From positions 6,490,753 to 6,554,752 of the forward strand of contig NZ_CP034072.1 in assembly GCF_003855255.1 (NCBI RefSeq): a DNA stretch of 64,000 bases. The letters are read 5' to 3'. The notes under the pieces are model-generated. The model was given only the letters and a program-made list of their open reading frames with translations, searched no databases and had not been told where the DNA came from. This document shows, in pieces, positions 1-64,000 of the stretch (position 1 is its first letter; every line of letters begins with the position of its first letter). The stretch is from Mycolicibacterium nivoides (GTDB taxonomy: Bacteria > Actinomycetota > Actinomycetes > Mycobacteriales > Mycobacteriaceae). The translations under genes and the position numbers were made by a program.

Positions 1-99
1 TTGTGCCATCAACCGTTAACAAGGGCGTGCAAAGACAGCAAACTTTCGCCGCGACCTGCAGAAACCGTTGACGCTGAGTTACTTTCGCAAACGTCAGCG

Positions 100-1689
100 C
101 TATTGGGCGTTGATGGGCGACCCGAACCGCTCCCTGAGTTCAGTCTTGAGCACCTTGCCCGAGGGGTTGCGGGGCAGCGCGTCAACGATTTCGAGTGCCT
201 TCGGATGCTTGTAGCGAGCCAGACGTTCGGTGAGGAACCCGTCGAGATCCCCGAGATTCAGTACGTCGCCTCTGGTGAGAGCGACCACCGCAACCGGAAC
301 CTCGCCCCATCTCTCGTCATGCCGGCCGATCACGGCGACCTCGGTGATGGCGGGGTGCCCGGCGAGGACGTTCTCGACTTCGGCGCAGTAGATGTTCTCG
401 CCGCCGGAGATGATCATGTCCTTCTTGCGGTCGACGACCCAGATGTAGCCCTCCTCGTCCTGACGGACCAGATCGCCGGAGTGGAACCAGCCGCCGGCGA
501 ACGCCTCGGCCGTGGCCTTGGGGTTGTTCCAGTAGCCGGCCATCAAAGTTGGGGCGCGGTAGACGATCTCGCCGACATCGCCGACGGGGACGTCGTTCAT
601 GTTCTCGTCCACGATGCGGGCCGAGACGGTGGGGATGACCTGGCCGACCGAACCGAGCTTGCGAATTGCGTCGTCCGCCAACAGCATGCAGGTAACCGGG
701 GACATCTCGGTCTGACCGAACGCAGCAAGGATCTGGCTGCCGGGGAAGGTCTCGGCCATTGCACGTAGCAAGGTGTCCGAGGCCGGCGCAGCGCCCCACG
801 ACAGGGCCCGCAGGCAAAGATCGCGCGGATTGGCCTTCTGCTCAGCGCAAACCGCCTGCCACTGCGCGGGCACCAGGAAGATCGCCGTCACCTTCTCGGC
901 CGCCAGCACGTCGAGCAGTGCACCCGGATCGAACGCCCCGAGCGGATAGATCACCGTGGGCAGGCCCAGTGTCAGACCCGTGTTCACGTTTCCCGCGACG
1001 CCGGCGATGTGGAACAGCGGGACGCCGATGAAGCCGACGTCGTTGTTGATGTCGACGCCGGTGGTGAACAGGTTGGTCATGCCCTGCCCGGCGAGGTTGG
1101 CATGGGTCAGCACCGCGCCCTTGGGCCGGCCGGTCGTGCCCGAGGTGTACATGATCAGGGCGGGGGCATCGCTGGGGATGTCGACCGGTTGCGCGGGGTC
1201 GCCGTCTTCGGTGATCAGGTCCTCATAGCCGAGGACGTCATCTTCCGTCGGTGCGTCGGCCACGATGACCGTCGACAGCGTGGCATCGAGATCGCGTACC
1301 GCCGTGGCGACTCCGGCGAGTACGGGCTCGGTGACGATGACGCGGGCCGCGCAGTCGCCGACCAGGAAGGCCACCTCGGGTGGGGTCATCCGGAAGTTCA
1401 CCGGCACCGCGATGGCGCCGAGCTTGTTGGCCGCCAGCATCGCCTCGATGAACTCGGGCCGGTTCAGCATGAGGATCAGCACCCGGTCACCGAAGCCGAC
1501 CCCACGCCGGTTCAGGGCGCCGGCCAGCTTGGTCACCCGGTGGTCGAGCTCGCGCCATGTGGTGGTGTGCCCCAGGTACCGCAGGGCGGTCTTGTCGGGC
1601 TGCATGAGGGCATGCCGGGTCAGTTGATTGGCCCAGTTCTGACGACGGGCCAGGTATGGCTGCTCAGTGGGGAACGGCTCGGCAGTCAA
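100..1689 (-). CDS. fadD5: Fatty-acid--CoA ligase, FadD5-like
   Basis: ATP-dependent acyl-CoA (or acyl-AMP) synthetase of the ANL superfamily, activating fatty acids in the cytoplasm. The 529-residue protein has the P-loop-like motif YTSGTTGRPKG at about 181-191, a GQTE box, the GWFHSGD motif, KDMIISGGENIY and the C-terminal lysine motif NPSGKVLKT. An in-frame extension reaches far upstream (788 codons in all), but the start chosen here is a TTG at 1689 giving MTAEPFP, because the next segment (PYLARRQNW) aligns with the start region of M. tuberculosis FadD5 (Rv0166) as I remember it. A second TTG lies at about 1738. The gene is divergent from a GntR regulator, as fadD5 and mce1R are in M. 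tuberculosis. There FadD5 leads the mce1 lipid-import operon and is repressed by Mce1R; that operon would lie outside this window. Confidence 0.9.
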   Translation of the reverse strand: MTAEPFPTEQPYLARRQNWANQLTRHALMQPDKTALRYLGHTTTWRELDHRVTKLAGALNRRGVGFGDRVLILMLNRPEFIEAMLAANKLGAIAVPVNFRMTPPEVAFLVGDCAARVIVTEPVLAGVATAVRDLDATLSTVIVADAPTEDDVLGYEDLITEDGDPAQPVDIPSDAPALIMYTSGTTGRPKGAVLTHANLAGQGMTNLFTTGVDINNDVGFIGVPLFHIAGVAGNVNTGLTLGLPTVIYPLGAFDPGALLDVLAAEKVTAIFLVPAQWQAVCAEQKANPRDLCLRALSWGAAPASDTLLRAMAETFPGSQILAAFGQTEMSPVTCMLLADDAIRKLGSVGQVIPTVSARIVDENMNDVPVGDVGEIVYRAPTLMAGYWNNPKATAEAFAGGWFHSGDLVRQDEEGYIWVVDRKKDMIISGGENIYCAEVENVLAGHPAITEVAVIGRHDERWGEVPVAVVALTRGDVLNLGDLDGFLTERLARYKHPKALEIVDALPRNPSGKVLKTELRERFGSPINAQ

Positions 1690-1731
1690 CGGATCTGCAC
1701 TCCATCGGTATCGAGTTGCACGAATTTTATA

Positions 1732-1741
1732 TTTGATCAAA
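1732..1741. promoter_or_regulatory. Palindrome TTTGATCAAA in the fadD5/mce1R intergenic region
   Basis: A perfect 10-bp palindrome lies between the divergent fadD5 and GntR genes. FadR-type GntR proteins bind short symmetric sites, so this is a reasonable candidate operator for the neighbouring regulator. That assignment is inference from position and symmetry only. Confidence 0.4.
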
Positions 1742-1815
1742 CATGGGGTTGCCCCGGTCACACTATGGCCTCGGCGCCTCGGCGACAAGCCCACCAGAAA
1801 GGCGACCGGATTCCC

Positions 1816-2508
1816 GTGAATGCACCTGCCAGAGTGGCCGTGCAACGTCGTCGCGGGGGTCGGCGCGAGCAACTTTCCGACGAGGTCGCCGCCCAGCTCC
1901 GGGCCGAGATCATGACCGGTGTCCTGCGGCCCGGGACCTTCATCCGTCTCGACGAGACCGCCGCGGCGCTCGGGGTGAGCATCACCCCCGTGCGGGAGGC
2001 ACTGCGCACACTGCGCGGCGAGGGCATGGTGCAGCTGGAGCCCAACCGCGGACACGTCGTGGTGCCCCTCACGCGCGCCGACGTCGAAGACATCTTCTGG
2101 TTGCAGGCCACCATCGCGCGAGAGCTCGCCGCCACCGCCACAACCCGCATCACCGCCGCCGAGATCGACGAGCTGGAACAGCTCAATGCCGAGCTCGCGG
2201 CCGCGGTCAAGGCTCACGATCCCGTGGCGATCTCGTCCGCCGAGTTCACCTTCCACCGGGCGTTCAACCATGCCAGCGGACGCATCAAGCTGGCTTGGTT
2301 CCTGCTGCACGTCGCGCGGTACCTGCCCGCCCTCATCTATTCGACCGATCCGAAGTGGGGCACCGAGGCCGTGGAGAACCACCGGCTGCTGATCGACGCG
2401 CTGCGCCGTCGGGATGCGACGGCAGCAGTGGAGCTCAACGCGAACCAGTTCACCGATGCAGCCCAACGGCTCATCGCGCGGCTCGACGACATCGGGATGT
2501 GGGACTGA
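1816..2508 (+). CDS. mce1R: GntR (FadR subfamily) regulator, Mce1R-like
   Basis: DNA-binding repressor of 230 residues. The N-terminal winged helix contains DEVAAQLRAEIM, LDETAAALGVSITPVREAL and the wing LEPNRGHVVVPL. The C-terminal half is the all-helical FCD ligand domain (DIFWLQATIARELAA, FHRAFNHASGRIKLAWFLL). Sequence and divergent placement beside a FadD5-like gene match M. tuberculosis Rv0165c (Mce1R), which represses mce1 in response to fatty acids. I chose GTG 1816 because the encoded VNAP matches the MNAP start of Mce1R. ATG 1765 is in frame and would add 17 residues; the frame is open even further upstream. Confidence 0.88.
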   Translation: MNAPARVAVQRRRGGRREQLSDEVAAQLRAEIMTGVLRPGTFIRLDETAAALGVSITPVREALRTLRGEGMVQLEPNRGHVVVPLTRADVEDIFWLQATIARELAATATTRITAAEIDELEQLNAELAAAVKAHDPVAISSAEFTFHRAFNHASGRIKLAWFLLHVARYLPALIYSTDPKWGTEAVENHRLLIDALRRRDATAAVELNANQFTDAAQRLIARLDDIGMWD

Positions 2509-2539
2509 CGCGCGAGTGGGCCGCCTCTACCTCGTCGAG

Positions 2540-2588
2540 TGCGACGTAAGCGTCCTAACGCAGCGTCGTCAGCGACGTTTGCGTCGCA
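2540..2588. terminator. Stem-loop between convergent genes
   Basis: A 15-bp stem (2540-2554 with 2574-2588, two positions pairing only as G-U in RNA) with a 19-base loop sits between the convergent mce1R and TB18.5-like genes. It has no U-tract, as is common in mycobacteria, and could end transcription from either side. Confidence 0.5.
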
Positions 2589-2606
2589 TTCGGTGAGAAA
2601 GGGACC

Positions 2607-3044
2607 TCAGGTCAGCTGCTGCACCCTGGTGATGAGGGCGTTGGCCAGGTGGTCCAGGGTGTCCCCGATGAGCTTCTTGACCATCATGGCCGGGATCGGC
2701 AGCTTGACCTCCACCTCGAGGTCAACCTGAAGCAGCGTGCTGTCGGGCCCGAGGGGCACGACCGAGAACCTCTGCTCCTGCTTGGTGAAGTGGTCGCCCT
2801 GCTGCAACACGGTGAAGATCTGGTTCTCCGCCGGGTAGTAGACGGCGTTGATGAAGATGCCGGACTGACCCTGGATCTCGACGTCGAGCCGCAACTGGCT
2901 GGGCCGGCCGTCGTCGTAGCGGGCCAGGATCCAGCAGCCCTTGATCTCGGGGTTCCACTGCGGATAGGCCTCGAAATCACCGACGATCGCCATGATCTTG
3001 TCGGCAGGGGCATCAACCTCGACGGTCTTGCTCACGAGTGGCAT
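2607..3044 (-). CDS. SRPBCC (START-like) lipid-binding family protein, TB18.5-like
   Basis: A 145-residue soluble protein with the helix-grip SRPBCC fold: it begins VSKTVEVDAPADKIMAIVGDF, followed by the typical YPQWNPEIKG turn. The run ARYDDGRPSQLRLD and the segment VYYPAENQIFTV match M. tuberculosis Rv0164 (TB18.5), a culture-filtrate antigen of unknown ligand. The family usually carries a hydrophobic molecule in its cavity. Its start overlaps the end of the upstream thioesterase gene by 32 bases (3013-3044), so the two are probably co-translated. Confidence 0.85.
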   Translation of the reverse strand: MPLVSKTVEVDAPADKIMAIVGDFEAYPQWNPEIKGCWILARYDDGRPSQLRLDVEIQGQSGIFINAVYYPAENQIFTVLQQGDHFTKQEQRFSVVPLGPDSTLLQVDLEVEVKLPIPAMMVKKLIGDTLDHLANALITRVQQLT

Positions 3045-3477
3045 CCGGCGATGATATCGACCGCAGCAGATCGCGGATCACGTCGGGAATCGGTACCGGA
3101 CGGCGCGTGGTCCGGTCCACGTAGACATGCACCCAGTGGCCGACCGCCGCCACCGGCCCGTCCGGCTCGAACAATCCCAGCCGGTAGGTGACGCTGCTGT
3201 TCCCCAACCGGGCCACCGCCAGACCGACCACCAACGGGTCGGGGAACTTCAACTCCGCGAAGTAGCGGCACCCGGACTCGGCGACCACACCGAGCCAGGG
3301 CGCGGTGACCGGATCGATGTCGCAGTTGGTGTTGATCCAGCCGTTGATCGCCGTGTCGAACAGTTCGTAATACACCGCGTTGTTGAGGTGGCCGAACATG
3401 TCGTTGTCGGTCCATCGGGTCAGCACCGGCCAGTGCAGCGGAAAATCCTCGCGGGTCAGGTCGGCAGCGTCGGTCAT
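3013..3477 (-). CDS. Acyl-CoA thioesterase, hotdog fold (4HBT type)
   Basis: A hotdog thioesterase of 154 residues, likely hydrolysing acyl- or aroyl-CoA. The active-site helix region reads DNDMFGHLNNAVYYELFD, which carries the Asp and the HxNN pattern of 4-hydroxybenzoyl-CoA thioesterases. The frame is open for 22 more codons, but ATG 3477 (MTDAADLT) places the start just before the conserved domain and leaves a 36-bp divergent promoter region with the alcohol dehydrogenase. It corresponds in order to M. tuberculosis Rv0163. Its 3' end overlaps the TB18.5-like gene. Confidence 0.85.
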   Translation of the reverse strand: MTDAADLTREDFPLHWPVLTRWTDNDMFGHLNNAVYYELFDTAINGWINTNCDIDPVTAPWLGVVAESGCRYFAELKFPDPLVVGLAVARLGNSSVTYRLGLFEPDGPVAAVGHWVHVYVDRTTRRPVPIPDVIRDLLRSISSPDATREQDRRG

Positions 3478-3513
3478 GGCTGAAGTCTGACAGCAGGTGA
3501 CAGGCTGGTGGGT

Positions 3514-4605
3514 ATGAAGATCCGCGGAGCCGTCCTTGAGCACATCGGCCTCTCCCGCCCGTACGCCACGTCGCAGCCGATCCGGGTGAGCGACCTTGAC
3601 CTCGCCGAACCCGGCCCGGGCGAACTACTGGTGCGCATCGAGGCCGCGGGGCTGTGCCACTCCGATCTGTCCGTCGTCGACGGCAACCGGGTACGCCCGG
3701 TCCCGATGCTGCTGGGGCATGAGGCCGCCGGGATCGTCGAAGCGGGTGACACCGATCTGCCGGTGGGCCAACGAGTGGTGATGACGTTCCTGCCGCGCTG
3801 CGGGGATTGCCCCGCGTGTGCCACCGACGGCCTGACACCCTGCGGTCCCGGATCGGCCGCCAACGGCGCGGGCACGTTGATGAACGGCGACATCCGGCTG
3901 ACCCGCGACGGCCAACCGGTGTTCCACCACCTCGGGGTATCCGGTTTCGCCACCTATGCCGTCGTCGACCGCCGGTCGGTGGTGCCCGTCCCGAATGATG
4001 TCCCCGCCACGGTGGCCTCACTGTTGGGTTGTGCGGTGCTCACCGGCGGCGGTGCCGTGCTGAACGTCGGCACGCCGCGGGCCGGCCAGACCGTGGCAGT
4101 GGTCGGCCTGGGCGGTGTCGGCATGGCGGCGGCCCTGACCGCGCTCGCCCACGACGGCGTCCGCGTCATCGGCGTGGACCAGCTGCCGGACAAGCTGGCC
4201 CGGGCGCGTGAACTCGGCGTGCACGAGACCTACACCCCCGAGCAGGCCGCCGACCTCAAGGCCGACGTGGTGATCGAAGCCGCGGGCCACCCCGCCGCGT
4301 TGGAAACCTCAATCGCGCTCACCGGGCCGGGCGGTCGCACGATCACCGTCGGCCTGCCCCGTCCGGACGCCCGAATCTCGGTGTCACCGTTGGGTTTCGT
4401 GGCCGAGGGCCGATCGCTGATCGGCAGCTACCTGGGTTCGGCGGTACCGGCCCGCGACATCCCTCGGTTCGTCGAACTCTGGCGCGCCGGACGGCTACCC
4501 GTCGAGCAGCTGGTGTCCTCGAGTATCACCCTCGATCAGATCAACGCCGGCATGGACGAGCTGGCCGAGGGGCGGGCCGTGCGCCAGATCATCGAGTTCG
4601 GTTAG
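3514..4605 (+). CDS. Zinc-dependent alcohol dehydrogenase, AdhE1-like
   Basis: Medium-chain dehydrogenase/reductase of 363 residues oxidising alcohols with NAD(P). The catalytic zinc ligands are in GLCHSDLSVVDG and LLGHEAAG. The four structural-zinc cysteines lie in CGDCPACATDGLTPC. The Rossmann motif is VVGLGGVGMAAA. ATG 3514 is preferred; GTG 3508 would add two residues. The position matches M. tuberculosis Rv0162c (adhE1). Its stop codon overlaps the stop of the convergent acyl-CoA dehydrogenase by four bases. Confidence 0.9.
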   Translation: MKIRGAVLEHIGLSRPYATSQPIRVSDLDLAEPGPGELLVRIEAAGLCHSDLSVVDGNRVRPVPMLLGHEAAGIVEAGDTDLPVGQRVVMTFLPRCGDCPACATDGLTPCGPGSAANGAGTLMNGDIRLTRDGQPVFHHLGVSGFATYAVVDRRSVVPVPNDVPATVASLLGCAVLTGGGAVLNVGTPRAGQTVAVVGLGGVGMAAALTALAHDGVRVIGVDQLPDKLARARELGVHETYTPEQAADLKADVVIEAAGHPAALETSIALTGPGGRTITVGLPRPDARISVSPLGFVAEGRSLIGSYLGSAVPARDIPRFVELWRAGRLPVEQLVSSSITLDQINAGMDELAEGRAVRQIIEFG

Positions 4606-6311
4606 AACCAGTTGTCCCGCATCTCCAGCGTGGTGCGGTCCAGACTCTCCAGCAGGTCCAATTGCGGTGCGGTCTTGGGCAGTTCGTAACGGAAGAAGTA
4701 CCGGGCGGCCTGACGCTTGCCGTCATAGAAGTCGCCCGTGCGTCCTTCCGCCGCCAGGTACTGCTCCAGCCAGATCCACGCCACCACGATGTGCCCGAAC
4801 GCCTCGAGGTACACGGCGCTGTTGGCCATCGCGGCCTCGACGTCACCGGAGGCGAACATCGCGCCGGTGACCGCGACCAGCCGCTGCCAGGACGCGTCCA
4901 GTTGCGCGGCCAACTCGGGAGCCGCACCTGTGGCCCGCGAGACGGTTGCGGCGATCCGCTCCCCCAGCGCCGCGAGACCAGCTCCGCCGTTCTGGGTCAC
5001 CTTGCGACCCAACAGGTCCAGGCTCTGGATACCGTGGGTGCCCTCGTGGATCGGGTTGAGCCGATTGTCGCGGTAGTGCTGCTCGACGTCGTACTCGCGG
5101 GTGTAGCCGTAGCCGCCGTGAACCTGGATCGCCAGGCTGTTGGCCTCCACGCACCATTGCGACGGCCAGCTCTTGGCCACCGGGGTGAGAATGTCGAGCA
5201 CCGCGGTGTCATCGGTATCGACCAGCTTGGCGCAGTAGAGCGCGAGCGCCAGCCCACCTTCGACATAGGCCTTCTGCGCCAACAGCATTCGCTTGACGTC
5301 CGCGTGCTCGATGATCGGCACCTGCGGGGTCGACGGATCTTTGACGCCCAACGGTCGGCCCTGCGGACGCTCGCGCGCATACTCCAGCGACTTGAGGTAG
5401 CCGGTGTAGCCGAGCGCGACAGCGCCCATCCCGACACCCAGGCGGGCTTCGTTCATCATGTGGAACATGTAGACGATGCCGCGGTGCGGCTCCCCGACCA
5501 GGTAACCGACCGCGCCGTCGAAGTTGAGCACGGTGTTGGTGATACCGCGTTGTCCCATCTTGTGATTCAGCCCGGAGATGGCCACCCCGTTGCGGGTACC
5601 GTCGGCCAGGAACTTCGGCACGATGAACAGCGAGATGCCCTTGGTGCCGGCCGGGCCACCCGGAATCTTGGCCAGCACCAGATTGACGATGTTCTCGGTG
5701 AGCTCATGTTCGGCGCCGGATATCCACATCTTCGAGCCGAACAACCGGTAACTGCCGTCGGCCTGCGGTTCGGCGCGGGTGGTGATGTCGGCCAGCGACG
5801 ATCCGGCCTGGGTCTCCGACAGCGCCATGGTGCCCGAGAACCGGCCCGCCAGCATGGGTTTGACGAAGGTCTCGATCTGCTCGGCCGAACCGAAACGGGC
5901 CAGCAGGTTGGCATTGGCGATGGTCAGCATCAGATAGCCCGAGGTCGACACGTTCGCCGCGGAGATCCATGCGAACGCGGCCTGCGCGACGGTGGCGGGC
6001 AGCTGCGCGCCGCCGATCTCGGCGTCCATCCCCATGGCGATCAGGTCGGCCGCCGCGAATGCGTCCCACGCCTCTTTCACGTCAGGGATCAGAGTGACGG
6101 CCTGTCCGTCGAACGTCGGCTCGTTGGCATCGCTGAGCTTGTTGTGCGGCGCGAAGTAGCGGGTCGCGAGTTGCTCGCACAGATCCAGTACACCGTCGAA
6201 GGTTTCGCGCGAGTGTTCGGTGAATCGGTCCAGCGTCGTGAGCTTTTCGACGTCCAACCACTCGTAGAGCAGGAAGTCCAGGTCGCGCCGCGAGAGGATC
6301 GTCGACTTCAT
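4602..6311 (-). CDS. Long-form acyl-CoA dehydrogenase (DmdC-like architecture)
   Basis: FAD-dependent acyl-CoA dehydrogenase of 569 residues, longer than the usual 380-400. The core motifs are present: MALSETQAGSSLADI, KMWISGAEHE, the mid-domain ISLFIVPKFL and the C-terminal VQHGGYGYTREYDVEQHYRD. The extra length comes from an N-terminal extension and a C-terminal helical extension after the usual end of the enzyme (from about LDLLGRK on). This is the layout of the 3-methylmercaptopropionyl-CoA dehydrogenase (DmdC) and FadE5-like group. The true substrate cannot be read from sequence. The gene is convergent with the alcohol dehydrogenase and follows the ECF sigma gene by nine bases on the same strand, so it may be in one transcript with it. 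Confidence 0.88.
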   Translation of the reverse strand: MKSTILSRRDLDFLLYEWLDVEKLTTLDRFTEHSRETFDGVLDLCEQLATRYFAPHNKLSDANEPTFDGQAVTLIPDVKEAWDAFAAADLIAMGMDAEIGGAQLPATVAQAAFAWISAANVSTSGYLMLTIANANLLARFGSAEQIETFVKPMLAGRFSGTMALSETQAGSSLADITTRAEPQADGSYRLFGSKMWISGAEHELTENIVNLVLAKIPGGPAGTKGISLFIVPKFLADGTRNGVAISGLNHKMGQRGITNTVLNFDGAVGYLVGEPHRGIVYMFHMMNEARLGVGMGAVALGYTGYLKSLEYARERPQGRPLGVKDPSTPQVPIIEHADVKRMLLAQKAYVEGGLALALYCAKLVDTDDTAVLDILTPVAKSWPSQWCVEANSLAIQVHGGYGYTREYDVEQHYRDNRLNPIHEGTHGIQSLDLLGRKVTQNGGAGLAALGERIAATVSRATGAAPELAAQLDASWQRLVAVTGAMFASGDVEAAMANSAVYLEAFGHIVVAWIWLEQYLAAEGRTGDFYDGKRQAARYFFRYELPKTAPQLDLLESLDRTTLEMRDNWF

Positions 6312-6320
6312 GCCGCCAGG

Positions 6321-7205
6321 TTAATCGTCAGCAGGCGGCTCGGGCAGCGACATCCGGGCCAGCCTTCGTGGATCGACGATCGACACGATCCCGACCAGCC
6401 GGCCCCCGTCGACGGAGCACGCCATCACGCCGAGCGGACGACCCTTCGGCCCCCATGCCAGGATCCCCGGCTCGCCGTTCACCGACACCCTCCGGGCGAC
6501 GACGCGGGTTCCCTGGCCGCGTCGGACCGCGGCGACGACGGACTCCGACCCGGTCCCGACGGTCACTCCGGCGGCCGTATACCGCTGCCAGCTGACGTCG
6601 GGGTCGAGCACGCGCAACAACGCGTCGAAGTCGCCGTCACGAGCGGCGGCCAGGAAGGCGTCGACGACCTCACGCTGCTCCTGCTTCCGGCGGCGGTCGC
6701 CGGTGGGCGGCGGCACGTCCTGCACCTTCCGGCGCGCGCGGCTGGCCATCATCTTGACGGCGTCGCTCGACTTGTCGAGGATCTGCCCGATGTCGGCGAA
6801 CGGCACGGCGAACATGTCGTGCAGGACGAACGCCAGGCGTTCGTCCGGGCGCAGTGATCCCAGCACGACGAGCATCGCCAGCCCGACCGAGTCCGCGAGC
6901 ACCGCGGCGTCCTCCGGCGAGTCGACGTCTTCGGTGACGACGAGTTCAGGAAGGTCGGCGGTGGGCGTCAGCTCGGCGCGGCTGGAGCGCGACCGCAACA
7001 TGTCGATACAGATGCGGCCCAACACAGTTGTCAGCCAGCCGACGACATTCTCGATCGAGTCCGCGTCTTGACGCGATAGGCGTAGCCAGGCTTCCTGCAC
7101 GGCGTCCTCGGCGTCCGCTCGTGAGCCGAGGACGCGGTGGGCCACCGCGAGCAGGCGCGGGCGCTGTTGCTCGAATGTCTCCGCCAGTGATGCCTCGGGC
7201 GTCAT
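6321..7205 (-). CDS. ECF sigma factor with C-terminal SnoaL-like domain (SigJ/ECF41-like)
   Basis: RNA polymerase sigma factor of 294 residues. Region 2 spans about 8-75 (RVLGSRADAEDAVQEAWLRL, WLTTVLGRICIDMLRSR). Region 4 spans about 110-165 (LRPDERLAFVLHDMF, FADIGQILDKSSDAVKMMASRARRK). It is followed by a SnoaL/NTF2-like domain (about 180-290) as in SigJ and ECF41 factors, where that domain replaces an anti-sigma factor. The end segment VDPRRLARM resembles the NPDKL motif of ECF41. I see no DGGGK motif. The divergent neighbour is a DoxX-like membrane protein, a plausible target. Confidence 0.88.
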   Translation of the reverse strand: MTPEASLAETFEQQRPRLLAVAHRVLGSRADAEDAVQEAWLRLSRQDADSIENVVGWLTTVLGRICIDMLRSRSSRAELTPTADLPELVVTEDVDSPEDAAVLADSVGLAMLVVLGSLRPDERLAFVLHDMFAVPFADIGQILDKSSDAVKMMASRARRKVQDVPPPTGDRRRKQEQREVVDAFLAAARDGDFDALLRVLDPDVSWQRYTAAGVTVGTGSESVVAAVRRGQGTRVVARRVSVNGEPGILAWGPKGRPLGVMACSVDGGRLVGIVSIVDPRRLARMSLPEPPADD

Positions 7206-7259
7206 CGGTTACCTCTCCTCGCACGGATCCGTCATAAGGGTGACGAGTCGGCAGGGCCC

Positions 7260-7292
7260 GACGTAACTACGAAGCCCAGACGTAACCACGAA
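7260..7292. repeat. Direct repeat GACGTAAC(t/c)ACGAA between sigma and DoxX genes
   Basis: Two 14-base copies (7260-7273 and 7279-7292) differ at one base and are 19 bases apart start to start. They lie upstream of the DoxX-like start within the divergent promoter region of an ECF sigma gene. They could be paired activator or sigma recognition sites. The second copy abuts the ribosome-binding region. Confidence 0.55.
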
Positions 7293-7304
7293 ACGGAGCG
7301 AAGA

Positions 7305-7685
7305 ATGCACACCACCCTGTGGATCATCACCATCGTCGCGGCAGCGGCCTACGTGGCCGGCGGGGCCAGCCTGTTGTTCATGTCCCGGCAGAAGTACCGG
7401 TCGCTGGGAAGAAATCAGCATTGGGTCGATGATTTCGGCGACGGCCACCTCACGGCGATCGCGACGATCAAACTCGTCGGTGGAATCGGCCTGGTGCTGC
7501 CCGTCGCGGTGGGTATCGCGCCCGTGCTGACCCCGGTGGCGGCCTGCGGCCTGGCCCTGTTCATGGCTGGTGCGGCCACGACCAGATTTCGTCGCAGCGA
7601 GTGGCCCTACATGGCCGGCGACATCGTCTTTATCGGTGTGTTCGCCTTCTTGGCGTGGGGCTGGTTCACCCTGCCCGTCACCTGA
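7305..7685 (+). CDS. DoxX-like four-helix membrane protein
   Basis: Integral membrane protein of 126 residues with four predicted hydrophobic segments: about 4-27, a second near IATIKLVGGIGLVLPVAVGI, a third near VAACGLALFMAGAA and a fourth near IVFIGVFAFLAWGWF. Size and topology fit the DoxX/DoxX-like family of small redox-linked membrane proteins. A good ribosome-binding site (ACGGAGCG) precedes ATG 7305. It is divergent from the ECF sigma gene and likely its regulon member. Its 3' end overlaps the convergent SDR gene by eight bases. Confidence 0.7.
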   Translation: MHTTLWIITIVAAAAYVAGGASLLFMSRQKYRSLGRNQHWVDDFGDGHLTAIATIKLVGGIGLVLPVAVGIAPVLTPVAACGLALFMAGAATTRFRRSEWPYMAGDIVFIGVFAFLAWGWFTLPVT

Positions 7686-8451
7686 TGGTGCTCACGCCGC
7701 CATCGACCGGGATGACCGCGCCCGTGATGTACGCGCTGGCCCGGCTGGCCAGGAACACCGAGATCCCGGCGATGTCGTCGGGCTGACCGATCCGGCCCAA
7801 GGGGAGACCGCCACCTACCTCATCGACGCCGCCGCGCAGCATCTCCTTGGTCATCCGGGATTCGAACAGGCCCGGTGCGATCGCGTTGACCAGGATCCGC
7901 GGGGCCAGTTCCCCGGCGAGGTGCCGCGTCAGCATGTGCACGGCAGCCTTGCTGGCGCTGTAGGAGAAGTTGTCGCGGCCCTTGCCGGGCGCGACGATGC
8001 CGTCGATGCTGCCGGTGTTGATCACGCGCGCCGGATCTTCTTCGGTGGCAGCGGCATTCAGCAGCGGCGTGAGCGCCCGGGTCAGCAGGAACACGCCTTT
8101 GACGTTGACGTCGTAGACCTTGTCGAACCCCGACTCCGGGAACTGGTCGTACGGTGCGCCCCAGGCCGCGCCCGCGTTGTTGAACAGCGCGTGTATCGCG
8201 TCCTCGCGCCCCGTCACCGCCGCGGTGAGCGCCGCGACCCCTTCGGCGGTCCCCAGGTCGGCAGGAACCGCGGAGATCCGGCCGAGCGGGGACAACGCGT
8301 CCACCGCCGCGGACAGCTCGGCCTCCTTGCGGCTCGAGACGTACACCGACGCCCCCGCCTGCAGCAGGCCACGGGCCATCATCAGGCCGATGCCACGGCC
8401 GCCTCCGGTGACGACGGCGACCTTGCCGTCCAGTCGGAACAGATCAGTCAC
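7678..8451 (-). CDS. Short-chain dehydrogenase/reductase
   Basis: NAD(P)-dependent SDR of 257 residues with the cofactor motif TGGGRGIG, NNAG, the catalytic Ser-Tyr-Lys set (NTGSIDG, YSASKAA) and a C-terminal TGAVIPVDGG. The GTG start at 8451 is three bases from the stop of the upstream TetR gene, so both form an operon led by the regulator. Many such pairs act on acyl or steroid alcohols, but the substrate is unknown. Confidence 0.88.
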   Translation of the reverse strand: MTDLFRLDGKVAVVTGGGRGIGLMMARGLLQAGASVYVSSRKEAELSAAVDALSPLGRISAVPADLGTAEGVAALTAAVTGREDAIHALFNNAGAAWGAPYDQFPESGFDKVYDVNVKGVFLLTRALTPLLNAAATEEDPARVINTGSIDGIVAPGKGRDNFSYSASKAAVHMLTRHLAGELAPRILVNAIAPGLFESRMTKEMLRGGVDEVGGGLPLGRIGQPDDIAGISVFLASRASAYITGAVIPVDGGVSTIR

Positions 8452-8454
8452 GTT

Positions 8455-9132
8455 CTAGGCCTTTTCCTCGATGTCGACACCGAGCGGAGACTCGTTGCGG
8501 GTCACCTCGTCGCGGATCAGCCCACGCAGCAGCGCGGTGCTGAACTCGACGGCGATCTCCTGGGCGCTCCGTCTGCCGTGCGGTCGCAGCCAGCGGTAGG
8601 AGCCCAGCGTCATCCCGATGTAGCCGAGGGCCAGGACATGCGAATCGCAGTCGTAGAACTCGCCGCTGGCGATGCCGCGGTCGATCACGTCGCGGACATG
8701 CTCGTAGACCTGGGTCTCAGCGCGCCGGATGTAGGCCACCTGCTCCTCGGTGAACCATTCCGCGATGTAGGGGCCTTCCTGGAAATAGACCGCGGCGCGC
8801 TCCAGGTCGCCGGCGATCCCGACCAGCAGTCGCCGGGTGAAGTTGTAGATGGTCTCCCGTGCCGAGGCGGTGGGGTCGTCGTGGAGGGCCTCGACGGTGA
8901 AGTCCGCGGTGCTCTTGTAGATGTCGTAGAGGATCAGCGACTTGCTCGAGTAGTAGTGGTAGACCGTGGCCTTGTTCAGGCCGACAGCCTCGGCGACATC
9001 GTCCATCCGGGTGCCGTGATAGCCGCGGGCGGCGAACAGCTTGGCCGCGACGGTCAGGAGCTCGTCGCGGCGGGACGTCCCGTTGGCAGCCGCGCCTCCG
9101 CGGCCCCGGCCGCCCTCTGCATCGGATGACAT
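8455..9132 (-). CDS. TetR-family regulator
   Basis: Transcriptional repressor of 225 residues. The helix-turn-helix lies at about 20-65 (RRDELLTVAAKLFAARGYHGT, MDDVAEAVGLNKATVYHYYSSK). A C-terminal ligand domain follows. The C-terminal half (QEGPYIAEWF, YIRRAETQVYEHVRDVIDRGI) resembles the KstR2-like branch that senses CoA thioesters, by inference only. It leads an operon with the SDR gene. A short Gly/Ala-rich tail precedes the domain, so the exact start is uncertain. Confidence 0.85.
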   Translation of the reverse strand: MSSDAEGGRGRGGAAANGTSRRDELLTVAAKLFAARGYHGTRMDDVAEAVGLNKATVYHYYSSKSLILYDIYKSTADFTVEALHDDPTASARETIYNFTRRLLVGIAGDLERAAVYFQEGPYIAEWFTEEQVAYIRRAETQVYEHVRDVIDRGIASGEFYDCDSHVLALGYIGMTLGSYRWLRPHGRRSAQEIAVEFSTALLRGLIRDEVTRNESPLGVDIEEKA

Positions 9133-9178
9133 AGCACACTCACTATCAGCATCGCCCGGACCTTGCCCAGGAAATCAA

Positions 9179-9194
9179 TCAACTAGATGGTTGA
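9179..9194. promoter_or_regulatory. Inverted repeat TCAAC-N6-GTTGA upstream of the TetR-SDR operon
   Basis: Perfect 5-bp arms separated by six bases lie 47 bases upstream of the TetR start codon. This is the expected place for autoregulation by the TetR protein, so it is a candidate operator. Confidence 0.5.
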
Positions 9195-9258
9195 AGAGTG
9201 TAGGCAATTCTCTTCGCGGCCCTGTTCCGGCCTTGCCCAGTGCGTCTAGACTCCGGGC

Positions 9259-9369
9259 ATGGATCCGAATCCTGACTACGACCTCAGCGACGAGAGCGAC
9301 TTCTTCTTTCCGTGGCTGGCCTGGGGTCTGCGCGGCGTCTACCCGCCGCCGGCCTACCCCCCGGTGTAA
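9259..9369 (+). CDS. Candidate small protein (36 aa), leaderless
   Basis: A 36-residue open frame rich in acidic, aromatic and proline residues, ending in a YPPPAYPPV-like tail. Support for expression: a TAGACT -10 box at 9245-9250 ends eight bases before the ATG, the spacing of a mycobacterial leaderless start. The frame exactly fills the gap to the stop codon of the convergent CGNR gene (9370). I recognise no family. Acidic head and proline-rich tail suggest a protein-binding peptide, but that is a guess. Confidence 0.45.
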   Translation: MDPNPDYDLSDESDFFFPWLAWGLRGVYPPPAYPPV

Positions 9370-9897
9370 TCAGGACTGTTCGTCAGTCTTCGCAGTCCTG
9401 GCGCGCTGGTGATGCCGGCGCGCCTTCATGCGGTTTCCGCAGGTAGCCATCGAACACCAGCGAGCGGTGTTCGGCTTGCTGCGATCGATCAGGAACAGCC
9501 GGCAGTCCGGATTACCGCACGCGCGTAGCCGCCCCGGACTCACGACCCGCAGCGCGTCCCAGGCCAGGATGGCCCGCACGGCACTGCGCCTCGTGTCATC
9601 GGTATCGAGTTCCCACCTCACGCCGCCCGTTGTGGCGCGGACCCGCAGTCCCACCTCATTGAGATGCGGCTCCAACGCGGCTGCCGACTCGGCCCCGCGG
9701 ACTACCGCCTGGAGCACGTTCCTGGCCTCGACCAGCTCCGCCAGTTCGGCCTCGGTCGCCCCGTGCTCGCGCAGCCAGGTCGACGCCTGCGCGCCATCCG
9801 CGAGTATGTCGCGCTGCCTTCCCTCGACCACCGGCGTGGTGTTGAGCAGATCCAGCAGCAGGGCCGCGTCCCGCAGGCCCACCTCAACGAGCTCCAT
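9370..9897 (-). CDS. CGNR zinc-finger (ABATE) regulator
   Basis: A 175-residue protein with an N-terminal stress-response (ABATE/DUF1470) domain and a C-terminal CGNR zinc finger. The zinc ligands are visible as CGNPDCRLFLIDRS and WCSMATCGNRMKARRH. The family contains DNA-binding regulators. The frame is open to 9951, but ATG 9897 follows a clear GGAGG and starts the domain (MELVEVGL). It is divergent from the alpha/beta hydrolase and probably controls it. Confidence 0.86.
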   Translation of the reverse strand: MELVEVGLRDAALLLDLLNTTPVVEGRQRDILADGAQASTWLREHGATEAELAELVEARNVLQAVVRGAESAAALEPHLNEVGLRVRATTGGVRWELDTDDTRRSAVRAILAWDALRVVSPGRLRACGNPDCRLFLIDRSKPNTARWCSMATCGNRMKARRHHQRARTAKTDEQS

Positions 9898-9917
9898 TTC
9901 TAACCTCCAAACAACTA

Positions 9918-9969
9918 TTGACAGGTTATGGCGTCCGGCGTTAGATGTCACTAACCACTAAAACTAGTT
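9918..9969 (+). promoter_or_regulatory. Promoter and operators for the Asp-nucleophile hydrolase gene
   Basis: TTGACA (9918-9923), a 17-base spacer and TTAGAT (9941-9946) form a near-consensus promoter reading into the hydrolase. An inverted repeat GTTAG-N6-CTAAC (9940-9955) covers the -10 box, and a palindrome AACTAGTT (9962-9969) lies just downstream. These are good positions for repression by the divergent CGNR regulator. Confidence 0.6.
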
Positions 9970-9982
9970 AAAGGAGTTAGCC

Positions 9983-10843
9983 ATGACGGTTCACCATCGC
10001 TACGCCACCGTCGACGGTCAGCGGCTGTTCTACCGCGAGGCAGGTGCGCCGGACGCACCGGCGATCGTGCTACTGCACGGCTTCCCGACGAGCTCGTACA
10101 TGTTCCGCGACCTCATCCCCCGGTTGGCCGAGCGCTACCACGTCATCGCACCCGATCACCTGGGCTACGGACACTCCGATGCACCGGCGACCGACGAGTT
10201 CGACTACACCTTCGACGCGCTGGCCGACCTGACCGACGGCCTGCTGAACCAACTCGGGGTGTCGCGTTACGCGATCTACGTCCAGGACTACGGCGCCCCG
10301 ATCGGCTGGCGACTGGCACTGCGGCATCCGGAAGCCATCACCGCGATCGTTAGCCAGAACGGCAACGGCTATGACGAGGGCTTCGTCGAGAGCTTCTGGA
10401 CCGGGGTGTGGGCCTACCAGCGCGAGCAGACCCCCGAGACCGAGGCGGGAGTTCGGACCGCATTGAGCGTCGACGGCATCAAATGGCAGTACCTGACCGG
10501 GGTTTCCGACGAGAGCCTGGTCAACCCCGACACCTGGGTGCACGACGCGGCGATGGTGGCCCGGCCCGGTAATGATCTGGTGCAGCTCAAGCTGTTCCGG
10601 GACTACGCGACCAATGCCCCGTTGTACCCGGCGCTGCACGAGTACCTGCGCACCAGTGCGGTTCCCGTACTTGCCGTCTGGGGCAAGGGCGATCCCATCT
10701 TCGGCCCCGACGGTGCCCGGGCCTTCGGCAAGGACGCGGTCGACGCCGAGATCCACCTGCTCGACGGCGGGCACTTCCTGCTGGAGACCCATCTCGACGA
10801 GGTCGCGAGCCTGATCGACGGGTTCCTGCAACGACGAGCCTGA
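9983..10843 (+). CDS. Alpha/beta hydrolase, epoxide hydrolase or haloalkane dehalogenase type
   Basis: Cytoplasmic alpha/beta hydrolase of 286 residues. The oxyanion region is LLHGFPTSSYMF. The nucleophile elbow reads VQDYGAPIGW, so the nucleophile is Asp rather than Ser. This marks epoxide hydrolases and haloalkane/fluoroacetate dehalogenases instead of esterases. The catalytic His is in LLDGGHFLLET. Sequence alone does not separate the two activities. The start has an AAAGGAG ribosome-binding site. The gene is probably induced through the divergent CGNR regulator. Confidence 0.85.
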   Translation: MTVHHRYATVDGQRLFYREAGAPDAPAIVLLHGFPTSSYMFRDLIPRLAERYHVIAPDHLGYGHSDAPATDEFDYTFDALADLTDGLLNQLGVSRYAIYVQDYGAPIGWRLALRHPEAITAIVSQNGNGYDEGFVESFWTGVWAYQREQTPETEAGVRTALSVDGIKWQYLTGVSDESLVNPDTWVHDAAMVARPGNDLVQLKLFRDYATNAPLYPALHEYLRTSAVPVLAVWGKGDPIFGPDGARAFGKDAVDAEIHLLDGGHFLLETHLDEVASLIDGFLQRRA

Positions 10844-10847
10844 CGCG

Positions 10848-10900
10848 AAAGTGACGCCATGGTCGTTGCCCGTGAGGGTTTACGACCATGGCGTCACTTT
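10848..10900. terminator. Perfect 19-bp inverted repeat after the hydrolase gene
   Basis: Arms 10848-10866 and 10882-10900 are exact complements around a 15-base loop, beginning five bases after the hydrolase stop codon. No U-tract follows. A bidirectional terminator is the simplest reading, as the ABC operon converges from the other side. The perfect arms could also extrude as a cruciform or bind a protein. Confidence 0.6.
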
Positions 10901-10910
10901 GGGCGCGTAG

Positions 10911-11023
10911 GGCTACGCCGCTGCAGTCCAACTCGCGGCTACGCCGCTCCAGTCCAACTCGCGGCTACGCCACTCCAGTCCAACTCGCGGCTACGCCACT
11001 CCAGTCCAACTCGCGGCTACGCC
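10911..11023. repeat. 26-bp tandem repeat (four copies plus a partial)
   Basis: Copies start at 10911, 10937, 10963 and 10989, with a nine-base partial copy at 11015. Each has the form GGCTACGCC(g/a)CT.. then CAGTCCAACTCGC, with one or two differences between copies. The array runs into the last codons and stop of the ABC ATPase gene (stop at 11017-11019), so it may have grown by slippage from the 3' end of that gene. Copy number is likely to vary between strains. Confidence 0.9.
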
Positions 11024-11805
11024 GCGGCGAGCTTCACGGCCTCACTCACATCCGTCCGCAACTTCAAGTACTCCGGCGAGCGGCGCAGTTCGTGCGCGTC
11101 GACACCGGCACGCGGCAGTTCCACCGGCAGGTCCAGGGCGATCTTCCCGGGCCGCCGGGTCAGCACCACGATCCGTGACCCCAGGAACGCGGCCTCGTCG
11201 GCACTGTGCGTCACGAAAACCGTTGTGCGGCCGGACTCCGCACTCACCTGGCGGACATCCTCCTGCAGCCGTTCACGGGTGAGCGCATCCAACGCCGCGA
11301 ACGGCTCGTCCAACAGGAACAGCGGGGTCTCGGCGGCCAGCGCCCGCGCGATCGCGACGCGCTGCTGCTGCCCGCCGCTGATCTCCCAGATCCTGCGTTT
11401 GGCAGTGCCTTCCAGGCCCACGCGCTCCAGCAGTTCCTCGCGCCTCTCGGCCCGCCGCTCACGAGGCACGTTGGCGTACTTGAGCGCCAGGTCCACGTTG
11501 CCGCCGACGGTGCGCCAGGGAAACAGCCGCGGCTGCTGGAAGACCACGCCCGAGGTGACCCCGGGCGTCGGGCGGGAACCGGACACCTCGACCTCGCCCT
11601 CGGACGGGGTCTCGAAGCCGGCGATCAGACGCAGCAGTGTGCTCTTGCCGCACCCCGATGCCCCCACCAGGACCAGGAACGAGCCGGGTTCGACGTCGAG
11701 ATCCACCGGGCCGAGCGCGGTCACCTCCTCAGAGCCGCGCCCATAACGATGGGCGACGTTGCGGATCTTCAGCGCGCCGGAGGCGTCACTACTTGACGAT
11801 GACAT
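11017..11805 (-). CDS. ABC transporter ATPase, TauB/SsuB-like
   Basis: ATP-binding subunit of 262 residues for an aliphatic sulfonate/taurine/nitrate-type importer. Walker A is GASGCGKS, the Q-loop region reads FQQPRLFPWRTV, the signature is ISGGQQQR, Walker B is LFLLDEP and the switch His is in VTHSADEA. It is the last gene of a permease/binding-protein/ATPase operon and overlaps the binding-protein gene by 17 bases. The frame extends to 11937, but ATG 11805 gives the normal length. Confidence 0.9.
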   Translation of the reverse strand: MSSSSSDASGALKIRNVAHRYGRGSEEVTALGPVDLDVEPGSFLVLVGASGCGKSTLLRLIAGFETPSEGEVEVSGSRPTPGVTSGVVFQQPRLFPWRTVGGNVDLALKYANVPRERRAERREELLERVGLEGTAKRRIWEISGGQQQRVAIARALAAETPLFLLDEPFAALDALTRERLQEDVRQVSAESGRTTVFVTHSADEAAFLGSRIVVLTRRPGKIALDLPVELPRAGVDAHELRRSPEYLKLRTDVSEAVKLAAA

Positions 11806-12826
11806 CCGGCAACCCCTTCGTATAGATCGCGTCCTTGAAGGTCTGCAGCGGCGCGGCCTCGGGGATCTGCTTCTGATCGGCCAGGAACTGCGACGCGCTC
11901 TGCAGATTGGCGGCGATGTTGCCCGGTGCGCCGTCACTACCCAGCCACTCGGGGGAGGCCACCTCAGCAGGCGTCAGGTAGACACCCTGCTTCAGTTGCC
12001 CGGCAACATCTTCCGGGCTGAGCCCGACCTCGGCCGCGATCGCCTTGGCCGCGGCCTGCGGGTCATCTTTGATGACGTTCAGCGCGCGGGCCTGCTGCTT
12101 GCGCCAGATGTCGACCACCTCTGGATGCGCGGTGGAGAACTCGTCGGACACCGCGGCAAGATCCAGCGTGGGCTTGCCGTCCTTGGCCAACTGCCGGCTG
12201 GTGATCAGATCCTTGCCGGTCTTACGGAGTTGGTCCAGCGTGGGCAGCCAGCTGTAGGCCGCGGCGATGTCGCCGCGCTCCCAGGCCGCGAGAATGGCCT
12301 GCGGCTGCAGGTCGATCAGCTGAACATCACTGGGAGACAGCCCATTCTGAGCCAGCGCGGCCAGCAGGCTGTAGTGCGCGGTGGACGCGAACGGGGTGGC
12401 GATCCGCTTGCCCCGCAGGTCGGCGATCGAGTTGACGCCGGCGCCGTCACGGGCCACCAGGGCCTCGTTGTCACCGGCCACGTCGAGCACGAACGCCACC
12501 TTGTACGGAATGTTCAGCGGGGCCGACAAACCGCGGGCCACCGGACTCGAGCCCAGCGCACCGAAGTCCAGTTCCTTGGCGATGAACGCGGTGTTGACGT
12601 CGGCCCCGGAATCGAACTTGGTCCACTTGATGTTGTAGTCGGGCAGCGCCTCTTCGAGCCACTTGTTGTTCTTGACGATCAGGTCCCCACTCGGAAAGGA
12701 CTGGTAGCCAAGGCGAATGGTGGGCTTCTCGGAGCTTCCCCCGGAGTGGTCGACCGCGCAGGCCGACAGCCCGAACGTCGCGGCGGCCACTGCCACCGAC
12801 GCGGCGAACAGCGCCTTGATTCTCAT
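11789..12826 (-). CDS. ABC transporter substrate-binding lipoprotein, TauA/SsuA-like
   Basis: Periplasmic-type solute-binding protein of 345 residues anchored as a lipoprotein: signal peptide with lipobox LSAC, Cys at 23. It has the NMT1/TauA-like fold (IRLGYQSFPSGDLIVKNNKW, DFGALGSSPVARG, GKRIATPFASTAHY). The family carries taurine, alkanesulfonates, nitrate or thiamine precursors. The exact ligand is not readable. It overlaps the permease gene by four bases (ATGA), indicating coupled translation. Confidence 0.9.
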   Translation of the reverse strand: MRIKALFAASVAVAAATFGLSACAVDHSGGSSEKPTIRLGYQSFPSGDLIVKNNKWLEEALPDYNIKWTKFDSGADVNTAFIAKELDFGALGSSPVARGLSAPLNIPYKVAFVLDVAGDNEALVARDGAGVNSIADLRGKRIATPFASTAHYSLLAALAQNGLSPSDVQLIDLQPQAILAAWERGDIAAAYSWLPTLDQLRKTGKDLITSRQLAKDGKPTLDLAAVSDEFSTAHPEVVDIWRKQQARALNVIKDDPQAAAKAIAAEVGLSPEDVAGQLKQGVYLTPAEVASPEWLGSDGAPGNIAANLQSASQFLADQKQIPEAAPLQTFKDAIYTKGLPDVIVK

Positions 12827-13686
12827 ATTTTTCCTCTCCAGGGAACAGCGCGCCGCTCCACGGCACGCAAGCCTCCATCGATCACCAGGCCGGAGATCCC
12901 GATGGCGAAGATCCCCACCAATACGACCGGTGTGTTGTTGTAATTGCTTGCGTCCTTGACCAATCCGCCGATGCCGGGGATGCCGTTGAACAGTTCGGCG
13001 GCCACCACCGACGAATACGCCATGCCGACCGCCAGCCGGATTCCGGTGAAGGTCTCCGGCAGCGCCGAGGGCACCACGACGTCACGGATGACCTGCGCCC
13101 GACTGGCCCCCAGCGCCCGGGCCGCCTCCTGCAGTCCGACGGGTGCGGCGACGACGGCCGCGGTGGTGGCCACGGCGGCCGGCGGCAGGGCCGCCAGCGC
13201 AAGCAGCGTGATCTTGGGCGCCTCGTCGATGCCCAGCCAGATCACCAGCAGGAAGAAGTACGCCAGCGGCGGCAGGGCACGCAGGAACGTCAGCCACGGC
13301 TCGAGCACGCTGCGCAGCCATCCGACCGAACCCATGAGCAGGCCGAGTGCGACGCCGACGACCACGCCGATGACCACACCGGCCAGGACACGGCGCAGCG
13401 TCATGTAGAGGTGTTCGTAGAGCAGATACCCCGCGTAGCCGCGGGCCCCGTCATGCGTGGTGGATACGTCGACGAACGCGCGCCAGACCGTCGACGGATA
13501 GGGAACGAACGTCTGATTCCAAATCTCGGCCCAGGCAACGGCCTGCCATACCGCGAAGAACACCACGACCGACAGCAGCGGCAATGCGGACCTGGTCAGC
13601 AGGGTGCGCCAGCGGTTCGACGGCGCAACGGGACGTGGCGGGCCGGCTTCGGCCTCGCTGGGAACGATGTCGACGAACACAGACAC
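12823..13686 (-). CDS. ABC transporter permease, TauC/SsuC-like
   Basis: Inner-membrane permease of 287 residues with about six hydrophobic segments and the EAA loop EAARALGASRAQVIRDVVVP that docks to the ATPase. It is the first gene of the three-gene importer operon. The promoter region is shared with the divergent TetR/oleate hydratase operon (13687-13905). Confidence 0.9.
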   Translation of the reverse strand: MSVFVDIVPSEAEAGPPRPVAPSNRWRTLLTRSALPLLSVVVFFAVWQAVAWAEIWNQTFVPYPSTVWRAFVDVSTTHDGARGYAGYLLYEHLYMTLRRVLAGVVIGVVVGVALGLLMGSVGWLRSVLEPWLTFLRALPPLAYFFLLVIWLGIDEAPKITLLALAALPPAAVATTAAVVAAPVGLQEAARALGASRAQVIRDVVVPSALPETFTGIRLAVGMAYSSVVAAELFNGIPGIGGLVKDASNYNNTPVVLVGIFAIGISGLVIDGGLRAVERRAVPWRGKI

Positions 13687-13840
13687 TGTGGGCAGCTTTC
13701 TGTTGCTGAAGGCAGGAGGTGGCGATTGGCTTCAGCGACAACAGCAACCGGGCAGCGTTCCGTTCACCCGGGTATTGCTACCGGCGGGCGCGGCCGCGGT
13801 GAAGGTCTGAAATCGAGGTGAGTTTATTTGCCACCCGAAG

Positions 13841-13888
13841 TTGACGCTCTGAAGCGTTAGTGAGTACGCTCATTAATGAGCACACTCA
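13841..13888 (+). promoter_or_regulatory. Promoter with 28-bp near-perfect palindrome (TetR operator)
   Basis: TTGACG (13841-13846), an 18-base spacer and TACGCT (13865-13870) form a promoter reading into the TetR gene. The -10 lies within a 28-bp palindrome (13861-13888) with only two mismatched pairs, whose core GCTCATTAATGAGC (13868-13881) is perfect. It can be read as two overlapping TGAGT/ACTCA sites, which fits two TetR dimers and autoregulation. Confidence 0.7.
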
Positions 13889-13905
13889 TTAGCGAGGTGA
13901 ACACG

Positions 13906-14583
13906 ATGCCCGAGGCGACCCGACAGCGGACCGGGCGGTCGACAGGCCGACGGACCCGCAACATGCACGACAAGCAACAGCGGATCTTCGCCGCAGCGCG
14001 TTCACTCTTCGAGGCGCACGGGTTCGAGGCGGTCACCGTGGCTCAGATCGCCGACACCGCCGATGTCGCCGCCGGCACCTTGTTCAGGTACGCGTCATCG
14101 AAAGCCGAGCTCCTGCTGATGGTCTACAACGACCAGTTCCGGCAGGCGATCGAGACCGGTATGCGCAACGCGGCCGATATCGACGATCCGAGCGCCGCTG
14201 TGTTCGCGATGGTGGCACCCGTCATCACCGAGGCCGCACGTCAGCCGGACAACGCGACGGCTTACCAACGCGAATTGCTGTTCGGCGCCCCCACCGAGCG
14301 TTTCCGCGCCGAAGGCCTCGCGCACGTCAAAAGGCTCGAAGATGCGATCGCCGCCCGCCTGACGCACTGCCGTGCAGCGGATCCGGCCACCGACACCGAG
14401 TTGCAGGCCAACGCCGACCGCGCCGCCAGAAGCGTCTTCGCGGCCCTGCATCTGCTGGTGGTCCAGCCGTCGACCGGCATGAAGTGGGGCGCCGACGGTG
14501 CTCACGAACTGCTCCAGCAGATCAACCAGATCGTGCTGGGGTTCCTGGCATCCACAACACCACGAGAAGGAGAAACATCGTGA
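13906..14583 (+). CDS. TetR-family regulator of the oleate hydratase operon
   Basis: Repressor of 225 residues. HTH at about 25-75 (KQQRIFAAARSLFEAHGFEAVT, VAQIADTADVAAGTLFRYASSK). ATG 13906 is preceded by GAGGTG at good spacing. ATG 13876 lies five bases after the -10 box and could start a leaderless form with ten extra residues. Its stop overlaps the next start (GTGA), so it is co-translated with the dehydrogenase and oleate hydratase. The ligand is probably an unsaturated or hydroxy fatty acid or its CoA ester, by context. Confidence 0.86.
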   Translation: MPEATRQRTGRSTGRRTRNMHDKQQRIFAAARSLFEAHGFEAVTVAQIADTADVAAGTLFRYASSKAELLLMVYNDQFRQAIETGMRNAADIDDPSAAVFAMVAPVITEAARQPDNATAYQRELLFGAPTERFRAEGLAHVKRLEDAIAARLTHCRAADPATDTELQANADRAARSVFAALHLLVVQPSTGMKWGADGAHELLQQINQIVLGFLASTTPREGETS

Positions 14584-15437
14584 CCGACTCCATCAAGACG
14601 GTGACCGTGCTCGGCACCGGAGTGCTCGGTTCCCAGATCGCGTTCCAGTCCGCGTTCAAGGGCTTCACCGTCACGGCCTACGACATCAACGACAAGGTTC
14701 TCGAGACGGCCAAGGACCGCTTCCAGAAGCTGGCCGAAACCTACGCCAACGAGGTACCCGATGCCCGTGACGGCAAGGCCCAGGAAGCACTGAACCGGCT
14801 CACACTCACCTCCGATCTCGCCGCGGCCGTGGCCGACGCCGACCTGGTCATCGAGGCGATCCCCGAGATCCTCGATCTCAAGCGGGAGACCTACCAGAAG
14901 CTCGGTGAACTCGCGCCGGCCAAGACGATCTTCGCCACCAATTCCTCGACACTGCTGCCCAGTGACCTCAAGGATTCCACCGGCCGGCCCGACAAGTTTC
15001 TGGCGCTGCACTTCGCAAACCGTGTGTGGCAGTTCAACACCGCCGAGATCATGGGGACCACCGACACCGACCCGGCTGTTTTCGCCGAGGTGGTCGAGTT
15101 CGCCAAGGCCATCGGCATGGTGCCCATCGAACTGCACAAGGAGAAGGCCGGCTACGTCCTCAACTCCCTCCTGGTGCCGTTCCTCAACGCCGCCGCCGAA
15201 CTGGCCGCCGGCGGCTACGCCGACCCCAGCGCCGTCGACGACACCTGGCGGATCGCCACCGGCGCACCCGTCGGCCCGTTCCAGATCTACGACATCATCG
15301 GCCTGACCACGCCGTACAACATCATGGCCAACGGCGATGCCGAGGATCAGAAGCTCGCCGCATGGCTCAAAGAGAACTACATCGACAAAGGCAAGCTGGG
15401 CCTCGCCACCGGCGAGGGCTTCTACAAGTACAACTGA
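14580..15437 (+). CDS. 3-hydroxyacyl-CoA dehydrogenase
   Basis: NAD-dependent 3-hydroxyacyl-CoA dehydrogenase of 285 residues, related to 3-hydroxybutyryl-CoA dehydrogenase. The N-terminal Rossmann motif is VLGTGVLGSQIA. The catalytic His is in LHFANRVW, with NSS before it (ATNSSTLLPSDL). The C-terminal helical domain follows (KAGYVLNSLLVPFLNAAAEL). The GTG start overlaps the TetR stop by four bases, and GAGAAGGAGA upstream is a strong ribosome-binding site. Lying between a TetR gene and oleate hydratase, it probably oxidises hydroxyacyl products of unsaturated fatty-acid hydration. Confidence 0.9.
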   Translation: MTDSIKTVTVLGTGVLGSQIAFQSAFKGFTVTAYDINDKVLETAKDRFQKLAETYANEVPDARDGKAQEALNRLTLTSDLAAAVADADLVIEAIPEILDLKRETYQKLGELAPAKTIFATNSSTLLPSDLKDSTGRPDKFLALHFANRVWQFNTAEIMGTTDTDPAVFAEVVEFAKAIGMVPIELHKEKAGYVLNSLLVPFLNAAAELAAGGYADPSAVDDTWRIATGAPVGPFQIYDIIGLTTPYNIMANGDAEDQKLAAWLKENYIDKGKLGLATGEGFYKYN

Positions 15438-15453
15438 GGAGAAAGTGGGCGAG

Positions 15454-17223
15454 ATGTATTACAGCAGTGGTAATTACGAAGCATTTGCACGTCCCCGCAA
15501 ACCCGAGGGCGTAGAAGACAAGACCGCCTGGTTCGTGGGCGCCGGCCTGGCGTCGATGTCGTCGGCGGTGTTCATGATCCGCGACGGTCAACTCCCCGGC
15601 GACAAGATCACCATCCTGGAGCGGCTGAAGCTGCCCGGCGGCGCGCTGGACGGCATCAAGGAACCCGAGAAGGGCTTCGTGATCCGCGGCGGGCGTGAGA
15701 TGGAAGACCACATGGAATGCCTGTGGGACCTGTTCCGGACCATTCCCTCGCTCGAGATCGAGGGCGCCAGCGTGCTCGACGAGTTCTACTGGCTCAACAA
15801 GGACGACCCCAACTACAGCCTGTGCCGGGCCACCGAGAACCGCGGCCAGGACACCCACACCGACAACAAGTTCGGGCTCAACGCCAAGGCGCAGAAGGAC
15901 ATCGTCAAGGTGTTCCTCGCGACACGCGAAGAGCTGGAGAACAAGCGCATCAACGAGGTCTTCGGGAAAGACTTCCTGGACAGCAACTTCTGGCTGTACT
16001 GGCGCACCATGTTCGCGTTCGAAGAGTGGCACAGCGCGCTGGAGATGAAGCTGTACATCCACCGCTTCATCCACCACATCAAGGGCCTGCCGGATCTGTC
16101 GGCGCTGAAGTTCACGAAATACAACCAGTACGAGTCGCTCGTGCTGCCGATGTACAGATGGCTCCTGGATCAGGGGGTGACCTTCCACTTCGACACCGAG
16201 GTCACCGACATCGACTTCGACATCACCGCGGATCGCAAGCAGGCCACCAGGATCCACTGGATCAAGGACGGTGAGCCGGGTGGTGTCGACCTCGGCCCGA
16301 ACGACCTGGTGCTCACCACCATCGGCTCACTGACCGAGAACTCCGACGACGGCAACCACCACACTGCCGCCAAGCTCAACACCGGTCCCGCGCCCGCCTG
16401 GGATCTGTGGCGCCGCATCGCGGCGAAGGATCCGTCGTTCGGGCGCCCCGACGTCTTCGGCGCCCACATCCCCGAGACGAAGTGGGAATCGGCCACCGTG
16501 ACCACCCTGGATCACCGCATCCCCGAGTACATCCAGAAGATCTGCAAGCGGGATCCGTTCTCCGGCAAGGTGGTTACCGGTGGCATCGTGACGGCTCGGG
16601 ACTCGAAGTGGCTGATGAGCTGGACCGTCAACCGGCAGCCGCATTTCAAGCAGCAGCCCTCCGACCAGATCGTGGTCTGGGTGTACGGGTTGTTCGTCGA
16701 CACCCCGGGCGATTACGTGAAGAAGTCGCTCAGCGAGTGCACCGGCGAGGAGATCACCCAGGAGTGGCTGTACCACCTGGGTGTGCCGGAAGCCGACATC
16801 CCCGAACTGGCCGCCGATGCCGCCAAGACCGTGCCCGTGATGATGCCGTACGTGACGGCGTTCTTCATGCCACGGCAAGCAGGCGATCGTCCCGCCGTCG
16901 TCCCGGAGGGCGCGGTGAACTTCGCGTTCATCGGTCAATTCGCCGAGACCACCCGCGACTGCATCTTCACCACCGAGTACTCGGTGCGGACCGGGATGGA
17001 GGCGGCCTATCAGCTGCTGGGTATCGAGCGCGGGGTGCCCGAGGTGTTCAACTCCACCTACGACGTCCGCAAACTGATCGCCGGAACGGTGCATCTGCGC
17101 GACGGCAAAGAGGTCGACCTGCCCGTCCCGGAGATCATCCGCAAGCGCGTGATCGGCAAGGTCACCGACAACGAGATCGGTGAACTGCTGGCCGAGTACG
17201 GGTTGATCGCCGGCAACGGCTGA
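15454..17223 (+). CDS. ohyA: Oleate hydratase (myosin-cross-reactive antigen family)
   Basis: FAD-containing fatty-acid hydratase of 589 residues, adding water to the cis-9 double bond of oleate to give 10-hydroxystearate. The FAD motif is VGAGLASMSSAVFM. The family hallmark RGGREMEDHMECLWDLF follows at about 70-90. Other family blocks are MFAFEEWHSALEMKLYIHRF and the C-terminal NFAFIGQFAETTRDCIFTTEYS. Start choice: ATG 15454 versus GTG 15445, with a GAGGAGAAA ribosome-binding site between the genes. It is the third gene of the TetR operon. The role is probably unsaturated fatty-acid detoxification or use. Confidence 0.93.
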   Translation: MYYSSGNYEAFARPRKPEGVEDKTAWFVGAGLASMSSAVFMIRDGQLPGDKITILERLKLPGGALDGIKEPEKGFVIRGGREMEDHMECLWDLFRTIPSLEIEGASVLDEFYWLNKDDPNYSLCRATENRGQDTHTDNKFGLNAKAQKDIVKVFLATREELENKRINEVFGKDFLDSNFWLYWRTMFAFEEWHSALEMKLYIHRFIHHIKGLPDLSALKFTKYNQYESLVLPMYRWLLDQGVTFHFDTEVTDIDFDITADRKQATRIHWIKDGEPGGVDLGPNDLVLTTIGSLTENSDDGNHHTAAKLNTGPAPAWDLWRRIAAKDPSFGRPDVFGAHIPETKWESATVTTLDHRIPEYIQKICKRDPFSGKVVTGGIVTARDSKWLMSWTVNRQPHFKQQPSDQIVVWVYGLFVDTPGDYVKKSLSECTGEEITQEWLYHLGVPEADIPELAADAAKTVPVMMPYVTAFFMPRQAGDRPAVVPEGAVNFAFIGQFAETTRDCIFTTEYSVRTGMEAAYQLLGIERGVPEVFNSTYDVRKLIAGTVHLRDGKEVDLPVPEIIRKRVIGKVTDNEIGELLAEYGLIAGNG

Positions 17224-17236
17224 CGATGGGCTTCGC

Positions 17237-17851
17237 TCAGGTCGCTGAGCGGGCCAGCGCCCGGATCGCGTACCGGGCGCTGAGCAGGACCAGCGTGGTG
17301 GTGACGACGAACAATGGCCAGCCCATCGCCAGCCGCGCCACCGCGAGCAGGCTGTCCTGACCCGTGTCGTAGAGGTAGTTCTGCACGAGGAACCGCGACC
17401 AGGACACGGCTGCCAGGACCGCGGTGACGATGTTGAAGACCCGCCGCACCCCGGGAACCTGTCGCCAGGTGCCGTCGCGGCCCGTCGCCCAGGCCCAGAT
17501 GACGCCGACGAGCGGGCGCCTGACGAAGATCGAGGCGGTCATGACGATGGCCGAGGCCAGGGACATCCAGATCCCCGGGAGATAGAAGTCCTTGGCCTGG
17601 CCGGTCACCAGGGCCAGCAGCGCGCAGCCCGCCACCCCGACGAATCCCCACACCGCGGGCCGGACCGATTCGCGGCGCAGCAGTTGCCAGCCGAGCACGA
17701 CGGCCGCCGTCGCCAGCGCGGCGATGATCGCGGGCACCCGCCCCGAGAGAGCCGAGACCGTCGCGTACACGGTCACCGGCAGCGCCGAGTAGACCATGCC
17801 GCTGACACCGCCGACGCGCGCCATCAGTCCGTCGAGTGGGGAATCCGTCAT
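17237..17851 (-). CDS. DUF3159 membrane protein
   Basis: A 204-residue integral membrane protein with about five to six hydrophobic segments, matching the actinobacterial DUF3159 family (FVRRPLVGVIWAWATGRDGTW is typical). Function is unknown. ATG 17851 (MTDSPLDGL) is preferred over an upstream start at 17893. It is convergent with the oleate hydratase gene, 13 bases apart. Confidence 0.8.
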   Translation of the reverse strand: MTDSPLDGLMARVGGVSGMVYSALPVTVYATVSALSGRVPAIIAALATAAVVLGWQLLRRESVRPAVWGFVGVAGCALLALVTGQAKDFYLPGIWMSLASAIVMTASIFVRRPLVGVIWAWATGRDGTWRQVPGVRRVFNIVTAVLAAVSWSRFLVQNYLYDTGQDSLLAVARLAMGWPLFVVTTTLVLLSARYAIRALARSAT

Positions 17852-17907
17852 GGGAAGTGTGGGCCTCGCGTTCAAGATCTGGCAGGTCCCCACCGAGAGT
17901 ACCCAGA

Positions 17908-19221
17908 TCAGTAGACCAGACCGGCCGGCTCCGTGCGCCTGGTCCCCAGCAGGGCCGGCAGCTTCACATATCCGTGCAGATTGACCAGCCCTCTCGGGCG
18001 GGGAGTCTCGGTCAGTCGCAGGTCGGGGTAGGCCTCGAACAGCGCACGCAGGGCGGTGGCGCCTTCGATGCGGGCCAGCGCGGCGCCCAGGCAGACGTGG
18101 ATGCCCGACGCAAAGGCCAGGTGGTCACGGGCGTTGGGGCGGGTGATGTCGAAGCGCGTCGGCTCGGTGAATACCCGCGGATCCCGGTTGGCGCCGCCCA
18201 ACAGAACCGCGACCATGGTTCCGGCGGGCAGCAGCTGCCCGGCCATCTCGACGTCGCACCGCGCGGTGCGCGCGGTCATCTGCACCGGGCTTTCGATGCG
18301 CAGGATCTCTTCGACCGCGGCGGGCCACAGGTCCGGGTTGTCGCGCAGCAGGGCGAGTTGATCGGGGTGCTGCTGCAGCAGCACGATCCCGTTGCCGATG
18401 AGGTTGACGGTGGTTTCGAAGCCGGCGCCGATGAGAAGCGCTGCGTTGGCGGCGAGTTCGTGGTCGGTCAGCGTGTGGTCGGCGGCCATCTTGGTGAACG
18501 GGTTGTCCTCCGCGGCTCCGGCGCGGACCTTGTCGAAAAGGTCGGCGAGGAATCCGTCGAGACCACGCATCCCGTCGATGCCACGACGGTAGGTCCGCCA
18601 CGGGATCCCGACATCGAGCAGCGGCGCCCCGTCGTGACCCCACTCGAGCAGTTGCGCATGGGATTCGCCGGACAGCCCGAGGATCTCGGCGATCATGGCG
18701 ACCGGAAGGACGGCGGCGAAGTCCGCGATCAGATCGGGGTGGGACGCGCCGGCGAGCCGACCGATGAGTTCCGCGGTCACCTCGGCCACCCTGGCGTCGA
18801 GCTTGTCGATCGCGCGCGGGGTGAAACTCTGCGCCACCAGCTGCCGGTATTGCGTGTGCGCCGGCGGGTCGACGATGACCATCGCCGGCGGCTCCACCGG
18901 ATTGGCCACTTTCGGGTCGGTCCGGTCCAGCAGCTTCTGAACCGGTTTCGGCATCCCCATCCCAGTCGGCGGGGTGACGCCGAACCGCTTGTCCCGCAGG
19001 ATTTCCCGAGCGACCTCGTGGTCGACGGTGACCCAGACGAACGGGGTCTTCACCAGTGGGCCGCGTCGACGGATCTGCTCCATCAGCGGATACGGGTCGA
19101 TGCCTTTGCCGTGGCTGGAGATGAGCGCGCCCATCGGATTGCCCGTGCGGCCTTGAAACGACATGAACGCCTTCGGTACGGCATGCAGCGCCATCCAGCG
19201 GGTCCACAATCCGATGCTCAT
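17908..19221 (-). CDS. Cytochrome P450
   Basis: Soluble bacterial P450 of 437 residues. The I-helix oxygen-activation motif is GAGFETT (265-271), the K-helix ExxR is EEILR (304-308), and the haem-binding loop FASGIHVCLG places the thiolate Cys at 377. Substrate unknown; the subfamily cannot be assigned from memory. ATG 19221 (MSIGLW) is chosen over 19248 because it lies closer to the conserved part. It is divergent from a TetR gene, and no ferredoxin gene is next to it. Confidence 0.92.
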   Translation of the reverse strand: MSIGLWTRWMALHAVPKAFMSFQGRTGNPMGALISSHGKGIDPYPLMEQIRRRGPLVKTPFVWVTVDHEVAREILRDKRFGVTPPTGMGMPKPVQKLLDRTDPKVANPVEPPAMVIVDPPAHTQYRQLVAQSFTPRAIDKLDARVAEVTAELIGRLAGASHPDLIADFAAVLPVAMIAEILGLSGESHAQLLEWGHDGAPLLDVGIPWRTYRRGIDGMRGLDGFLADLFDKVRAGAAEDNPFTKMAADHTLTDHELAANAALLIGAGFETTVNLIGNGIVLLQQHPDQLALLRDNPDLWPAAVEEILRIESPVQMTARTARCDVEMAGQLLPAGTMVAVLLGGANRDPRVFTEPTRFDITRPNARDHLAFASGIHVCLGAALARIEGATALRALFEAYPDLRLTETPRPRGLVNLHGYVKLPALLGTRRTEPAGLVY

Positions 19222-19255
19222 AACGCCCTCCCTCGTCGGCACGGACAACTATGGT

Positions 19256-19297
19256 GAGACGGTGAGACGGTGATACGTTCATTGTCTCGCTAGTCTC
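19256..19297. promoter_or_regulatory. Paired GAGAC / GTCTC boxes between P450 and TetR genes
   Basis: Two direct GAGAC boxes (19256-19260, 19264-19268) face two inverted GTCTC boxes (19284-19288, 19293-19297). Together they make an extended dyad in the divergent promoter region. This is a candidate operator for the adjacent TetR protein acting on both the P450 and its own operon. Confidence 0.5.
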
Positions 19298-19344
19298 GAT
19301 GGTTAGGCTACGGCCATCGGGACCGACGGGCAAGGAGGGATTCC

Positions 19345-20007
19345 GTGACTTCCACGCGAACAGCGGACTTCGTGCGGCGCCTCGCCGAACCGGATCCCGC
19401 GGTGCTGGCCCGCGTGCGCGAGCCCGACCCGATCAGCACCCGGATCCTGTCCGCGACGCTCCAGCAGGCGGAACTGGTCGGAATCCGGCGTACGACGATG
19501 GAGGACGTGGCCCGCCGCAGCGGTGTCGGCCGCGCCACGCTCTACCGGCGGTTTCCGACCAAGGACGCCCTCATCGACGCCCTCGTGCTGTCCGAGGCTC
19601 GCCGCTACCTGGAGGGCAGCGCGCAGGCCCGGGCCCACGCCGAAACCCTGGAAGACCGACTCGTCTATGGCACCGTCTTCACGGTGACCTTCCTGCGGGA
19701 CCACGCCCTGCTCAAGAAGCTCCTGCGCACCGAACCCGAGACGATCCTGCCCAGCCTCACCGTCGATGCCGGGGCCATCATCGATTTCGCCACGGAGTAC
19801 TCGGCCGCACAGCTGCGCACCGACCTGTACGGGACGACCGAAACCACTCCGGCACAGGAACGCCACATCCGCACCGTCGCCGAGCTGCACACCCGACTTA
19901 CGTTGTCGTTCATCGTCACTCCGCACACCGGCATCAAACTGACCAGCCTGCAAGACACCCGCGACTACGTGCGCACCTACCTGCTGCCGATGGTGGCCGC
20001 CTCGTGA
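19345..20007 (+). CDS. TetR-family regulator
   Basis: Repressor of 220 residues with the HTH at about 30-80 (RILSATLQQAELVGIRRTTMEDVARRSGVGRATLYRRFPTK region). A near-perfect AAGGAGGGA ribosome-binding site precedes GTG 19345. Its stop overlaps the CorA start (GTGA), so it is in one operon with CorA. It is divergent from the P450, its most likely target. Confidence 0.87.
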   Translation: MTSTRTADFVRRLAEPDPAVLARVREPDPISTRILSATLQQAELVGIRRTTMEDVARRSGVGRATLYRRFPTKDALIDALVLSEARRYLEGSAQARAHAETLEDRLVYGTVFTVTFLRDHALLKKLLRTEPETILPSLTVDAGAIIDFATEYSAAQLRTDLYGTTETTPAQERHIRTVAELHTRLTLSFIVTPHTGIKLTSLQDTRDYVRTYLLPMVAAS

Positions 20008-21020
20008 GGCAGGTGCAGGGACGAGTGTGGCGCAACGGACAGCCGGTCGACGGCGGCTTCAAGTTCACGGACATCTCGGACTGCCTGACCGACGAGGACA
20101 CCCTGGTGTGGGCCGACATCTACGACCCCGACCACGAGGCACTTCGCGAACTGGCCACCGAGCTCGGGCTCAACATGTGGGCGGTCGAGGACGCCGTCGC
20201 ACCCAAGGAACGCACGAAAACCTCGGTGTACCACACCCATACGTTCTTCACGGTGTACGCCGTGGACACCCGGGAGCCGGAGCCGGACGCCACCCCCGAC
20301 ACGTCACTGTTGATCAAACATCGCATCTCGGCCTTCGTCCTGCCGCGGGGCCTGATCACCGTCCGACTGCCGAGCTACAACGGTGAGGCCACCGAGTTCG
20401 ACATCAGCAAGGTGTCGCGCCGCTTCGACGACCTCGGCGGCCAGCGGTACGGCGTCGGCTCGCTGGTCCACGCGCTGCTCGATGTCGTGGTCGACGGGCA
20501 CTTCGAGGCCGTCGAGGCGCTCGACGATGCCATCGAAGGGCTCGAGGACGAGTTGTTCGCCGACGGCGGTCCACGTCGCGGCCTGCAACGGCGCACCTTC
20601 CAGCTGCGCAAGGACCTGGTCGAACTGCGCCGCGTGGTGCTGCCCATGCGCGAGGTGGTCAGCACCATCCAGCACCGCAGGATGGACTCGTCCACCTCGC
20701 CCGACCTGGACCCGCTCTACGCCGACCTGTACGACCACGTGCTGCGGGCTTCGGAGTGGACCGAATCCCTGCGCGACATGGTCACCACGGTGTTCGAGAC
20801 CAACCTGTCCCTGCAGGACGCCCGGCTCAACACGGTGATGAAGAAACTCAGCGGCTGGGCCGCCATCATCGCGGTGCCGACCGCCATCACGGGTTTCTAC
20901 GGCCAGAACGTGCTGTACCCCGGGATCAATACTGCAGTGGGGTTCATCGCCAGCAGCATTTTGATCGTTGTGCTGGTCGTCCTGTTGTACGTGATGTTCA
21001 AACGCCGGGACTGGTTGTGA
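20004..21020 (+). CDS. corA: CorA-family divalent metal transporter with GQN instead of GMN
   Basis: Membrane channel of 338 residues for Mg2+ or Co2+, assembled as a pentamer. A long cytosolic alpha/beta and helical domain (1-275) is followed by two C-terminal membrane helices. The selectivity loop after the first helix reads FYGQNVLYPG, where the family normally has YGMN. Met is replaced by Gln at the pore entrance, which may change ion choice. The GTG start overlaps the TetR stop by three bases. Confidence 0.88.
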   Translation: MRQVQGRVWRNGQPVDGGFKFTDISDCLTDEDTLVWADIYDPDHEALRELATELGLNMWAVEDAVAPKERTKTSVYHTHTFFTVYAVDTREPEPDATPDTSLLIKHRISAFVLPRGLITVRLPSYNGEATEFDISKVSRRFDDLGGQRYGVGSLVHALLDVVVDGHFEAVEALDDAIEGLEDELFADGGPRRGLQRRTFQLRKDLVELRRVVLPMREVVSTIQHRRMDSSTSPDLDPLYADLYDHVLRASEWTESLRDMVTTVFETNLSLQDARLNTVMKKLSGWAAIIAVPTAITGFYGQNVLYPGINTAVGFIASSILIVVLVVLLYVMFKRRDWL

Positions 21021-21221
21021 GCGGTTGACCAGGAGGTCCACCGCCGGCCGGTGATATCCCCCGTTTGTGTGATCTTCCTGGTTAGACGCAACGCATCTGC
21101 GCAGGTCAAGGGCAAAGCCACACCCTGAGCACACCGCTTATCGACATGGGGGGTCCTCACCTATTCCACATGCAATGCGACACTCTTCCATGCCCAACCA
21201 ACTAGATCGGACCGAAAATCG

Positions 21222-22748
21222 ATGATCATCGGGATACCGCGCGAGTCCCTGACTGGTGAAACGCGCGTCGCCGCCACGCCGCAGACTGTCGGACAGATTA
21301 TCAAGCTCGGCTATGAGGTAGTCGTAGAAACCGGCGCCGGCGCTGCCTCGAGTTTCTCCGATGCTGCCTACCTCGACGCCGGTGCCGAGATCGGCCAGGC
21401 GTGGGACGCCGACGTCGTGCTGAAGGTCAATGCACCCGATGATGCCGAGATCGGCAAGCTGCGCGACGGCGCGACCCTCGTCAGCCTGATCTCCCCCGGG
21501 CTCAAGCCCGAGCTGGTCGAGAAGCTGTCCACCCGCCCGATCACGGTGCTGGCGATGGACGCGGTGCCGCGTATCTCCCGGGCCCAGTCGTTGGACGTGC
21601 TGTCATCGATGGCCAACATCGCCGGCTACCGCGCCGTGGTCGAGGCCGCCCACAGCTTCGGCCGGTTCTTCACCGGCCAGGTGACCGCGGCGGGCAAGGT
21701 GCCCCCGGCCAAGGTGCTCGTGGTCGGTGCCGGTGTCGCCGGCCTGGCTGCCATCGGCGCGGCAGGCAGCCTCGGCGCGATCGTGCGGGCCACCGACCCG
21801 CGGCCCGAGGTGGCCGATCAGGTCGCCTCCCTCGGCGGCGAGTACCTGTCCGTCGCGAACGAGAACGCCGAAGTCTCGGCCACCGGCTACGCCAAAGAGA
21901 TGGACGACGACTACAAGGCCCGCGAGGCGCAGCTGTACGCCGAGCAGTGCAAGGACGTCGACATCATCGTCACGACCGCGCTGATTCCCGGCAGGCCCGC
22001 GCCGCGCATCATCACCGCCGAGATGGTCGCCTCGATGAAGGCCGGCAGCGTCATCGTCGACATGGCCGCGGCCAACGGCGGCAACGTCGAGGGCACGGTC
22101 AAGGACCAGGCGATCATCACCGACAACGGTGTGACCATCATCGGCTACACCGACCTGGCCGGCCGCCTGCCCGCCCAGGCCTCCCAGCTGTACGGCACCA
22201 ACCTGGTCAACCTGCTCAAACTGCTGACCCCGGAGAAGGACGGCAAGGTCGTCCTCGACTGGGACGACGTGGTGCAGCGCTCGATGACCGTGGTGCGCGA
22301 CGGCGAGACCACCTGGCCCCCGCCGCCGGTACAGGTCTCGGCTGCCCCGGCCGCTCAGCCCGCCGCGGCTGCCCCGGTGGTCAAAGAAGAGAAGAAGCCG
22401 ATGTCGACCGGACGCCGTCTCGGCGTCACCTTCGCCGCGGCGGCCGCGATCTTCGCCCTGATCGCGATGTCACCGGCAGCGCTGCAGGTCCACCTGACCG
22501 TGTTCGCACTGGCGATCGTGATCGGCTACTACGTGATCGGCAATGTGCACCACGCGCTGCACACCCCGCTGATGTCGGTGACCAACGCGATCTCCGGAAT
22601 CATCGTGGTGGGCGCCCTGCTGCAGATCGGCCACGGCGACATCGCCATCACGTCGCTGGCCTTCGTGGCCATCCTGCTGGCCAGCATCAACGTATTCGGC
22701 GGCTTCGCGGTGACGCGTCGCATGCTCGCGATGTTCTCCCGCAGCTAG
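21222..22748 (+). CDS. pntA: NAD(P) transhydrogenase alpha subunit (A1-A2 fusion)
   Basis: Proton-translocating transhydrogenase alpha chain of 508 residues, reducing NADP+ with NADH. The NAD-binding domain I covers about 1-375 ([38 protein letters not shown]). A Pro/Ala-rich linker follows, then about four membrane segments (400-508). M. tuberculosis encodes these as two proteins (PntAa, PntAb); here they are one chain as in E. coli PntA. It is followed 35 bases later by pntB. The upstream gap 21021-21221 holds the promoter region; I see no unambiguous -35/-10 pair there. Confidence 0.94.
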
Positions 22749-22783
22749 ACGCTGCCCACCCCAGAAACTTTGGAACGGATTCC

Positions 22784-24223
<1,440 letters not shown>

Positions 24224-24246
24224 TCCTCCTGTCGAGAGGACGCGAC

Positions 24247-24275
24247 AGCCCCCTGTTCCTTCGGGAAAGGGGGCT
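24247..24275 (+). terminator. Intrinsic terminator after pntB
   Basis: Arms AGCCCCCT (24247-24254) and AGGGGGCT (24268-24275) are perfect complements, with an inner TTCC/GGAA extension around a TTCG-containing loop. They are followed by TTTCGCGTTTT. This is a good rho-independent terminator 23 bases after the pntB stop. Confidence 0.8.
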
Positions 24276-24324
24276 TTCGCGTTTTCACGGTAGGCCCGCA
24301 ACTTCACTGAGCCAGGAGCCCAGT

Positions 24325-24708
24325 ATGAAAATAGTTGTCCCGCAGTGGATGCAGTCGATGTACGACGACCACCACTTCGCACCGGCGGTCGTCGACGGCG
24401 ATCACCTGCGCTGTTCGGGGATGATCGGGATCCGCCCCGATATGAGCGTCGCCGAGGACCCGCGGGCACAGTTCACGCAGGCCTTCGAGAACCTGCGCGG
24501 GCTGCTCGCGGAGGCCGGGCTGACCTTCGCCGACGTCACCGACATCACCAGCTACCACGTCGGCCTGCAACGGCATGTGCAGGTGTTCGGTGAGGTCAAG
24601 GACGAGTTCGTGCCCGCACCGTACCCGGCCTGGACCGCGGTCGGCGTCACCGAGCTGGCGGTGCCGGGCGCGCTGGTCGAGATCCAGATCGTCGCGCGGA
24701 TGCGTTGA
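24325..24708 (+). CDS. RidA/YjgF-family protein
   Basis: A 127-residue member of the RidA (YER057c/UK114) family, which deaminates reactive enamines and imines. Family features include DHLRCSGMIGIRPDM, QAFENLRGLLAEAGLTFADVTDITSYHV and the C-terminal ALVEIQIVARM. A key Arg is normally near the C-terminus (VEIEAVA-R); the pattern is roughly kept. It is transcribed alone from its own start after the pnt terminator. Confidence 0.87.
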   Translation: MKIVVPQWMQSMYDDHHFAPAVVDGDHLRCSGMIGIRPDMSVAEDPRAQFTQAFENLRGLLAEAGLTFADVTDITSYHVGLQRHVQVFGEVKDEFVPAPYPAWTAVGVTELAVPGALVEIQIVARMR

Positions 24709-24737
24709 TCCGGCCGCGCCACACGTCTGTTTGTGGA

Positions 24738-24811
24738 CACTGTGACGAACGTGTAGGAAAACGTTGCCAATCGGCGGATCTCCCGCCACAGGGTGCACAT
24801 TCGTCACAGTG
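24738..24811. repeat. Long inverted repeat between ridA-like and acyl-CoA dehydrogenase genes
   Basis: Arms 24738-24753 and 24796-24811 pair over 16 bases with one mismatch (12 consecutive perfect: CACTGTGACGAA). The 42-base loop contains a smaller GGCGG/CCGCC hairpin. It could terminate the RidA transcript. Alternatively it could be a pair of binding sites (TGTGACGAA is repeated in inverted form) for a regulator of the downstream gene. Confidence 0.6.
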
Positions 24812-24930
24812 CGGCACACCGGGGCATATACCGACCGGGCGCCAGAATGCCAACCTCTCAGATACCACCGGGCGTCCTGGATCTGGCGCATCGGTACAGT
24901 CCTATAGACCAGAAACTAGGAGATGCAACT

Positions 24931-26070
24931 ATGTCGGTGGACCGCCTACTCCCTTCTGATGAGGCCCGCGAGCTCATCGAGCTCACCCGCGACATCGCCG
25001 ACAAAGTGCTCGATCCGATCGTCGACCAGCACGAGAAAGCCGAGACGTACCCCGAGGGCGTCTTCGCCCAGCTCGGCGCGGCGGGGCTGCTCAGCCTGCC
25101 CCAGCCCGAGGAGTGGGGTGGCGGCGGCCAGCCGTATGAGGTCTACCTGCAGGTCCTGGAGGAGATCGCCGCGCGGTGGGCCGCGGTCGGGGTCGCGGTC
25201 AGCGTGCACAGCCTCTCGTCGCACCCGCTGCTCGCCTACGGCAGCGACGAGCAGAAGAAGCGCTGGCTGCCCGGGATGCTCTCGGGCGAGCAGATCGGCG
25301 CCTACAGCCTGTCCGAGCCGCAGGCCGGATCCGACGCCGCAGCGCTGAACTGCAAGGCCACCCGCGACGGCGACGCCTACCTGCTCAACGGTTCCAAGGC
25401 GTGGATCACCCACGGCGGGAAGGCCGATTTCTACACCCTGTTCGCCCGCACCGGTGAGGGCTCCAAGGGCATCTCCTGCTTCCTGGTCCCCGGCGATCTC
25501 GAGGGGCTGAGCTTCGGCAAGCCCGAGGAGAAGATGGGCCTGCACGCGGTGCCCACCACCTCGGCGTTCTACGACAACGCCCGCCTCGACGCCGAACGGC
25601 TGATCGGCCAAGAGGGACAAGGCCTTTCGATCGCCTTCTCCGCGCTGGACTCCGGCCGGCTCGGGATCGCCGCCGTCGCGGTCGGCATCGCCCAGGCCGC
25701 CCTGGACGAAGCCGTCCGGTACGCCAACGAACGAACCACGTTCGGCCGCAAGATCATCGACCATCAGGGCCTCGGGTTCCTGCTGGCCGACATGGCCGCC
25801 GCCGTGGTCAGCGCCCGGGCCACCTATCTGGATGCCGCACGCCGCCGGGATCAAGGCCTGCCCTACTCCACCCAGGCCAGCGTCGCCAAGCTGATCGCCA
25901 CCGACGCCGCGATGAAGGTCACCACCGACGCCGTGCAGGTGTTCGGCGGTGTCGGTTACACCCGCGACTTCCGGGTGGAGCGCTACATGCGCGAAGCCAA
26001 GATCACCCAGATCTTCGAGGGCACCAACCAGATTCAGCGCCTGGTCATCTCGCGGGGGCTGGGGTCCTGA
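24931..26070 (+). CDS. Acyl-CoA dehydrogenase (short/medium-chain type)
   Basis: FAD-dependent acyl-CoA dehydrogenase of 379 residues for the first step of beta-oxidation. The FAD/substrate motif is YSLSEPQAGSDAAAL. The C-terminal motif VFGGVGYTRDFRVERYMREA is followed by IFEGTNQIQR, where the catalytic base Glu of the butyryl/medium-chain type lies. ATG 24931 has AGGAGATGC before it; an ATG at 24847 would add 28 residues that do not fit the family. Its end overlaps the convergent hydrolase by 26 bases. Confidence 0.92.
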   Translation: MSVDRLLPSDEARELIELTRDIADKVLDPIVDQHEKAETYPEGVFAQLGAAGLLSLPQPEEWGGGGQPYEVYLQVLEEIAARWAAVGVAVSVHSLSSHPLLAYGSDEQKKRWLPGMLSGEQIGAYSLSEPQAGSDAAALNCKATRDGDAYLLNGSKAWITHGGKADFYTLFARTGEGSKGISCFLVPGDLEGLSFGKPEEKMGLHAVPTTSAFYDNARLDAERLIGQEGQGLSIAFSALDSGRLGIAAVAVGIAQAALDEAVRYANERTTFGRKIIDHQGLGFLLADMAAAVVSARATYLDAARRRDQGLPYSTQASVAKLIATDAAMKVTTDAVQVFGGVGYTRDFRVERYMREAKITQIFEGTNQIQRLVISRGLGS

Positions 26071-26959
26071 CGAAGTCCGTCACCGCCGCGAGGAACTGGT
26101 CGGGCCGCTCGACCATGGGCGTGTGTCCGGAGCCCTTGATCACCACGGGCGTCAGCCCGGCCTCCGTATAGCGCTCGACATTGGGGGCCGTCGGGGTCAG
26201 TACATCCTGGTCGCCCCACAGCACCAGCACGGGCTTGTGCAGTGCGGCAAGCGTTTCCACGACCGGATGCGGACCCTCGGTGGAGTCGCAGACTCCGGCG
26301 TAGGTGAGGCGCTCCAGCGAGCGGTGCGCGTAGTCCGGCACCGGGTAGTCCGCGCCGAATCCGGTCTGCAGCGAGCTCTCGGTGATGGCATCCACGGTCC
26401 GGAATCGGTCCAGCGCCGGGCCGATCACCGGCCAGCACACCATCTTTCCGAGCAGCGGCATGGTGACCAGATCGTCGGCAGCCGGGGTATCGGACACCAC
26501 CACACGCTCCACGAGATCCGGATACTGCCGGGCCAGTTCGGCGGAGACCGCTCCGCCCATCGAATGCCCGATCAGTGCCGCATGACGCACACCGAGTTGA
26601 ACCAGCGCGGTGTGCACCGCCTTGGCCTGCTCTGCCGCACGGTACGGAGCACCGTCATTGGGCGCCTCCGAGCCGCCGTGGCCGACCAGATCGATCGCGA
26701 TCACCCGCTGATCGCGGGCCAGTCGCGGCGCCACCTGCTCCCACCACTCGATCGACGCCGAATACCCGTGCAGCAACACCACGGCGCGGTCGCCTGCCGG
26801 GCCGTACTCTCGCACGTTGAGATCGGGGCCGTCCAGCTCCAGGACGTGCCCGCCCGCGAAGGGCTCGGCCTTGTGCTTCTCCCTGGTCACCGCCAGCTCG
26901 TTCAGCAGCAACGCCACCACGGCCAACAAAAGCACGCTCACGGCGATGCGCAATTTCAT
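26045..26959 (-). CDS. Membrane-anchored alpha/beta hydrolase
   Basis: Serine alpha/beta hydrolase of 304 residues with an N-terminal hydrophobic segment (about 4-20) that may anchor or export it. Oxyanion motif LLHGYSAS, nucleophile elbow GHSMGG, Asp in WGDQDVL and His in KGSGHTPMVE are all present. Substrate unknown; esterase or lipase activity is likely. ATG 26959 is chosen because upstream codons are low in hydrophobicity and run into the LCP gene region. It is divergent from the LCP gene by 92 bases. Confidence 0.85.
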   Translation of the reverse strand: MKLRIAVSVLLLAVVALLLNELAVTREKHKAEPFAGGHVLELDGPDLNVREYGPAGDRAVVLLHGYSASIEWWEQVAPRLARDQRVIAIDLVGHGGSEAPNDGAPYRAAEQAKAVHTALVQLGVRHAALIGHSMGGAVSAELARQYPDLVERVVVSDTPAADDLVTMPLLGKMVCWPVIGPALDRFRTVDAITESSLQTGFGADYPVPDYAHRSLERLTYAGVCDSTEGPHPVVETLAALHKPVLVLWGDQDVLTPTAPNVERYTEAGLTPVVIKGSGHTPMVERPDQFLAAVTDFVRTPAPAR

Positions 26960-27051
26960 GCTGCGCACGCTAATGCCGGGACGTCGCTGTTGACCAGCAT
27001 TTTTCCCCGGTGGACGAAGCCTCAGCGAACGGCCCCATAATGGCAGGTGCC

Positions 27052-28677
27052 ATGAACGCTCCCAGCCACGCCGCCAGCGCCCCTCGGCACCGCATGCCGC
27101 GCCGGGGCGTACGCGCTGCCCGTCGCGCGGCCGTCGGCCTGATGGCGGCAACGGTGCTGGCCGGGACCGGCACCGGCTGGGTGTCATACCACGGCGCATT
27201 GGACGGCATCACCACGTCCAACGCGCTCGAAGGCGGCCCGGTCTCGTCCGGGGACACCGAGAACATCCTGATCATGGGGCTGGACAGCAGGCTGGACCAG
27301 CACGGCAACCCGCTGCCCCAGGACATCTACGAGGCGCTGCACGCCGGCGACGAGACCGTCGGCGGCTACAACGCCAACGTGCTGATCGTCGTGCACCTGC
27401 CCGGCAACGGCGGCCCGCCGACCGCGTTCTCCATCCCCCGCGACGACTACGTCGAGCTCGCCGGCTGCGACGTCGACCCGTGCAAGGGCAAGGTCAAGCA
27501 GGCCTACGGTTGGGCCTATCAGCGCGAGATGGAGACGCTGGAGTCCTCTTCCGAGTCCGAGAGTTCGTCGACGAACGAACAGCAGGCCCGCGAGGCCGGC
27601 CGCCGGGCCCAGATCGCCACCGTGCGCAATCTCCTCGGGATCCCGATCGACCATTTCGTCGAGGTCACCCTCGGAGCGTTCTTCCAGATCGCCAAGGCTG
27701 TGGCGCCGATCACGGTGTGCCTCAACGCCGACACCTCGGATCCATACTCCGGGGCGGATTTCCACCGGGGCGTGCAGCAAATCGACGCTGCGCAGGCGAT
27801 GGCGTTCGTGCGTCAGCGTCGCGACATCAACGACGAGAACTTCACCGACCTCGACCGCACCCGGCGCCAACAGGCCTTCATCGCCGCGCTGGTGTCGGCC
27901 CTGGGCAAGAGCGGCGCCCTGTCCAGCCCCACCATGCTGCGCGATCTGCTCAACGTCACCAAGCAGAACGTCGCGCTGGATTCCGGGTTCGACCTCGCCA
28001 GCTTCGCCAGCCGCGCCTCAGCGCTGACCGGTGCGCCACCCACCCTCTACACGCTGCCCATCAAGGAGTTCGGCCAGAACTCGCTGGGCGAGGACATCAA
28101 CATCGTCGACATCCCCACCATCCGGGCCATCGTCCGGGACCTGGTCGCCGAACCCGGCGGCACCACCGAGGCACCCGCCGCGCCTGCGCACGTCCTCGAA
28201 GGTCACGGCGCGGTGCTCGACGTGGTGAACGCCTCCACGTACTCCGGACTGGCTGCGCAGCTCGAAACCACCTTCTCCGCGAACGGATTCACCCCGGGTG
28301 CGATCGGCGACGCCGAATCTCTGGCCGCCGTCACCTCGATCGACTATGGGACCGGTGCGGAGGCCGGCGCCCAGTCGCTGGCAGACGAGTTGAAGGTCAT
28401 CGCCACGCCATCGTCCGAGGTGGCCCCCGGGACCGTACAGCTGACGCTGGGTACCGACTTTCCCGGCGACGACTACCTGACCGGATCGAGCGAGTCGTCC
28501 GCCGCGAGTTCCTCGGACGGATCGGATTCGACCTGGGACTCCGCCAGCGAGACGACGGAGGAGACCACCGCGAGTACGCCGGTGACCACCGTTGCCGCAA
28601 CCGCGTCCGGCACCAAGTCCGCGGCACCGACCGACCTGAGTCAGATGAAGGTCTCCGGCATTCCCTGCGTGAAATAG
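27052..28677 (+). CDS. LytR-CpsA-Psr (LCP) family cell-wall ligase
   Basis: Membrane-anchored enzyme of about 541 residues that in mycobacteria joins arabinogalactan to peptidoglycan. An Arg-rich cytosolic head and a single membrane segment near residue 30 are followed by the LCP domain (ENILIMGLDSRLD, FSIPRDDYVEL, MAFVRQRRDINDENFTDLDRTRRQQAF). The Arg and Asp residues that hold the polyprenyl pyrophosphate are present. A LytR_C domain follows (AVLDVVNASTYSGLAAQLE), then a Ser/Thr/Glu-rich low-complexity tail. Starts at 27010 (GTG) and 27040 (ATG) are also in frame. The tail ends in GIPCVK. Confidence 0.9.
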   Translation: MNAPSHAASAPRHRMPRRGVRAARRAAVGLMAATVLAGTGTGWVSYHGALDGITTSNALEGGPVSSGDTENILIMGLDSRLDQHGNPLPQDIYEALHAGDETVGGYNANVLIVVHLPGNGGPPTAFSIPRDDYVELAGCDVDPCKGKVKQAYGWAYQREMETLESSSESESSSTNEQQAREAGRRAQIATVRNLLGIPIDHFVEVTLGAFFQIAKAVAPITVCLNADTSDPYSGADFHRGVQQIDAAQAMAFVRQRRDINDENFTDLDRTRRQQAFIAALVSALGKSGALSSPTMLRDLLNVTKQNVALDSGFDLASFASRASALTGAPPTLYTLPIKEFGQNSLGEDINIVDIPTIRAIVRDLVAEPGGTTEAPAAPAHVLEGHGAVLDVVNASTYSGLAAQLETTFSANGFTPGAIGDAESLAAVTSIDYGTGAEAGAQSLADELKVIATPSSEVAPGTVQLTLGTDFPGDDYLTGSSESSAASSSDGSDSTWDSASETTEETTASTPVTTVAATASGTKSAAPTDLSQMKVSGIPCVK

Positions 28678-28683
28678 CCTCCG

Positions 28684-29850
28684 CTACAGCGTGACCCGGA
28701 CCTGGGTGCCGTATCCGGGTTCCGAACTGATCGCCATCGAGCCGCCCATGGCCTCGACGCGGACTTGCAGCGAGGCCAGCCCGATGTGCCCCTCGGCCAC
28801 GGACTGGGCCACCGTCGACGGGTCGAACCCCTTGCCGTCGTCGGCCACGGTCAGCACGACGCGGTCCCCGATCCGGAAGAGGCCGACCGAGACCGTGCTC
28901 GCGCCCGCGTGTTTGTTGATGTTGGCCAGCAGCTCGCGCGCAGCGCGGTACAGCAGGGCCTGACCTTCGGGGTGCCCGACGTCCTCCAGGTCCGCCCGCA
29001 CGGTGATGTCCGGCCGAGTCTCGTACTGGCGCAACAGCTCCTGTATGGCCGGGGTGGGCCCCAGCTGCGCCAGCACCTGCGGGTGCAGCGCGGTCACCGT
29101 GGAGCGCAGTCCGACCGCCGTCTCCTGCAGGGCGGCATGCACCCGGTCCAACCCCGGGTCCGGGATGCGTTCGCGGATCTCGTCGAGTTCCAAGCGTGCC
29201 GCCAGCAGGACCTGCAAAGGCCCGTCGTGAAGGTGTTCGGCCAGTTCGGCATTGCGCAGGTCGTCTGCCCGGGTTGACTCCGACACCAGCTGGCGCCGCA
29301 CCTCCATCAGCGTTCGCACCCGCGCCGAACGTCGCGCCAGCACGAAGGACAACGCGGCCGACGCGACCGCCAGCCAGGCCAGGAAGCCCACGTGCATGTA
29401 CACGATGTCCGGCAGGCCGACGTTGTCGTCGCGCTCGGAATACAGGATCCACACCGCCAGGTAGCCCAGTGCGGTGCTGCCGCCGAGCAGCGCCGTCAGC
29501 CACGGACGATCCTGGAACGCAACGGATATGGGCAGCAGGAAGAAGACCGGGAGCAGCGCCGCGGTGGCACCGCCCGACACCGCACACAGCGCGACCAGAA
29601 CCAGCACATCGACCGCGGTGGAAGCCCACTCGGCCCACGGCGGCATGGGCCCGCGGAACACCACCACCAGCCACAGCACCGCCACGGCGGTGTACACGCT
29701 CAGGATCACCGCGTACAGGACCGGCAACCAGTGGTCGACATCCCACACCGAGACCAGCACCACGATGAGGCCGATCAGGGGTAGCCGCAGCAGTGCCGAG
29801 ACCCGGACCGGTTGAGTGGTGAAGAATTCGACGACGCGCCCGCCTGCCAT
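28684..29850 (-). CDS. NarL-family sensor histidine kinase
   Basis: Membrane sensor kinase of 388 residues. About six hydrophobic segments (residues 10-180) precede a cytosolic HisKA_3-type dimerisation helix with the phospho-acceptor in ELAEHLHDGPLQVL. The HATPase domain follows (ELLANINKHAGAS, VADDGKGFDP, IGLASLQVRVEAMGG). It lies four bases downstream of the response-regulator gene in the same operon, so the two form a two-component system. No periplasmic sensor domain is visible; the stimulus is probably sensed in the membrane. Confidence 0.92.
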   Translation of the reverse strand: MAGGRVVEFFTTQPVRVSALLRLPLIGLIVVLVSVWDVDHWLPVLYAVILSVYTAVAVLWLVVVFRGPMPPWAEWASTAVDVLVLVALCAVSGGATAALLPVFFLLPISVAFQDRPWLTALLGGSTALGYLAVWILYSERDDNVGLPDIVYMHVGFLAWLAVASAALSFVLARRSARVRTLMEVRRQLVSESTRADDLRNAELAEHLHDGPLQVLLAARLELDEIRERIPDPGLDRVHAALQETAVGLRSTVTALHPQVLAQLGPTPAIQELLRQYETRPDITVRADLEDVGHPEGQALLYRAARELLANINKHAGASTVSVGLFRIGDRVVLTVADDGKGFDPSTVAQSVAEGHIGLASLQVRVEAMGGSMAISSEPGYGTQVRVTL

Positions 29851-29854
29851 GTAA

Positions 29855-30493
29855 TCAGTCCAGCAGCCGGCGGCGCATCGCCTCCGCGACCGCCGCGCCC
29901 CGGTCACTCACGCCGAGCTTCTCGTACAGACGTTGCACGTGGGTCTTCACCGTCGACGGAGCCAGGAACAGCTCCTTGGCCATTGCCGGGATGGAATGGC
30001 CCTTGGAAATCAGGTCGAGCACCTCGCGTTCCCGCGGGCTGAGCACCGGGACATCGGGTTCGTTGCGGCGACGGATCTCGCCGGCCAGCCCGGCTGCCAG
30101 GTTCGGGTCGAGCACGTCGCGGCCCTTGGCACACGACAACACGGCGTTCACGAGCTCACTGCGGGTGGACTCCTTGGACAGGAACCCGGCCGCCCCCTGC
30201 TGCAACGCGGTGTAGACGATCGCCGACTCGTCGTGGGCGGAGACGAGCAACACCCGGGTGGGCAGCTCGTCGCGGCTCACCGCGGCGGCCACCTGCGCCC
30301 CGTCGAGCTGCGGCATCCGATAGTCCAGCAGGGCCACCTGCGGCTGATGGGTCCTGATCAATTCCAGTGCGTCGGCGCCGTTGTCGGCCTCGGCCACCAC
30401 GTCGATCTCGCCGCTGGAGATCAGGGCGCGCACCACGCCTTCGCGGAACATCGGGTGGTCGTCACCTACCACCACCCGCACCTTTTCGGCCAT
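29855..30493 (-). CDS. NarL-family response regulator
   Basis: Two-domain regulator of 212 residues. Receiver domain: acidic pair in VVGDDHPMFREG, phosphorylated Asp in VALLDYRMPQLDG, Lys in GFLSKES. The C-terminal LuxR-type HTH is LSPREREVLDLISKGHSIPA with PSTVKTHVQRLYEKLGV. ATG 30505 (four more residues) is an alternative. First gene of the operon with the kinase; divergent from the LysR gene. Confidence 0.93.
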   Translation of the reverse strand: MAEKVRVVVGDDHPMFREGVVRALISSGEIDVVAEADNGADALELIRTHQPQVALLDYRMPQLDGAQVAAAVSRDELPTRVLLVSAHDESAIVYTALQQGAAGFLSKESTRSELVNAVLSCAKGRDVLDPNLAAGLAGEIRRRNEPDVPVLSPREREVLDLISKGHSIPAMAKELFLAPSTVKTHVQRLYEKLGVSDRGAAVAEAMRRRLLD

Positions 30494-30548
30494 GCGGCTC
30501 AGCATGGCACAGCGCGGGTCGGTGATCAGCGCGTTTAGAGTCGGCGGT

Positions 30549-31430
30549 ATGCATCTGGACGAGCTGCAGTGGTTCGTGGTGCTCGCCGAGACCGAGCACG
30601 TCACCGATGCCGCAGCCGAACTCGGCATCAGCCAGCCCACCCTGTCACGCGCGCTGGCCCGGGTCGAGGAGCAGGTGGGGGTGCCGCTGTTCGATCGGGT
30701 CCACCGACGGCTTCGGCTCAACGCCTACGGTCGCATCCTGTTGGAGCACGCCCGCCGCAGCATCAGCGAAATCCATACGGCCACTGAGCGAATCGCGGAG
30801 CTGCGCGATCCCGATACCGGGACGGTGCGGCTGGCGTTCCTGCATTCGCAGGCCGGCTGGTTCGTCCCTGATCTGTTGCGACGGTTCCGTGCCGAGGCTC
30901 CGTTGGTGCGCTTCGAGCTGTTCCAGGGTGCGGCCCACCAGATCGTCGAGCGCCTGGCCAACGGCGGGGCCGACCTGGCGATCACTTCACCACGCCCGGA
31001 GGGTTTTCGCTGGCGCGGGATGTACATGGAGCGGTTGTGCCTGGCAGTTCCGCGTGACCATCGCTTCGCCCGACGGTCCCGGATCCGGCTGGCCGACGCC
31101 GGCGCCGAACCCTTCGTGGCGCTGGCACCGGACTTCGGGTTGCGCCAGCTCACCGCCGAATTGTGGGCCGAGGCCGGGATCTCACCGCCGGTGGTGTTCG
31201 AGGCCATGGAGATCCCAACCATGGAAGGGCTGGTGGCGGCGGGATTCGGGGTGGCCGTCGTGCCGGTGCCACGGCCCGAACGGGCCGAGCCGGGCGCCGC
31301 GTACATCCCGCTGTCGGAGAGCTCTGCCAGACGTCAGATCGGCCTGACCTGGAACGCGGACCGCCCATTGCCGCCCGCTGCGGAGCGCCTGGCCGAGTTC
31401 GTCATGCACAATGTGCATGATATTGACTAG
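30549..31430 (+). CDS. LysR-family regulator (next to MFS exporter)
   Basis: LysR regulator of 293 residues. HTH at 1-60 (MHLDELQWFVVLAETEHVTDA, LGISQPTLSRALARVEEQVG) followed by the two-lobed effector domain. TAGAGT (30536-30541) ends seven bases before the ATG, so the transcript is likely leaderless. It is followed in the same direction by an MFS exporter gene. The pairing resembles E. coli YnfL/YnfM, which are divergent. A candidate LysR operator lies inside its own 3' end (see 31402-31469). Confidence 0.9.
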   Translation: MHLDELQWFVVLAETEHVTDAAAELGISQPTLSRALARVEEQVGVPLFDRVHRRLRLNAYGRILLEHARRSISEIHTATERIAELRDPDTGTVRLAFLHSQAGWFVPDLLRRFRAEAPLVRFELFQGAAHQIVERLANGGADLAITSPRPEGFRWRGMYMERLCLAVPRDHRFARRSRIRLADAGAEPFVALAPDFGLRQLTAELWAEAGISPPVVFEAMEIPTMEGLVAAGFGVAVVPVPRPERAEPGAAYIPLSESSARRQIGLTWNADRPLPPAAERLAEFVMHNVHDID

Positions 31431-31469
31431 TCTCATGCATTGGACACATCTTTGCCGGCGCCCTACCGT
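31402..31469 (+). promoter_or_regulatory. LysR-type palindrome and leaderless promoter of the MFS gene
   Basis: TCATGCACAATGTGCATGA (31402-31420) is a perfect palindrome with 9-bp arms, in the last codons of the LysR gene. Downstream, TTGGAC (31440-31445), an 18-base spacer and TACCGT (31464-31469) lead to the GTG at 31477, seven bases after the -10. With the start point at about 31477, the palindrome is centred near -66, the classic LysR recognition position. Confidence 0.65.
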
Positions 31470-31476
31470 CGACTGA

Positions 31477-32742
31477 GTGTCCACCTCCCTGACCTCCGTT
31501 GACTGGCAGGGGCATTCACGTGGCTCGAGCGAGTACCGACGCCTGCTGGCCGCATTGTTCTGCGCCGGCGTCGCCACCTTCGCGCAGCTGTACTCGCCCC
31601 AGGCCGTCCTCCCGCTGATCGCCCACGACCTGGGCACCGGCGCCGCCCATGCCGCGCTGACGATCTCAGCCGCCACGGTCGGCCTCGCATTGGGCGTGAT
31701 CCCGTGGTCAGCCCTGGCCGACCGGATCGGCCGAGTCCAGGCCATGACGATTTCCATCACTGCCGCAACGGTTCTCGGGCTGGTCGTACCGCTGGCCCCG
31801 AGCGCGGCACTGCTGCTGTCCGGCCGGTTCGTCGAAGGACTGATGCTGGGCGGAGTACCTGCGGTGGCCATCGCCTACCTCACCGAGGAGATCGACGCCG
31901 GACATGCCGCCCGTGCGGCGGGCACCTACGTGGCGGGCACCACGATCGGCGGGCTGGCAGGCCGCCTGGTCACCGGGCCCATCGCCGAGTTCGCCGGATG
32001 GCGGGTCGGCGTGCTGGTGGTCGCGGTGCTGTGTGGGCTGTCGGCGTTCGCGTTCGTCAGACTCGCCCCACCCGCACGCGGCTTCACCCCCGCCCGCAAC
32101 CGAGACCTGGCCCGGCGGCTGGCCGAGAACCTGCGTTCACCCCGCCAGCTTGTGCTTTACAGCCAGGGATTCCTGCTGATGGGCGGGTTCGTGGCGATGT
32201 ACAACTTCCTCGGGTTCCGGCTGATGGCCGCACCGTTCGGCCTGCCCCAGACCGTGGTCAGCCTGGTGTTTTTGGCCTACCTGTCGGGTACCTGGGCCTC
32301 GGCCCGGGCCGGCGCCGAGGCCACCCGGTTCGGCCGCAAGACCGTGCTGCTCGGCTCGATCGCCACGATGGTTGCCGGCGTCGCGATCACCCTGGCCGGC
32401 AACGTCGTCGTGGTGCTGATCGGTCTGGTGATCGCCACCGCGGGATTCTTCGGAGCGCATGCGATCGCCTCGGGCTGGGTCGGCGCGGCCGCCGGTGACG
32501 GCAAGGCGCAGGCGTCCTCGCTGTACAACCTCTTCTACTACGCGGGCTCCAGCTTGATCGGCTGGGTCGGCGGGCTGGCGTTCGACGCCGCGGGGTGGTC
32601 GGCCGTGGCCGGCACCGTGATGGGTCTGGCGGTGCTGGCGGGGGTGTTGGCCTGCACGCTCAGGCCGGCGAGCGGCCAACCGCGCAACTACCAGAGTTCG
32701 ATGTCCCGGCCGTACTCCGACTCCGGACGCGGCCCGAAGTAG
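31477..32742 (+). CDS. MFS exporter (YnfM-like)
   Basis: Major facilitator of 421 residues with twelve hydrophobic segments. The family loop motif after helix 2 reads [13 protein letters not shown], and [19 protein letters not shown] marks the second half. Closest in type to YnfM/arabinose-efflux exporters. The GTG start appears leaderless. It is probably controlled by the preceding LysR protein. The last 55 bases overlap the convergent NTF2-like gene, and the tail (from about [10 protein letters not shown]) is hydrophilic. Confidence 0.88.
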
Positions 32743-33173
32743 CGCCGCTGCGACCCCTCGATGAGGACGTCGTTGATGCTGGCCTCCCGCCGAGACATCA
32801 GGCCCTCCGGGGTGAACTGCCACAGTTCATTTCCGTAGCTGCGGTACCACTGGCCCTGGGCGTCGTGCCATTCGTACTGGAACCGCACAGCTATCCGGTC
32901 CTCGCTGAAAGACCAGAGCCCCTTCCGTAATACGTAATCCAGCTCGCGCTCCCATTTGGCGGTCAGGAACTCCACGATCTGTTCGCGTCCGACGATGTGC
33001 AGGTCGCGATTGCGCCACTGGGAATCCGGCGTATAGGCCAGGCTGACCCGCTGCGGGTCGCGGGTGTTCCAGGCGTCCTCGGCGGCCTGAACCTTCTGGA
33101 GGGCTGTTTCCAGAGTGAAGGGCGGGAACGGCGGGCGGGCTTCGGAGGGGACGGGCGGGAGACTTCCGGTCAT
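32688..33173 (-). CDS. NTF2/SnoaL-like DUF1348 protein
   Basis: A 161-residue cytosolic protein with the DUF1348 type of NTF2 fold: [60 protein letters not shown] and [17 protein letters not shown]. The family is widespread and its function is unknown. It overlaps the end of the MFS gene (55 bases) and is divergent from fadE2. The overlap is long but both products are full-length. Confidence 0.85.
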
Positions 33174-33216
33174 GCCACCTTTCTACCTGTCTAACCATGT
33201 GGCTATCGTGGCTGGC

Positions 33217-34446
33217 ATGGACTTCGCGATGTCGGCCAAAGCGGCTGATTACCACTCCCGGTTGACCGACTTCATGGTGGAGCACGTGCTCCCTGCCGAA
33301 GCCTCCTACCACGCCTATCGCGAGGAGAAGGGCCCCAAGGACCACACAGTGCCGCCGGTGGTCGAGGAGCTCAAGGTCAAGGCGCGTGAGCAGGGCCTGT
33401 GGAACCTCTTCCTGCCCTCGGAGTCCGGCCTGACCAACCTGGAGTACGCGCCGCTGGCCGAACTGTCCGGGTGGAGCCTGGAGATCGCCCCCGAGGCGCT
33501 CAACTGTGCGGCCCCGGACACCGGGAACATGGAGACCCTGCACCTGTTCGCCGACGAGCAGCAGCGTAAGCAGTGGCTCGAGCCGCTGCTGGCCGGTGAG
33601 ATCCGCAGCGCGTTCGCGATGACCGAACCCGCCGTGGCGTCCTCGGATGCCCGCAACATCGAGACGACGATGCTGCGCGACGGTGCCGACTATGTGATCA
33701 ACGGCCGCAAGTGGTGGATCACCGGGGCAGCCGATCCGCGCTGCAAGCTCCTGATCGTGATGGGCCGCACCAACCCTGACGCCGCCTCGCACGCGCAGCA
33801 GTCGATGATCCTGGTGCCCGTCGACACCCCCGGGGTGGACATCCAGCGCTCGCTGCCGGTGTTCGGCTGGCAGGACCAGCACGGGCACTGCGAGATCGTG
33901 TTCGACAACGTACGGGTGCCGGCCGAGAACCTGCTCCACGAAGAAGGCAGCGGTTTCGCGATCGCCCAGGCCCGGCTGGGCCCGGGCCGGATCCACCACT
34001 GCATGCGCGCGCTCGGTGCGGCCGAACGGGCCTTGGCGCTGATGATCGACCGTGTGCAGAAGCGCGTCGCGTTCGGCAAGCCGTTGGCCGAGCAGGGTGT
34101 GGTGCGCGAGTCCATCGCCAAGTCCCGCAACGAGATCGACCAGGCCCGGCTGCTGTGCGAGAAGGCCGCCTGGATGATCGACCAGGAAGGCAACAAGGCC
34201 GCGCACGTGCTGGTCTCCCAGATCAAGTCGGTAGCCCCGCAGATCGCCTGCAACGTCATCGACCGGGCCATCCAGGTGCACGGCGCGGCCGGGGTCAGCG
34301 ATGACTTCCCGCTGGCCCGGCTCTACAGCTGGCACCGCGCGATGCGGCTGTTCGACGGCCCCGACGAGGTCCACATGCGGACCATCGCCCGCGCCGAACT
34401 CGGCCGCGAGAAGTCACCTCTGGCAGCGGCGGCGGTGACTGCGTAG
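33217..34446 (+). CDS. fadE2: Acyl-CoA dehydrogenase FadE2
   Basis: Acyl-CoA dehydrogenase of 409 residues in the ACAD10/11-like group: MTEPAVASSDARNIETT, NGRKWWITGAADPRCKLL, and the C-terminal DGPDEVHMRTIARAELG. It matches M. tuberculosis Rv0154c (FadE2) in sequence type and in its overlap with the phosphatase gene. TATCGT (33204-33209) ends seven bases before ATG 33217, so it is probably leaderless. The frame is open to 33115, inside the divergent gene. Confidence 0.92.
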   Translation: MDFAMSAKAADYHSRLTDFMVEHVLPAEASYHAYREEKGPKDHTVPPVVEELKVKAREQGLWNLFLPSESGLTNLEYAPLAELSGWSLEIAPEALNCAAPDTGNMETLHLFADEQQRKQWLEPLLAGEIRSAFAMTEPAVASSDARNIETTMLRDGADYVINGRKWWITGAADPRCKLLIVMGRTNPDAASHAQQSMILVPVDTPGVDIQRSLPVFGWQDQHGHCEIVFDNVRVPAENLLHEEGSGFAIAQARLGPGRIHHCMRALGAAERALALMIDRVQKRVAFGKPLAEQGVVRESIAKSRNEIDQARLLCEKAAWMIDQEGNKAAHVLVSQIKSVAPQIACNVIDRAIQVHGAAGVSDDFPLARLYSWHRAMRLFDGPDEVHMRTIARAELGREKSPLAAAAVTA

Positions 34447-35246
34447 TGACCACCCAGCTCGGAGAACTGTCGGGGGCATGGAATTTTCGGGACGTCGCGG
34501 CCGAGACCGCGATCCGGCCGGGGCTGCTCTACCGCTCCAGTCAACTCAGCCAGCTCTCCGATGACGGCCGGGCAGTGTTCCGCCGGCTCGGCATCACCGA
34601 CGTCGCGGATCTGCGATCACACCAGGAGGTGCAGCGGCAGGGCACCGGGCAGGTACCGGACGGCGTTGCCGTCCATCTGCTGCCGTTCCACCCCGATAAC
34701 GGGTCGAATCAAGATGCGCCGCATGAGAACACCTTCCAGCGGGTGATGTCGGAGACCGCCGAGGGCGAGGACATCACCGCCGCGGCCCGCCGGTACATGA
34801 CAGAGGTGTACGAGGAGTTCCCGACACTGCCGGGTGCGCGAGGTGCGGTGCGTGAGGTGATTTCTCTTCTGGGACAGGAACGTCCGGTGATCGCCCACTG
34901 CTTCGCAGGCAAGGACCGCACCGGTTTCACCGTCGCCACGGTGCTGGAGGCCGTTGGCGTCGATCGGGACCGCATCATCGCCGACTTCCTGGCCAGCAAC
35001 GGCGCCATCCCGGCTCTGCGGAACCGGATCATGGAGTCGGTGCGGGCGCGGTCGCAGGAAGCGCCGGAGATGGTCACGTATGCCGAAGCCCGGCTGACCG
35101 ACGAGGTTCTCGGAGTGCGCGAGGAATACCTCGCCGCGGCGTGGAAGAAGCTCGAAGGGGCCTATGGCTCGGTGGGCGGCTTCCTCGACGCGGCCGGGGT
35201 GTCGGCTGAGGATCTCGCCGCGCTGCGGTCCGGCCTGCTCGGCTGA
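34446..35246 (+). CDS. ptpB: Protein tyrosine/lipid phosphatase PtpB
   Basis: Phosphatase of 266 residues with the P-loop HCFAGKDRTG (catalytic Cys about 152), the signature of M. tuberculosis PtpB (Rv0153c, 276 residues), which removes phosphate from tyrosine, serine/threonine and phosphoinositides. The N-terminal NFRDV motif and C-terminal helix pair are kept. In pathogens it is secreted and modifies host signalling; no classical signal peptide is present here. In a saprophyte the role is unclear. GTG 34446 shares a base with the fadE2 stop. Confidence 0.92.
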   Translation: MTTQLGELSGAWNFRDVAAETAIRPGLLYRSSQLSQLSDDGRAVFRRLGITDVADLRSHQEVQRQGTGQVPDGVAVHLLPFHPDNGSNQDAPHENTFQRVMSETAEGEDITAAARRYMTEVYEEFPTLPGARGAVREVISLLGQERPVIAHCFAGKDRTGFTVATVLEAVGVDRDRIIADFLASNGAIPALRNRIMESVRARSQEAPEMVTYAEARLTDEVLGVREEYLAAAWKKLEGAYGSVGGFLDAAGVSAEDLAALRSGLLG

Positions 35247-35262
35247 CGCCGCGAGGGTTCTT

Positions 35263-35323
35263 GTTGACTTTGAGCTGACGCTGCATTTTTGCGGGTAGCA
35301 GTGTGCGTGGTGTCGAAGTCAAC
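35263..35323. terminator. Nested stem-loop between ptpB and the YceI gene
   Basis: Arms 35263-35273 and 35313-35323 pair over 11 positions (one G-U), enclosing a smaller CGCTGC/GCAGTG hairpin with a T-rich loop. It sits in the gap between convergent genes, so a terminator role in both directions is likely. Confidence 0.5.
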
Positions 35324-35342
35324 GGGCACCGCCGCGCGCCGG

Positions 35343-35870
35343 TCAGACCGGTCGGGTCACCACCAGACTCACCTCGACCTCGTCGGCTACTTTCATCGCA
35401 CCCATCAGCATCGAGTACGGCTTGAGCCCGAAATCGCTGTGCCGCACCGCAGCCGCGCCGCGCAAGGAGTCGTCGGAGACCTCAACCTCGACGGTCTGCT
35501 CGCCTGATCGGCCGGCGAGTTCGAGGACCCCTACGAGCCGTACTGCCGAACCAGAGCGCTCGATCGATGTGGACCGGAAAACCGCCTGCGGGAACTTTTT
35601 CGCCCGCAGTGTCTTCAACGCATTGGATCGGATCAGCACCTTCTCGGCACCGGACAACGGCGTCATGCCGCCCTCACCCCGCAGCACGTCGAGGGAGTCG
35701 AGGTCGACCGTCACCTCCACCGCCGACGGCGCCTCGCCTTCCCATTCCACGGTCGCGTGCCACGAGCGCATCACGATGGTCAACCGATGGCCCATCCGCG
35801 ACGCACTACCCGTCACACCGGTACGCAGCAGCAACTCGCCCGAGTCGGGGCCCAGGTTCCACTGCGTCAC
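35343..35870 (-). CDS. YceI-like lipocalin-fold protein
   Basis: A 175-residue protein with the YceI fold (polyisoprenoid-binding beta-barrel): ELLLRTGVTGSASRMGHRLTI, FPQAVFRSTSIE, HSDFGLKPYSMLMGAMKVADEVEV. Unlike E. coli YceI it lacks a signal peptide and is likely cytosolic. GTG 35870 is the start because it overlaps the stop of the preceding DUF456 gene (four bases). It is last in the tightly packed minus-strand run that begins with the class I methyltransferase. Confidence 0.82.
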   Translation of the reverse strand: MTQWNLGPDSGELLLRTGVTGSASRMGHRLTIVMRSWHATVEWEGEAPSAVEVTVDLDSLDVLRGEGGMTPLSGAEKVLIRSNALKTLRAKKFPQAVFRSTSIERSGSAVRLVGVLELAGRSGEQTVEVEVSDDSLRGAAAVRHSDFGLKPYSMLMGAMKVADEVEVSLVVTRPV

Positions 35871-36373
35871 GACGCGATCACCAGACCCGCCACCCACGTG
35901 ATCGTCGCCAGCAGCGCACCCGTCAGCTCCACCCCGACCGACAGCGCAACCCCCTTGAGCGCGTGCACAGTTGACGTCCAAGCCCGCCGGTAGTCATGCC
36001 GTGCGGCCAACTCCGCCAGGTACACACCGGCGACGAAACCGATCACCAAACCGATCACCGGGATGACGAAGAAGCCGATCAGGCCGAGCACCCCACCGAC
36101 GACCAGGCTCGAGATCCCCACATCGGCGGCCCGCATGCGCCGGACCGGCCACGCGTACTTGATCACCTCGGCCGTCACGAAGAACACGGCCGCGACGCCG
36201 AGCGTCACCCAAGCAACGGTGGCGTTCGCCGTACTGGCCTTGGCCTCCCAGATCGCCCACACCGCGATCGCGGCGAACACCAGAAACCCGCCACCGGGTA
36301 GGACGGGCAGCACGATGCCGACCAGTCCGACGGCGATCACCAACGCAACAAGAACAACGCCAAGAGTGCTCAC
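35867..36373 (-). CDS. DUF456 membrane protein
   Basis: A 168-residue membrane protein with about four to five hydrophobic segments and the glycine-rich IVLPVLPGGGFLVFAAIAVWA of the DUF456 family. Function unknown. GTG 36373 overlaps the methyltransferase stop (GTGA); ATG 36394 would add seven residues. Translational coupling on both sides places it in an operon with methyltransferase and YceI, a hint of a joint membrane-lipid role. Confidence 0.85.
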   Translation of the reverse strand: MSTLGVVLVALVIAVGLVGIVLPVLPGGGFLVFAAIAVWAIWEAKASTANATVAWVTLGVAAVFFVTAEVIKYAWPVRRMRAADVGISSLVVGGVLGLIGFFVIPVIGLVIGFVAGVYLAELAARHDYRRAWTSTVHALKGVALSVGVELTGALLATITWVAGLVIAS

Positions 36374-37092
36374 GGTTTCTGCCCGCGCACCCACTGCATG
36401 GTGCCCATGGTCTTGGAACGTACCCGCTCCAGCCCCAGCCCCTCGAACCGATCGGCGAGCTCATCCTCGGCGAAGAAGCGGGCACCGCCCTTCGACAGCA
36501 GCCGCGCCGGCCCACGGGTCGTCGCCGTCGGCACCATGATCGCCATACGCCCGCCGGGACGCAGCACCCGCACCATCTCCGCCAGCGCTGCCTCGGCGTC
36601 GGGGATCAGCTGCACCGCCGCAATCGATGTCACCGCATCGAAGACGTCGTCCCGGAACGGGAGCTTCTGGGCGTCGGCGCGCACGAATCCCACCTGCCGA
36701 CCCGCCTCGGCCGCTACCGCGCGGACCAGCATCGGCTCCGAGATGTCCACGCCTAACGCAAACCCGTCCAGCCCGGCCGCCCGGGCCAGCGCGGCCGTCA
36801 CGTTCCCTGGACCGCTACCGACATCGAGGGCGATTCCGCCGGGCGGAATGTCGAGCCATTCGGCGGGCTCCTGCCACGCCGTCATCACCTTGCGGGCGAG
36901 GGCCTGGGCGTTGTCGTAGAGCATCGACCCGACCGGTGACGCCCACACCTTCTGGATCAATCCCGCATTCTTGGGGGAGTCACTGCCTTCCCCCAGCAGA
37001 TCGAGATATCCCTTGCTGACGTCCGGCTCGGCAGGCGGATCGATCAGGAGATCCAGCGCCTTGCGCAATGCCCCACTCGATGCGGTGTCCAC
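36370..37092 (-). CDS. Class I SAM-dependent methyltransferase
   Basis: Methyltransferase of 240 residues. Motif I is ALDVGSGPGNVT, the acidic loop is GVDISEPML, and motif post-II is DAVTSIAAVQLIPD. Resembles UbiE/menaquinone-type methyltransferases of mycobacteria, but the substrate is unknown. GTG start at 37092. It is 9 bases downstream of the HAD gene. Confidence 0.88.
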   Translation of the reverse strand: MDTASSGALRKALDLLIDPPAEPDVSKGYLDLLGEGSDSPKNAGLIQKVWASPVGSMLYDNAQALARKVMTAWQEPAEWLDIPPGGIALDVGSGPGNVTAALARAAGLDGFALGVDISEPMLVRAVAAEAGRQVGFVRADAQKLPFRDDVFDAVTSIAAVQLIPDAEAALAEMVRVLRPGGRMAIMVPTATTRGPARLLSKGGARFFAEDELADRFEGLGLERVRSKTMGTMQWVRGQKP

Positions 37093-37101
37093 GCCTCTAC
37101 G

Positions 37102-37797
37102 CTACGCACCGAGCTGGTCGGCAAGGTCGACAAAATCCGTCGCGGTGATGTCGAAGGCGTCGGACGCGACGTCATGTGGAGCCCGGTCCGGCCCGTACTC
37201 CAGGGGCCGGGCCACGTACGCGGTCCCGAGCCCGGCCGCGCGGGCGGCCCGCAGGTCAGAAGGATGGGCCGCGACCAGGGTCAACTCCTCGGGCGCGATG
37301 TCGAGCAGTTCGGCGCAGCCCTGATAGGCCTCCGGGTCGGGCTTGTAATGCCGGAACAGCTCGGCCGAAATCACGCAATCCCAGGGCAGCCCGGCATGTT
37401 TGGCCATGTTGGTGAGTAATGAGACGTTGCCGTTCGACAACGTCGTGATGAGGTAGCGCTGCTTGAGCCGGGTCAGCCCGACCACCGAATCCGGCCACGG
37501 GTCGAGCCGGTGCCAGGCCCGGTTGAGGTGGTCGATCTCAGCGTCCCCGGCCCGGATGCCGGCGGCATCGAGCAGGTCGACCAGGATCGCGCGATGCAGA
37601 TCGTCGATCCTGGTCCACGGCAGCTCACCGCGGCGCACCCGGTCCATCGCCGGGGCGTAGCCGGCCCGCCAACTGTCGGCGAAGGCCGGCCAATCCCGTT
37701 GCAGTCCCTGGCTTTTGCCGAAGACTTCCAGTTCACCGATGATGCTGGACCGCCAGTCCACGACGGTCCCGAAAACATCGAAGGCCAGGGCTCGCAC
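37102..37797 (-). CDS. HAD-family hydrolase, haloacid dehalogenase type II-like
   Basis: A 231-residue HAD-superfamily protein. Motif 1 is FDVFGTVVDWR (Asp nucleophile at 7, with Phe-Gly-Thr as in L-2-haloacid dehalogenases), motif 2 is TTLSNGNVSLL, motif 3 includes HYKPDPEAY, and motif 4 is AAHPSDLRAARAAG. This pattern fits (S)-2-haloacid dehalogenase rather than phosphatase, although some relatives act on phosphates. GTG start shares a base with the stop of the upstream quinone oxidoreductase. Confidence 0.87.
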   Translation of the reverse strand: MRALAFDVFGTVVDWRSSIIGELEVFGKSQGLQRDWPAFADSWRAGYAPAMDRVRRGELPWTRIDDLHRAILVDLLDAAGIRAGDAEIDHLNRAWHRLDPWPDSVVGLTRLKQRYLITTLSNGNVSLLTNMAKHAGLPWDCVISAELFRHYKPDPEAYQGCAELLDIAPEELTLVAAHPSDLRAARAAGLGTAYVARPLEYGPDRAPHDVASDAFDITATDFVDLADQLGA

Positions 37798-38774
37798 TAT
37801 GGCTCCAGGACGAGCTTCCCGCGCACCGAACCGTTGGCCAGCGCATCGAGTGCAGCCGCGCCCTCGGACAACGGAAACCGCACCGGTGGCGGCGGGCGCA
37901 ACCCGGCGGCCACCAACTTCGTCAGTTCGGCTCCGACCTCCGCCTGGGCGGCCGGGTGGCGGCGCACGAACTCTCCCCAGCCGACACCGACCACGCTGAC
38001 GTTGCGCAGCAACAGCCGGTTCACCTTGACGGTCGGGATCCCACCGCCCGCGGCGAAACCGATGACGAGCAGCCGACCTTCTGGGGCCAGCACCCGGATG
38101 GCGTCGTCGAACGCCTCGCCGCCGATCGGGTCGACGACCAGGTCGACGCCCTGACCGCCGGTGGCTGCCATCACGGCTTCGCGCCAGCCATCGGCCAACG
38201 GCAACACCACGTCGGCACCGAGCGACGATACGAACTCCTCGGCGCCGGACCGGTGCACCATAGCGATCACCTTGGCGCCCATGGCTTTGGCCAACTGGAT
38301 CGACGCCGCGCCGATGCCACCTGCCGAACCGAGCACCAGGACGGTCTCACCCGGCAGCAGCCCGCCGCGGCGGGCCAGCGCGAACTGCATCGTGTAGTAG
38401 TTGCCCAGCAGCGATGCCGCCTCGCCATCGTCGAGGCCGTCGGCGGTGGGGATGACGTTGGCCGGCACGGCCGCCACCTGCTCGGCGTACCCGCCGATCA
38501 TCGAGAAAGCCGAAACCCGCTGTCCCGGTGTGAACCCGGAGCCCTCGGGTGCCGAGCGCACCGTTCCGGCGACCTCCATGCCGGGTGTGAACGGTGGTTC
38601 CAGCCGCAGCTGGTATTCACCGCGCAACAACAGCAGATCGGGGAAGCAGACGCCGGCGGCGCCGACGTCGATGACGACGGCGCCCGCGTATGCGGGGTCA
38701 CCGGCCAGATCATCGACGTCGACGTACGCCAGCCCGGATGTACCGGTAAGTTCCTGCGCTACAAGCGCTTTCAC
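37797..38774 (-). CDS. NADPH:quinone oxidoreductase-like MDR protein
   Basis: Zinc-free medium-chain reductase of 325 residues: FTPGMEVAGTV, LLGNYYTMQFALARRG, the NADPH motif LGSAGGIGAASIQLAKAMGA and C-terminal GKLVLEP. It corresponds to M. tuberculosis Rv0149 next to Rv0148. GTG 38774 (VKALVAQ) starts the first strand; the upstream extension runs into the SDR stop. It lies five bases from the SDR gene and is co-transcribed with it. Confidence 0.9.
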   Translation of the reverse strand: MKALVAQELTGTSGLAYVDVDDLAGDPAYAGAVVIDVGAAGVCFPDLLLLRGEYQLRLEPPFTPGMEVAGTVRSAPEGSGFTPGQRVSAFSMIGGYAEQVAAVPANVIPTADGLDDGEAASLLGNYYTMQFALARRGGLLPGETVLVLGSAGGIGAASIQLAKAMGAKVIAMVHRSGAEEFVSSLGADVVLPLADGWREAVMAATGGQGVDLVVDPIGGEAFDDAIRVLAPEGRLLVIGFAAGGGIPTVKVNRLLLRNVSVVGVGWGEFVRRHPAAQAEVGAELTKLVAAGLRPPPPVRFPLSEGAAALDALANGSVRGKLVLEP

Positions 38775-38779
38775 CAGTT

Positions 38780-39643
38780 CTAGCCCAGCTTGAAGCTGGC
38801 CTGCTGTGCCGCGGACAGGTCGGTGATCTCGCCCCACTTGGCAGCGATGTCATCGACCGACGGCACATCGGTGAAGGTGATGCCGTCGTTCTGGAACAGT
38901 GCGGTGCGCTGCACCTTGCCGCCGCCGACGATGAACACCGAGTCGGTGTCGGGCAGTTCCTCGGTCATGAGGTAGGCCACGACCGGGGCGACGTACTCGG
39001 GGGTGAGCTTCTCGAACACCTCCGGGGGCAGGATGTCCTGGGTCATGCGGGTGGCCGCGATCGGGGCCACGGCGTTGGTCTTGATGTTGTACTTGGCGCC
39101 TTCCTGGGCCAGCGTGTTGATCAGTCCGACCAGGCCGAGCTTGGCGGCACCGTAGTTGGCCTGGCCGAAGTTGCCGAACAGGCCGCTGGTGGAGGTGGCG
39201 ACGACGACGCGGCCGAAGCTCTGCTCACGGAAGTGCGGCCAGGCGGCGCGGATGACGTTGTAGCCACCGTAGAGGTGCACCTTGAGCACCGCATCCCACT
39301 GCTCGAAGGTCATCTTGTGGAAGGTGCCGTCGCGCAGGATGCCGGCGTTGGACACCACGCCGTCGACCTTGCCGAACTCGTCGATGGCGGTCTTGATGAT
39401 GTTCTCGGCGCCCTCGGGCTCGGCAACGGAGTCGTAGTTGGCGACCGCGCGTCCGCCGGCGGCCTTGATCTCGTTGACGACCTCGTCGGCCATGTTGTGG
39501 CCGGCGCCGGTGCCGTCGCGGGCACCGCCCAGGTCGTTGACGACGACGCTGGCGCCCTCACGGGCGAGCGTCAGGGCGTATTCACGACCCAGACCTCCAC
39601 CGGCTCCGGTGACGACGACGACGCGGTCCTGCACTCCTGGCAT
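38780..39643 (-). CDS. SDR, (R)-hydroxyacyl-CoA dehydrogenase-like (Rv0148 type)
   Basis: SDR of 287 residues with TGAGGGLG, SNAG, and the catalytic Ser/Tyr/Lys in TSTSGLFGNFGQANYGAAKLG. The long insert VNDLGGARDGTGAG matches the dehydrogenase half of peroxisomal multifunctional enzyme 2. It is closely similar to M. tuberculosis Rv0148. A role in beta-oxidation of branched or steroid acyl-CoA is inferred. It leads the cluster that runs down to the YceI gene. Confidence 0.9.
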   Translation of the reverse strand: MPGVQDRVVVVTGAGGGLGREYALTLAREGASVVVNDLGGARDGTGAGHNMADEVVNEIKAAGGRAVANYDSVAEPEGAENIIKTAIDEFGKVDGVVSNAGILRDGTFHKMTFEQWDAVLKVHLYGGYNVIRAAWPHFREQSFGRVVVATSTSGLFGNFGQANYGAAKLGLVGLINTLAQEGAKYNIKTNAVAPIAATRMTQDILPPEVFEKLTPEYVAPVVAYLMTEELPDTDSVFIVGGGKVQRTALFQNDGITFTDVPSVDDIAAKWGEITDLSAAQQASFKLG

Positions 39644-39861
39644 GGGGATTCCTCCTCGTTAACGGGCCGCAAAACGGCTCAGCTCCCCTCCTGTATACGG
39701 CGGGCGGATAACTCCCGGTTAACCGGGTCGGTTACCGCCCGGGACGACGCATTTCTGCCACCGAACCGTCAATTGCCGCCAACGGCGCTGATCAGGAATC
39801 AACCGGGGCTCCCTTTAGTTGAACCAATCAAGAAAACAAGATTTAGAAAGAGGCAGAGGAA

Positions 39862-40029
39862 ATGAAGAAGTTCGGGTTCACCGCAATGATCGCCAGTGGT
39901 TTGGCCGCCGCCGTCCTGGGACTCGCCGGCCCCGCATCTGCCGATGTGTCCCACCACAGCTGGCTGGATCAGATCGGCCCGCACGTGACCGTGCCGCACG
40001 TCGACACCACCGTGCACCAGAGCCACTGA
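39862..40029 (+). CDS. Small secreted His-rich protein, copy 1 (55 aa)
   Basis: A 55-residue precursor with a Sec signal peptide (positive MKK, hydrophobic core, cleavage after GPASA near 27). The mature peptide of about 28 residues is rich in His and Trp and carries the core TVPHVDTTV. It is a paralogue of the next gene (40189-40386), sharing an HHxW turn and TVPxVDTTV. Ribosome-binding site AGAGGAA precedes ATG 39862. I recognise no family. Histidine content suggests metal binding, but this is inference. Confidence 0.75.
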   Translation: MKKFGFTAMIASGLAAAVLGLAGPASADVSHHSWLDQIGPHVTVPHVDTTVHQSH

Positions 40030-40188
40030 GACGTCAGTTGTTTGCGGACACAGCACGCGGAAAGGTCCCGATGACCCGCCGGGTCCAGTGACCACTGTCA
40101 CGGCACCAGTCAGGGTTTAGCAGGATTAAACCCACAGGTCAGTCGGTTGATCTATGACGGAATGTGTTCCCAAAAAGGATAGAAATAG

Positions 40189-40386
40189 ATGAATAAGTTC
40201 GGAGTTCCCGCATTGCTCGTCAGCGGAGTGGCCACAGCGCTTCTGGGCCTGTCCGCGCCCGCCTCGGCCGGGGTCGACCACCACCTCTGGGTGCACCAGA
40301 TGCATCAGAAGGCGACCGTTCCTCAGGTCGACACCACCGTCAAGCACACCAACGTGAACCGCACCAAGGCGATGTCGAACCGCTGA
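40189..40386 (+). CDS. Small secreted His-rich protein, copy 2 (65 aa)
   Basis: A 65-residue precursor with a Sec signal peptide (MNKFG start, cleavage after APASA near 27). The mature peptide has VDHHLWVHQMHQ, then TVPQVDTTV as in copy 1, and ends with a basic tail absent from copy 1. Tandem paralogy with separate leaders points to gene duplication. A strong terminator follows. Between the two, an inverted repeat GTGAC-N4-GTCAC (40088-40101) may be a regulatory site. Function unknown. Confidence 0.78.
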   Translation: MNKFGVPALLVSGVATALLGLSAPASAGVDHHLWVHQMHQKATVPQVDTTVKHTNVNRTKAMSNR

Positions 40387-40402
40387 CCGGCAACGAAAAC
40401 GT

Positions 40403-40432
40403 AAGGGGCGCCCCACAACCGGGGCGCCCCTT
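40403..40432. terminator. Intrinsic terminator after the small secreted proteins
   Basis: AAGGGGCGCCCC (40403-40414) and GGGGCGCCCCTT (40421-40432) are perfect complements with a six-base loop, followed by TCGTTATTT. It lies between convergent genes and serves the small secreted protein gene and possibly the methyltransferase on the other strand. Confidence 0.85.
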
Positions 40433-40453
40433 TCGTTATTTGGGAGGTCGGGC

Positions 40454-42345
<1,892 letters not shown>

Positions 42346-42417
42346 TTGCCAAACAATGCTACCGAAGAACTTAGCCAAGCTATACGGTGATGTGGGGCAC
42401 CTCACGGTGCCGATGTG

Positions 42418-43053
42418 TCAGTCGCGCAGCTGCCAGAGCTTGTTCGCCATCAACAGTTCGAACTTGTCGACGATGACGGCCACGTCGTCGCGATGCCCCA
42501 CGTAACCGGCGTAAAAGCCCATCCCCCACATCACCGCGACCAGCATCTCCACGATCGCCGGGATGTCCGTGTCGGTGCTGAGCTCGCCACGCTGGATCGC
42601 CTCGTCGACCGCCCACTTGACGAACTCCCGCGAGCTGCGCAGTGCGTCGTGCTCCTCGGAAATCAGTTCGGGATGACGCTGGGCTTCCAGAACGGAGGTG
42701 ACCAGGAACGCGGCGGCCGACCGATCAGTCGACTCGGCATCCATCGCCGCGGCGAAGAACGCGGAAATCCGGTTCAGCAGAGTGGTCGCTTCCCGGGCCT
42801 TGGCAATGCCCGCGGCGATTACTTTCGCGTTGGTCTGCTCGACCACATCGCGATACAGAACGCGTTTGCTGCTGAAGTAATGATTGATTGCCGGGCGGGT
42901 GAGATCGGCACGGATGGCGATCGCTTGAAATGTAGCTGCGTCGTAGCCGAGTTCGCTGAAAACTTCACGGGCAGCACGCACGATGCGCTCACGAGTTTCC
43001 GCTGCCTTTGCTGCGGGAGGGCGTCCCGGTCCTCGGCTCGCTGTGTGGGCCAC
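42418..43053 (-). CDS. TetR-family regulator (Rv0144-like position)
   Basis: Repressor of 211 residues. HTH: RERIVRAAREVFSELGYDAATF, AIAIRADLTRPAINHYFSSKR. Its place next to the methyltransferase pair matches M. tuberculosis Rv0144. GTG 43053 begins VAHTASRG; an in-frame start at 43098 would lie over the divergent promoter region. A near-palindrome CACAA-A-TTGTG (43055-43065) lies immediately upstream of the GTG and may be its operator. Confidence 0.86.
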   Translation of the reverse strand: MAHTASRGPGRPPAAKAAETRERIVRAAREVFSELGYDAATFQAIAIRADLTRPAINHYFSSKRVLYRDVVEQTNAKVIAAGIAKAREATTLLNRISAFFAAAMDAESTDRSAAAFLVTSVLEAQRHPELISEEHDALRSSREFVKWAVDEAIQRGELSTDTDIPAIVEMLVAVMWGMGFYAGYVGHRDDVAVIVDKFELLMANKLWQLRD

Positions 43054-43113
43054 ACACAAATTGTGCCACACGTCACCTGGGAGTCCCGGTGCCGCCAAGT
43101 TTGACTGCGTTAA

Positions 43114-43752
43114 ATGCGGCTGACCAGCAAAGCCCCACCGCGCCCGAAAATCGGCGACGAACTAGCGTGGTCCTTCATGGCGGGGGTTGTTTCACGGGAG
43201 TCGTACTTCGAAACCGGTCTGGACGTGTTGGCCGATCGCGGATACGGCGGCCTCAAACTTGCCGAAGTCTGCAACCGGCTGGGCGTGACAACCGGGTCCT
43301 TCTATCACTACTTCCCCAACTGGGCGTCCTACACGAAGGAACTGATCGCGCACTGGCGTGAGGCCCGCACCTTGCGGGTGGTGGAGATGGTGCGCGCCGA
43401 CGAGGATCCGGACCACCGCATCGAAACCCTGATCGGCGAGGCACTGGACCTGCCGTACGGCGCCGAAGCAGCGATCCGGGTGTGGAGCTCGCTGGATCCG
43501 GACGTCTACGCCGTCCAGGCCGTGGTCGACCAGCTGCGCTTCGACATCCTCTTCGAATCCGCGCTCGAGCTCATCGGCGACGAGCGCAACGCCAGGTACT
43601 TCGCGGCCTGGGGCGTCTATCTGATCGTCGGTTTCGAGCAGAGCACCCTGCCACGCGACGTCGGCGCCCTGCAGTGGATCACCACGCAGATGCGCGACGC
43701 GCTGGAGTCGGGCCGATTCAGTCCGGCCGCCGGATCCGACCAACCGGTCTAA
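43114..43752 (+). CDS. TetR-family regulator of the FUSC gene
   Basis: A 212-residue TetR protein with HTH YFETGLDVLADRGYGGLKLAEV plus RLGVTTGSFYHYFPN. The C-terminal domain contains WSSLDPDVYAVQAVVDQLR and ends near a proline-poor tail. It lies 11 bases before the FUSC-type gene, so it probably regulates that transporter. ATG 43177 (MAGVVSRES) is an alternative start that keeps the HTH. It is divergent from the other TetR gene. Confidence 0.85.
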   Translation: MRLTSKAPPRPKIGDELAWSFMAGVVSRESYFETGLDVLADRGYGGLKLAEVCNRLGVTTGSFYHYFPNWASYTKELIAHWREARTLRVVEMVRADEDPDHRIETLIGEALDLPYGAEAAIRVWSSLDPDVYAVQAVVDQLRFDILFESALELIGDERNARYFAAWGVYLIVGFEQSTLPRDVGALQWITTQMRDALESGRFSPAAGSDQPV

Positions 43753-43763
43753 CATCGGCGATC

Positions 43764-45920
43764 ATGCTGACCCCGGCCGAGATCTGGCGCGGGACGGCAG
43801 AGCGTCTCCGTGATCGGCTGCGGGACCGGGACCCCGAATACGACGCGCTGCGCCGCGCCCTGCGAGCCGCCATCGTCCTGCCCATCGCTGCCGCAGTGGG
43901 CTTCGCCCTCGGCGGCGACTCCCAGACTCCGCTGTTCGCGATCTTCGGCGCGGTATCCCTGCTCATCACCGCCGATTTTCCCGGCAACCGACCGGCCAGG
44001 GCCGTCGCGTACGGCGGCCTGGCCGTCAACGGCGCCATATTGATCGTGTTGGGCACGGTGCTCGCCCCGTATCCCTGGCTGAGCGTGGCGGCGATGTTCG
44101 TCGTCGGCATGGTGGTGTCGTTCTCCGGAGTGCTCAGTGAGATCGTCGCCGCCGGGCAGCGCGCCACGCTGCTGCTGTTCGTCCTGCCCCTGTGCACACC
44201 CGTCGGCCCGATACCCGACCGGCTGCTGGGCTGGCTGATCGCGCTCGTGATCTGCGTGCCTGCCGCGCTGTTCCTGTTCCGCCCGAAGCACCACGACGAG
44301 CTGCGCCGCTACTCGGCGCGGGTGTGCCGGCTGCTGGCCGACCGGCTCGAGGGTCAGGCCTCGGCCCGCGACGTCACCCGCGCGATGAACAAGCTGTACG
44401 AGAGCTTCCTCGGTGCGGACTATCGCCCCGTCGCCCTCAGCGCGGGCAGCCGGGCGCTGGTGCGCGTCGTCGACGACCTCGGCTGGATCTGTGACCAGGT
44501 CACCGATGACACGGGGGAACTGCTCGGCGCAATGCGCGACCCCGCGGTGCGGGTGCTGCGAGACAGCGCCGCGCTGCTGCGGATCCATGATCCAGCCGAA
44601 CGAGCCGCGCGCGGAATCGATCTGCGTGCGGCACTGGCCGAGCAGCGCACCGTAGCCCAGGGCAGTTATCGCGACGACATCACCCAGATCCTGGGTACCG
44701 CCGACGACGCCGCCGCGGTCGAACTCGGACGGGGACTGCTGGTCCGGCGCACCATCTCGGCGACCATCGCGGTCACCGGACGGGTGATCGGCAATGCGGC
44801 ACTGGCCGATGCGCGCCCGGTGTGGGCCCGGGTGCTGGGCCGGCGCCTGCCCGAAACCGGCGCAGCCGATTGGGTGATGCCCGAGGCTGTCGCCGTCGCG
44901 GCCATCGCCAAAGGTCTGGTGGCCACCCGGGCGGTGGTGCTGCGCAACAGCCTGCGCACCGGGCTGGGTTTGGCCCTGGCGGTGGCCGTCACGCACGTGT
45001 TTCCGGTGCAGCACGGATTCTGGGTGGTACTGGGCGCGATGTCTGTGCTGCGCAGCAGCGCCCTGACCACCGGGACGCGCGTGTTGCGGGCCGTGGCCGG
45101 CACCGCGATCGGGTTCGTGCTGGGTGCGGTGCTCATCGAGTTCGTCGGGGTGGACCCCGTGGTGTTGTGGATCCTGTTGCCGCTCGTGGCATTCGGGTCC
45201 GCCTATGTACCCGAAGTCGGATCGTTCATCGCCGGGCAGGCGGCGTTCACCATGATGGTGCTGATCAACTTCAATCTGATCGTGCCGACGGGATGGCGCG
45301 TGGGGCTGGTCCGGGTCGAGGATGTCGTGGTCGGCGCGATGGTCGGGATCGTGGTGTCGCTGCTGTTGTGGCCGCGCGGCGCGACAGCATCGGTGTCGAA
45401 GGCGATCGATCAGGCCCGCGCGGTTGGTGCGCAATTCCTGAAGCACGCCGTTCTCCGCGTGACCCGGGGCGCTTCCGAACAGGCCACCGACCGCGTCGTC
45501 GCACTGGGCCACGACGCGCTTTCCGCGTCCCGTACCCTCGATGATGCTGTCCGTCAATATCTTTCGGAGAACGGCGGGCCCAGCGATCAACGAGCCCCGG
45601 TGGTACGCGCCGCCAACCGGGCCAACCGGGTGCGGGCCGCGGCCGAGCTGATCGCCGACGTCGTACCCCCGCCGCTCGGTGTCTACGCCCGCACGCGCGA
45701 AGTGATCGAGGAACACGCCGCGGCCATCTGCGCCCGGCTCACCGGCGACGACGCCACCGCTGTGCTGGTACCGATCGGGGAGAGCTTCGTGGTGTCGTTG
45801 CGCGCCGAGGCCGCCGGGACGGATCTCGCCGTTTCGGCAGCCCTGCCCTTGGTGACGGCTGCCGCGCATCTCGGCGAGCTGGAGTTGCTCTACCCGCAGC
45901 CGGCCGAGTCGGTGGGTTAG
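43764..45920 (+). CDS. FUSC-family (aromatic acid exporter-like) membrane protein
   Basis: A 718-residue inner-membrane protein with two membrane blocks of about six segments each (roughly 30-170 and 395-550). These flank soluble helical regions, the layout of FUSC/ArAE (AaeB, YccS) proteins. The second block carries the family run HGFWVVLGAMSVLRSSALTTGTR. It is likely an exporter of aromatic or organic acids. It is 11 bases downstream of its TetR gene. It is also the left border of the conflict-type locus, ending 36 bases before the convergent NTPase gene. Confidence 0.85.
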   Translation: MLTPAEIWRGTAERLRDRLRDRDPEYDALRRALRAAIVLPIAAAVGFALGGDSQTPLFAIFGAVSLLITADFPGNRPARAVAYGGLAVNGAILIVLGTVLAPYPWLSVAAMFVVGMVVSFSGVLSEIVAAGQRATLLLFVLPLCTPVGPIPDRLLGWLIALVICVPAALFLFRPKHHDELRRYSARVCRLLADRLEGQASARDVTRAMNKLYESFLGADYRPVALSAGSRALVRVVDDLGWICDQVTDDTGELLGAMRDPAVRVLRDSAALLRIHDPAERAARGIDLRAALAEQRTVAQGSYRDDITQILGTADDAAAVELGRGLLVRRTISATIAVTGRVIGNAALADARPVWARVLGRRLPETGAADWVMPEAVAVAAIAKGLVATRAVVLRNSLRTGLGLALAVAVTHVFPVQHGFWVVLGAMSVLRSSALTTGTRVLRAVAGTAIGFVLGAVLIEFVGVDPVVLWILLPLVAFGSAYVPEVGSFIAGQAAFTMMVLINFNLIVPTGWRVGLVRVEDVVVGAMVGIVVSLLLWPRGATASVSKAIDQARAVGAQFLKHAVLRVTRGASEQATDRVVALGHDALSASRTLDDAVRQYLSENGGPSDQRAPVVRAANRANRVRAAAELIADVVPPPLGVYARTREVIEEHAAAICARLTGDDATAVLVPIGESFVVSLRAEAAGTDLAVSAALPLVTAAAHLGELELLYPQPAESVG

Positions 45921-45956
45921 CCGGTCAGCCCAGCGGCCAGTGCGGCATCAATGTGG

Positions 45957-48900
45957 TCATTTCCCGGGGCAGAGTTCCGCGTCATAGTCGACTGCGTCGA
46001 GATCGGAATCGTTGGAAATCAAACGATTCCATTGCTCTTCAGTAAGGTTGGATGCCAGCTTGTCGCACACCAACTCCGTCCAGGCGCCGGGTCCGGGAAT
46101 CTCCCAAATTCCCCCGCCGTGGCTGCCTGCTCGGTCCTCCACACTCATGGCGGTGACAAACACCTTCCGTCCATCGTCACTCGCAGCCACATAGCTGACC
46201 TCCCCCACCGGCCGGATGGGAACATTCATCCCGGCCTGCTCCCCGGAACTGGCGTCCCAGAAGCGGACGGAGGCATCCCGTCCCACGGACACCAGGTAGC
46301 GTCCGTCCAGGGTGTAAACAATCGAGACGATGTTCTGGATATGTCCCGTGAGCGGCTGGCCACGGTTCTGGCCGCTACTTGCGTCGTACTGCTGGATCAC
46401 GTAGTTGCCCTTGATCACGTCGACGACCGCCATCGTGTCCTCGCCACCCGGGCCATCTGCGAACGCCCAGGCGGTGATCAAATGTCCAGTGATCGGCTCG
46501 CCGACCGGCTGGAGCTGGTCGTCCCAAATCTGTACTGAATCAATACCTCTGGAATAGACCCGGTCTCCGTCCTCGCTGAACGCGACAGCACTGGGGATGT
46601 GTTCGGTATCCGCAGCGGACAGCTGGTTGCCGTTTCGCCAGTCCCACAGTCGGATCTTGCGGTCGTCACCGACGCTGGCAAGCGTGTCACCGTCAGGACT
46701 GAACGCGACCTGGCTGACACGTCCGGTGCCCGCCTGGTTCAGACTGGCGCGAACGTCTCCGGTGGCCGCGTCGATTACACGAATGCCCGCACCGGGACCG
46801 GCCAGCGCCAACCACTGCCTATCGCGGCTGATGCCAAGGGCGAGCTCGATGTCCGAGCCTTGCTCTATCTGGGCAACATCGCGCAGCGCATCCGACACCA
46901 TGGTTGGGCCCATCTGCTCGCCTGTGTCGGGGTTCAACCAGCGCAAGGTGTTGTCTCGGATGGCCGCGATTCGCGGACCGTCGCTATCGACATACAGCGC
47001 GTACCCATCAGCCTCGACTCGATAGGGCGACTTGCTGCCCGGTAACTCGGCAGCCAGCGTGGCATCCGGAGTCGCGTCCGACATCGAGAGGCTTTGCCCT
47101 GAAATCGTGGCGATCCGGTTGCCGTGGAACGCAACCTGGGTTACCGGCTCCATGAATCCGATGGTGTCGCCGATCTGCTTCTGGCCGGCGACGTCGATTA
47201 TTCTGACGTTTCCGTCGCTGCCACCCGTGACCACCCGGGTGCCGTCTGCATTGAATCCCACCGAGACGTCTCCTGGATTGCCGGACACTTCGGGACTGGG
47301 AATGTGACTCCTGACTTCGCCCGTTTCAGCATCCCAAACGCGCACCCACGCCTCGGCGCCTTCACTGCCGCCGGCCGCAATGGTCCGTCCGTCCGGACTG
47401 AAAGCGACGTTCCTCACCGAGTTGTCCAAGTTGGTCGCCGGCTGGCCGGGTGGCGTCAATCTACGCGGAACCTGCTGCGTACCATCCCATTCCATGACCG
47501 TGCCGAACCACGTTCCGATGGCCAGCGTGCGCCCGTTGGGGCTGAACTTCAGATCCCTCACATAATCACCGCTGAGCCGGTAGCGGGCGATCTCCTGACC
47601 GGTCTGCGTATTCCACAGTCGAACCGTTACCGTCAGCACATCGCCGGTGATCTCAGCGGAAGCGACTCGGTTACCTTCCGAACTAACTGCCGTACGCGTC
47701 ATCGGCACGCTACTGGCGATCGCTTCACCGACCGGTGTTCCGCTGTCCGTGTCCCAGACGTGAACATCGCTGTCGCCCTGCGCAACGACGATGTAGCGGC
47801 CGTTCCAGCTCACGGCGCGGAGTTCGGACATGCGATCCCCGAACGGTTTTCCGACCAAGTCGCCCGTCTCAGCATTGACCTTTTGAACACCTCCGTCGGC
47901 TGTTGTGAAAACCCACTTGCCATCTCCACTGAACAGACCGCCTTCAGCCGGGAGATCAACCACCTTTTCAAGCCGTGGCTTGGTGATGAGCGCCGTGAGC
48001 AGGGGGCCGATCCCCGGCTTGGTCGAGAGCTTCTGCGCGGCCAGTATCTTGCTGAAAGCCTCCATTTCGCTCCCGGAACCGGCATTGAACAACATTGACT
48101 GCCCTCGAGCGCTCAGCCGTTCAGCGAGCGCTTCGTTGAGCCGGTTCTCGGCATTTTTGGTTGACCGGATTGCCAGCAAGCCAAAGGTGAGCGCCGCGGC
48201 GCACACGAGCGCAAGCGCCACTGACAACCATTTCAGTTTCCGTCCGGCCCGTCGCTCGCGATCGAGTTCTGTGCGATGTCGCTCGGCGGCTTCTTCAAAT
48301 GTCCGCTTCTCTTGTTCTGCACGGGCCGCTACTTCTGCCTTCTCATCCTCTAATCGTCGTCTGTCGCGGTGATCACGCACTGTGCCCGTGAGCACATCGT
48401 GGATTAGCTCGATCCGTTGCGTGCCATGGTATTCCGCGAGGCGCACCAGTCGTGAATCGATCAGCTGGTCGAGTTCCTCGTGGGTCAGATGCGATGGCAC
48501 CGCATCCTCGACAGCTTCGAAATCACGGAACCCCGTCTTGGTGATCAACTGGTTCTCGATGAATTCCGCGACCTCTGGCCGCATGCCGCCCACGCACGAG
48601 ATGTAGTAGTTCGGAATCGTCGATCGGCCATGTTCCTCGATGAGCTGCTCATCGAACGTGGCTTTACCGAGGCGCTTACGTTCCTCGTTGAGCTCACGGC
48701 AGACCAAGCTGAGCAGCGTAGGTTCGACATCGGCCGCACCACGGCGGTCGACGGCACAGTCGCCGCCCCCCAATGCAGATTCGCCGCCAGGATGCAGACC
48801 CTCGCCAGCGATGATACCGACGACTTGATGCGCCAATTCAGGTGTCATCAGGTGTTGAGCCGGCTTGTACACGGCATCGAATGCTTCGTCAGTACCCAAG

Positions 48901-49607
48901 GGAAGCAGCCGCATTCGCGAGCGCCCCAGCGCAGGAATGAACCGGCACCAGTCCTCGAGGTGCGCAAGAAAATCCTCCCGCAGACTGATCAGCAGCTTGC
49001 AGTTGTGCGACCGCAAATTCAATCGACGCGCCTCAGCAGGGTCATTCTTGATTCGCGCGGCCAGATCCGCGGGTATCCGGTTCTCGGCGAGATCGGCAAG
49101 GTCGTACTTGAATGCCTCCACCTCGTCGGGTACCCCCTCGCCGAGCGTGAACAGCTCTTCGAACTGGTCGAGCAAGATCACGGGGGTGAGTAGGTAGTTC
49201 CGTGCACTCCACAGCTCGAGGTCGGCGCGATGCAGGTATTCCCATAGTGATTCGTCGTCCCCGGGAAGCACTGCATCGGGCGCTTCGGCTTGTATGGCAT
49301 TGCGGACCGCCTCGTGGAGCTGGCGGCTGAGTGACGCCGCGCCTGGCTTGAGGTCGAACCGGACATAGATCGGCAGATAGTTTTCGTTGCGCAACAACGG
49401 GAACAGGCCCGCGTGGAGCAGCGACGTCTTACCCAGGCCCGAGCGACCGAACAAGACCGTGACGGGTGCGTCGAGAACCTTCTTCAGAAGTTTTTGACAC
49501 TCATGGACGCGGCCGTAGAAGAAGCCCTGCGCGTCTTCGCAATACGACTCGAGGCCTGGCCACGGGTTGTCGGCGTCCAGCCTCATGGTGATCGTCGCGT
49601 GCGTCAT
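45957..49607 (-). CDS. Membrane-anchored nSTAND1 NTPase with WD40 repeats
   Basis: A 1216-residue signalling NTPase. The head (about 12-400) is an nSTAND1 ATPase: it starts NPWPGLESYCEDAQGFFYGR, has Walker A GRSGLGKTS (54-62) and Walker B VILLDQFEEL (143-152). An Arg/Glu-rich coiled coil (about 410-457) leads to one hydrophobic segment (458-480). From about 530 to 1190 lie repeated WD40 blades (VRNVAFSPDGRTIAAGG, VSQVAFSPDGDTLASVGDD). The chain ends in the small Cys-containing cap usual for such actinobacterial proteins. A single membrane segment would place the WD40 sensor on the opposite side from the ATPase. The start overlaps the TIR gene stop by four bases. STAND NTPases oligomerise on sensing a trigger; the trigger here is unknown. 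Confidence 0.9.
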   Translation of the reverse strand: MTHATITMRLDADNPWPGLESYCEDAQGFFYGRVHECQKLLKKVLDAPVTVLFGRSGLGKTSLLHAGLFPLLRNENYLPIYVRFDLKPGAASLSRQLHEAVRNAIQAEAPDAVLPGDDESLWEYLHRADLELWSARNYLLTPVILLDQFEELFTLGEGVPDEVEAFKYDLADLAENRIPADLAARIKNDPAEARRLNLRSHNCKLLISLREDFLAHLEDWCRFIPALGRSRMRLLPLGTDEAFDAVYKPAQHLMTPELAHQVVGIIAGEGLHPGGESALGGGDCAVDRRGAADVEPTLLSLVCRELNEERKRLGKATFDEQLIEEHGRSTIPNYYISCVGGMRPEVAEFIENQLITKTGFRDFEAVEDAVPSHLTHEELDQLIDSRLVRLAEYHGTQRIELIHDVLTGTVRDHRDRRRLEDEKAEVAARAEQEKRTFEEAAERHRTELDRERRAGRKLKWLSVALALVCAAALTFGLLAIRSTKNAENRLNEALAERLSARGQSMLFNAGSGSEMEAFSKILAAQKLSTKPGIGPLLTALITKPRLEKVVDLPAEGGLFSGDGKWVFTTADGGVQKVNAETGDLVGKPFGDRMSELRAVSWNGRYIVVAQGDSDVHVWDTDSGTPVGEAIASSVPMTRTAVSSEGNRVASAEITGDVLTVTVRLWNTQTGQEIARYRLSGDYVRDLKFSPNGRTLAIGTWFGTVMEWDGTQQVPRRLTPPGQPATNLDNSVRNVAFSPDGRTIAAGGSEGAEAWVRVWDAETGEVRSHIPSPEVSGNPGDVSVGFNADGTRVVTGGSDGNVRIIDVAGQKQIGDTIGFMEPVTQVAFHGNRIATISGQSLSMSDATPDATLAAELPGSKSPYRVEADGYALYVDSDGPRIAAIRDNTLRWLNPDTGEQMGPTMVSDALRDVAQIEQGSDIELALGISRDRQWLALAGPGAGIRVIDAATGDVRASLNQAGTGRVSQVAFSPDGDTLASVGDDRKIRLWDWRNGNQLSAADTEHIPSAVAFSEDGDRVYSRGIDSVQIWDDQLQPVGEPITGHLITAWAFADGPGGEDTMAVVDVIKGNYVIQQYDASSGQNRGQPLTGHIQNIVSIVYTLDGRYLVSVGRDASVRFWDASSGEQAGMNVPIRPVGEVSYVAASDDGRKVFVTAMSVEDRAGSHGGGIWEIPGPGAWTELVCDKLASNLTEEQWNRLISNDSDLDAVDYDAELCPGK

Positions 49608-50971
49608 GCTGCGTCGTTACGTCGGATTTCCCGGATTGCGGAGATCACATCCTTGGTCAGGTCCGCGTCCGGCTCGCCGCCGGGCGCATGACCGAACTGG
49701 AAGTCCTTGAACTCCCGCGGCACTTGCTTGAAGCGGTTCGTGTCGCCGTCGTAGTCATCGTCGATGACGACCGGCATGATGAAGCGCTGCCCCAGAATGC
49801 CGCGCGTTCGCTCTACGGCCTCGTTCCATTCCCTGAAGACGTAGCTTTCTTTCTTCCGTTCGGTGTTCGCGGAAATTACCGGGACGAACAAGCTGACAGT
49901 CTGACGAATACATCTCAGAATCTCGTCTTCCCAGGCGTCTCCGGTGTGCAGCTCTCGCTCGTCGAGCCAGGCCACCCCGCCAAGTCTGGTGATCGCGTCG
50001 TACAGACGCCGTGCCGCGACCACATCCTCGTGCTTGTAACTGATGAAGATCTCCGCGTTGTCCAGCGATGGCGGTTCCGTGTCTTGAGGTCCGGGCGGGG
50101 AGGGTGCACGAGGACTCGGCTGTCTGGCCTCCCAGCGGCTACGCAACTGCGCGACGAACTCGGTCGGCTCCATGTCCAACTGCTTGACCATCGTTCGGCG
50201 GCAGTAGGTCGAGAAGAAGCTCGACAGCGACGGTTCCCGCGAGTTCGCGGCGAAGAAGAACGGTTTGCCGCCGAGCGACAGCCGTTTGTCGCTGGACAGC
50301 CGGACGAGAAACCGCCCGAACCAGTCGGGGATCTGGCATCCGATGAACAGCATCGGTTGATGCTTCAACGGGTAGTCGAGCCAGTCAGGAAGGCTGGCTT
50401 TCTCCGTCAGTAGTGCGTGGATCCACTCCAGTCGGTCTTCCTCGTGGATCGCATACTCCGGCATGGCCGCGGTTTGACCGAACAGACTCAGCACGACGGT
50501 ATCGGCCGGCCCTGGCTCTCTGGCATTCCGCTCCTGGTCCGGGGTGGACTTATTCGGGGAGAACGACACCTCACGCACCGGCCGACCGCGGCTGGCACTC
50601 AACGCCTTTGCGAGCAATCGGTCGGGCGTGGTCGTCACGAACAACCTCAGATCATCGATGGCCGCGAGGTCTCTCAGCGCGTCGCCGGGTTCCGGATCGA
50701 GGTCCACGACAATTTCGTCGATCACGCCGTACAGGTCGTCGACCTCGTCTCGACCGCGCTCGCGCAGAAACGCGGCCACCGCCTGATCGGTGGTCGTGAC
50801 CCCGGGCGGAACCGTCAGCCCATACCTCTCAGTGAGCCGTTCGCCCACGAGGGTCGTCAATCTCTGCTCAGACCCGTCGACCTCGACCACAGTGACATCT
50901 GGACCCACGACGGGCACCAGCACCTGATGCCGGATATGAGAGAGAAGGCTGCCCCAGAATTCGTCGTTCAT
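49604..50971 (-). CDS. SIR2-like / TIR fusion protein
   Basis: A 455-residue two-domain protein. The N-terminal SIR2-like domain (about 10-260) shows LVPVVGPDVTVV at the nucleotide-loop position and LFIGCQIPDWFGR near its end. The catalytic Asn and His of SIR2 NADases appear lost: the TTNxD-type motif reads TTTPD (113-117) and the LHG motif reads LFG (163-165). A Pro-rich linker (286-302) leads to a TIR domain (306-450): IFISYKHEDVVAARRLYDAI, WLDERELHTGDAWEDEILRCI, with a candidate catalytic Glu at 348, placed as in SARM1-type NADases. TIR is therefore the likely NAD-cleaving or signal-making effector. It is translationally coupled to the NTPase gene. Confidence 0.88.
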   Translation of the reverse strand: MNDEFWGSLLSHIRHQVLVPVVGPDVTVVEVDGSEQRLTTLVGERLTERYGLTVPPGVTTTDQAVAAFLRERGRDEVDDLYGVIDEIVVDLDPEPGDALRDLAAIDDLRLFVTTTPDRLLAKALSASRGRPVREVSFSPNKSTPDQERNAREPGPADTVVLSLFGQTAAMPEYAIHEEDRLEWIHALLTEKASLPDWLDYPLKHQPMLFIGCQIPDWFGRFLVRLSSDKRLSLGGKPFFFAANSREPSLSSFFSTYCRRTMVKQLDMEPTEFVAQLRSRWEARQPSPRAPSPPGPQDTEPPSLDNAEIFISYKHEDVVAARRLYDAITRLGGVAWLDERELHTGDAWEDEILRCIRQTVSLFVPVISANTERKKESYVFREWNEAVERTRGILGQRFIMPVVIDDDYDGDTNRFKQVPREFKDFQFGHAPGGEPDADLTKDVISAIREIRRNDAA

Positions 50972-51087
50972 GTCGAATTGCTCGATTCAAATTGCGCCAG
51001 AAAACTACCGGCGTCGCTGGGGTGGCGCAGCACCAGCGCGGGGCGACCAGGGAACGCTCCAGGCACAAACCAATGGTCCTCGCCCAT
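50968..51087 (-). CDS. Candidate 39-aa protein coupled to the TIR gene
   Basis: An open frame of 39 residues starts with ATG at 51087 and ends with a TGA that overlaps the TIR start codon (ATGA). It holds HWFVPGAFPGRPALVLRHP followed by a short helix-like segment ending FLAQFE. The exact overlap and codon use similar to the neighbours make it plausible as a real gene or as a coupling leader. No strong ribosome-binding site is seen. No family is recognised. Small constant components are known in some nucleotide-signalling conflict loci, but similarity to them is not shown. Confidence 0.45.
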   Translation of the reverse strand: MGEDHWFVPGAFPGRPALVLRHPSDAGSFLAQFESSNST

Positions 51088-51103
51088 GGGATGGCGGCGT
51101 AGC

Positions 51104-51122
51104 GTAGTCGACTACTCGAATT
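51104..51122 (-). promoter_or_regulatory. Shared 19-bp motif, copy A (upstream of the TIR/nSTAND arm)
   Basis: Read on the minus strand it is AATTCGAGTAGTCGACTAC. The last 12 bases GTAGTCGACTAC (51104-51115) are a perfect palindrome. It lies 16 bases upstream of the 39-aa frame and points towards it. Copy B lies at 51913-51931 on the other strand in front of the metacaspase arm. A common regulator is inferred. Confidence 0.65.
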
Positions 51123-51145
51123 CGGCGGGAACTGTCGGGGTCAAT

Positions 51146-51886
51146 TCACTCAACACCCGCACCGAGAACCGCCTCGAGTAATTCAGCAAGGCATTCCGGC
51201 GCATCCGCCGGCACCGAACGGATCAGCCCGGACCGAACCAGCGCGGCAACCGGTTCATCAACCAACTCACCTGCCAACGCATTCGCGAAAGCGTCGGCTG
51301 TCCGTCCCGATCCGGCGATCGCCACGACGGGGCGTCCGGCTTTGACGCTGAGCTCGACATCGTCGTAGGCGATATCGCCGCCGTTGATCAGCACAGTGAT
51401 CGAAGGTGCACTGTCAGCGAGAACGGTTGCGGCCTCAGCGATCCACGGGGCTTCCGCACCCCACTTGTCACCGGGTACGACCAGGAAATGGGTGTGCCGA
51501 GGCTCCAGCTCAAAGCCCTCTCCACGGTCAGGCGCGCAGGCACCGGGCAACTGCACGGTGCCCTCCGCGACCACACCCAGGAGCGGAAACGCGGCACCTG
51601 CGCGAACCTCGCCGAAGAGCTGCATGACGCCGGCCAGCGTTCCGCCGTCCACACCGACCGCTCCGTACTTCTCCATCACAGGCGCAATCCCCGACGCGAA
51701 CAGTGGGCGCAGGCGGTCCATGTCAGTGGCATCGAGCCCGGCAGCACCACCCACCACCACCACAGTCGGTCGTGGCGGAAACAGCTCCAAAGCGGTGAGC
51801 ACCGAGCGCAATTCCGCAGTTTCCGCGACGCGTGCCGCAAATGCACGGCCGGTGTTCGGAAAATCCAACCGGAACGGTGACGTCAC
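51146..51886 (-). CDS. LSDAT/SLOG (TRPM-type) nucleotide-ligand protein
   Basis: A 246-residue protein matching the prokaryotic 'SLOG in TRPM' (LSDAT_prok) family. The motifs come in the family order: VVVVGGAAGLDATDMD, GVDGGTLAGVMQLFGEVRA, FPLLGVVAEGTVQLPG, HTHFLVVPGDKWGAEAPW, ITVLINGGDIAYDDVELSV and VVAIAGSGRTADA. SLOG domains bind or process nucleotide-derived ligands. They are known partners of SIR2, TIR, caspase and other effectors in conflict systems. GTG 51886 has GGAGAGGA upstream; the frame starts at a TTG (51913) that lies inside the shared motif, so the shorter form is preferred. Same strand as the TIR/NTPase arm. Confidence 0.85.
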   Translation of the reverse strand: MTSPFRLDFPNTGRAFAARVAETAELRSVLTALELFPPRPTVVVVGGAAGLDATDMDRLRPLFASGIAPVMEKYGAVGVDGGTLAGVMQLFGEVRAGAAFPLLGVVAEGTVQLPGACAPDRGEGFELEPRHTHFLVVPGDKWGAEAPWIAEAATVLADSAPSITVLINGGDIAYDDVELSVKAGRPVVAIAGSGRTADAFANALAGELVDEPVAALVRSGLIRSVPADAPECLAELLEAVLGAGVE

Positions 51887-51912
51887 GGGTGGCCCGTCCT
51901 CTCCGCGCCGCA

Positions 51913-51931
51913 AATTCGAGTACCCGACTAC
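51913..51931 (+). promoter_or_regulatory. Shared 19-bp motif, copy B (between SLOG and metacaspase genes)
   Basis: AATTCGAGTACCCGACTAC, 17 of 19 identical to copy A, points towards the metacaspase arm and also lies 27 bases upstream of the divergent SLOG start. The palindrome of copy A is damaged by two bases here. The rest of the divergent gap (51932-52089) holds a possible 17-codon leader and a strong ribosome-binding site. Confidence 0.65.
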
Positions 51932-52008
51932 TCACGACCCCTACGCGTCACGTGCACATACTGCAATTGCCCACCTGACGTTTCGCTGTCTCAGGAGAGG
52001 ATACTGCG

Positions 52009-52062
52009 ATGCCCGAGCCGGCCTGCCGCTTCTCCGGACCGGAATTTCACCATCAATCCTGA
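52009..52062 (+). CDS. Candidate 17-codon leader upstream of the metacaspase gene
   Basis: ATG 52009 follows TCAGGAGAGG, a good ribosome-binding site, and the 17-residue frame stops at 52062, 27 bases before the metacaspase start with its own AAAGGAGAG. It might act as a regulatory upstream frame. There is no evidence for a functional peptide, so it is offered as a possibility. Confidence 0.3.
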   Translation: MPEPACRFSGPEFHHQS

Positions 52063-52089
52063 CCGAGGCCCAATGCAAAGGAGAGCACC

Positions 52090-52935
52090 ATGACCAAGAA
52101 AGCGGTGCTCATCGGCGTCAATCGTTACCGAATTCCAGGCAACGACTTACGCGGCTGCGTTCCCGATGTGAAAAACATGGCCAATCTGCTTCAGCGACAG
52201 TACGAATTCGAGTCCGGCGATATTTCCTTGATCACGGATTTCGACGCCACCAAAGAAGCCATCCAGAGCGCCGTCACGGGGTTGATCCGAGAGGCTCGGC
52301 GCGGCGATGTCTTGCTCGTGCACTACTCCGGTCACGGGTCGAACGTGCCCGATGACAACGGGGATGAGGACGACAACCGCGACGAGATACTGTGCCCGAC
52401 CGACCTCGACTGGAACGACCCGCTGCGCGACGACTGGCTCCGCAATGTCTTCGACGGCCTGGGTGCCGGCGTGAGCCTCACCGTGATCACCGACTGCTGC
52501 CATTCCGGCACCATCACGCGGGCCCTCGAACCGCCCGACGCTCCTCTGATCGAGCGATACCTGCCGAGCCCGTGGGACCTGGAGGCGGTGGAGTCCGGGC
52601 GCAGCCTGACCGGGAAAACGCGGGGAACTCCCCGCCGCAAGTCCGCGGCCGACCACGGCACCAGCGACATCGTTCACGTCGACATTCCCGAGGTGCTCAT
52701 CTCTGGCTGCCGGGCTGACCAGACCTCGGCCGACGCCGCGATCGGCGGTGGCTTCGCCGGAGCACTGACCTATAACCTGGTCGAGGCGCTGACCGAATCC
52801 GCCACCCCGCTGTCATATCGGGAACTGCACGACCAGACCAGCACGAAGCTGAAACGCGGCCGCTACGAGCAGGTTCCACAACTCGAAGGCAGCGAAGCAC
52901 GCCTCGAGCAGCCCTTCCTGTCGCCCCTCGACTAG
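52090..52935 (+). CDS. Metacaspase-type cysteine protease (peptidase C14)
   Basis: A 281-residue caspase-fold protease. It begins KKAVLIGVNRYR with LRGCVPDVKNMANLL as in metacaspases. The catalytic His is in VHYSGHGSNVPD (His 82) and the catalytic Cys in ITDCCHSGT (Cys 137, the second of the pair). Between them an Asp-rich loop (about 88-98) may bind Ca2+. Metacaspases cut after Arg or Lys. There is no attached sensor domain, so it is probably activated by a partner in the locus. It is 12 bases upstream of the giant CHAT gene, likely one operon. Confidence 0.92.
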   Translation: MTKKAVLIGVNRYRIPGNDLRGCVPDVKNMANLLQRQYEFESGDISLITDFDATKEAIQSAVTGLIREARRGDVLLVHYSGHGSNVPDDNGDEDDNRDEILCPTDLDWNDPLRDDWLRNVFDGLGAGVSLTVITDCCHSGTITRALEPPDAPLIERYLPSPWDLEAVESGRSLTGKTRGTPRRKSAADHGTSDIVHVDIPEVLISGCRADQTSADAAIGGGFAGALTYNLVEALTESATPLSYRELHDQTSTKLKRGRYEQVPQLEGSEARLEQPFLSPLD

Positions 52936-52947
52936 CACTGTCGAACC

Positions 52948-55900
52948 ATGACCATCAAGCTGCAGATTTCCGGTCTCAAGGACACGGCCGACACCCATTC
53001 GGTACGCGGAGGCATGCCCGGCATCGAAGCCGCAAATCCCGACACCGGCCTGCTCAACGTGATCCAGGTGGTCGACTCCTACAACCTCTCTCCGTCGGCC
53101 CGCGAGCAAAGTCCGAAACCCCAAGGTATCTCGGTGGAGGACGACGCCGTACTCGAGATCGAGATCGAAGGCGGGATCACCACGTGGGTCTCGGCCAAGC
53201 GGTATTACGAGGACGCCCCGCTGCTCAAACCCGAAGCGATGGTCGGCGACGCCGTCAGCGTCAACTCGCTGCCGCGAGCTTCGGAGCGGGGCGTCAAAGA
53301 GTGGCTGACCACTCGGCTTCGGGTGCTGCGATTGAATCCTGACGCCATCACCGACAAGCTCACCGATCCCACGCAATGGCCGATCGATCTCGTCGACGAA
53401 GCCAAAGACCTCGGCGTCAACCTGCTGGCGAAGATCCCGGCCTGGTACGCCACCAAAGCGTTGATCAGAATGATCGAGAACAATCTCGAACCCGGCCCCG
53501 GGCTGTACAAGTGGGACGACGCCACAGGTAAGACCGGGACACCGGCTCAGGCCGTCAATTTGAGCGACTTCGACGCCGACAAGCGCATTTTGGTCTTCAT
53601 CCATGGCACTGCGTCCTCCACCCGCGGTAGCTTCGGCGCCTTCCTCAGCACCGAAGCGCAACCACAGTGGCAAGAGTTGCAGCGGCGGTTCGACAACAAC
53701 ATCTACGCCTTCGAACACCGCACCTTGAGCGAAAGCCCGATCGACAATGCCATCAAGCTACTCAGGGTGTTACCCCGCAATGCCCGGGTCAGCATCGTGT
53801 CGCATTCACGCGGCGGACTGGTCGGCGACCTCGTCACGCTGACGTCGATCAACACCGAACTGGTCGCGAACTTCAAACGTGGCAACTCCGATCTGGACCT
53901 GGCAGACCTGCACGACCGCAGACAACTCGGCCGGCTCGCGGAACTCGTTGCTCAGAAACAGCTTCGGGTGGAACGGTTCGTGCGCTGCGCCTCGCCGTCC
54001 CGCGGCACGCTTCTGGCGGGCGAGAACATCGATGTCTTCCTATCGGTGCTGACCAACCTCGTCGGTTTCATTCCGGGCGTCGGCGGAACGCCGCTCTATG
54101 AAGTGGTCAAGCGGATCGCACTTGAGATCGTCAAGAATCGGACCGTGCCGTCGCTGGTGCCCGGGCTCGAGGCGATGATGCCGCAATCACCGCTGGTCGC
54201 GCTGCTCAACAATCTGACCGATCCCGCACTCGGGGCGATGGGGGTCATCGCCGGAGATATCCAGGGCGGCAACTGGCTCAAGAAGATCGGAGTGTTCGCC
54301 AGCGATCACATCATCTATGAAGGTCGGGACAACGATCTCGTCGTCAATACCGACGCGATGTTTCACGGGGCCCGCCGGACGGTCGCCGGCTACATATTCG
54401 ATCAGGGCGCCGACGTCAGCCACTTCAACTACTTCAGCAATCCGAGCACGCGTGGGGCGCTGGTCGAGTGGCTCGCGGCGACGGACATGCGTCCGGCGAT
54501 CTTCCGGGACATCGTGACCGAAGCGCTCGAGCCGGTGCCGATGCTGCGGTCACTCCAGACCCGTGCCAACGCAGATCAGCCGATTGTCTTTGTCCTTCCG
54601 GGAATCATGGGCTCTCACCTCAATGTCGGCGAGCGTGAGGTGTGGATGCGCTACCTCGCCTTGTTACGCGGTGGGCTCGGCGATCTCGCCGACGTCACCG
54701 CGGAGAATGTGCGCCCCGTCGCCTTGGTCGGCGATGGCTATCGCGAGCTGTGCGAGTTCCTGCAGAACACACACGAAGTCATCCCGTTCGCCTACGACTG
54801 GCGCCGGTCGGTGACCGCCGCGGCGCACTTGCTGATCGTCGAGCTCGAGAACGCCTTACGACGAACGCAACAGCCGGTACGCATCATCGCCCACAGCATG
54901 GGCGGGCTGGTGGTGCGCGCGATGATCGCGCAAGCACCCGACCTGTGGGACCGCATCTGCAAACGCGACGGCGGGCGCCTAATCATGCTCGGCACCCCGA
55001 ACCGCGGCTCGTACGACATCGTCGAATCCTTGCTGGGCACTGCAGCAACCGTGCAGAAACTAGCACTGCTGGACCTCACCCACGACACGGCGAGAATCGT
55101 GGACATCATCTCGAAGTTCCCCGGCGTACTCGAGTTGCTGCCCGACGACGAGCGTTACTTCACCGTGCCGCACTGGCAGGAGTACCAGAAGAAGCTCCGC
55201 GGGTCGGCCATTCCCGGTGAAGCGCTGCTGAACGACGCGCGCACGACGCACGACGCCATCAAAGACCACCTCTCGGGTCTACCCCACCCCGATCGGGTGC
55301 ACTACGTGGCAGGAACCTCGCCACGCACCGTAAAGGGCATCGACCGCGTCGGCGACCGGATAGTCCTGGAATGTACGACGGAAGGCGACGGTCGGGTCAC
55401 GTATGCCTCGGGCCGCCTGCCCGGCGTCCGCACCTGGTACATGGATGCAGTGCACGGCGACCTGGCGTCTCACGCGCCGAGCTTCCTCGCGCTGCAGGAC
55501 CTACTCGATTCCGGTACCACCTCACGACTCTCGGAGACTCCGCTCAGCTCAGCACGCGGAGGCCCGCAGGACTTTCGGGCCCTGCCCGAACCGGTGCTCT
55601 ATCCGACAGAGACGTCGCTGGCCGCTGACCTCCTGGGAAAGTCCGCGCAGAAGCCGTATCAGGAAGGTGCGCAGCCGAGCTTCCGGGTATCAGTGGTCCA
55701 CGACGACCTGCGCTACGCGCGCTATCCCATTGTGGTGGGGCACTATGAGGGCGACACCATCATCGGCGCCGAGGCCCAATTGGACGGGCTGCTGCGGGGC
55801 GCGCTGACGGAGCGCTACGCGCTCGGCCTCTACCCCGGCGTGTTCGGATCTGTGGCGGTGGTCTTACGCAAGCCGACGGCGCTACAGAAGGCGCTGGCCC

Positions 55901-58674
55901 TGCCAACCGGTGCGATTGTCGTAGGCCTCGGCAAATGGGGCGACCTCAGCGCGGGCCAACTCTGCGATCTGCTTCGACGTGCCGCACTCCAGTACGTTCT
56001 CGAACGCCGCGACGGTCTGTCCGCATCACCGGATGACGACTCCGCAACGGAGAAGATCGGCTTGTCGGTGCTACTGGTCGGCGGCAATTCGACCGCCAAC
56101 ATCGCGGTGGGGGACTCGGTCGGCGCCATTCTGCGCGCTATCGGCCAGGCCAATCGCGAACTCGCCGACGGTAATAGCACCCCCCTCACCATCCAGGAAG
56201 TCGAGATCGTCGAGCTCTACGCCGACACGGCGATCGAGGCCGCGCATGCGGTCAAGCGCCTGGCTCCGCTGATCGGCAAGGAGCTCGAGACCGAGATCGA
56301 GGCGGCTCCCCTGCTACGGCGCGGCCGCGAGGGCCGTCGGCGCCTGACCGCCTCGGCAGGTCGCCAGCACGCCTGGCGCCGGTGGGAGGTCAGCGTGGTG
56401 GTGCCGCCGCACAAGTCCGAACCGGCGTGCCTGCCCAAGCCGTTGGCCGACCGGCTCAAGCGCGCGGTGCTCGAATCGGACAACGCTGACCCCGAACTCC
56501 TGGCCGCGCTGGCGGAATTGGCGATCAGCGCACCTGCCGGCCGGGCTGAAGCGCACCGTCAGATCAAGTTCCTCACCCTGTCGGACCGCGCCCGCGCCGA
56601 GGCAACCGCGCAGCAGCGGCAGCCCGAGCTGGTGGACCGGCTGATCAAGGACTCGATCTCCCAAACCCGATTCAGGGCAGACGAATCGCGTGTGCTGTTC
56701 GAACTCACGGTTCCCAACGAGCTCAAGTCCGGGCTCGCACAGGTCGACAACCTGGTGCTCGTCCTGGACGCCGAAACCGCCGCCTATCCATGGGAACTGA
56801 TGAGCGCCGGCGACAAGGCTCTCTGTCTCGACAAGGCTCTGGTACGGCAGTTACAGACCTCGAACTACCGCCCACAGATCGGCGCACGGGCAGGCACGGC
56901 GGCTTACGTCGTTGGCGATCCGCTGGTCAGCCCACCGTTCAATCAATTGCCCGGCGCGATGGCCGAAGCCAGTGCCGTGTACGACCTACTGCGCGGGAGA
57001 TTCGACGTCGACAAGCCAGTGACCAAGCCGACGGCGCTCGAAGTGCTCGCCGGGCTGTACCGAAAGCCCTACCGCGTCGTGCATTTGGCCGGCCACGGCT
57101 ACTACGAGCCGCCCGTGACAGCGGACGGCAAGGCCCGTAGCGGGATGGTGCTCGACAACGGGGTGTTTCTGACCGCTGTCGAGGTCGGCCAGATGCAGCA
57201 GGTACCGGAATTGGTCTTCCTCAACTGCTGCCACATCGGCCAGACCGGACCCGAGGCACCAGCGCAGAGGCCCACTGTCGAGTTCAATCGACTGGCCGCC
57301 AGCGTTTCCCGCGAACTGATCGAGATGGGCGTCCGCGCGGTGGTAGCCGCCGGTTGGGCTGTCAAGGATGACGCCGCCAAGGAGTTCGCCCAGAAATTCT
57401 ACGAATGCATGCTCGGCGGAGAGACTTTCGGCTACGCGCTCAAGGCCGCTCGCGGCCACACCCACGAAGAGTTCCGCGACAGCAACACCTGGGGCGCATA
57501 CCAAGCGTATGGCGACCCGGACTACCGGCTCGATCCCACCGCTACCGGAACTACGGCGGCAGGGCCGGGGCGGGTGGACGTGGCCGAGTTCATCGAAGCG
57601 GTGAGCTACGTCGGCCGCAAACCGGAAGCTGGTTCGGCGCCCACGATTGCGCCCAGTGAAGCCGCCCAGCAACTCAACGCGCTGGTGAAGGAATGCCCCG
57701 CCGACTGGCTTGAGCAAACCGATGTCCAGATGGCGATCGGCTACGCCTACGGCAATCTGAGGCGGTTCGAAGATGCCCGCCGCTATCTGATCGCCTCCCT
57801 GGCCGGAGAGGGCGAAACATCAACCACGACGATGCGTGCCGTTGAACAACTCGCCAATTTCGAGGCACGCATGGCCAACGATCTCGCCGACAGCGAGGCC
57901 GACCGCGCCCGGGAGTTGTACGGGGAGGCCATCGCGCGCCTCGAACGGCTGCTCGAGGTGTCCAAGACCGCGGAGCGGTACAACCTGCTCGGTAGCGCTT
58001 ACAAGCGTCGTGCCGCCTCCGAACCGACCGCCAGGGCCGCCGCGGAGATGCTGTGTCAAGCGCGCGAGCAATACCGTCAGGCGCATCTGCTCACCCTGCA
58101 GCGTCAATGCCTCGATCCCTACTCCGTGCTCAACTGGTTGACCCTGACGGCAATTCTCGACCAACAGGTGCCGGACGCCGATGCGTTGATCGATCGTTGT
58201 GAGGCCACCGCGCGCGAGCGATTCTCGGTCGACCGCACGTTCTATACCGCAGTCGCGATCGCCGACGCAGCCTTGGTGCGCGCGCTCAGGTCGGGCAGGC
58301 TCGGGCGGAATGGCCATGCCGGACAACAGGAAGTAGCCCGATTGCTGACCCGTTTCGAAGAGGTGGTTCAGCTGGCGGCACCTACTCAGAGCAACCTCGA
58401 TTCGGTCTGTACGCACCTCGACGTCACCAGCAGGCTCTTGACAAAGATCCATCCCAACCGCGCCAGCAGCCGGATCACAGTGGCTCACCTCGACGAGCTG
58501 CGCCGGCGAATCGGCGGTGATCAGCGCAACGGGCAGAGCCCCGAACCCAAGGTCTCCATGAACCAGACCAACGGGTCCTCCCCGAACCAGACCAACGGGT
58601 CGTCCCCCAAAACGACTGCCGGACAGCCTAAGCCGCCCAGTCGCAGACCGGGCGGCGTCGGTATTTCCGGGTAG
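52948..58674 (+). CDS. Giant double alpha/beta-hydrolase + CHAT protease + TPR protein
   Basis: A 1908-residue protein. (1) Residues 1-200: unrecognised, starts with a beta-rich segment. (2) About 210-510: alpha/beta hydrolase with VFIHGTASS and nucleophile Ser 287 (VSHSRGG), possible His 492. (3) About 540-860: second hydrolase related to lecithin:cholesterol acyltransferase/lipases, with VLPGIMGSHLN and Ser 650 (IAHSMGG). (4) About 900-1240: linker region with no recognised domain. (5) About 1250-1535: CHAT (caspase HetF associated with TPR) protease with VVHLAGHGYYEP (His 1383) and LVFLNCCHIGQTG (Cys 1428). (6) About 1590-1840: TPR-like helices. The last 40 residues have an NQTNGSSP repeat and are Pro-rich. 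One protein thus joins two lipase-like units and a protease. The start has only a weak ribosome-binding site. Confidence 0.9.
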   Translation: MTIKLQISGLKDTADTHSVRGGMPGIEAANPDTGLLNVIQVVDSYNLSPSAREQSPKPQGISVEDDAVLEIEIEGGITTWVSAKRYYEDAPLLKPEAMVGDAVSVNSLPRASERGVKEWLTTRLRVLRLNPDAITDKLTDPTQWPIDLVDEAKDLGVNLLAKIPAWYATKALIRMIENNLEPGPGLYKWDDATGKTGTPAQAVNLSDFDADKRILVFIHGTASSTRGSFGAFLSTEAQPQWQELQRRFDNNIYAFEHRTLSESPIDNAIKLLRVLPRNARVSIVSHSRGGLVGDLVTLTSINTELVANFKRGNSDLDLADLHDRRQLGRLAELVAQKQLRVERFVRCASPSRGTLLAGENIDVFLSVLTNLVGFIPGVGGTPLYEVVKRIALEIVKNRTVPSLVPGLEAMMPQSPLVALLNNLTDPALGAMGVIAGDIQGGNWLKKIGVFASDHIIYEGRDNDLVVNTDAMFHGARRTVAGYIFDQGADVSHFNYFSNPSTRGALVEWLAATDMRPAIFRDIVTEALEPVPMLRSLQTRANADQPIVFVLPGIMGSHLNVGEREVWMRYLALLRGGLGDLADVTAENVRPVALVGDGYRELCEFLQNTHEVIPFAYDWRRSVTAAAHLLIVELENALRRTQQPVRIIAHSMGGLVVRAMIAQAPDLWDRICKRDGGRLIMLGTPNRGSYDIVESLLGTAATVQKLALLDLTHDTARIVDIISKFPGVLELLPDDERYFTVPHWQEYQKKLRGSAIPGEALLNDARTTHDAIKDHLSGLPHPDRVHYVAGTSPRTVKGIDRVGDRIVLECTTEGDGRVTYASGRLPGVRTWYMDAVHGDLASHAPSFLALQDLLDSGTTSRLSETPLSSARGGPQDFRALPEPVLYPTETSLAADLLGKSAQKPYQEGAQPSFRVSVVHDDLRYARYPIVVGHYEGDTIIGAEAQLDGLLRGALTERYALGLYPGVFGSVAVVLRKPTALQKALALPTGAIVVGLGKWGDLSAGQLCDLLRRAALQYVLERRDGLSASPDDDSATEKIGLSVLLVGGNSTANIAVGDSVGAILRAIGQANRELADGNSTPLTIQEVEIVELYADTAIEAAHAVKRLAPLIGKELETEIEAAPLLRRGREGRRRLTASAGRQHAWRRWEVSVVVPPHKSEPACLPKPLADRLKRAVLESDNADPELLAALAELAISAPAGRAEAHRQIKFLTLSDRARAEATAQQRQPELVDRLIKDSISQTRFRADESRVLFELTVPNELKSGLAQVDNLVLVLDAETAAYPWELMSAGDKALCLDKALVRQLQTSNYRPQIGARAGTAAYVVGDPLVSPPFNQLPGAMAEASAVYDLLRGRFDVDKPVTKPTALEVLAGLYRKPYRVVHLAGHGYYEPPVTADGKARSGMVLDNGVFLTAVEVGQMQQVPELVFLNCCHIGQTGPEAPAQRPTVEFNRLAASVSRELIEMGVRAVVAAGWAVKDDAAKEFAQKFYECMLGGETFGYALKAARGHTHEEFRDSNTWGAYQAYGDPDYRLDPTATGTTAAGPGRVDVAEFIEAVSYVGRKPEAGSAPTIAPSEAAQQLNALVKECPADWLEQTDVQMAIGYAYGNLRRFEDARRYLIASLAGEGETSTTTMRAVEQLANFEARMANDLADSEADRARELYGEAIARLERLLEVSKTAERYNLLGSAYKRRAASEPTARAAAEMLCQAREQYRQAHLLTLQRQCLDPYSVLNWLTLTAILDQQVPDADALIDRCEATARERFSVDRTFYTAVAIADAALVRALRSGRLGRNGHAGQQEVARLLTRFEEVVQLAAPTQSNLDSVCTHLDVTSRLLTKIHPNRASSRITVAHLDELRRRIGGDQRNGQSPEPKVSMNQTNGSSPNQTNGSSPKTTAGQPKPPSRRPGGVGISG

Positions 58675-58681
58675 TTGGCTG

Positions 58682-59656
58682 TCAGCTCAGGGGCCGGTGC
58701 GGCATGAGCGCATTCGGCGGGATCTGGCCGAACTTGCCCGCCTGGTAGTCCTCCAGCGCCTGGATGAGCTCGGACTTGGAGTTCATCACGAACGGGCCGT
58801 AGTGGAAGACCGGTTCCCGAATCGGCTGACCGCCCAGCAGCAGAACCTCCATCGCGGGCCGGTTCGAGTCCTGAGTTCCCTCGGCCGAGACCGTGATCCG
58901 GTCACCGGGGCCCAGCACTGCGAGTTGGCCCTGATGGATCGGGTGGCCGACCGGGCCGACGCTGCCGCGTCCGCTCAGTACGTAGACCAGTGCGTTGAAG
59001 TCGCGGTTCCACGGCAGGTTGAGCTGCGCACCCGGTTCGATCGTGGCGTGCGCCATGGTGATCGGGGTGTGCGTGCTGCCCGGGCCCTGCGCACCATCGA
59101 TCTCGCCGGCGATGATCCGGACCAAGGCGCCGCCGTCCTGCGAGGACAGCAGTTTCGCGTCGGGACCCTCGATGGCCTGGTAGCGCGGCGTCGCGAACTT
59201 GTCCTTCTTGGGCAGGTTCACCCACAGCTGGATGCCGTGGAAGGTGCCGCCGTTCTCGACCAGTTCGGCCGGCGGCGTCTCGATGTGCAGGATGCCGGAT
59301 CCGGCCGTCATCCATTGGGTGGCGCCGTCGGTGATCAGACCGCCGCCGCCATGTGAATCCTGATGGGCGAAGCGGCCGTCGATCATGTAGGTGACAGTTT
59401 CGAACCCGCGGTGCGGGTGCCAATCGGTGCCCCGCGGTTCGCCGGGCTGGTACTCCACCTCACCCATCTGGTCCATGTGGACGAACGGGTCGAGGTCGGC
59501 GGCGCTGACTCCACCGAATGCGCGCACGACGGGGAATCCCTCGCCTTCGTACCCGCGCGGGCCGGTCGTGATCGAACGGACCGGGCGTTCGGTGTCCGAC
59601 GCCTGAGCTGCCGCGATACGGGGCAGGGTCAAGGTGTCTGCGGTGATGGCTGGCAT
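58682..59656 (-). CDS. Pirin-family protein
   Basis: Bicupin of 324 residues, longer than typical bacterial pirins of about 230-290. Metal-site motifs: FVHMDQMGEVEY, DWHPHRGFETVTYMIDGRFAHQDSHGG, ITDGATQWMTAGSGILHIE, with the His and Glu ligands of the N-terminal cupin. The C-terminal cupin follows (about 200-300). Bacterial pirins act as quercetin dioxygenases or as redox-linked regulators. It ends eight bases from the giant CHAT gene (convergent) and is the right border of the locus. Confidence 0.9.
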   Translation of the reverse strand: MPAITADTLTLPRIAAAQASDTERPVRSITTGPRGYEGEGFPVVRAFGGVSAADLDPFVHMDQMGEVEYQPGEPRGTDWHPHRGFETVTYMIDGRFAHQDSHGGGGLITDGATQWMTAGSGILHIETPPAELVENGGTFHGIQLWVNLPKKDKFATPRYQAIEGPDAKLLSSQDGGALVRIIAGEIDGAQGPGSTHTPITMAHATIEPGAQLNLPWNRDFNALVYVLSGRGSVGPVGHPIHQGQLAVLGPGDRITVSAEGTQDSNRPAMEVLLLGGQPIREPVFHYGPFVMNSKSELIQALEDYQAGKFGQIPPNALMPHRPLS

Positions 59657-59737
59657 CTCCTACCTCCTGTTTGTGTAAGCCTGATGCCAGCTATAACCGG
59701 ACTGCGGTCCGATTATTCCCCGGGGGTCTCTACCCGG

Positions 59738-61420
59738 TCAGGACAGGCGGGCCAGCGCAGCCTCGCGGGCCTCCGCGGCGGAGCCCGTGGCCAGGACCGC
59801 CTCGGCGGCGGCGCGGCACTGCTGCAGCGTTACCTGCGCGATCCGCGAACCCACCGCGGCGATGGCCGCCGGCGCCATCGACAACGACGTCACACCCAGG
59901 CCCACCAACACGGCGGCCAGCAACGGGTCGGCCGCGGCCTCGCCGCACACCCCGACCGGCTTGCCCGCCGCCGCGCCGGCTCGGGCGGCCATCTCCACCA
60001 GGGCCAGCACCGCGGGCTGCCACGGGTCGGTGAGGGCGGCCAGGTCGGCCGACATCCGGTCCGCGGCCATCGTGTACTGCGCGAGGTCGTTGGTGCCGAT
60101 CGACAGAAAGTCGACGTGATCGAGAATCTTGTCGGCCAGTAGAGCCGCGGCAGGCACCTCGATCATCACGCCTGGCGTGAGCCCATGCGAACGCGCCTTG
60201 GCGGCAAAGCTTTTCGCCTCCGCAGCGGTGGCAATCATGGGCGCCATCACCCACGGCTGGTTTCCGGTGGCCTTGCCCGCAGCCGCCACCGCTTCGAGCT
60301 GGTGCGCCAGCAGGCCGGGATTACCCTCGGCGATCCGGATCCCGCGGACACCGAGCGCCGGGTTGGCCTCGTCAGGGTGGCCCGCGAACTTCAGGGGCTT
60401 GTCCGAGCCGGCGTCGAGGGTGCGGACCACGACCTTGTGCCCGGCGTACGCCTCGAGCACCTCGCCGTAGATCGCCGCCTGTTCCTCGACGGTCGGCTCG
60501 GTGTCGCGATTGAGGAAGCACAGCTCGGTGCGGAACAGGCCGACGCCTTCGGCAGGGGTTTCGCGTGCCGCCTTGGCGGCCGCGCCGTCCTGGACATTGG
60601 CCAGGATCGCGACGGTGTGGCCGTCGGCCGTCGCACCCGGTCCGGTCCACTGCCGGGCCGCCAGGGCGTTCCGTTGCGCGGCGGCCACGTCTTTGGCCGC
60701 AGCAGTGGGGTCCGGGTCTGTGGTCACCGTGCCCGCGGTGCCGTCGAGCAGCACCATCGCACCGGCGGCAACCGAATCGAGCCCGCTCACGGCCACGACG
60801 CACGGAATCCCCAGCTGACGGGCGATGATCGCGGTGTGGCTGGTCGGCCCGCCCAGCGTGGTCGCCAGTCCGACCACCAACTGCGGATCCAGCCCCGCGG
60901 TGTCGGCCGGGGCCAGGTCCTCGGCGAAGAGGATCGACGGGATATCCGGCAGCGGCACACCAGGTTCGGGCAGTCCGGACAGCTCGGCGATGACCCGGTC
61001 GCGGATGTCGCGCAGATCGGTGACGCGTTCGGCCATCAGCCCACCGAGCTGTGTGAACAGGTCCACGAACTGGTCGACGGCCTCCGATACGGCGCGGACC
61101 GCCGGCGCCCCCGCGGCAATCCGTTTGTCAGCGGCACCTATCCAGGCCCGGTCCTGCGCCAGCGTCGCGGTCGCGGCGAGCACCTCCGAGGCCGCACCGG
61201 TGGCGTGCGCGGCCCGGTCTCGCAGCCGGGTGGCGACCTCCGTCGCCGCGGCCGCGAAACGCCCCGCCTCTGCCGGCCGGTCCGCTTCGTCGATATCGCC
61301 GGCGGGGACCTGGATCTCCGGCAGCCTGCTGACCCGGATCACAGGTGCGTACTGCACACCCGGAACCACCGGAACCCCGCGCAAGACGATGGGTGACGCA
61401 ACCGATGATGTAGTGCCCAT
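59738..61420 (-). CDS. ptsI: Phosphoenolpyruvate--protein phosphotransferase (PTS Enzyme I)
   Basis: Enzyme I of the PTS, 560 residues, passing phosphate from PEP to HPr. The phospho-His is in TLGGPTSHTAIIARQLGIP. PEP-binding motifs are EGVGLFRTELCFLNR, NPALGVRGIRI, PGVMIEVPAAALLA, FLSIGTNDLAQYTMAADR and VGVCGEAAADP. ATG 61420 lies seven bases after a minus-strand TAATCT -10, suggesting a leaderless start; the frame extends upstream to 61510. It is divergent from the DeoR-fruK-fruA operon. No HPr gene is in the window; it may lie downstream of fruA. Confidence 0.95.
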   Translation of the reverse strand: MGTTSSVASPIVLRGVPVVPGVQYAPVIRVSRLPEIQVPAGDIDEADRPAEAGRFAAAATEVATRLRDRAAHATGAASEVLAATATLAQDRAWIGAADKRIAAGAPAVRAVSEAVDQFVDLFTQLGGLMAERVTDLRDIRDRVIAELSGLPEPGVPLPDIPSILFAEDLAPADTAGLDPQLVVGLATTLGGPTSHTAIIARQLGIPCVVAVSGLDSVAAGAMVLLDGTAGTVTTDPDPTAAAKDVAAAQRNALAARQWTGPGATADGHTVAILANVQDGAAAKAARETPAEGVGLFRTELCFLNRDTEPTVEEQAAIYGEVLEAYAGHKVVVRTLDAGSDKPLKFAGHPDEANPALGVRGIRIAEGNPGLLAHQLEAVAAAGKATGNQPWVMAPMIATAAEAKSFAAKARSHGLTPGVMIEVPAAALLADKILDHVDFLSIGTNDLAQYTMAADRMSADLAALTDPWQPAVLALVEMAARAGAAAGKPVGVCGEAAADPLLAAVLVGLGVTSLSMAPAAIAAVGSRIAQVTLQQCRAAAEAVLATGSAAEAREAALARLS

Positions 61421-61442
61421 GTGAGACAGATTACAAGAAAGC

Positions 61443-61456
61443 GTTGACAAGTCAAC
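61443..61456. promoter_or_regulatory. Operator GTTGAC-AA-GTCAAC over both divergent -35 boxes
   Basis: This inverted repeat contains TTGACA (61444-61449) for the rightward DeoR-fru transcript. It also contains TTGACT on the minus strand (61450-61455) for ptsI, whose -10 TAATCT lies 16 bases on (61428-61433). A DeoR protein or dimer bound here would block both promoters, so one site could control the fructose PTS. Confidence 0.65.
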
Positions 61457-61522
61457 ACAGTCAAGCGTAAAACAACATATACCAACATTCGAACGGGCTT
61501 GACCCCACATAAACGGAGGCTC

Positions 61523-62290
61523 ATGTACGCCGAGGAGCGCCAGCAGGCCATCGCCGCGCTGGTCATGAGCAGGGGCCGCGCCTCAGTCGCCGAACTGGCG
61601 CAGACATACGACGTCACCACGGAGACCGTCCGCCGCGATCTCGCCGTGCTCGACAAAGCCGGTGTCGTGCGCCGCGTGCACGGCGGGGCCGTGCCCACCC
61701 GGACACTGCACCTCGTTGAAGCCGGCGTCGGCGAACGCGACACCACCCGCGCCGCGCAGAAAGATGCCATCGCCGCGGCCGCGGTCGACTTCTTCCCCCT
61801 CAGCGGTGCCAGTGTCCTCGTGGACGCCGGGACAACCACAGCCCGCGTCGCCTCCCAATTGCCGACGGACCGTGAGCTCACCGTGGTGACCAACTCGGTG
61901 CCGATCGCCGGCATCCTCGCCACGGTCCCGACCGTAACCCTGCAGTTGCTCGGCGGACGGGTCCGCGGCCTCACCCAGGCCGCCGTCGGCGAGCAGGTAC
62001 TGCGCGTACTCGAAACCCTGCGGGTGGACATCGCGTTCATCGGTACCAACGCCATCAGCGTGCGGCATGGATTATCGACCCCGGACACCGAGGAGGCTGC
62101 CGTCAAGCGGGCCATGGTGCAGGCCGCGAATTACGTTGTGGTGGTCGCAGACTCATCGAAGGTCGGCGAGGAGGACTTCGTCAGCTTCGCCCCCATCGAC
62201 AGTGTGGACACCCTGATCACCGACAACGAGATCTCCGACGCCGACCGCACACTGCTCACCGAGCGCGGCGTCGAGGTGGTGATCGCATGA
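61523..62290 (+). CDS. DeoR-family regulator of the fructose PTS
   Basis: DeoR regulator of 255 residues. HTH: EERQQAIAALVMSRGRASVAEL, TTETVRRDLAVLDKAGVVRRVHGGAV. The C-terminal sugar-phosphate isomerase-like domain follows (VDAGTTTARVASQL, DIAFIGTNAISVRHGLSTPD). The ACGGAGG ribosome-binding site supports ATG 61523. It is first gene of the fruK-fruA operon and overlaps fruK by four bases. The effector is probably fructose 1-phosphate or a similar sugar phosphate. Confidence 0.92.
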   Translation: MYAEERQQAIAALVMSRGRASVAELAQTYDVTTETVRRDLAVLDKAGVVRRVHGGAVPTRTLHLVEAGVGERDTTRAAQKDAIAAAAVDFFPLSGASVLVDAGTTTARVASQLPTDRELTVVTNSVPIAGILATVPTVTLQLLGGRVRGLTQAAVGEQVLRVLETLRVDIAFIGTNAISVRHGLSTPDTEEAAVKRAMVQAANYVVVVADSSKVGEEDFVSFAPIDSVDTLITDNEISDADRTLLTERGVEVVIA

Positions 62291-63255
62291 TCATCACCGT
62301 CACTCCGAACCCCAGCCTGGACCGCACCGTAACCCTGGGATCGCCGCTGGCGCGCGGAGCGGTGCAGCGCGTCGACTCCGTCACCGTGGAACCCGGCGGC
62401 AAGGGCATCAACGTGGCCCGAGCTCTGACCTTGGCGGACGTGGCCGCCGAGGCGGTGCTGCCCGCCTCCGACTCCGATCCTCTGCTCGGCGCTCTACTCA
62501 CGCTCGGTGTGCCGTTCACCAATGTTCCGATCGCAGAGCCCGTCCGTACCAACCTGGCCATCACCGAATCCGACGGCACCACAACCAAACTCAATGAACG
62601 TGGCGCTGTTGTGGACGCTGACGCGCTGGAGGCGCTGACCCGCTGCGTGCTGGCCAAGGCGCAGGAAGCGTCCTGGGTGGTGCTGTCCGGGTCGCTGCCG
62701 CCCGGGATTCCGGAAGACTGGTATGCGCAGGTGGTGTCGCTGCTGGCGCCGCTTGACTGCCGGGTGGCCGTCGATACCTCCGAGGCGCCGCTGGCCGCGC
62801 TGGCGGCCGGGTTCCAGGTGGCCGCGCCCGACCTGATCAAGCCCAATTCCGAGGAGTTGGCCGACCTGGCCGGCGTTCCGGCCGCTGACCTGGACGACGC
62901 TGCCGCCCAGGGTGACATGTCGCCGGTCGTGGCCGCCGCCGACGCGCTCGTCTCGCGCGGTGTCGGCACGGTGCTGGCCACCCTCGGCGCTGCCGGCGCG
63001 GTGCTGGTGAACCGTTCGGGCGCCTGGCTGGCCACGCCGCCGCCGATCGTTCCGCGCAGCACTGTCGGCGCGGGCGATGCCTCGCTGGCCGGCTACCTGC
63101 GCGCCGCCGTCGCCGGTGCGGAAGCCCCGCAACGACTGCAGATGGCCGTCGCCTACGGCAGTGCCGCCGCGGCGCTGCCCGGTTCGGCCCTGCCCGGCCC
63201 CGCTCAACTCGACCTCGACGCTGTCCGTACCCACCCCGTGAAGGTGCCACTATGA
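62287..63255 (+). CDS. fruK: 1-phosphofructokinase
   Basis: PfkB-family kinase of 322 residues, phosphorylating fructose 1-phosphate (from FruA) to fructose 1,6-bisphosphate. Motifs: [45 protein letters not shown], and the catalytic [13 protein letters not shown]. Both ends overlap neighbours by four bases (ATGA). Confidence 0.94.
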
Positions 63256-64000
63256 CCCAACCGATCATCACCCCCGGTCTGGTCCTGCTCGATGTCGATG
63301 CGGGCGGCGACAAGGAGGCCGTCATCACCCGTCTCGTGGGCGCGCTCGCGGAGGCGGGCCGCACCAGCGACACCGACGGCTTGGTGGGCGCGGCGATGGC
63401 ACGTGAGGCCCAGTCCGCCACCGGACTGCCTGGCGGCATCGCGATTCCGCACTGCCGCTCGCCGTACGTCGACACCCCGACGATCGGCTTCGCCCGGCTC
63501 TCCCCCAAGGTCGACTTCGGCGCTCCGGACGGCCCGGCAGATCTGGTGTTCGTGATCGCCGCACCGGAATCCGGTGGGGCCGAGCATATGAAGCTGCTGT
63601 CCAGCCTGGCTCGAGCGCTGGTTCGCAAGGACTTTGTGGCGTCATTGCGCGAGGCTGCGAGCGTCGATGAGGTGGTGACGCTCGTCGACGGTGTCGTGAA
63701 CCCGGCACCCGCCGCTCCCCCGGCCTCGGCTCCTGCTGTGGCGCCTGAACCCGTCGCTGAGCCTGTCAAGGCGGTGTCGATCGTCGCGATCACGGCCTGC
63801 CCCACCGGTATTGCCCATACCTACATGGCTGCCGATGCGCTCAAGCAGGCCGCCGAGACCGCCGGCGTCGACTTCACCGTTGAAACCCAAGGCTCGTCCG
63901 GCAGTACGCCACTGTCCGCAGCGACGATCGCCGCAGCCGATGCCGTCATCTTCGCCACGGACGTCGGCGTCAAGGACAAGCAGCGTTTCGCCGGCAAGCC
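63252..64000 (+). CDS. fruA: PTS fructose transporter FruA, EIIA-EIIB (truncated by window end)
   Basis: The first 249 residues of a fructose-specific PTS transporter are visible. EIIA comes first (about 5-150), with the phospho-His in [17 protein letters not shown] Pro/Ala linker follows, then EIIB from about 175, with the phospho-Cys in [21 protein letters not shown]. The EIIC membrane domain would lie beyond 64000. The order EIIA-EIIB-EIIC is common in actinobacteria. The gene is cut by the window, not disrupted. Confidence 0.92.

Follow-up and report, generated by a model that had tools for sequence, protein, structure and literature searches.

Do the five conflict-type genes lodged between a FUSC and a pirin gene in Mycolicibacterium nivoides form a single immune system and, if so, of what kind? 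The window (the whole 64,000-nucleotide stretch of DNA that was analysed) belongs to a 6.9-Mb host genome assembled as a single contig. By its LSDAT relatives, the genome sits close to M. nivoides (97% identity) and its kin, the M. fortuitum complex. An earlier reading of its letters (the original prediction) had proposed here a defence locus combining LSDAT/SLOG, SIR2/TIR, nSTAND-WD40, metacaspase and lipase-CHAT genes. ORF and Pfam analysis confirmed the five genes with their families, positions and strands (Table 1), and the Pfam domains support their membership of conflict-type families. The island consists of two divergent arms between FUSC and pirin, which are themselves convergent. The minus arm runs from LSDAT_prok through SIR2-TIR to nSTAND1-helix-WD40, the last two genes overlapping by 4 nt, and the plus arm comprises the caspase and, after a 12-bp gap, a giant protein. 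To the features already described, our analysis added a TPR-S domain, a macro/PepA-N-like domain, a hydrophobic helix in the nSTAND protein and relatives in which the site is empty or only partly occupied.

Table 1. Genes and intergenic region of the island and its flanks, in window coordinates
Feature	Position	Strand	Support
FUSC_2 flank gene	43482-45920	+	Pfam
nSTAND1 + WD40 repeats gene	45957..49607	-	Pfam nSTAND1, E 3e-30
SIR2-TIR gene	49604..50971	-	Pfam SIR2_2, 1.7e-5 (barely above cut-off); TIR_2, 3e-14
LSDAT_prok gene	ORF 51146-51913; 51146..51886 with GTG start	-	Pfam, 1e-59
Intergenic region between divergent arms, 203 bp	51887..52089	.	
Caspase-like C14 protease gene	52090..52935	+	Pfam Peptidase_C14, 1e-31
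Giant, 1908 aa	52948..58674	+	Pfam DUF7379, 2e-36; LCAT, 1e-8; CHAT, 1e-29; TPR-S, 2e-11
Pirin flank gene	58682-59656	-	Pfam

The locus is accessory. Across the genus, LSDAT was found in 10/396 genomes (one a fragment) and a close SIR2-TIR, full-length or cut by a contig end, in 6/396, with matches of any kind in 52, mostly to the TIR part only. Caspase relatives occurred in 11 of the 396 genomes, close ones only in the window genome and congener G319; a full-length giant was present in 2/198 relatives (the window genome and G077) and any match to it in 14/198, with at most two candidates scored per genome. At class level, LSDAT_prok exceeded its cut-off in 3/394 genomes. An empty-site search of 20 genomes recovered a good pirin orthologue in 15; in five of these, FUSC and pirin lie side by side, with 10, 10, 16, 22 and 94 bp between their aligned ends (stop codons included), one carries ~1.8 kb of other sequence at the site and nine lacked FUSC within the 18 kb retrieved. 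In a FUSC+pirin tree, the empty-site genome G353 is nearest to the window (support 83/94) and five-gene G319 comes next (87/98). The predicted accessory presence and empty site were borne out. The lower GC content that had been noted was likewise recovered (island, 63.2%; remainder of window, 67.2%).

Between FUSC and nSTAND, where the island begins on the left, a 25-bp stretch (45924..45948, +) imperfectly repeats the pirin 3′ end in direct orientation (22/25), matching 58681..58705 (+) at the right edge; its score of 35 compares with maxima of 24 in 300 shuffles and 27 in 300 other window stretches. No such copy was detected at the corresponding junction in the short G319 and M. senegalense stretches examined. 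It is a possible recombination scar. A phage origin was rejected, as no relatives were confirmed in viral contigs with the LSDAT alignment or with a second one (0/48 and 0/56 candidate stretches). Plasmid relatives were distant only, all at <60% identity (LSDAT, 4 records; SIR2-TIR, 1; giant, 20).

Comparison of related genomes revealed two separable modules, one comprising SIR2-TIR and nSTAND1-WD40 and the other LSDAT, caspase and giant. M. senegalense carries LSDAT, caspase and giant at the same site (78, 86 and 85% identity, respectively), with no SIR2-TIR or nSTAND match in the 20.8 kb fetched. G077 carries the giant (73%) without the other four, plus a caspase remnant directly upstream (34-aa open frame; L034 9740-10010). 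These two genomes rule out the five genes as an indivisible unit. In the remnant, the two ends of the caspase gene are fused into 34 codons (an internal deletion); because this frame precedes the giant, the G077 state appears to be derived by deletion, which disfavours the giant-only state as ancestral.

The original expectation that the five genes co-occur as a unit elsewhere was therefore upheld only in part: there is no single unit in M. senegalense and G077, but the ensemble recurs in a distant congener, G290. Contig 103 of this genome encodes, in order, an Eco57I-type methylase, a Tle1-like lipase, an ion channel, SIR2-TIR, nSTAND1-WD40, an 874-aa protein, a patatin, LSDAT, a caspase, a CHAT-TPR-S protein and a TIR (identity to the window: SIR2-TIR 59-60%, NTPase 64-65%, LSDAT 57%, caspase 32%), with no FUSC or pirin in the 39 kb fetched. 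Its stand-alone 971-aa CHAT-TPR-S protein aligns co-linearly with the giant over residues 900-1850 (identity of 76% in CHAT, 61% in the domain that precedes it and 44% in TPR-S). Lipase and CHAT-TPR-S are separate genes in G290 and fused into one giant here, which by Rosetta-stone reasoning suggests joint action of lipase and protease. The 874-aa protein between nSTAND and patatin (L077:14130-16754, -) has no Pfam match and by eye resembles a membrane-attack/perforin-type pore former.

Elsewhere, G319 retains all five genes in unchanged order, and a close SIR2-TIR adjoins a same-family nSTAND in 6/6 genus genomes (contig ends cut some). LSDAT adjoins a patatin lipase in 5/10 genus genomes (G290, G058, G341, G403 and G282) and a TPR-S protein in three (G403, G282 and G439), and lies near a TIR-nSTAND1-WD40 protein in three (G058, G339 and G341), these neighbours being identified by Pfam on one member per kind and by similarity for the others. 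Among 396 congeners, LSDAT occurs in 5/6 genomes with a close SIR2-TIR vs 5/390 without (Fisher p=2e-8, or 2e-5 once the window genome and G319 are dropped), a statistic that assumes that both surveys drew the same genomes (the handles agree), ignores phylogeny beyond their omission and includes no control defence gene pairs. G041 (89% complete) has SIR2-TIR without an LSDAT match, G439 has the two on separate short contigs and G403 carries the two modules ~40 kb apart. The G403 interval from the SIR2-TIR/nSTAND module to the LSDAT/patatin module contains a FUSC relative (64%; L102 4203-6305); no pirin match was found in the stretches fetched, which stop 20 kb short of the contig end.

The original prediction treated both TIR and SIR2 as NAD enzymes, of which TIR is the likelier candidate. 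TIR Glu381 is invariant in 27/27 aligned homologues, marking a candidate activity, and in an HMM alignment it coincides with a Glu of the SPARTA TIR that we take to be catalytic. The SIR2 half is ThsA-like by fold in the predicted model, and fold matches of the fusion include the SIR2-STAND protein AVAST5. The canonical SIR2 motif is TTNxD/LHG; at the Asn and His positions, placed from this motif and model strand positions, we read T115 (27/27 homologues) and F/Y164 (23 and 4 of 27), respectively. An example of a competent pair is N133/H171 of DSR2. Since the canonical positions read T and F/Y in 27/27 homologues, the SIR2 half is probably not an NADase, and it is TIR, not SIR2, that we would expect to turn NAD+ into a product of ADP-ribose type.

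The nSTAND1 protein comprises an NTPase (residues 1-400, with Walker A and B motifs at 54 and 143, respectively; PF20703, 106 bits vs cut-off 27.1), a hydrophobic helix at ~460-480 (by eye) and one or more WD40 propellers. The hydrophobic segment separates NTPase from WD40, and the protein is probably membrane-tethered. Identity between the window and G319 DNA (250-bp bins, 43-60 kb) is 79-95% except at 46000..48250 (54-61%) and in the bin at 48250 (74%). The low-identity block (-) is the WD40 half of nSTAND and ends near FUSC. At the protein level, the two NTPases (1-400) are 90% identical, whereas the part after residue 480 reaches only 32%, no better than that between window and G290 (31%), even though the G290 SIR2-TIR is only 60% identical; across six nSTAND pairs compared, the NTPase ranges over 63-90% and the rest over 29-43%. 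The WD40 half appears to have been replaced between close species, and because the edges of the block are sharp, recombination is favoured over very fast divergence. Divergence restricted to the WD40 half is as expected of a trigger sensor, and we propose the protein as trigger sensor and switch. The exchange would also provide a natural experiment, with NTPase and TIR unchanged and WD40 different.

On the receiving side, LSDAT (PF18171; 201.6 bits vs cut-off 25.4) has a GTG start at 51886 supported by homologue alignment and is a sequence relative of the TRPM2 N-terminal domain (E 1.2e-13), presumably MHR1/2. We propose this SLOG-fold protein as a putative sensor of an ADP-ribose-type signal; Arg204 is replaced by Gly in 2/17 homologues. 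The caspase has His82 and Cys137 and scores 53.6 bits against NF047832, under the cut-off of 140. The giant contains, in order, a DUF7379 lipase-like domain (Ser287), an LCAT-like domain (Ser650), a macro/PepA-N-like domain (~912-1114), CHAT (His1383, Cys1427) and TPR-S. The CHAT His/Cys pair is invariant in 42/42 aligned rows and the first lipase Ser in all 31 full-length giants among them, and the second lipase Ser is replaced in 12/31. The macro fold before CHAT, which Pfam does not mark in the window's giant, is present in the predicted model, where its best matches are leucine aminopeptidase N-domains. This domain is a second candidate signal receiver, one that the original prediction lacked, but given those matches its binding of ADP-ribose must not be assumed. 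One architecture is kept in the giant family from mycobacteria to proteobacteria; of 7992 candidates scored, 723 are relatives of the CHAT-TPR-S half (E<=0.001), and homologues of the giant lie on Paracoccus and Azotobacter plasmids without the other four genes annotated nearby (2/20 match records read; gene tables incomplete). The locus would give a testable role to this large family.

We propose, with a probability of about 0.5, that this is an abortive-infection-type locus of two co-occurring, separable modules in which a TIR signal from the sensor module is read by the receiver/effector module. The WD40 repeats of the membrane-anchored nSTAND1 would recognise a trigger, possibly a phage, whereupon the NTPase would assemble and activate SIR2-TIR, its overlapping-gene partner. 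TIR would turn NAD+ into a product, presumably of ADP-ribose type, and its reader would be LSDAT, a SLOG of TRPM2 type, the giant's macro-like domain, or both. The CHAT protease and caspase would then switch on and release the lipase-like domains, and the cell would be killed or arrested. This order (STAND, TIR, nucleotide, sensor, protease/lipase) is plausible, and the presence at the locus of a TIR with one member, by fold or family, of each receiver class favours it, after Thoeris and VMAP precedents. Cross-talk between the modules would be its weakest link. In support of the abortive-infection reading, we count the domains and folds, the invariant TIR Glu and CHAT His/Cys, the first lipase Ser, the G290 ensemble (with a Tle1-like lipase and a methylase of R-M type on the same stretch), the co-occurrence of LSDAT and SIR2-TIR, the WD40-confined divergence and the empty site. 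Counted against a composite are M. senegalense, G077, the plasmid giants, G041, G403, G439, the second lipase Ser, LSDAT Arg204 and the aminopeptidase-like macro matches.

The chief rival, which we regard as a real possibility without thinking it probable, is that two independent defence systems share an integration hot spot without cross-talk: SIR2-TIR and nSTAND1-WD40 would kill by TIR NAD+ depletion, and caspase and giant would have in LSDAT their own regulator, responsive to a different signal. The second module without the first at the same site, SIR2-TIR without LSDAT in G041, the distance between modules in G403 and genes that are tight within arms while the arms themselves diverge all fit this reading. 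The genus-wide co-occurrence and the compact G290 ensemble speak against it, although defence-island clustering could also yield these. Cell death or a stress response (envelope/NAD) might instead be regulated for purposes other than phage defence, with the giant as a protease-controlled envelope-lipid hydrolase. Such a role would agree with the constancy of the giant's architecture and its occurrence without the other four; we consider it improbable in view of the patchy presence among closest relatives, the sensor exchange and the restriction-modification-type genes near relatives in G290 and Azotobacter. Gene content varies between relatives, as chance neighbours gathered in a variable region would also predict, but the related gene sets at different sites (G290), the overlapping genes, the five-gene order kept in G319 and the 6/6 SIR2-TIR/nSTAND pairing make this hardly credible.

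If the abortive-infection reading of a composite locus is true, the reach of TIR signalling would widen, in mycobacteria, to include a SLOG sensor resembling TRPM2 and a lipase giant gated by a protease. A more elaborate version, which we offer as speculation and consider rather doubtful, unites the three receiver classes of Thoeris (SLOG, macro and caspase-like protease) under one SIR2-TIR/nSTAND trigger whose WD40 sensor can be exchanged; the same TIR product would be read by LSDAT and by the giant's macro-like domain as a two-key gate, upon which CHAT would cut and release the fused lipases. This would amount to bacterial signal-gated, protease-activated lipase immunity.

In line with the original prediction, PADLOC-DB (2023) recognised no complete system, returning only partial matches to TIR, CHAT, WD40-region and caspase models and none for LSDAT, and NCBIfam named none of the five proteins above cut-off. 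No description of the combination was found in the literature searched, the coverage of which was partial. With Avs/STAND sensors, including SIR2-STAND AVAST5, the locus shares a STAND NTPase with C-terminal repeats and a SIR2-fold partner; it differs in its nSTAND1 class with hydrophobic helix and WD40, its effector in a gene of its own and a sensor half exchanged between close species. Burroughs and colleagues reportedly described LSDAT/SLOG nucleotide-centric systems in 2015, with which related loci share LSDAT_prok next to RyR, TPR-S, TIR or DUF4231 partners; LSDAT lies beside patatin in half of the genus genomes that have it, but beside caspase and the lipase-CHAT giant here. In comparison with the TPR-CHAT of Craspase and with SAVED-CHAT, there is no CRISPR effector or SAVED domain, and N-terminal lipases and a macro-like domain are found instead.

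In Thoeris, TIR products are matched to receivers, with 3'cADPR acting on SLOG, His-ADPR on macro and N7-cADPR on caspase-like receivers in types I, II and IV, respectively (PMC11204291, PMC12847820). The locus shares with any Thoeris a TIR with a putative catalytic Glu (E381, 27/27), but its SLOG is of LSDAT/TRPM type, its SIR2 Asn/His are apparently replaced and an nSTAND1-WD40 partner is added. ThsA of type I fuses SIR2 to SLOG, whereas SIR2 is fused to TIR here and LSDAT is a separate gene; type II has a TM-macro ThsA, whereas the macro/PepA-N-like domain is joined here to CHAT in a 1908-aa protein; and type IV has TIR and a caspase-like effector in one operon, whereas they lie here on divergent strands and the caspase occurs without SIR2-TIR in M. 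senegalense. VMAP caspases always neighbour an alpha/beta hydrolase, as stated by Kaur et al. 2020 (PMC7159879), and the locus shares this pairing with EACC1/VMAP conflict systems. No EACC1, MoxR or vWA family was among the Pfam and NCBIfam matches of the five proteins, and the EACC1 gene of the EACC1 system is 5′ of the caspase, a place held here by a divergent LSDAT upstream. We conclude that this is a real, accessory, composite conflict locus and a variant of known STAND/TIR nucleotide-signalling immunity; the sensor exchange, the macro-like-CHAT-lipase giant and the putatively degenerate SIR2 appear to be new, no description having been found in the partially covered literature.

Equal-sized contigs across the LSDAT, SIR2-TIR and giant match lists (119/120, 119/120 and 120/120 listed rows, respectively) hint at shared contigs: LSDAT/giant 17487 and 79563, SIR2-TIR/giant 18536 and 518124, and LSDAT/SIR2-TIR 98094, 5071 and 2323. 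Between 0.005 and 0.50 are expected per length class, and the 2323 pair may be chance. The Azotobacter plasmid giant homologue (L149) adjoins restriction-modification and Fic genes. Upstream of LSDAT in G339, 77 aa resemble patatin (39% identity; L099 11080-11334) and are perhaps a remnant. TPR-S proteins adjoining LSDAT (L049:12043-14085, L098 and L101) have N-terminal parts that by eye resemble SLOG and TIR. On a Chloroflexota plasmid, an LSDAT match within a protein annotated as DUF4231 (L146 5980-7857) may represent a sensor-pore fusion. Two distant LSDAT loci (L054 and L036) have RyR-domain neighbours, one of them with TrkA_N, an echo of TRPM/RyR ADP-ribose-type signalling.
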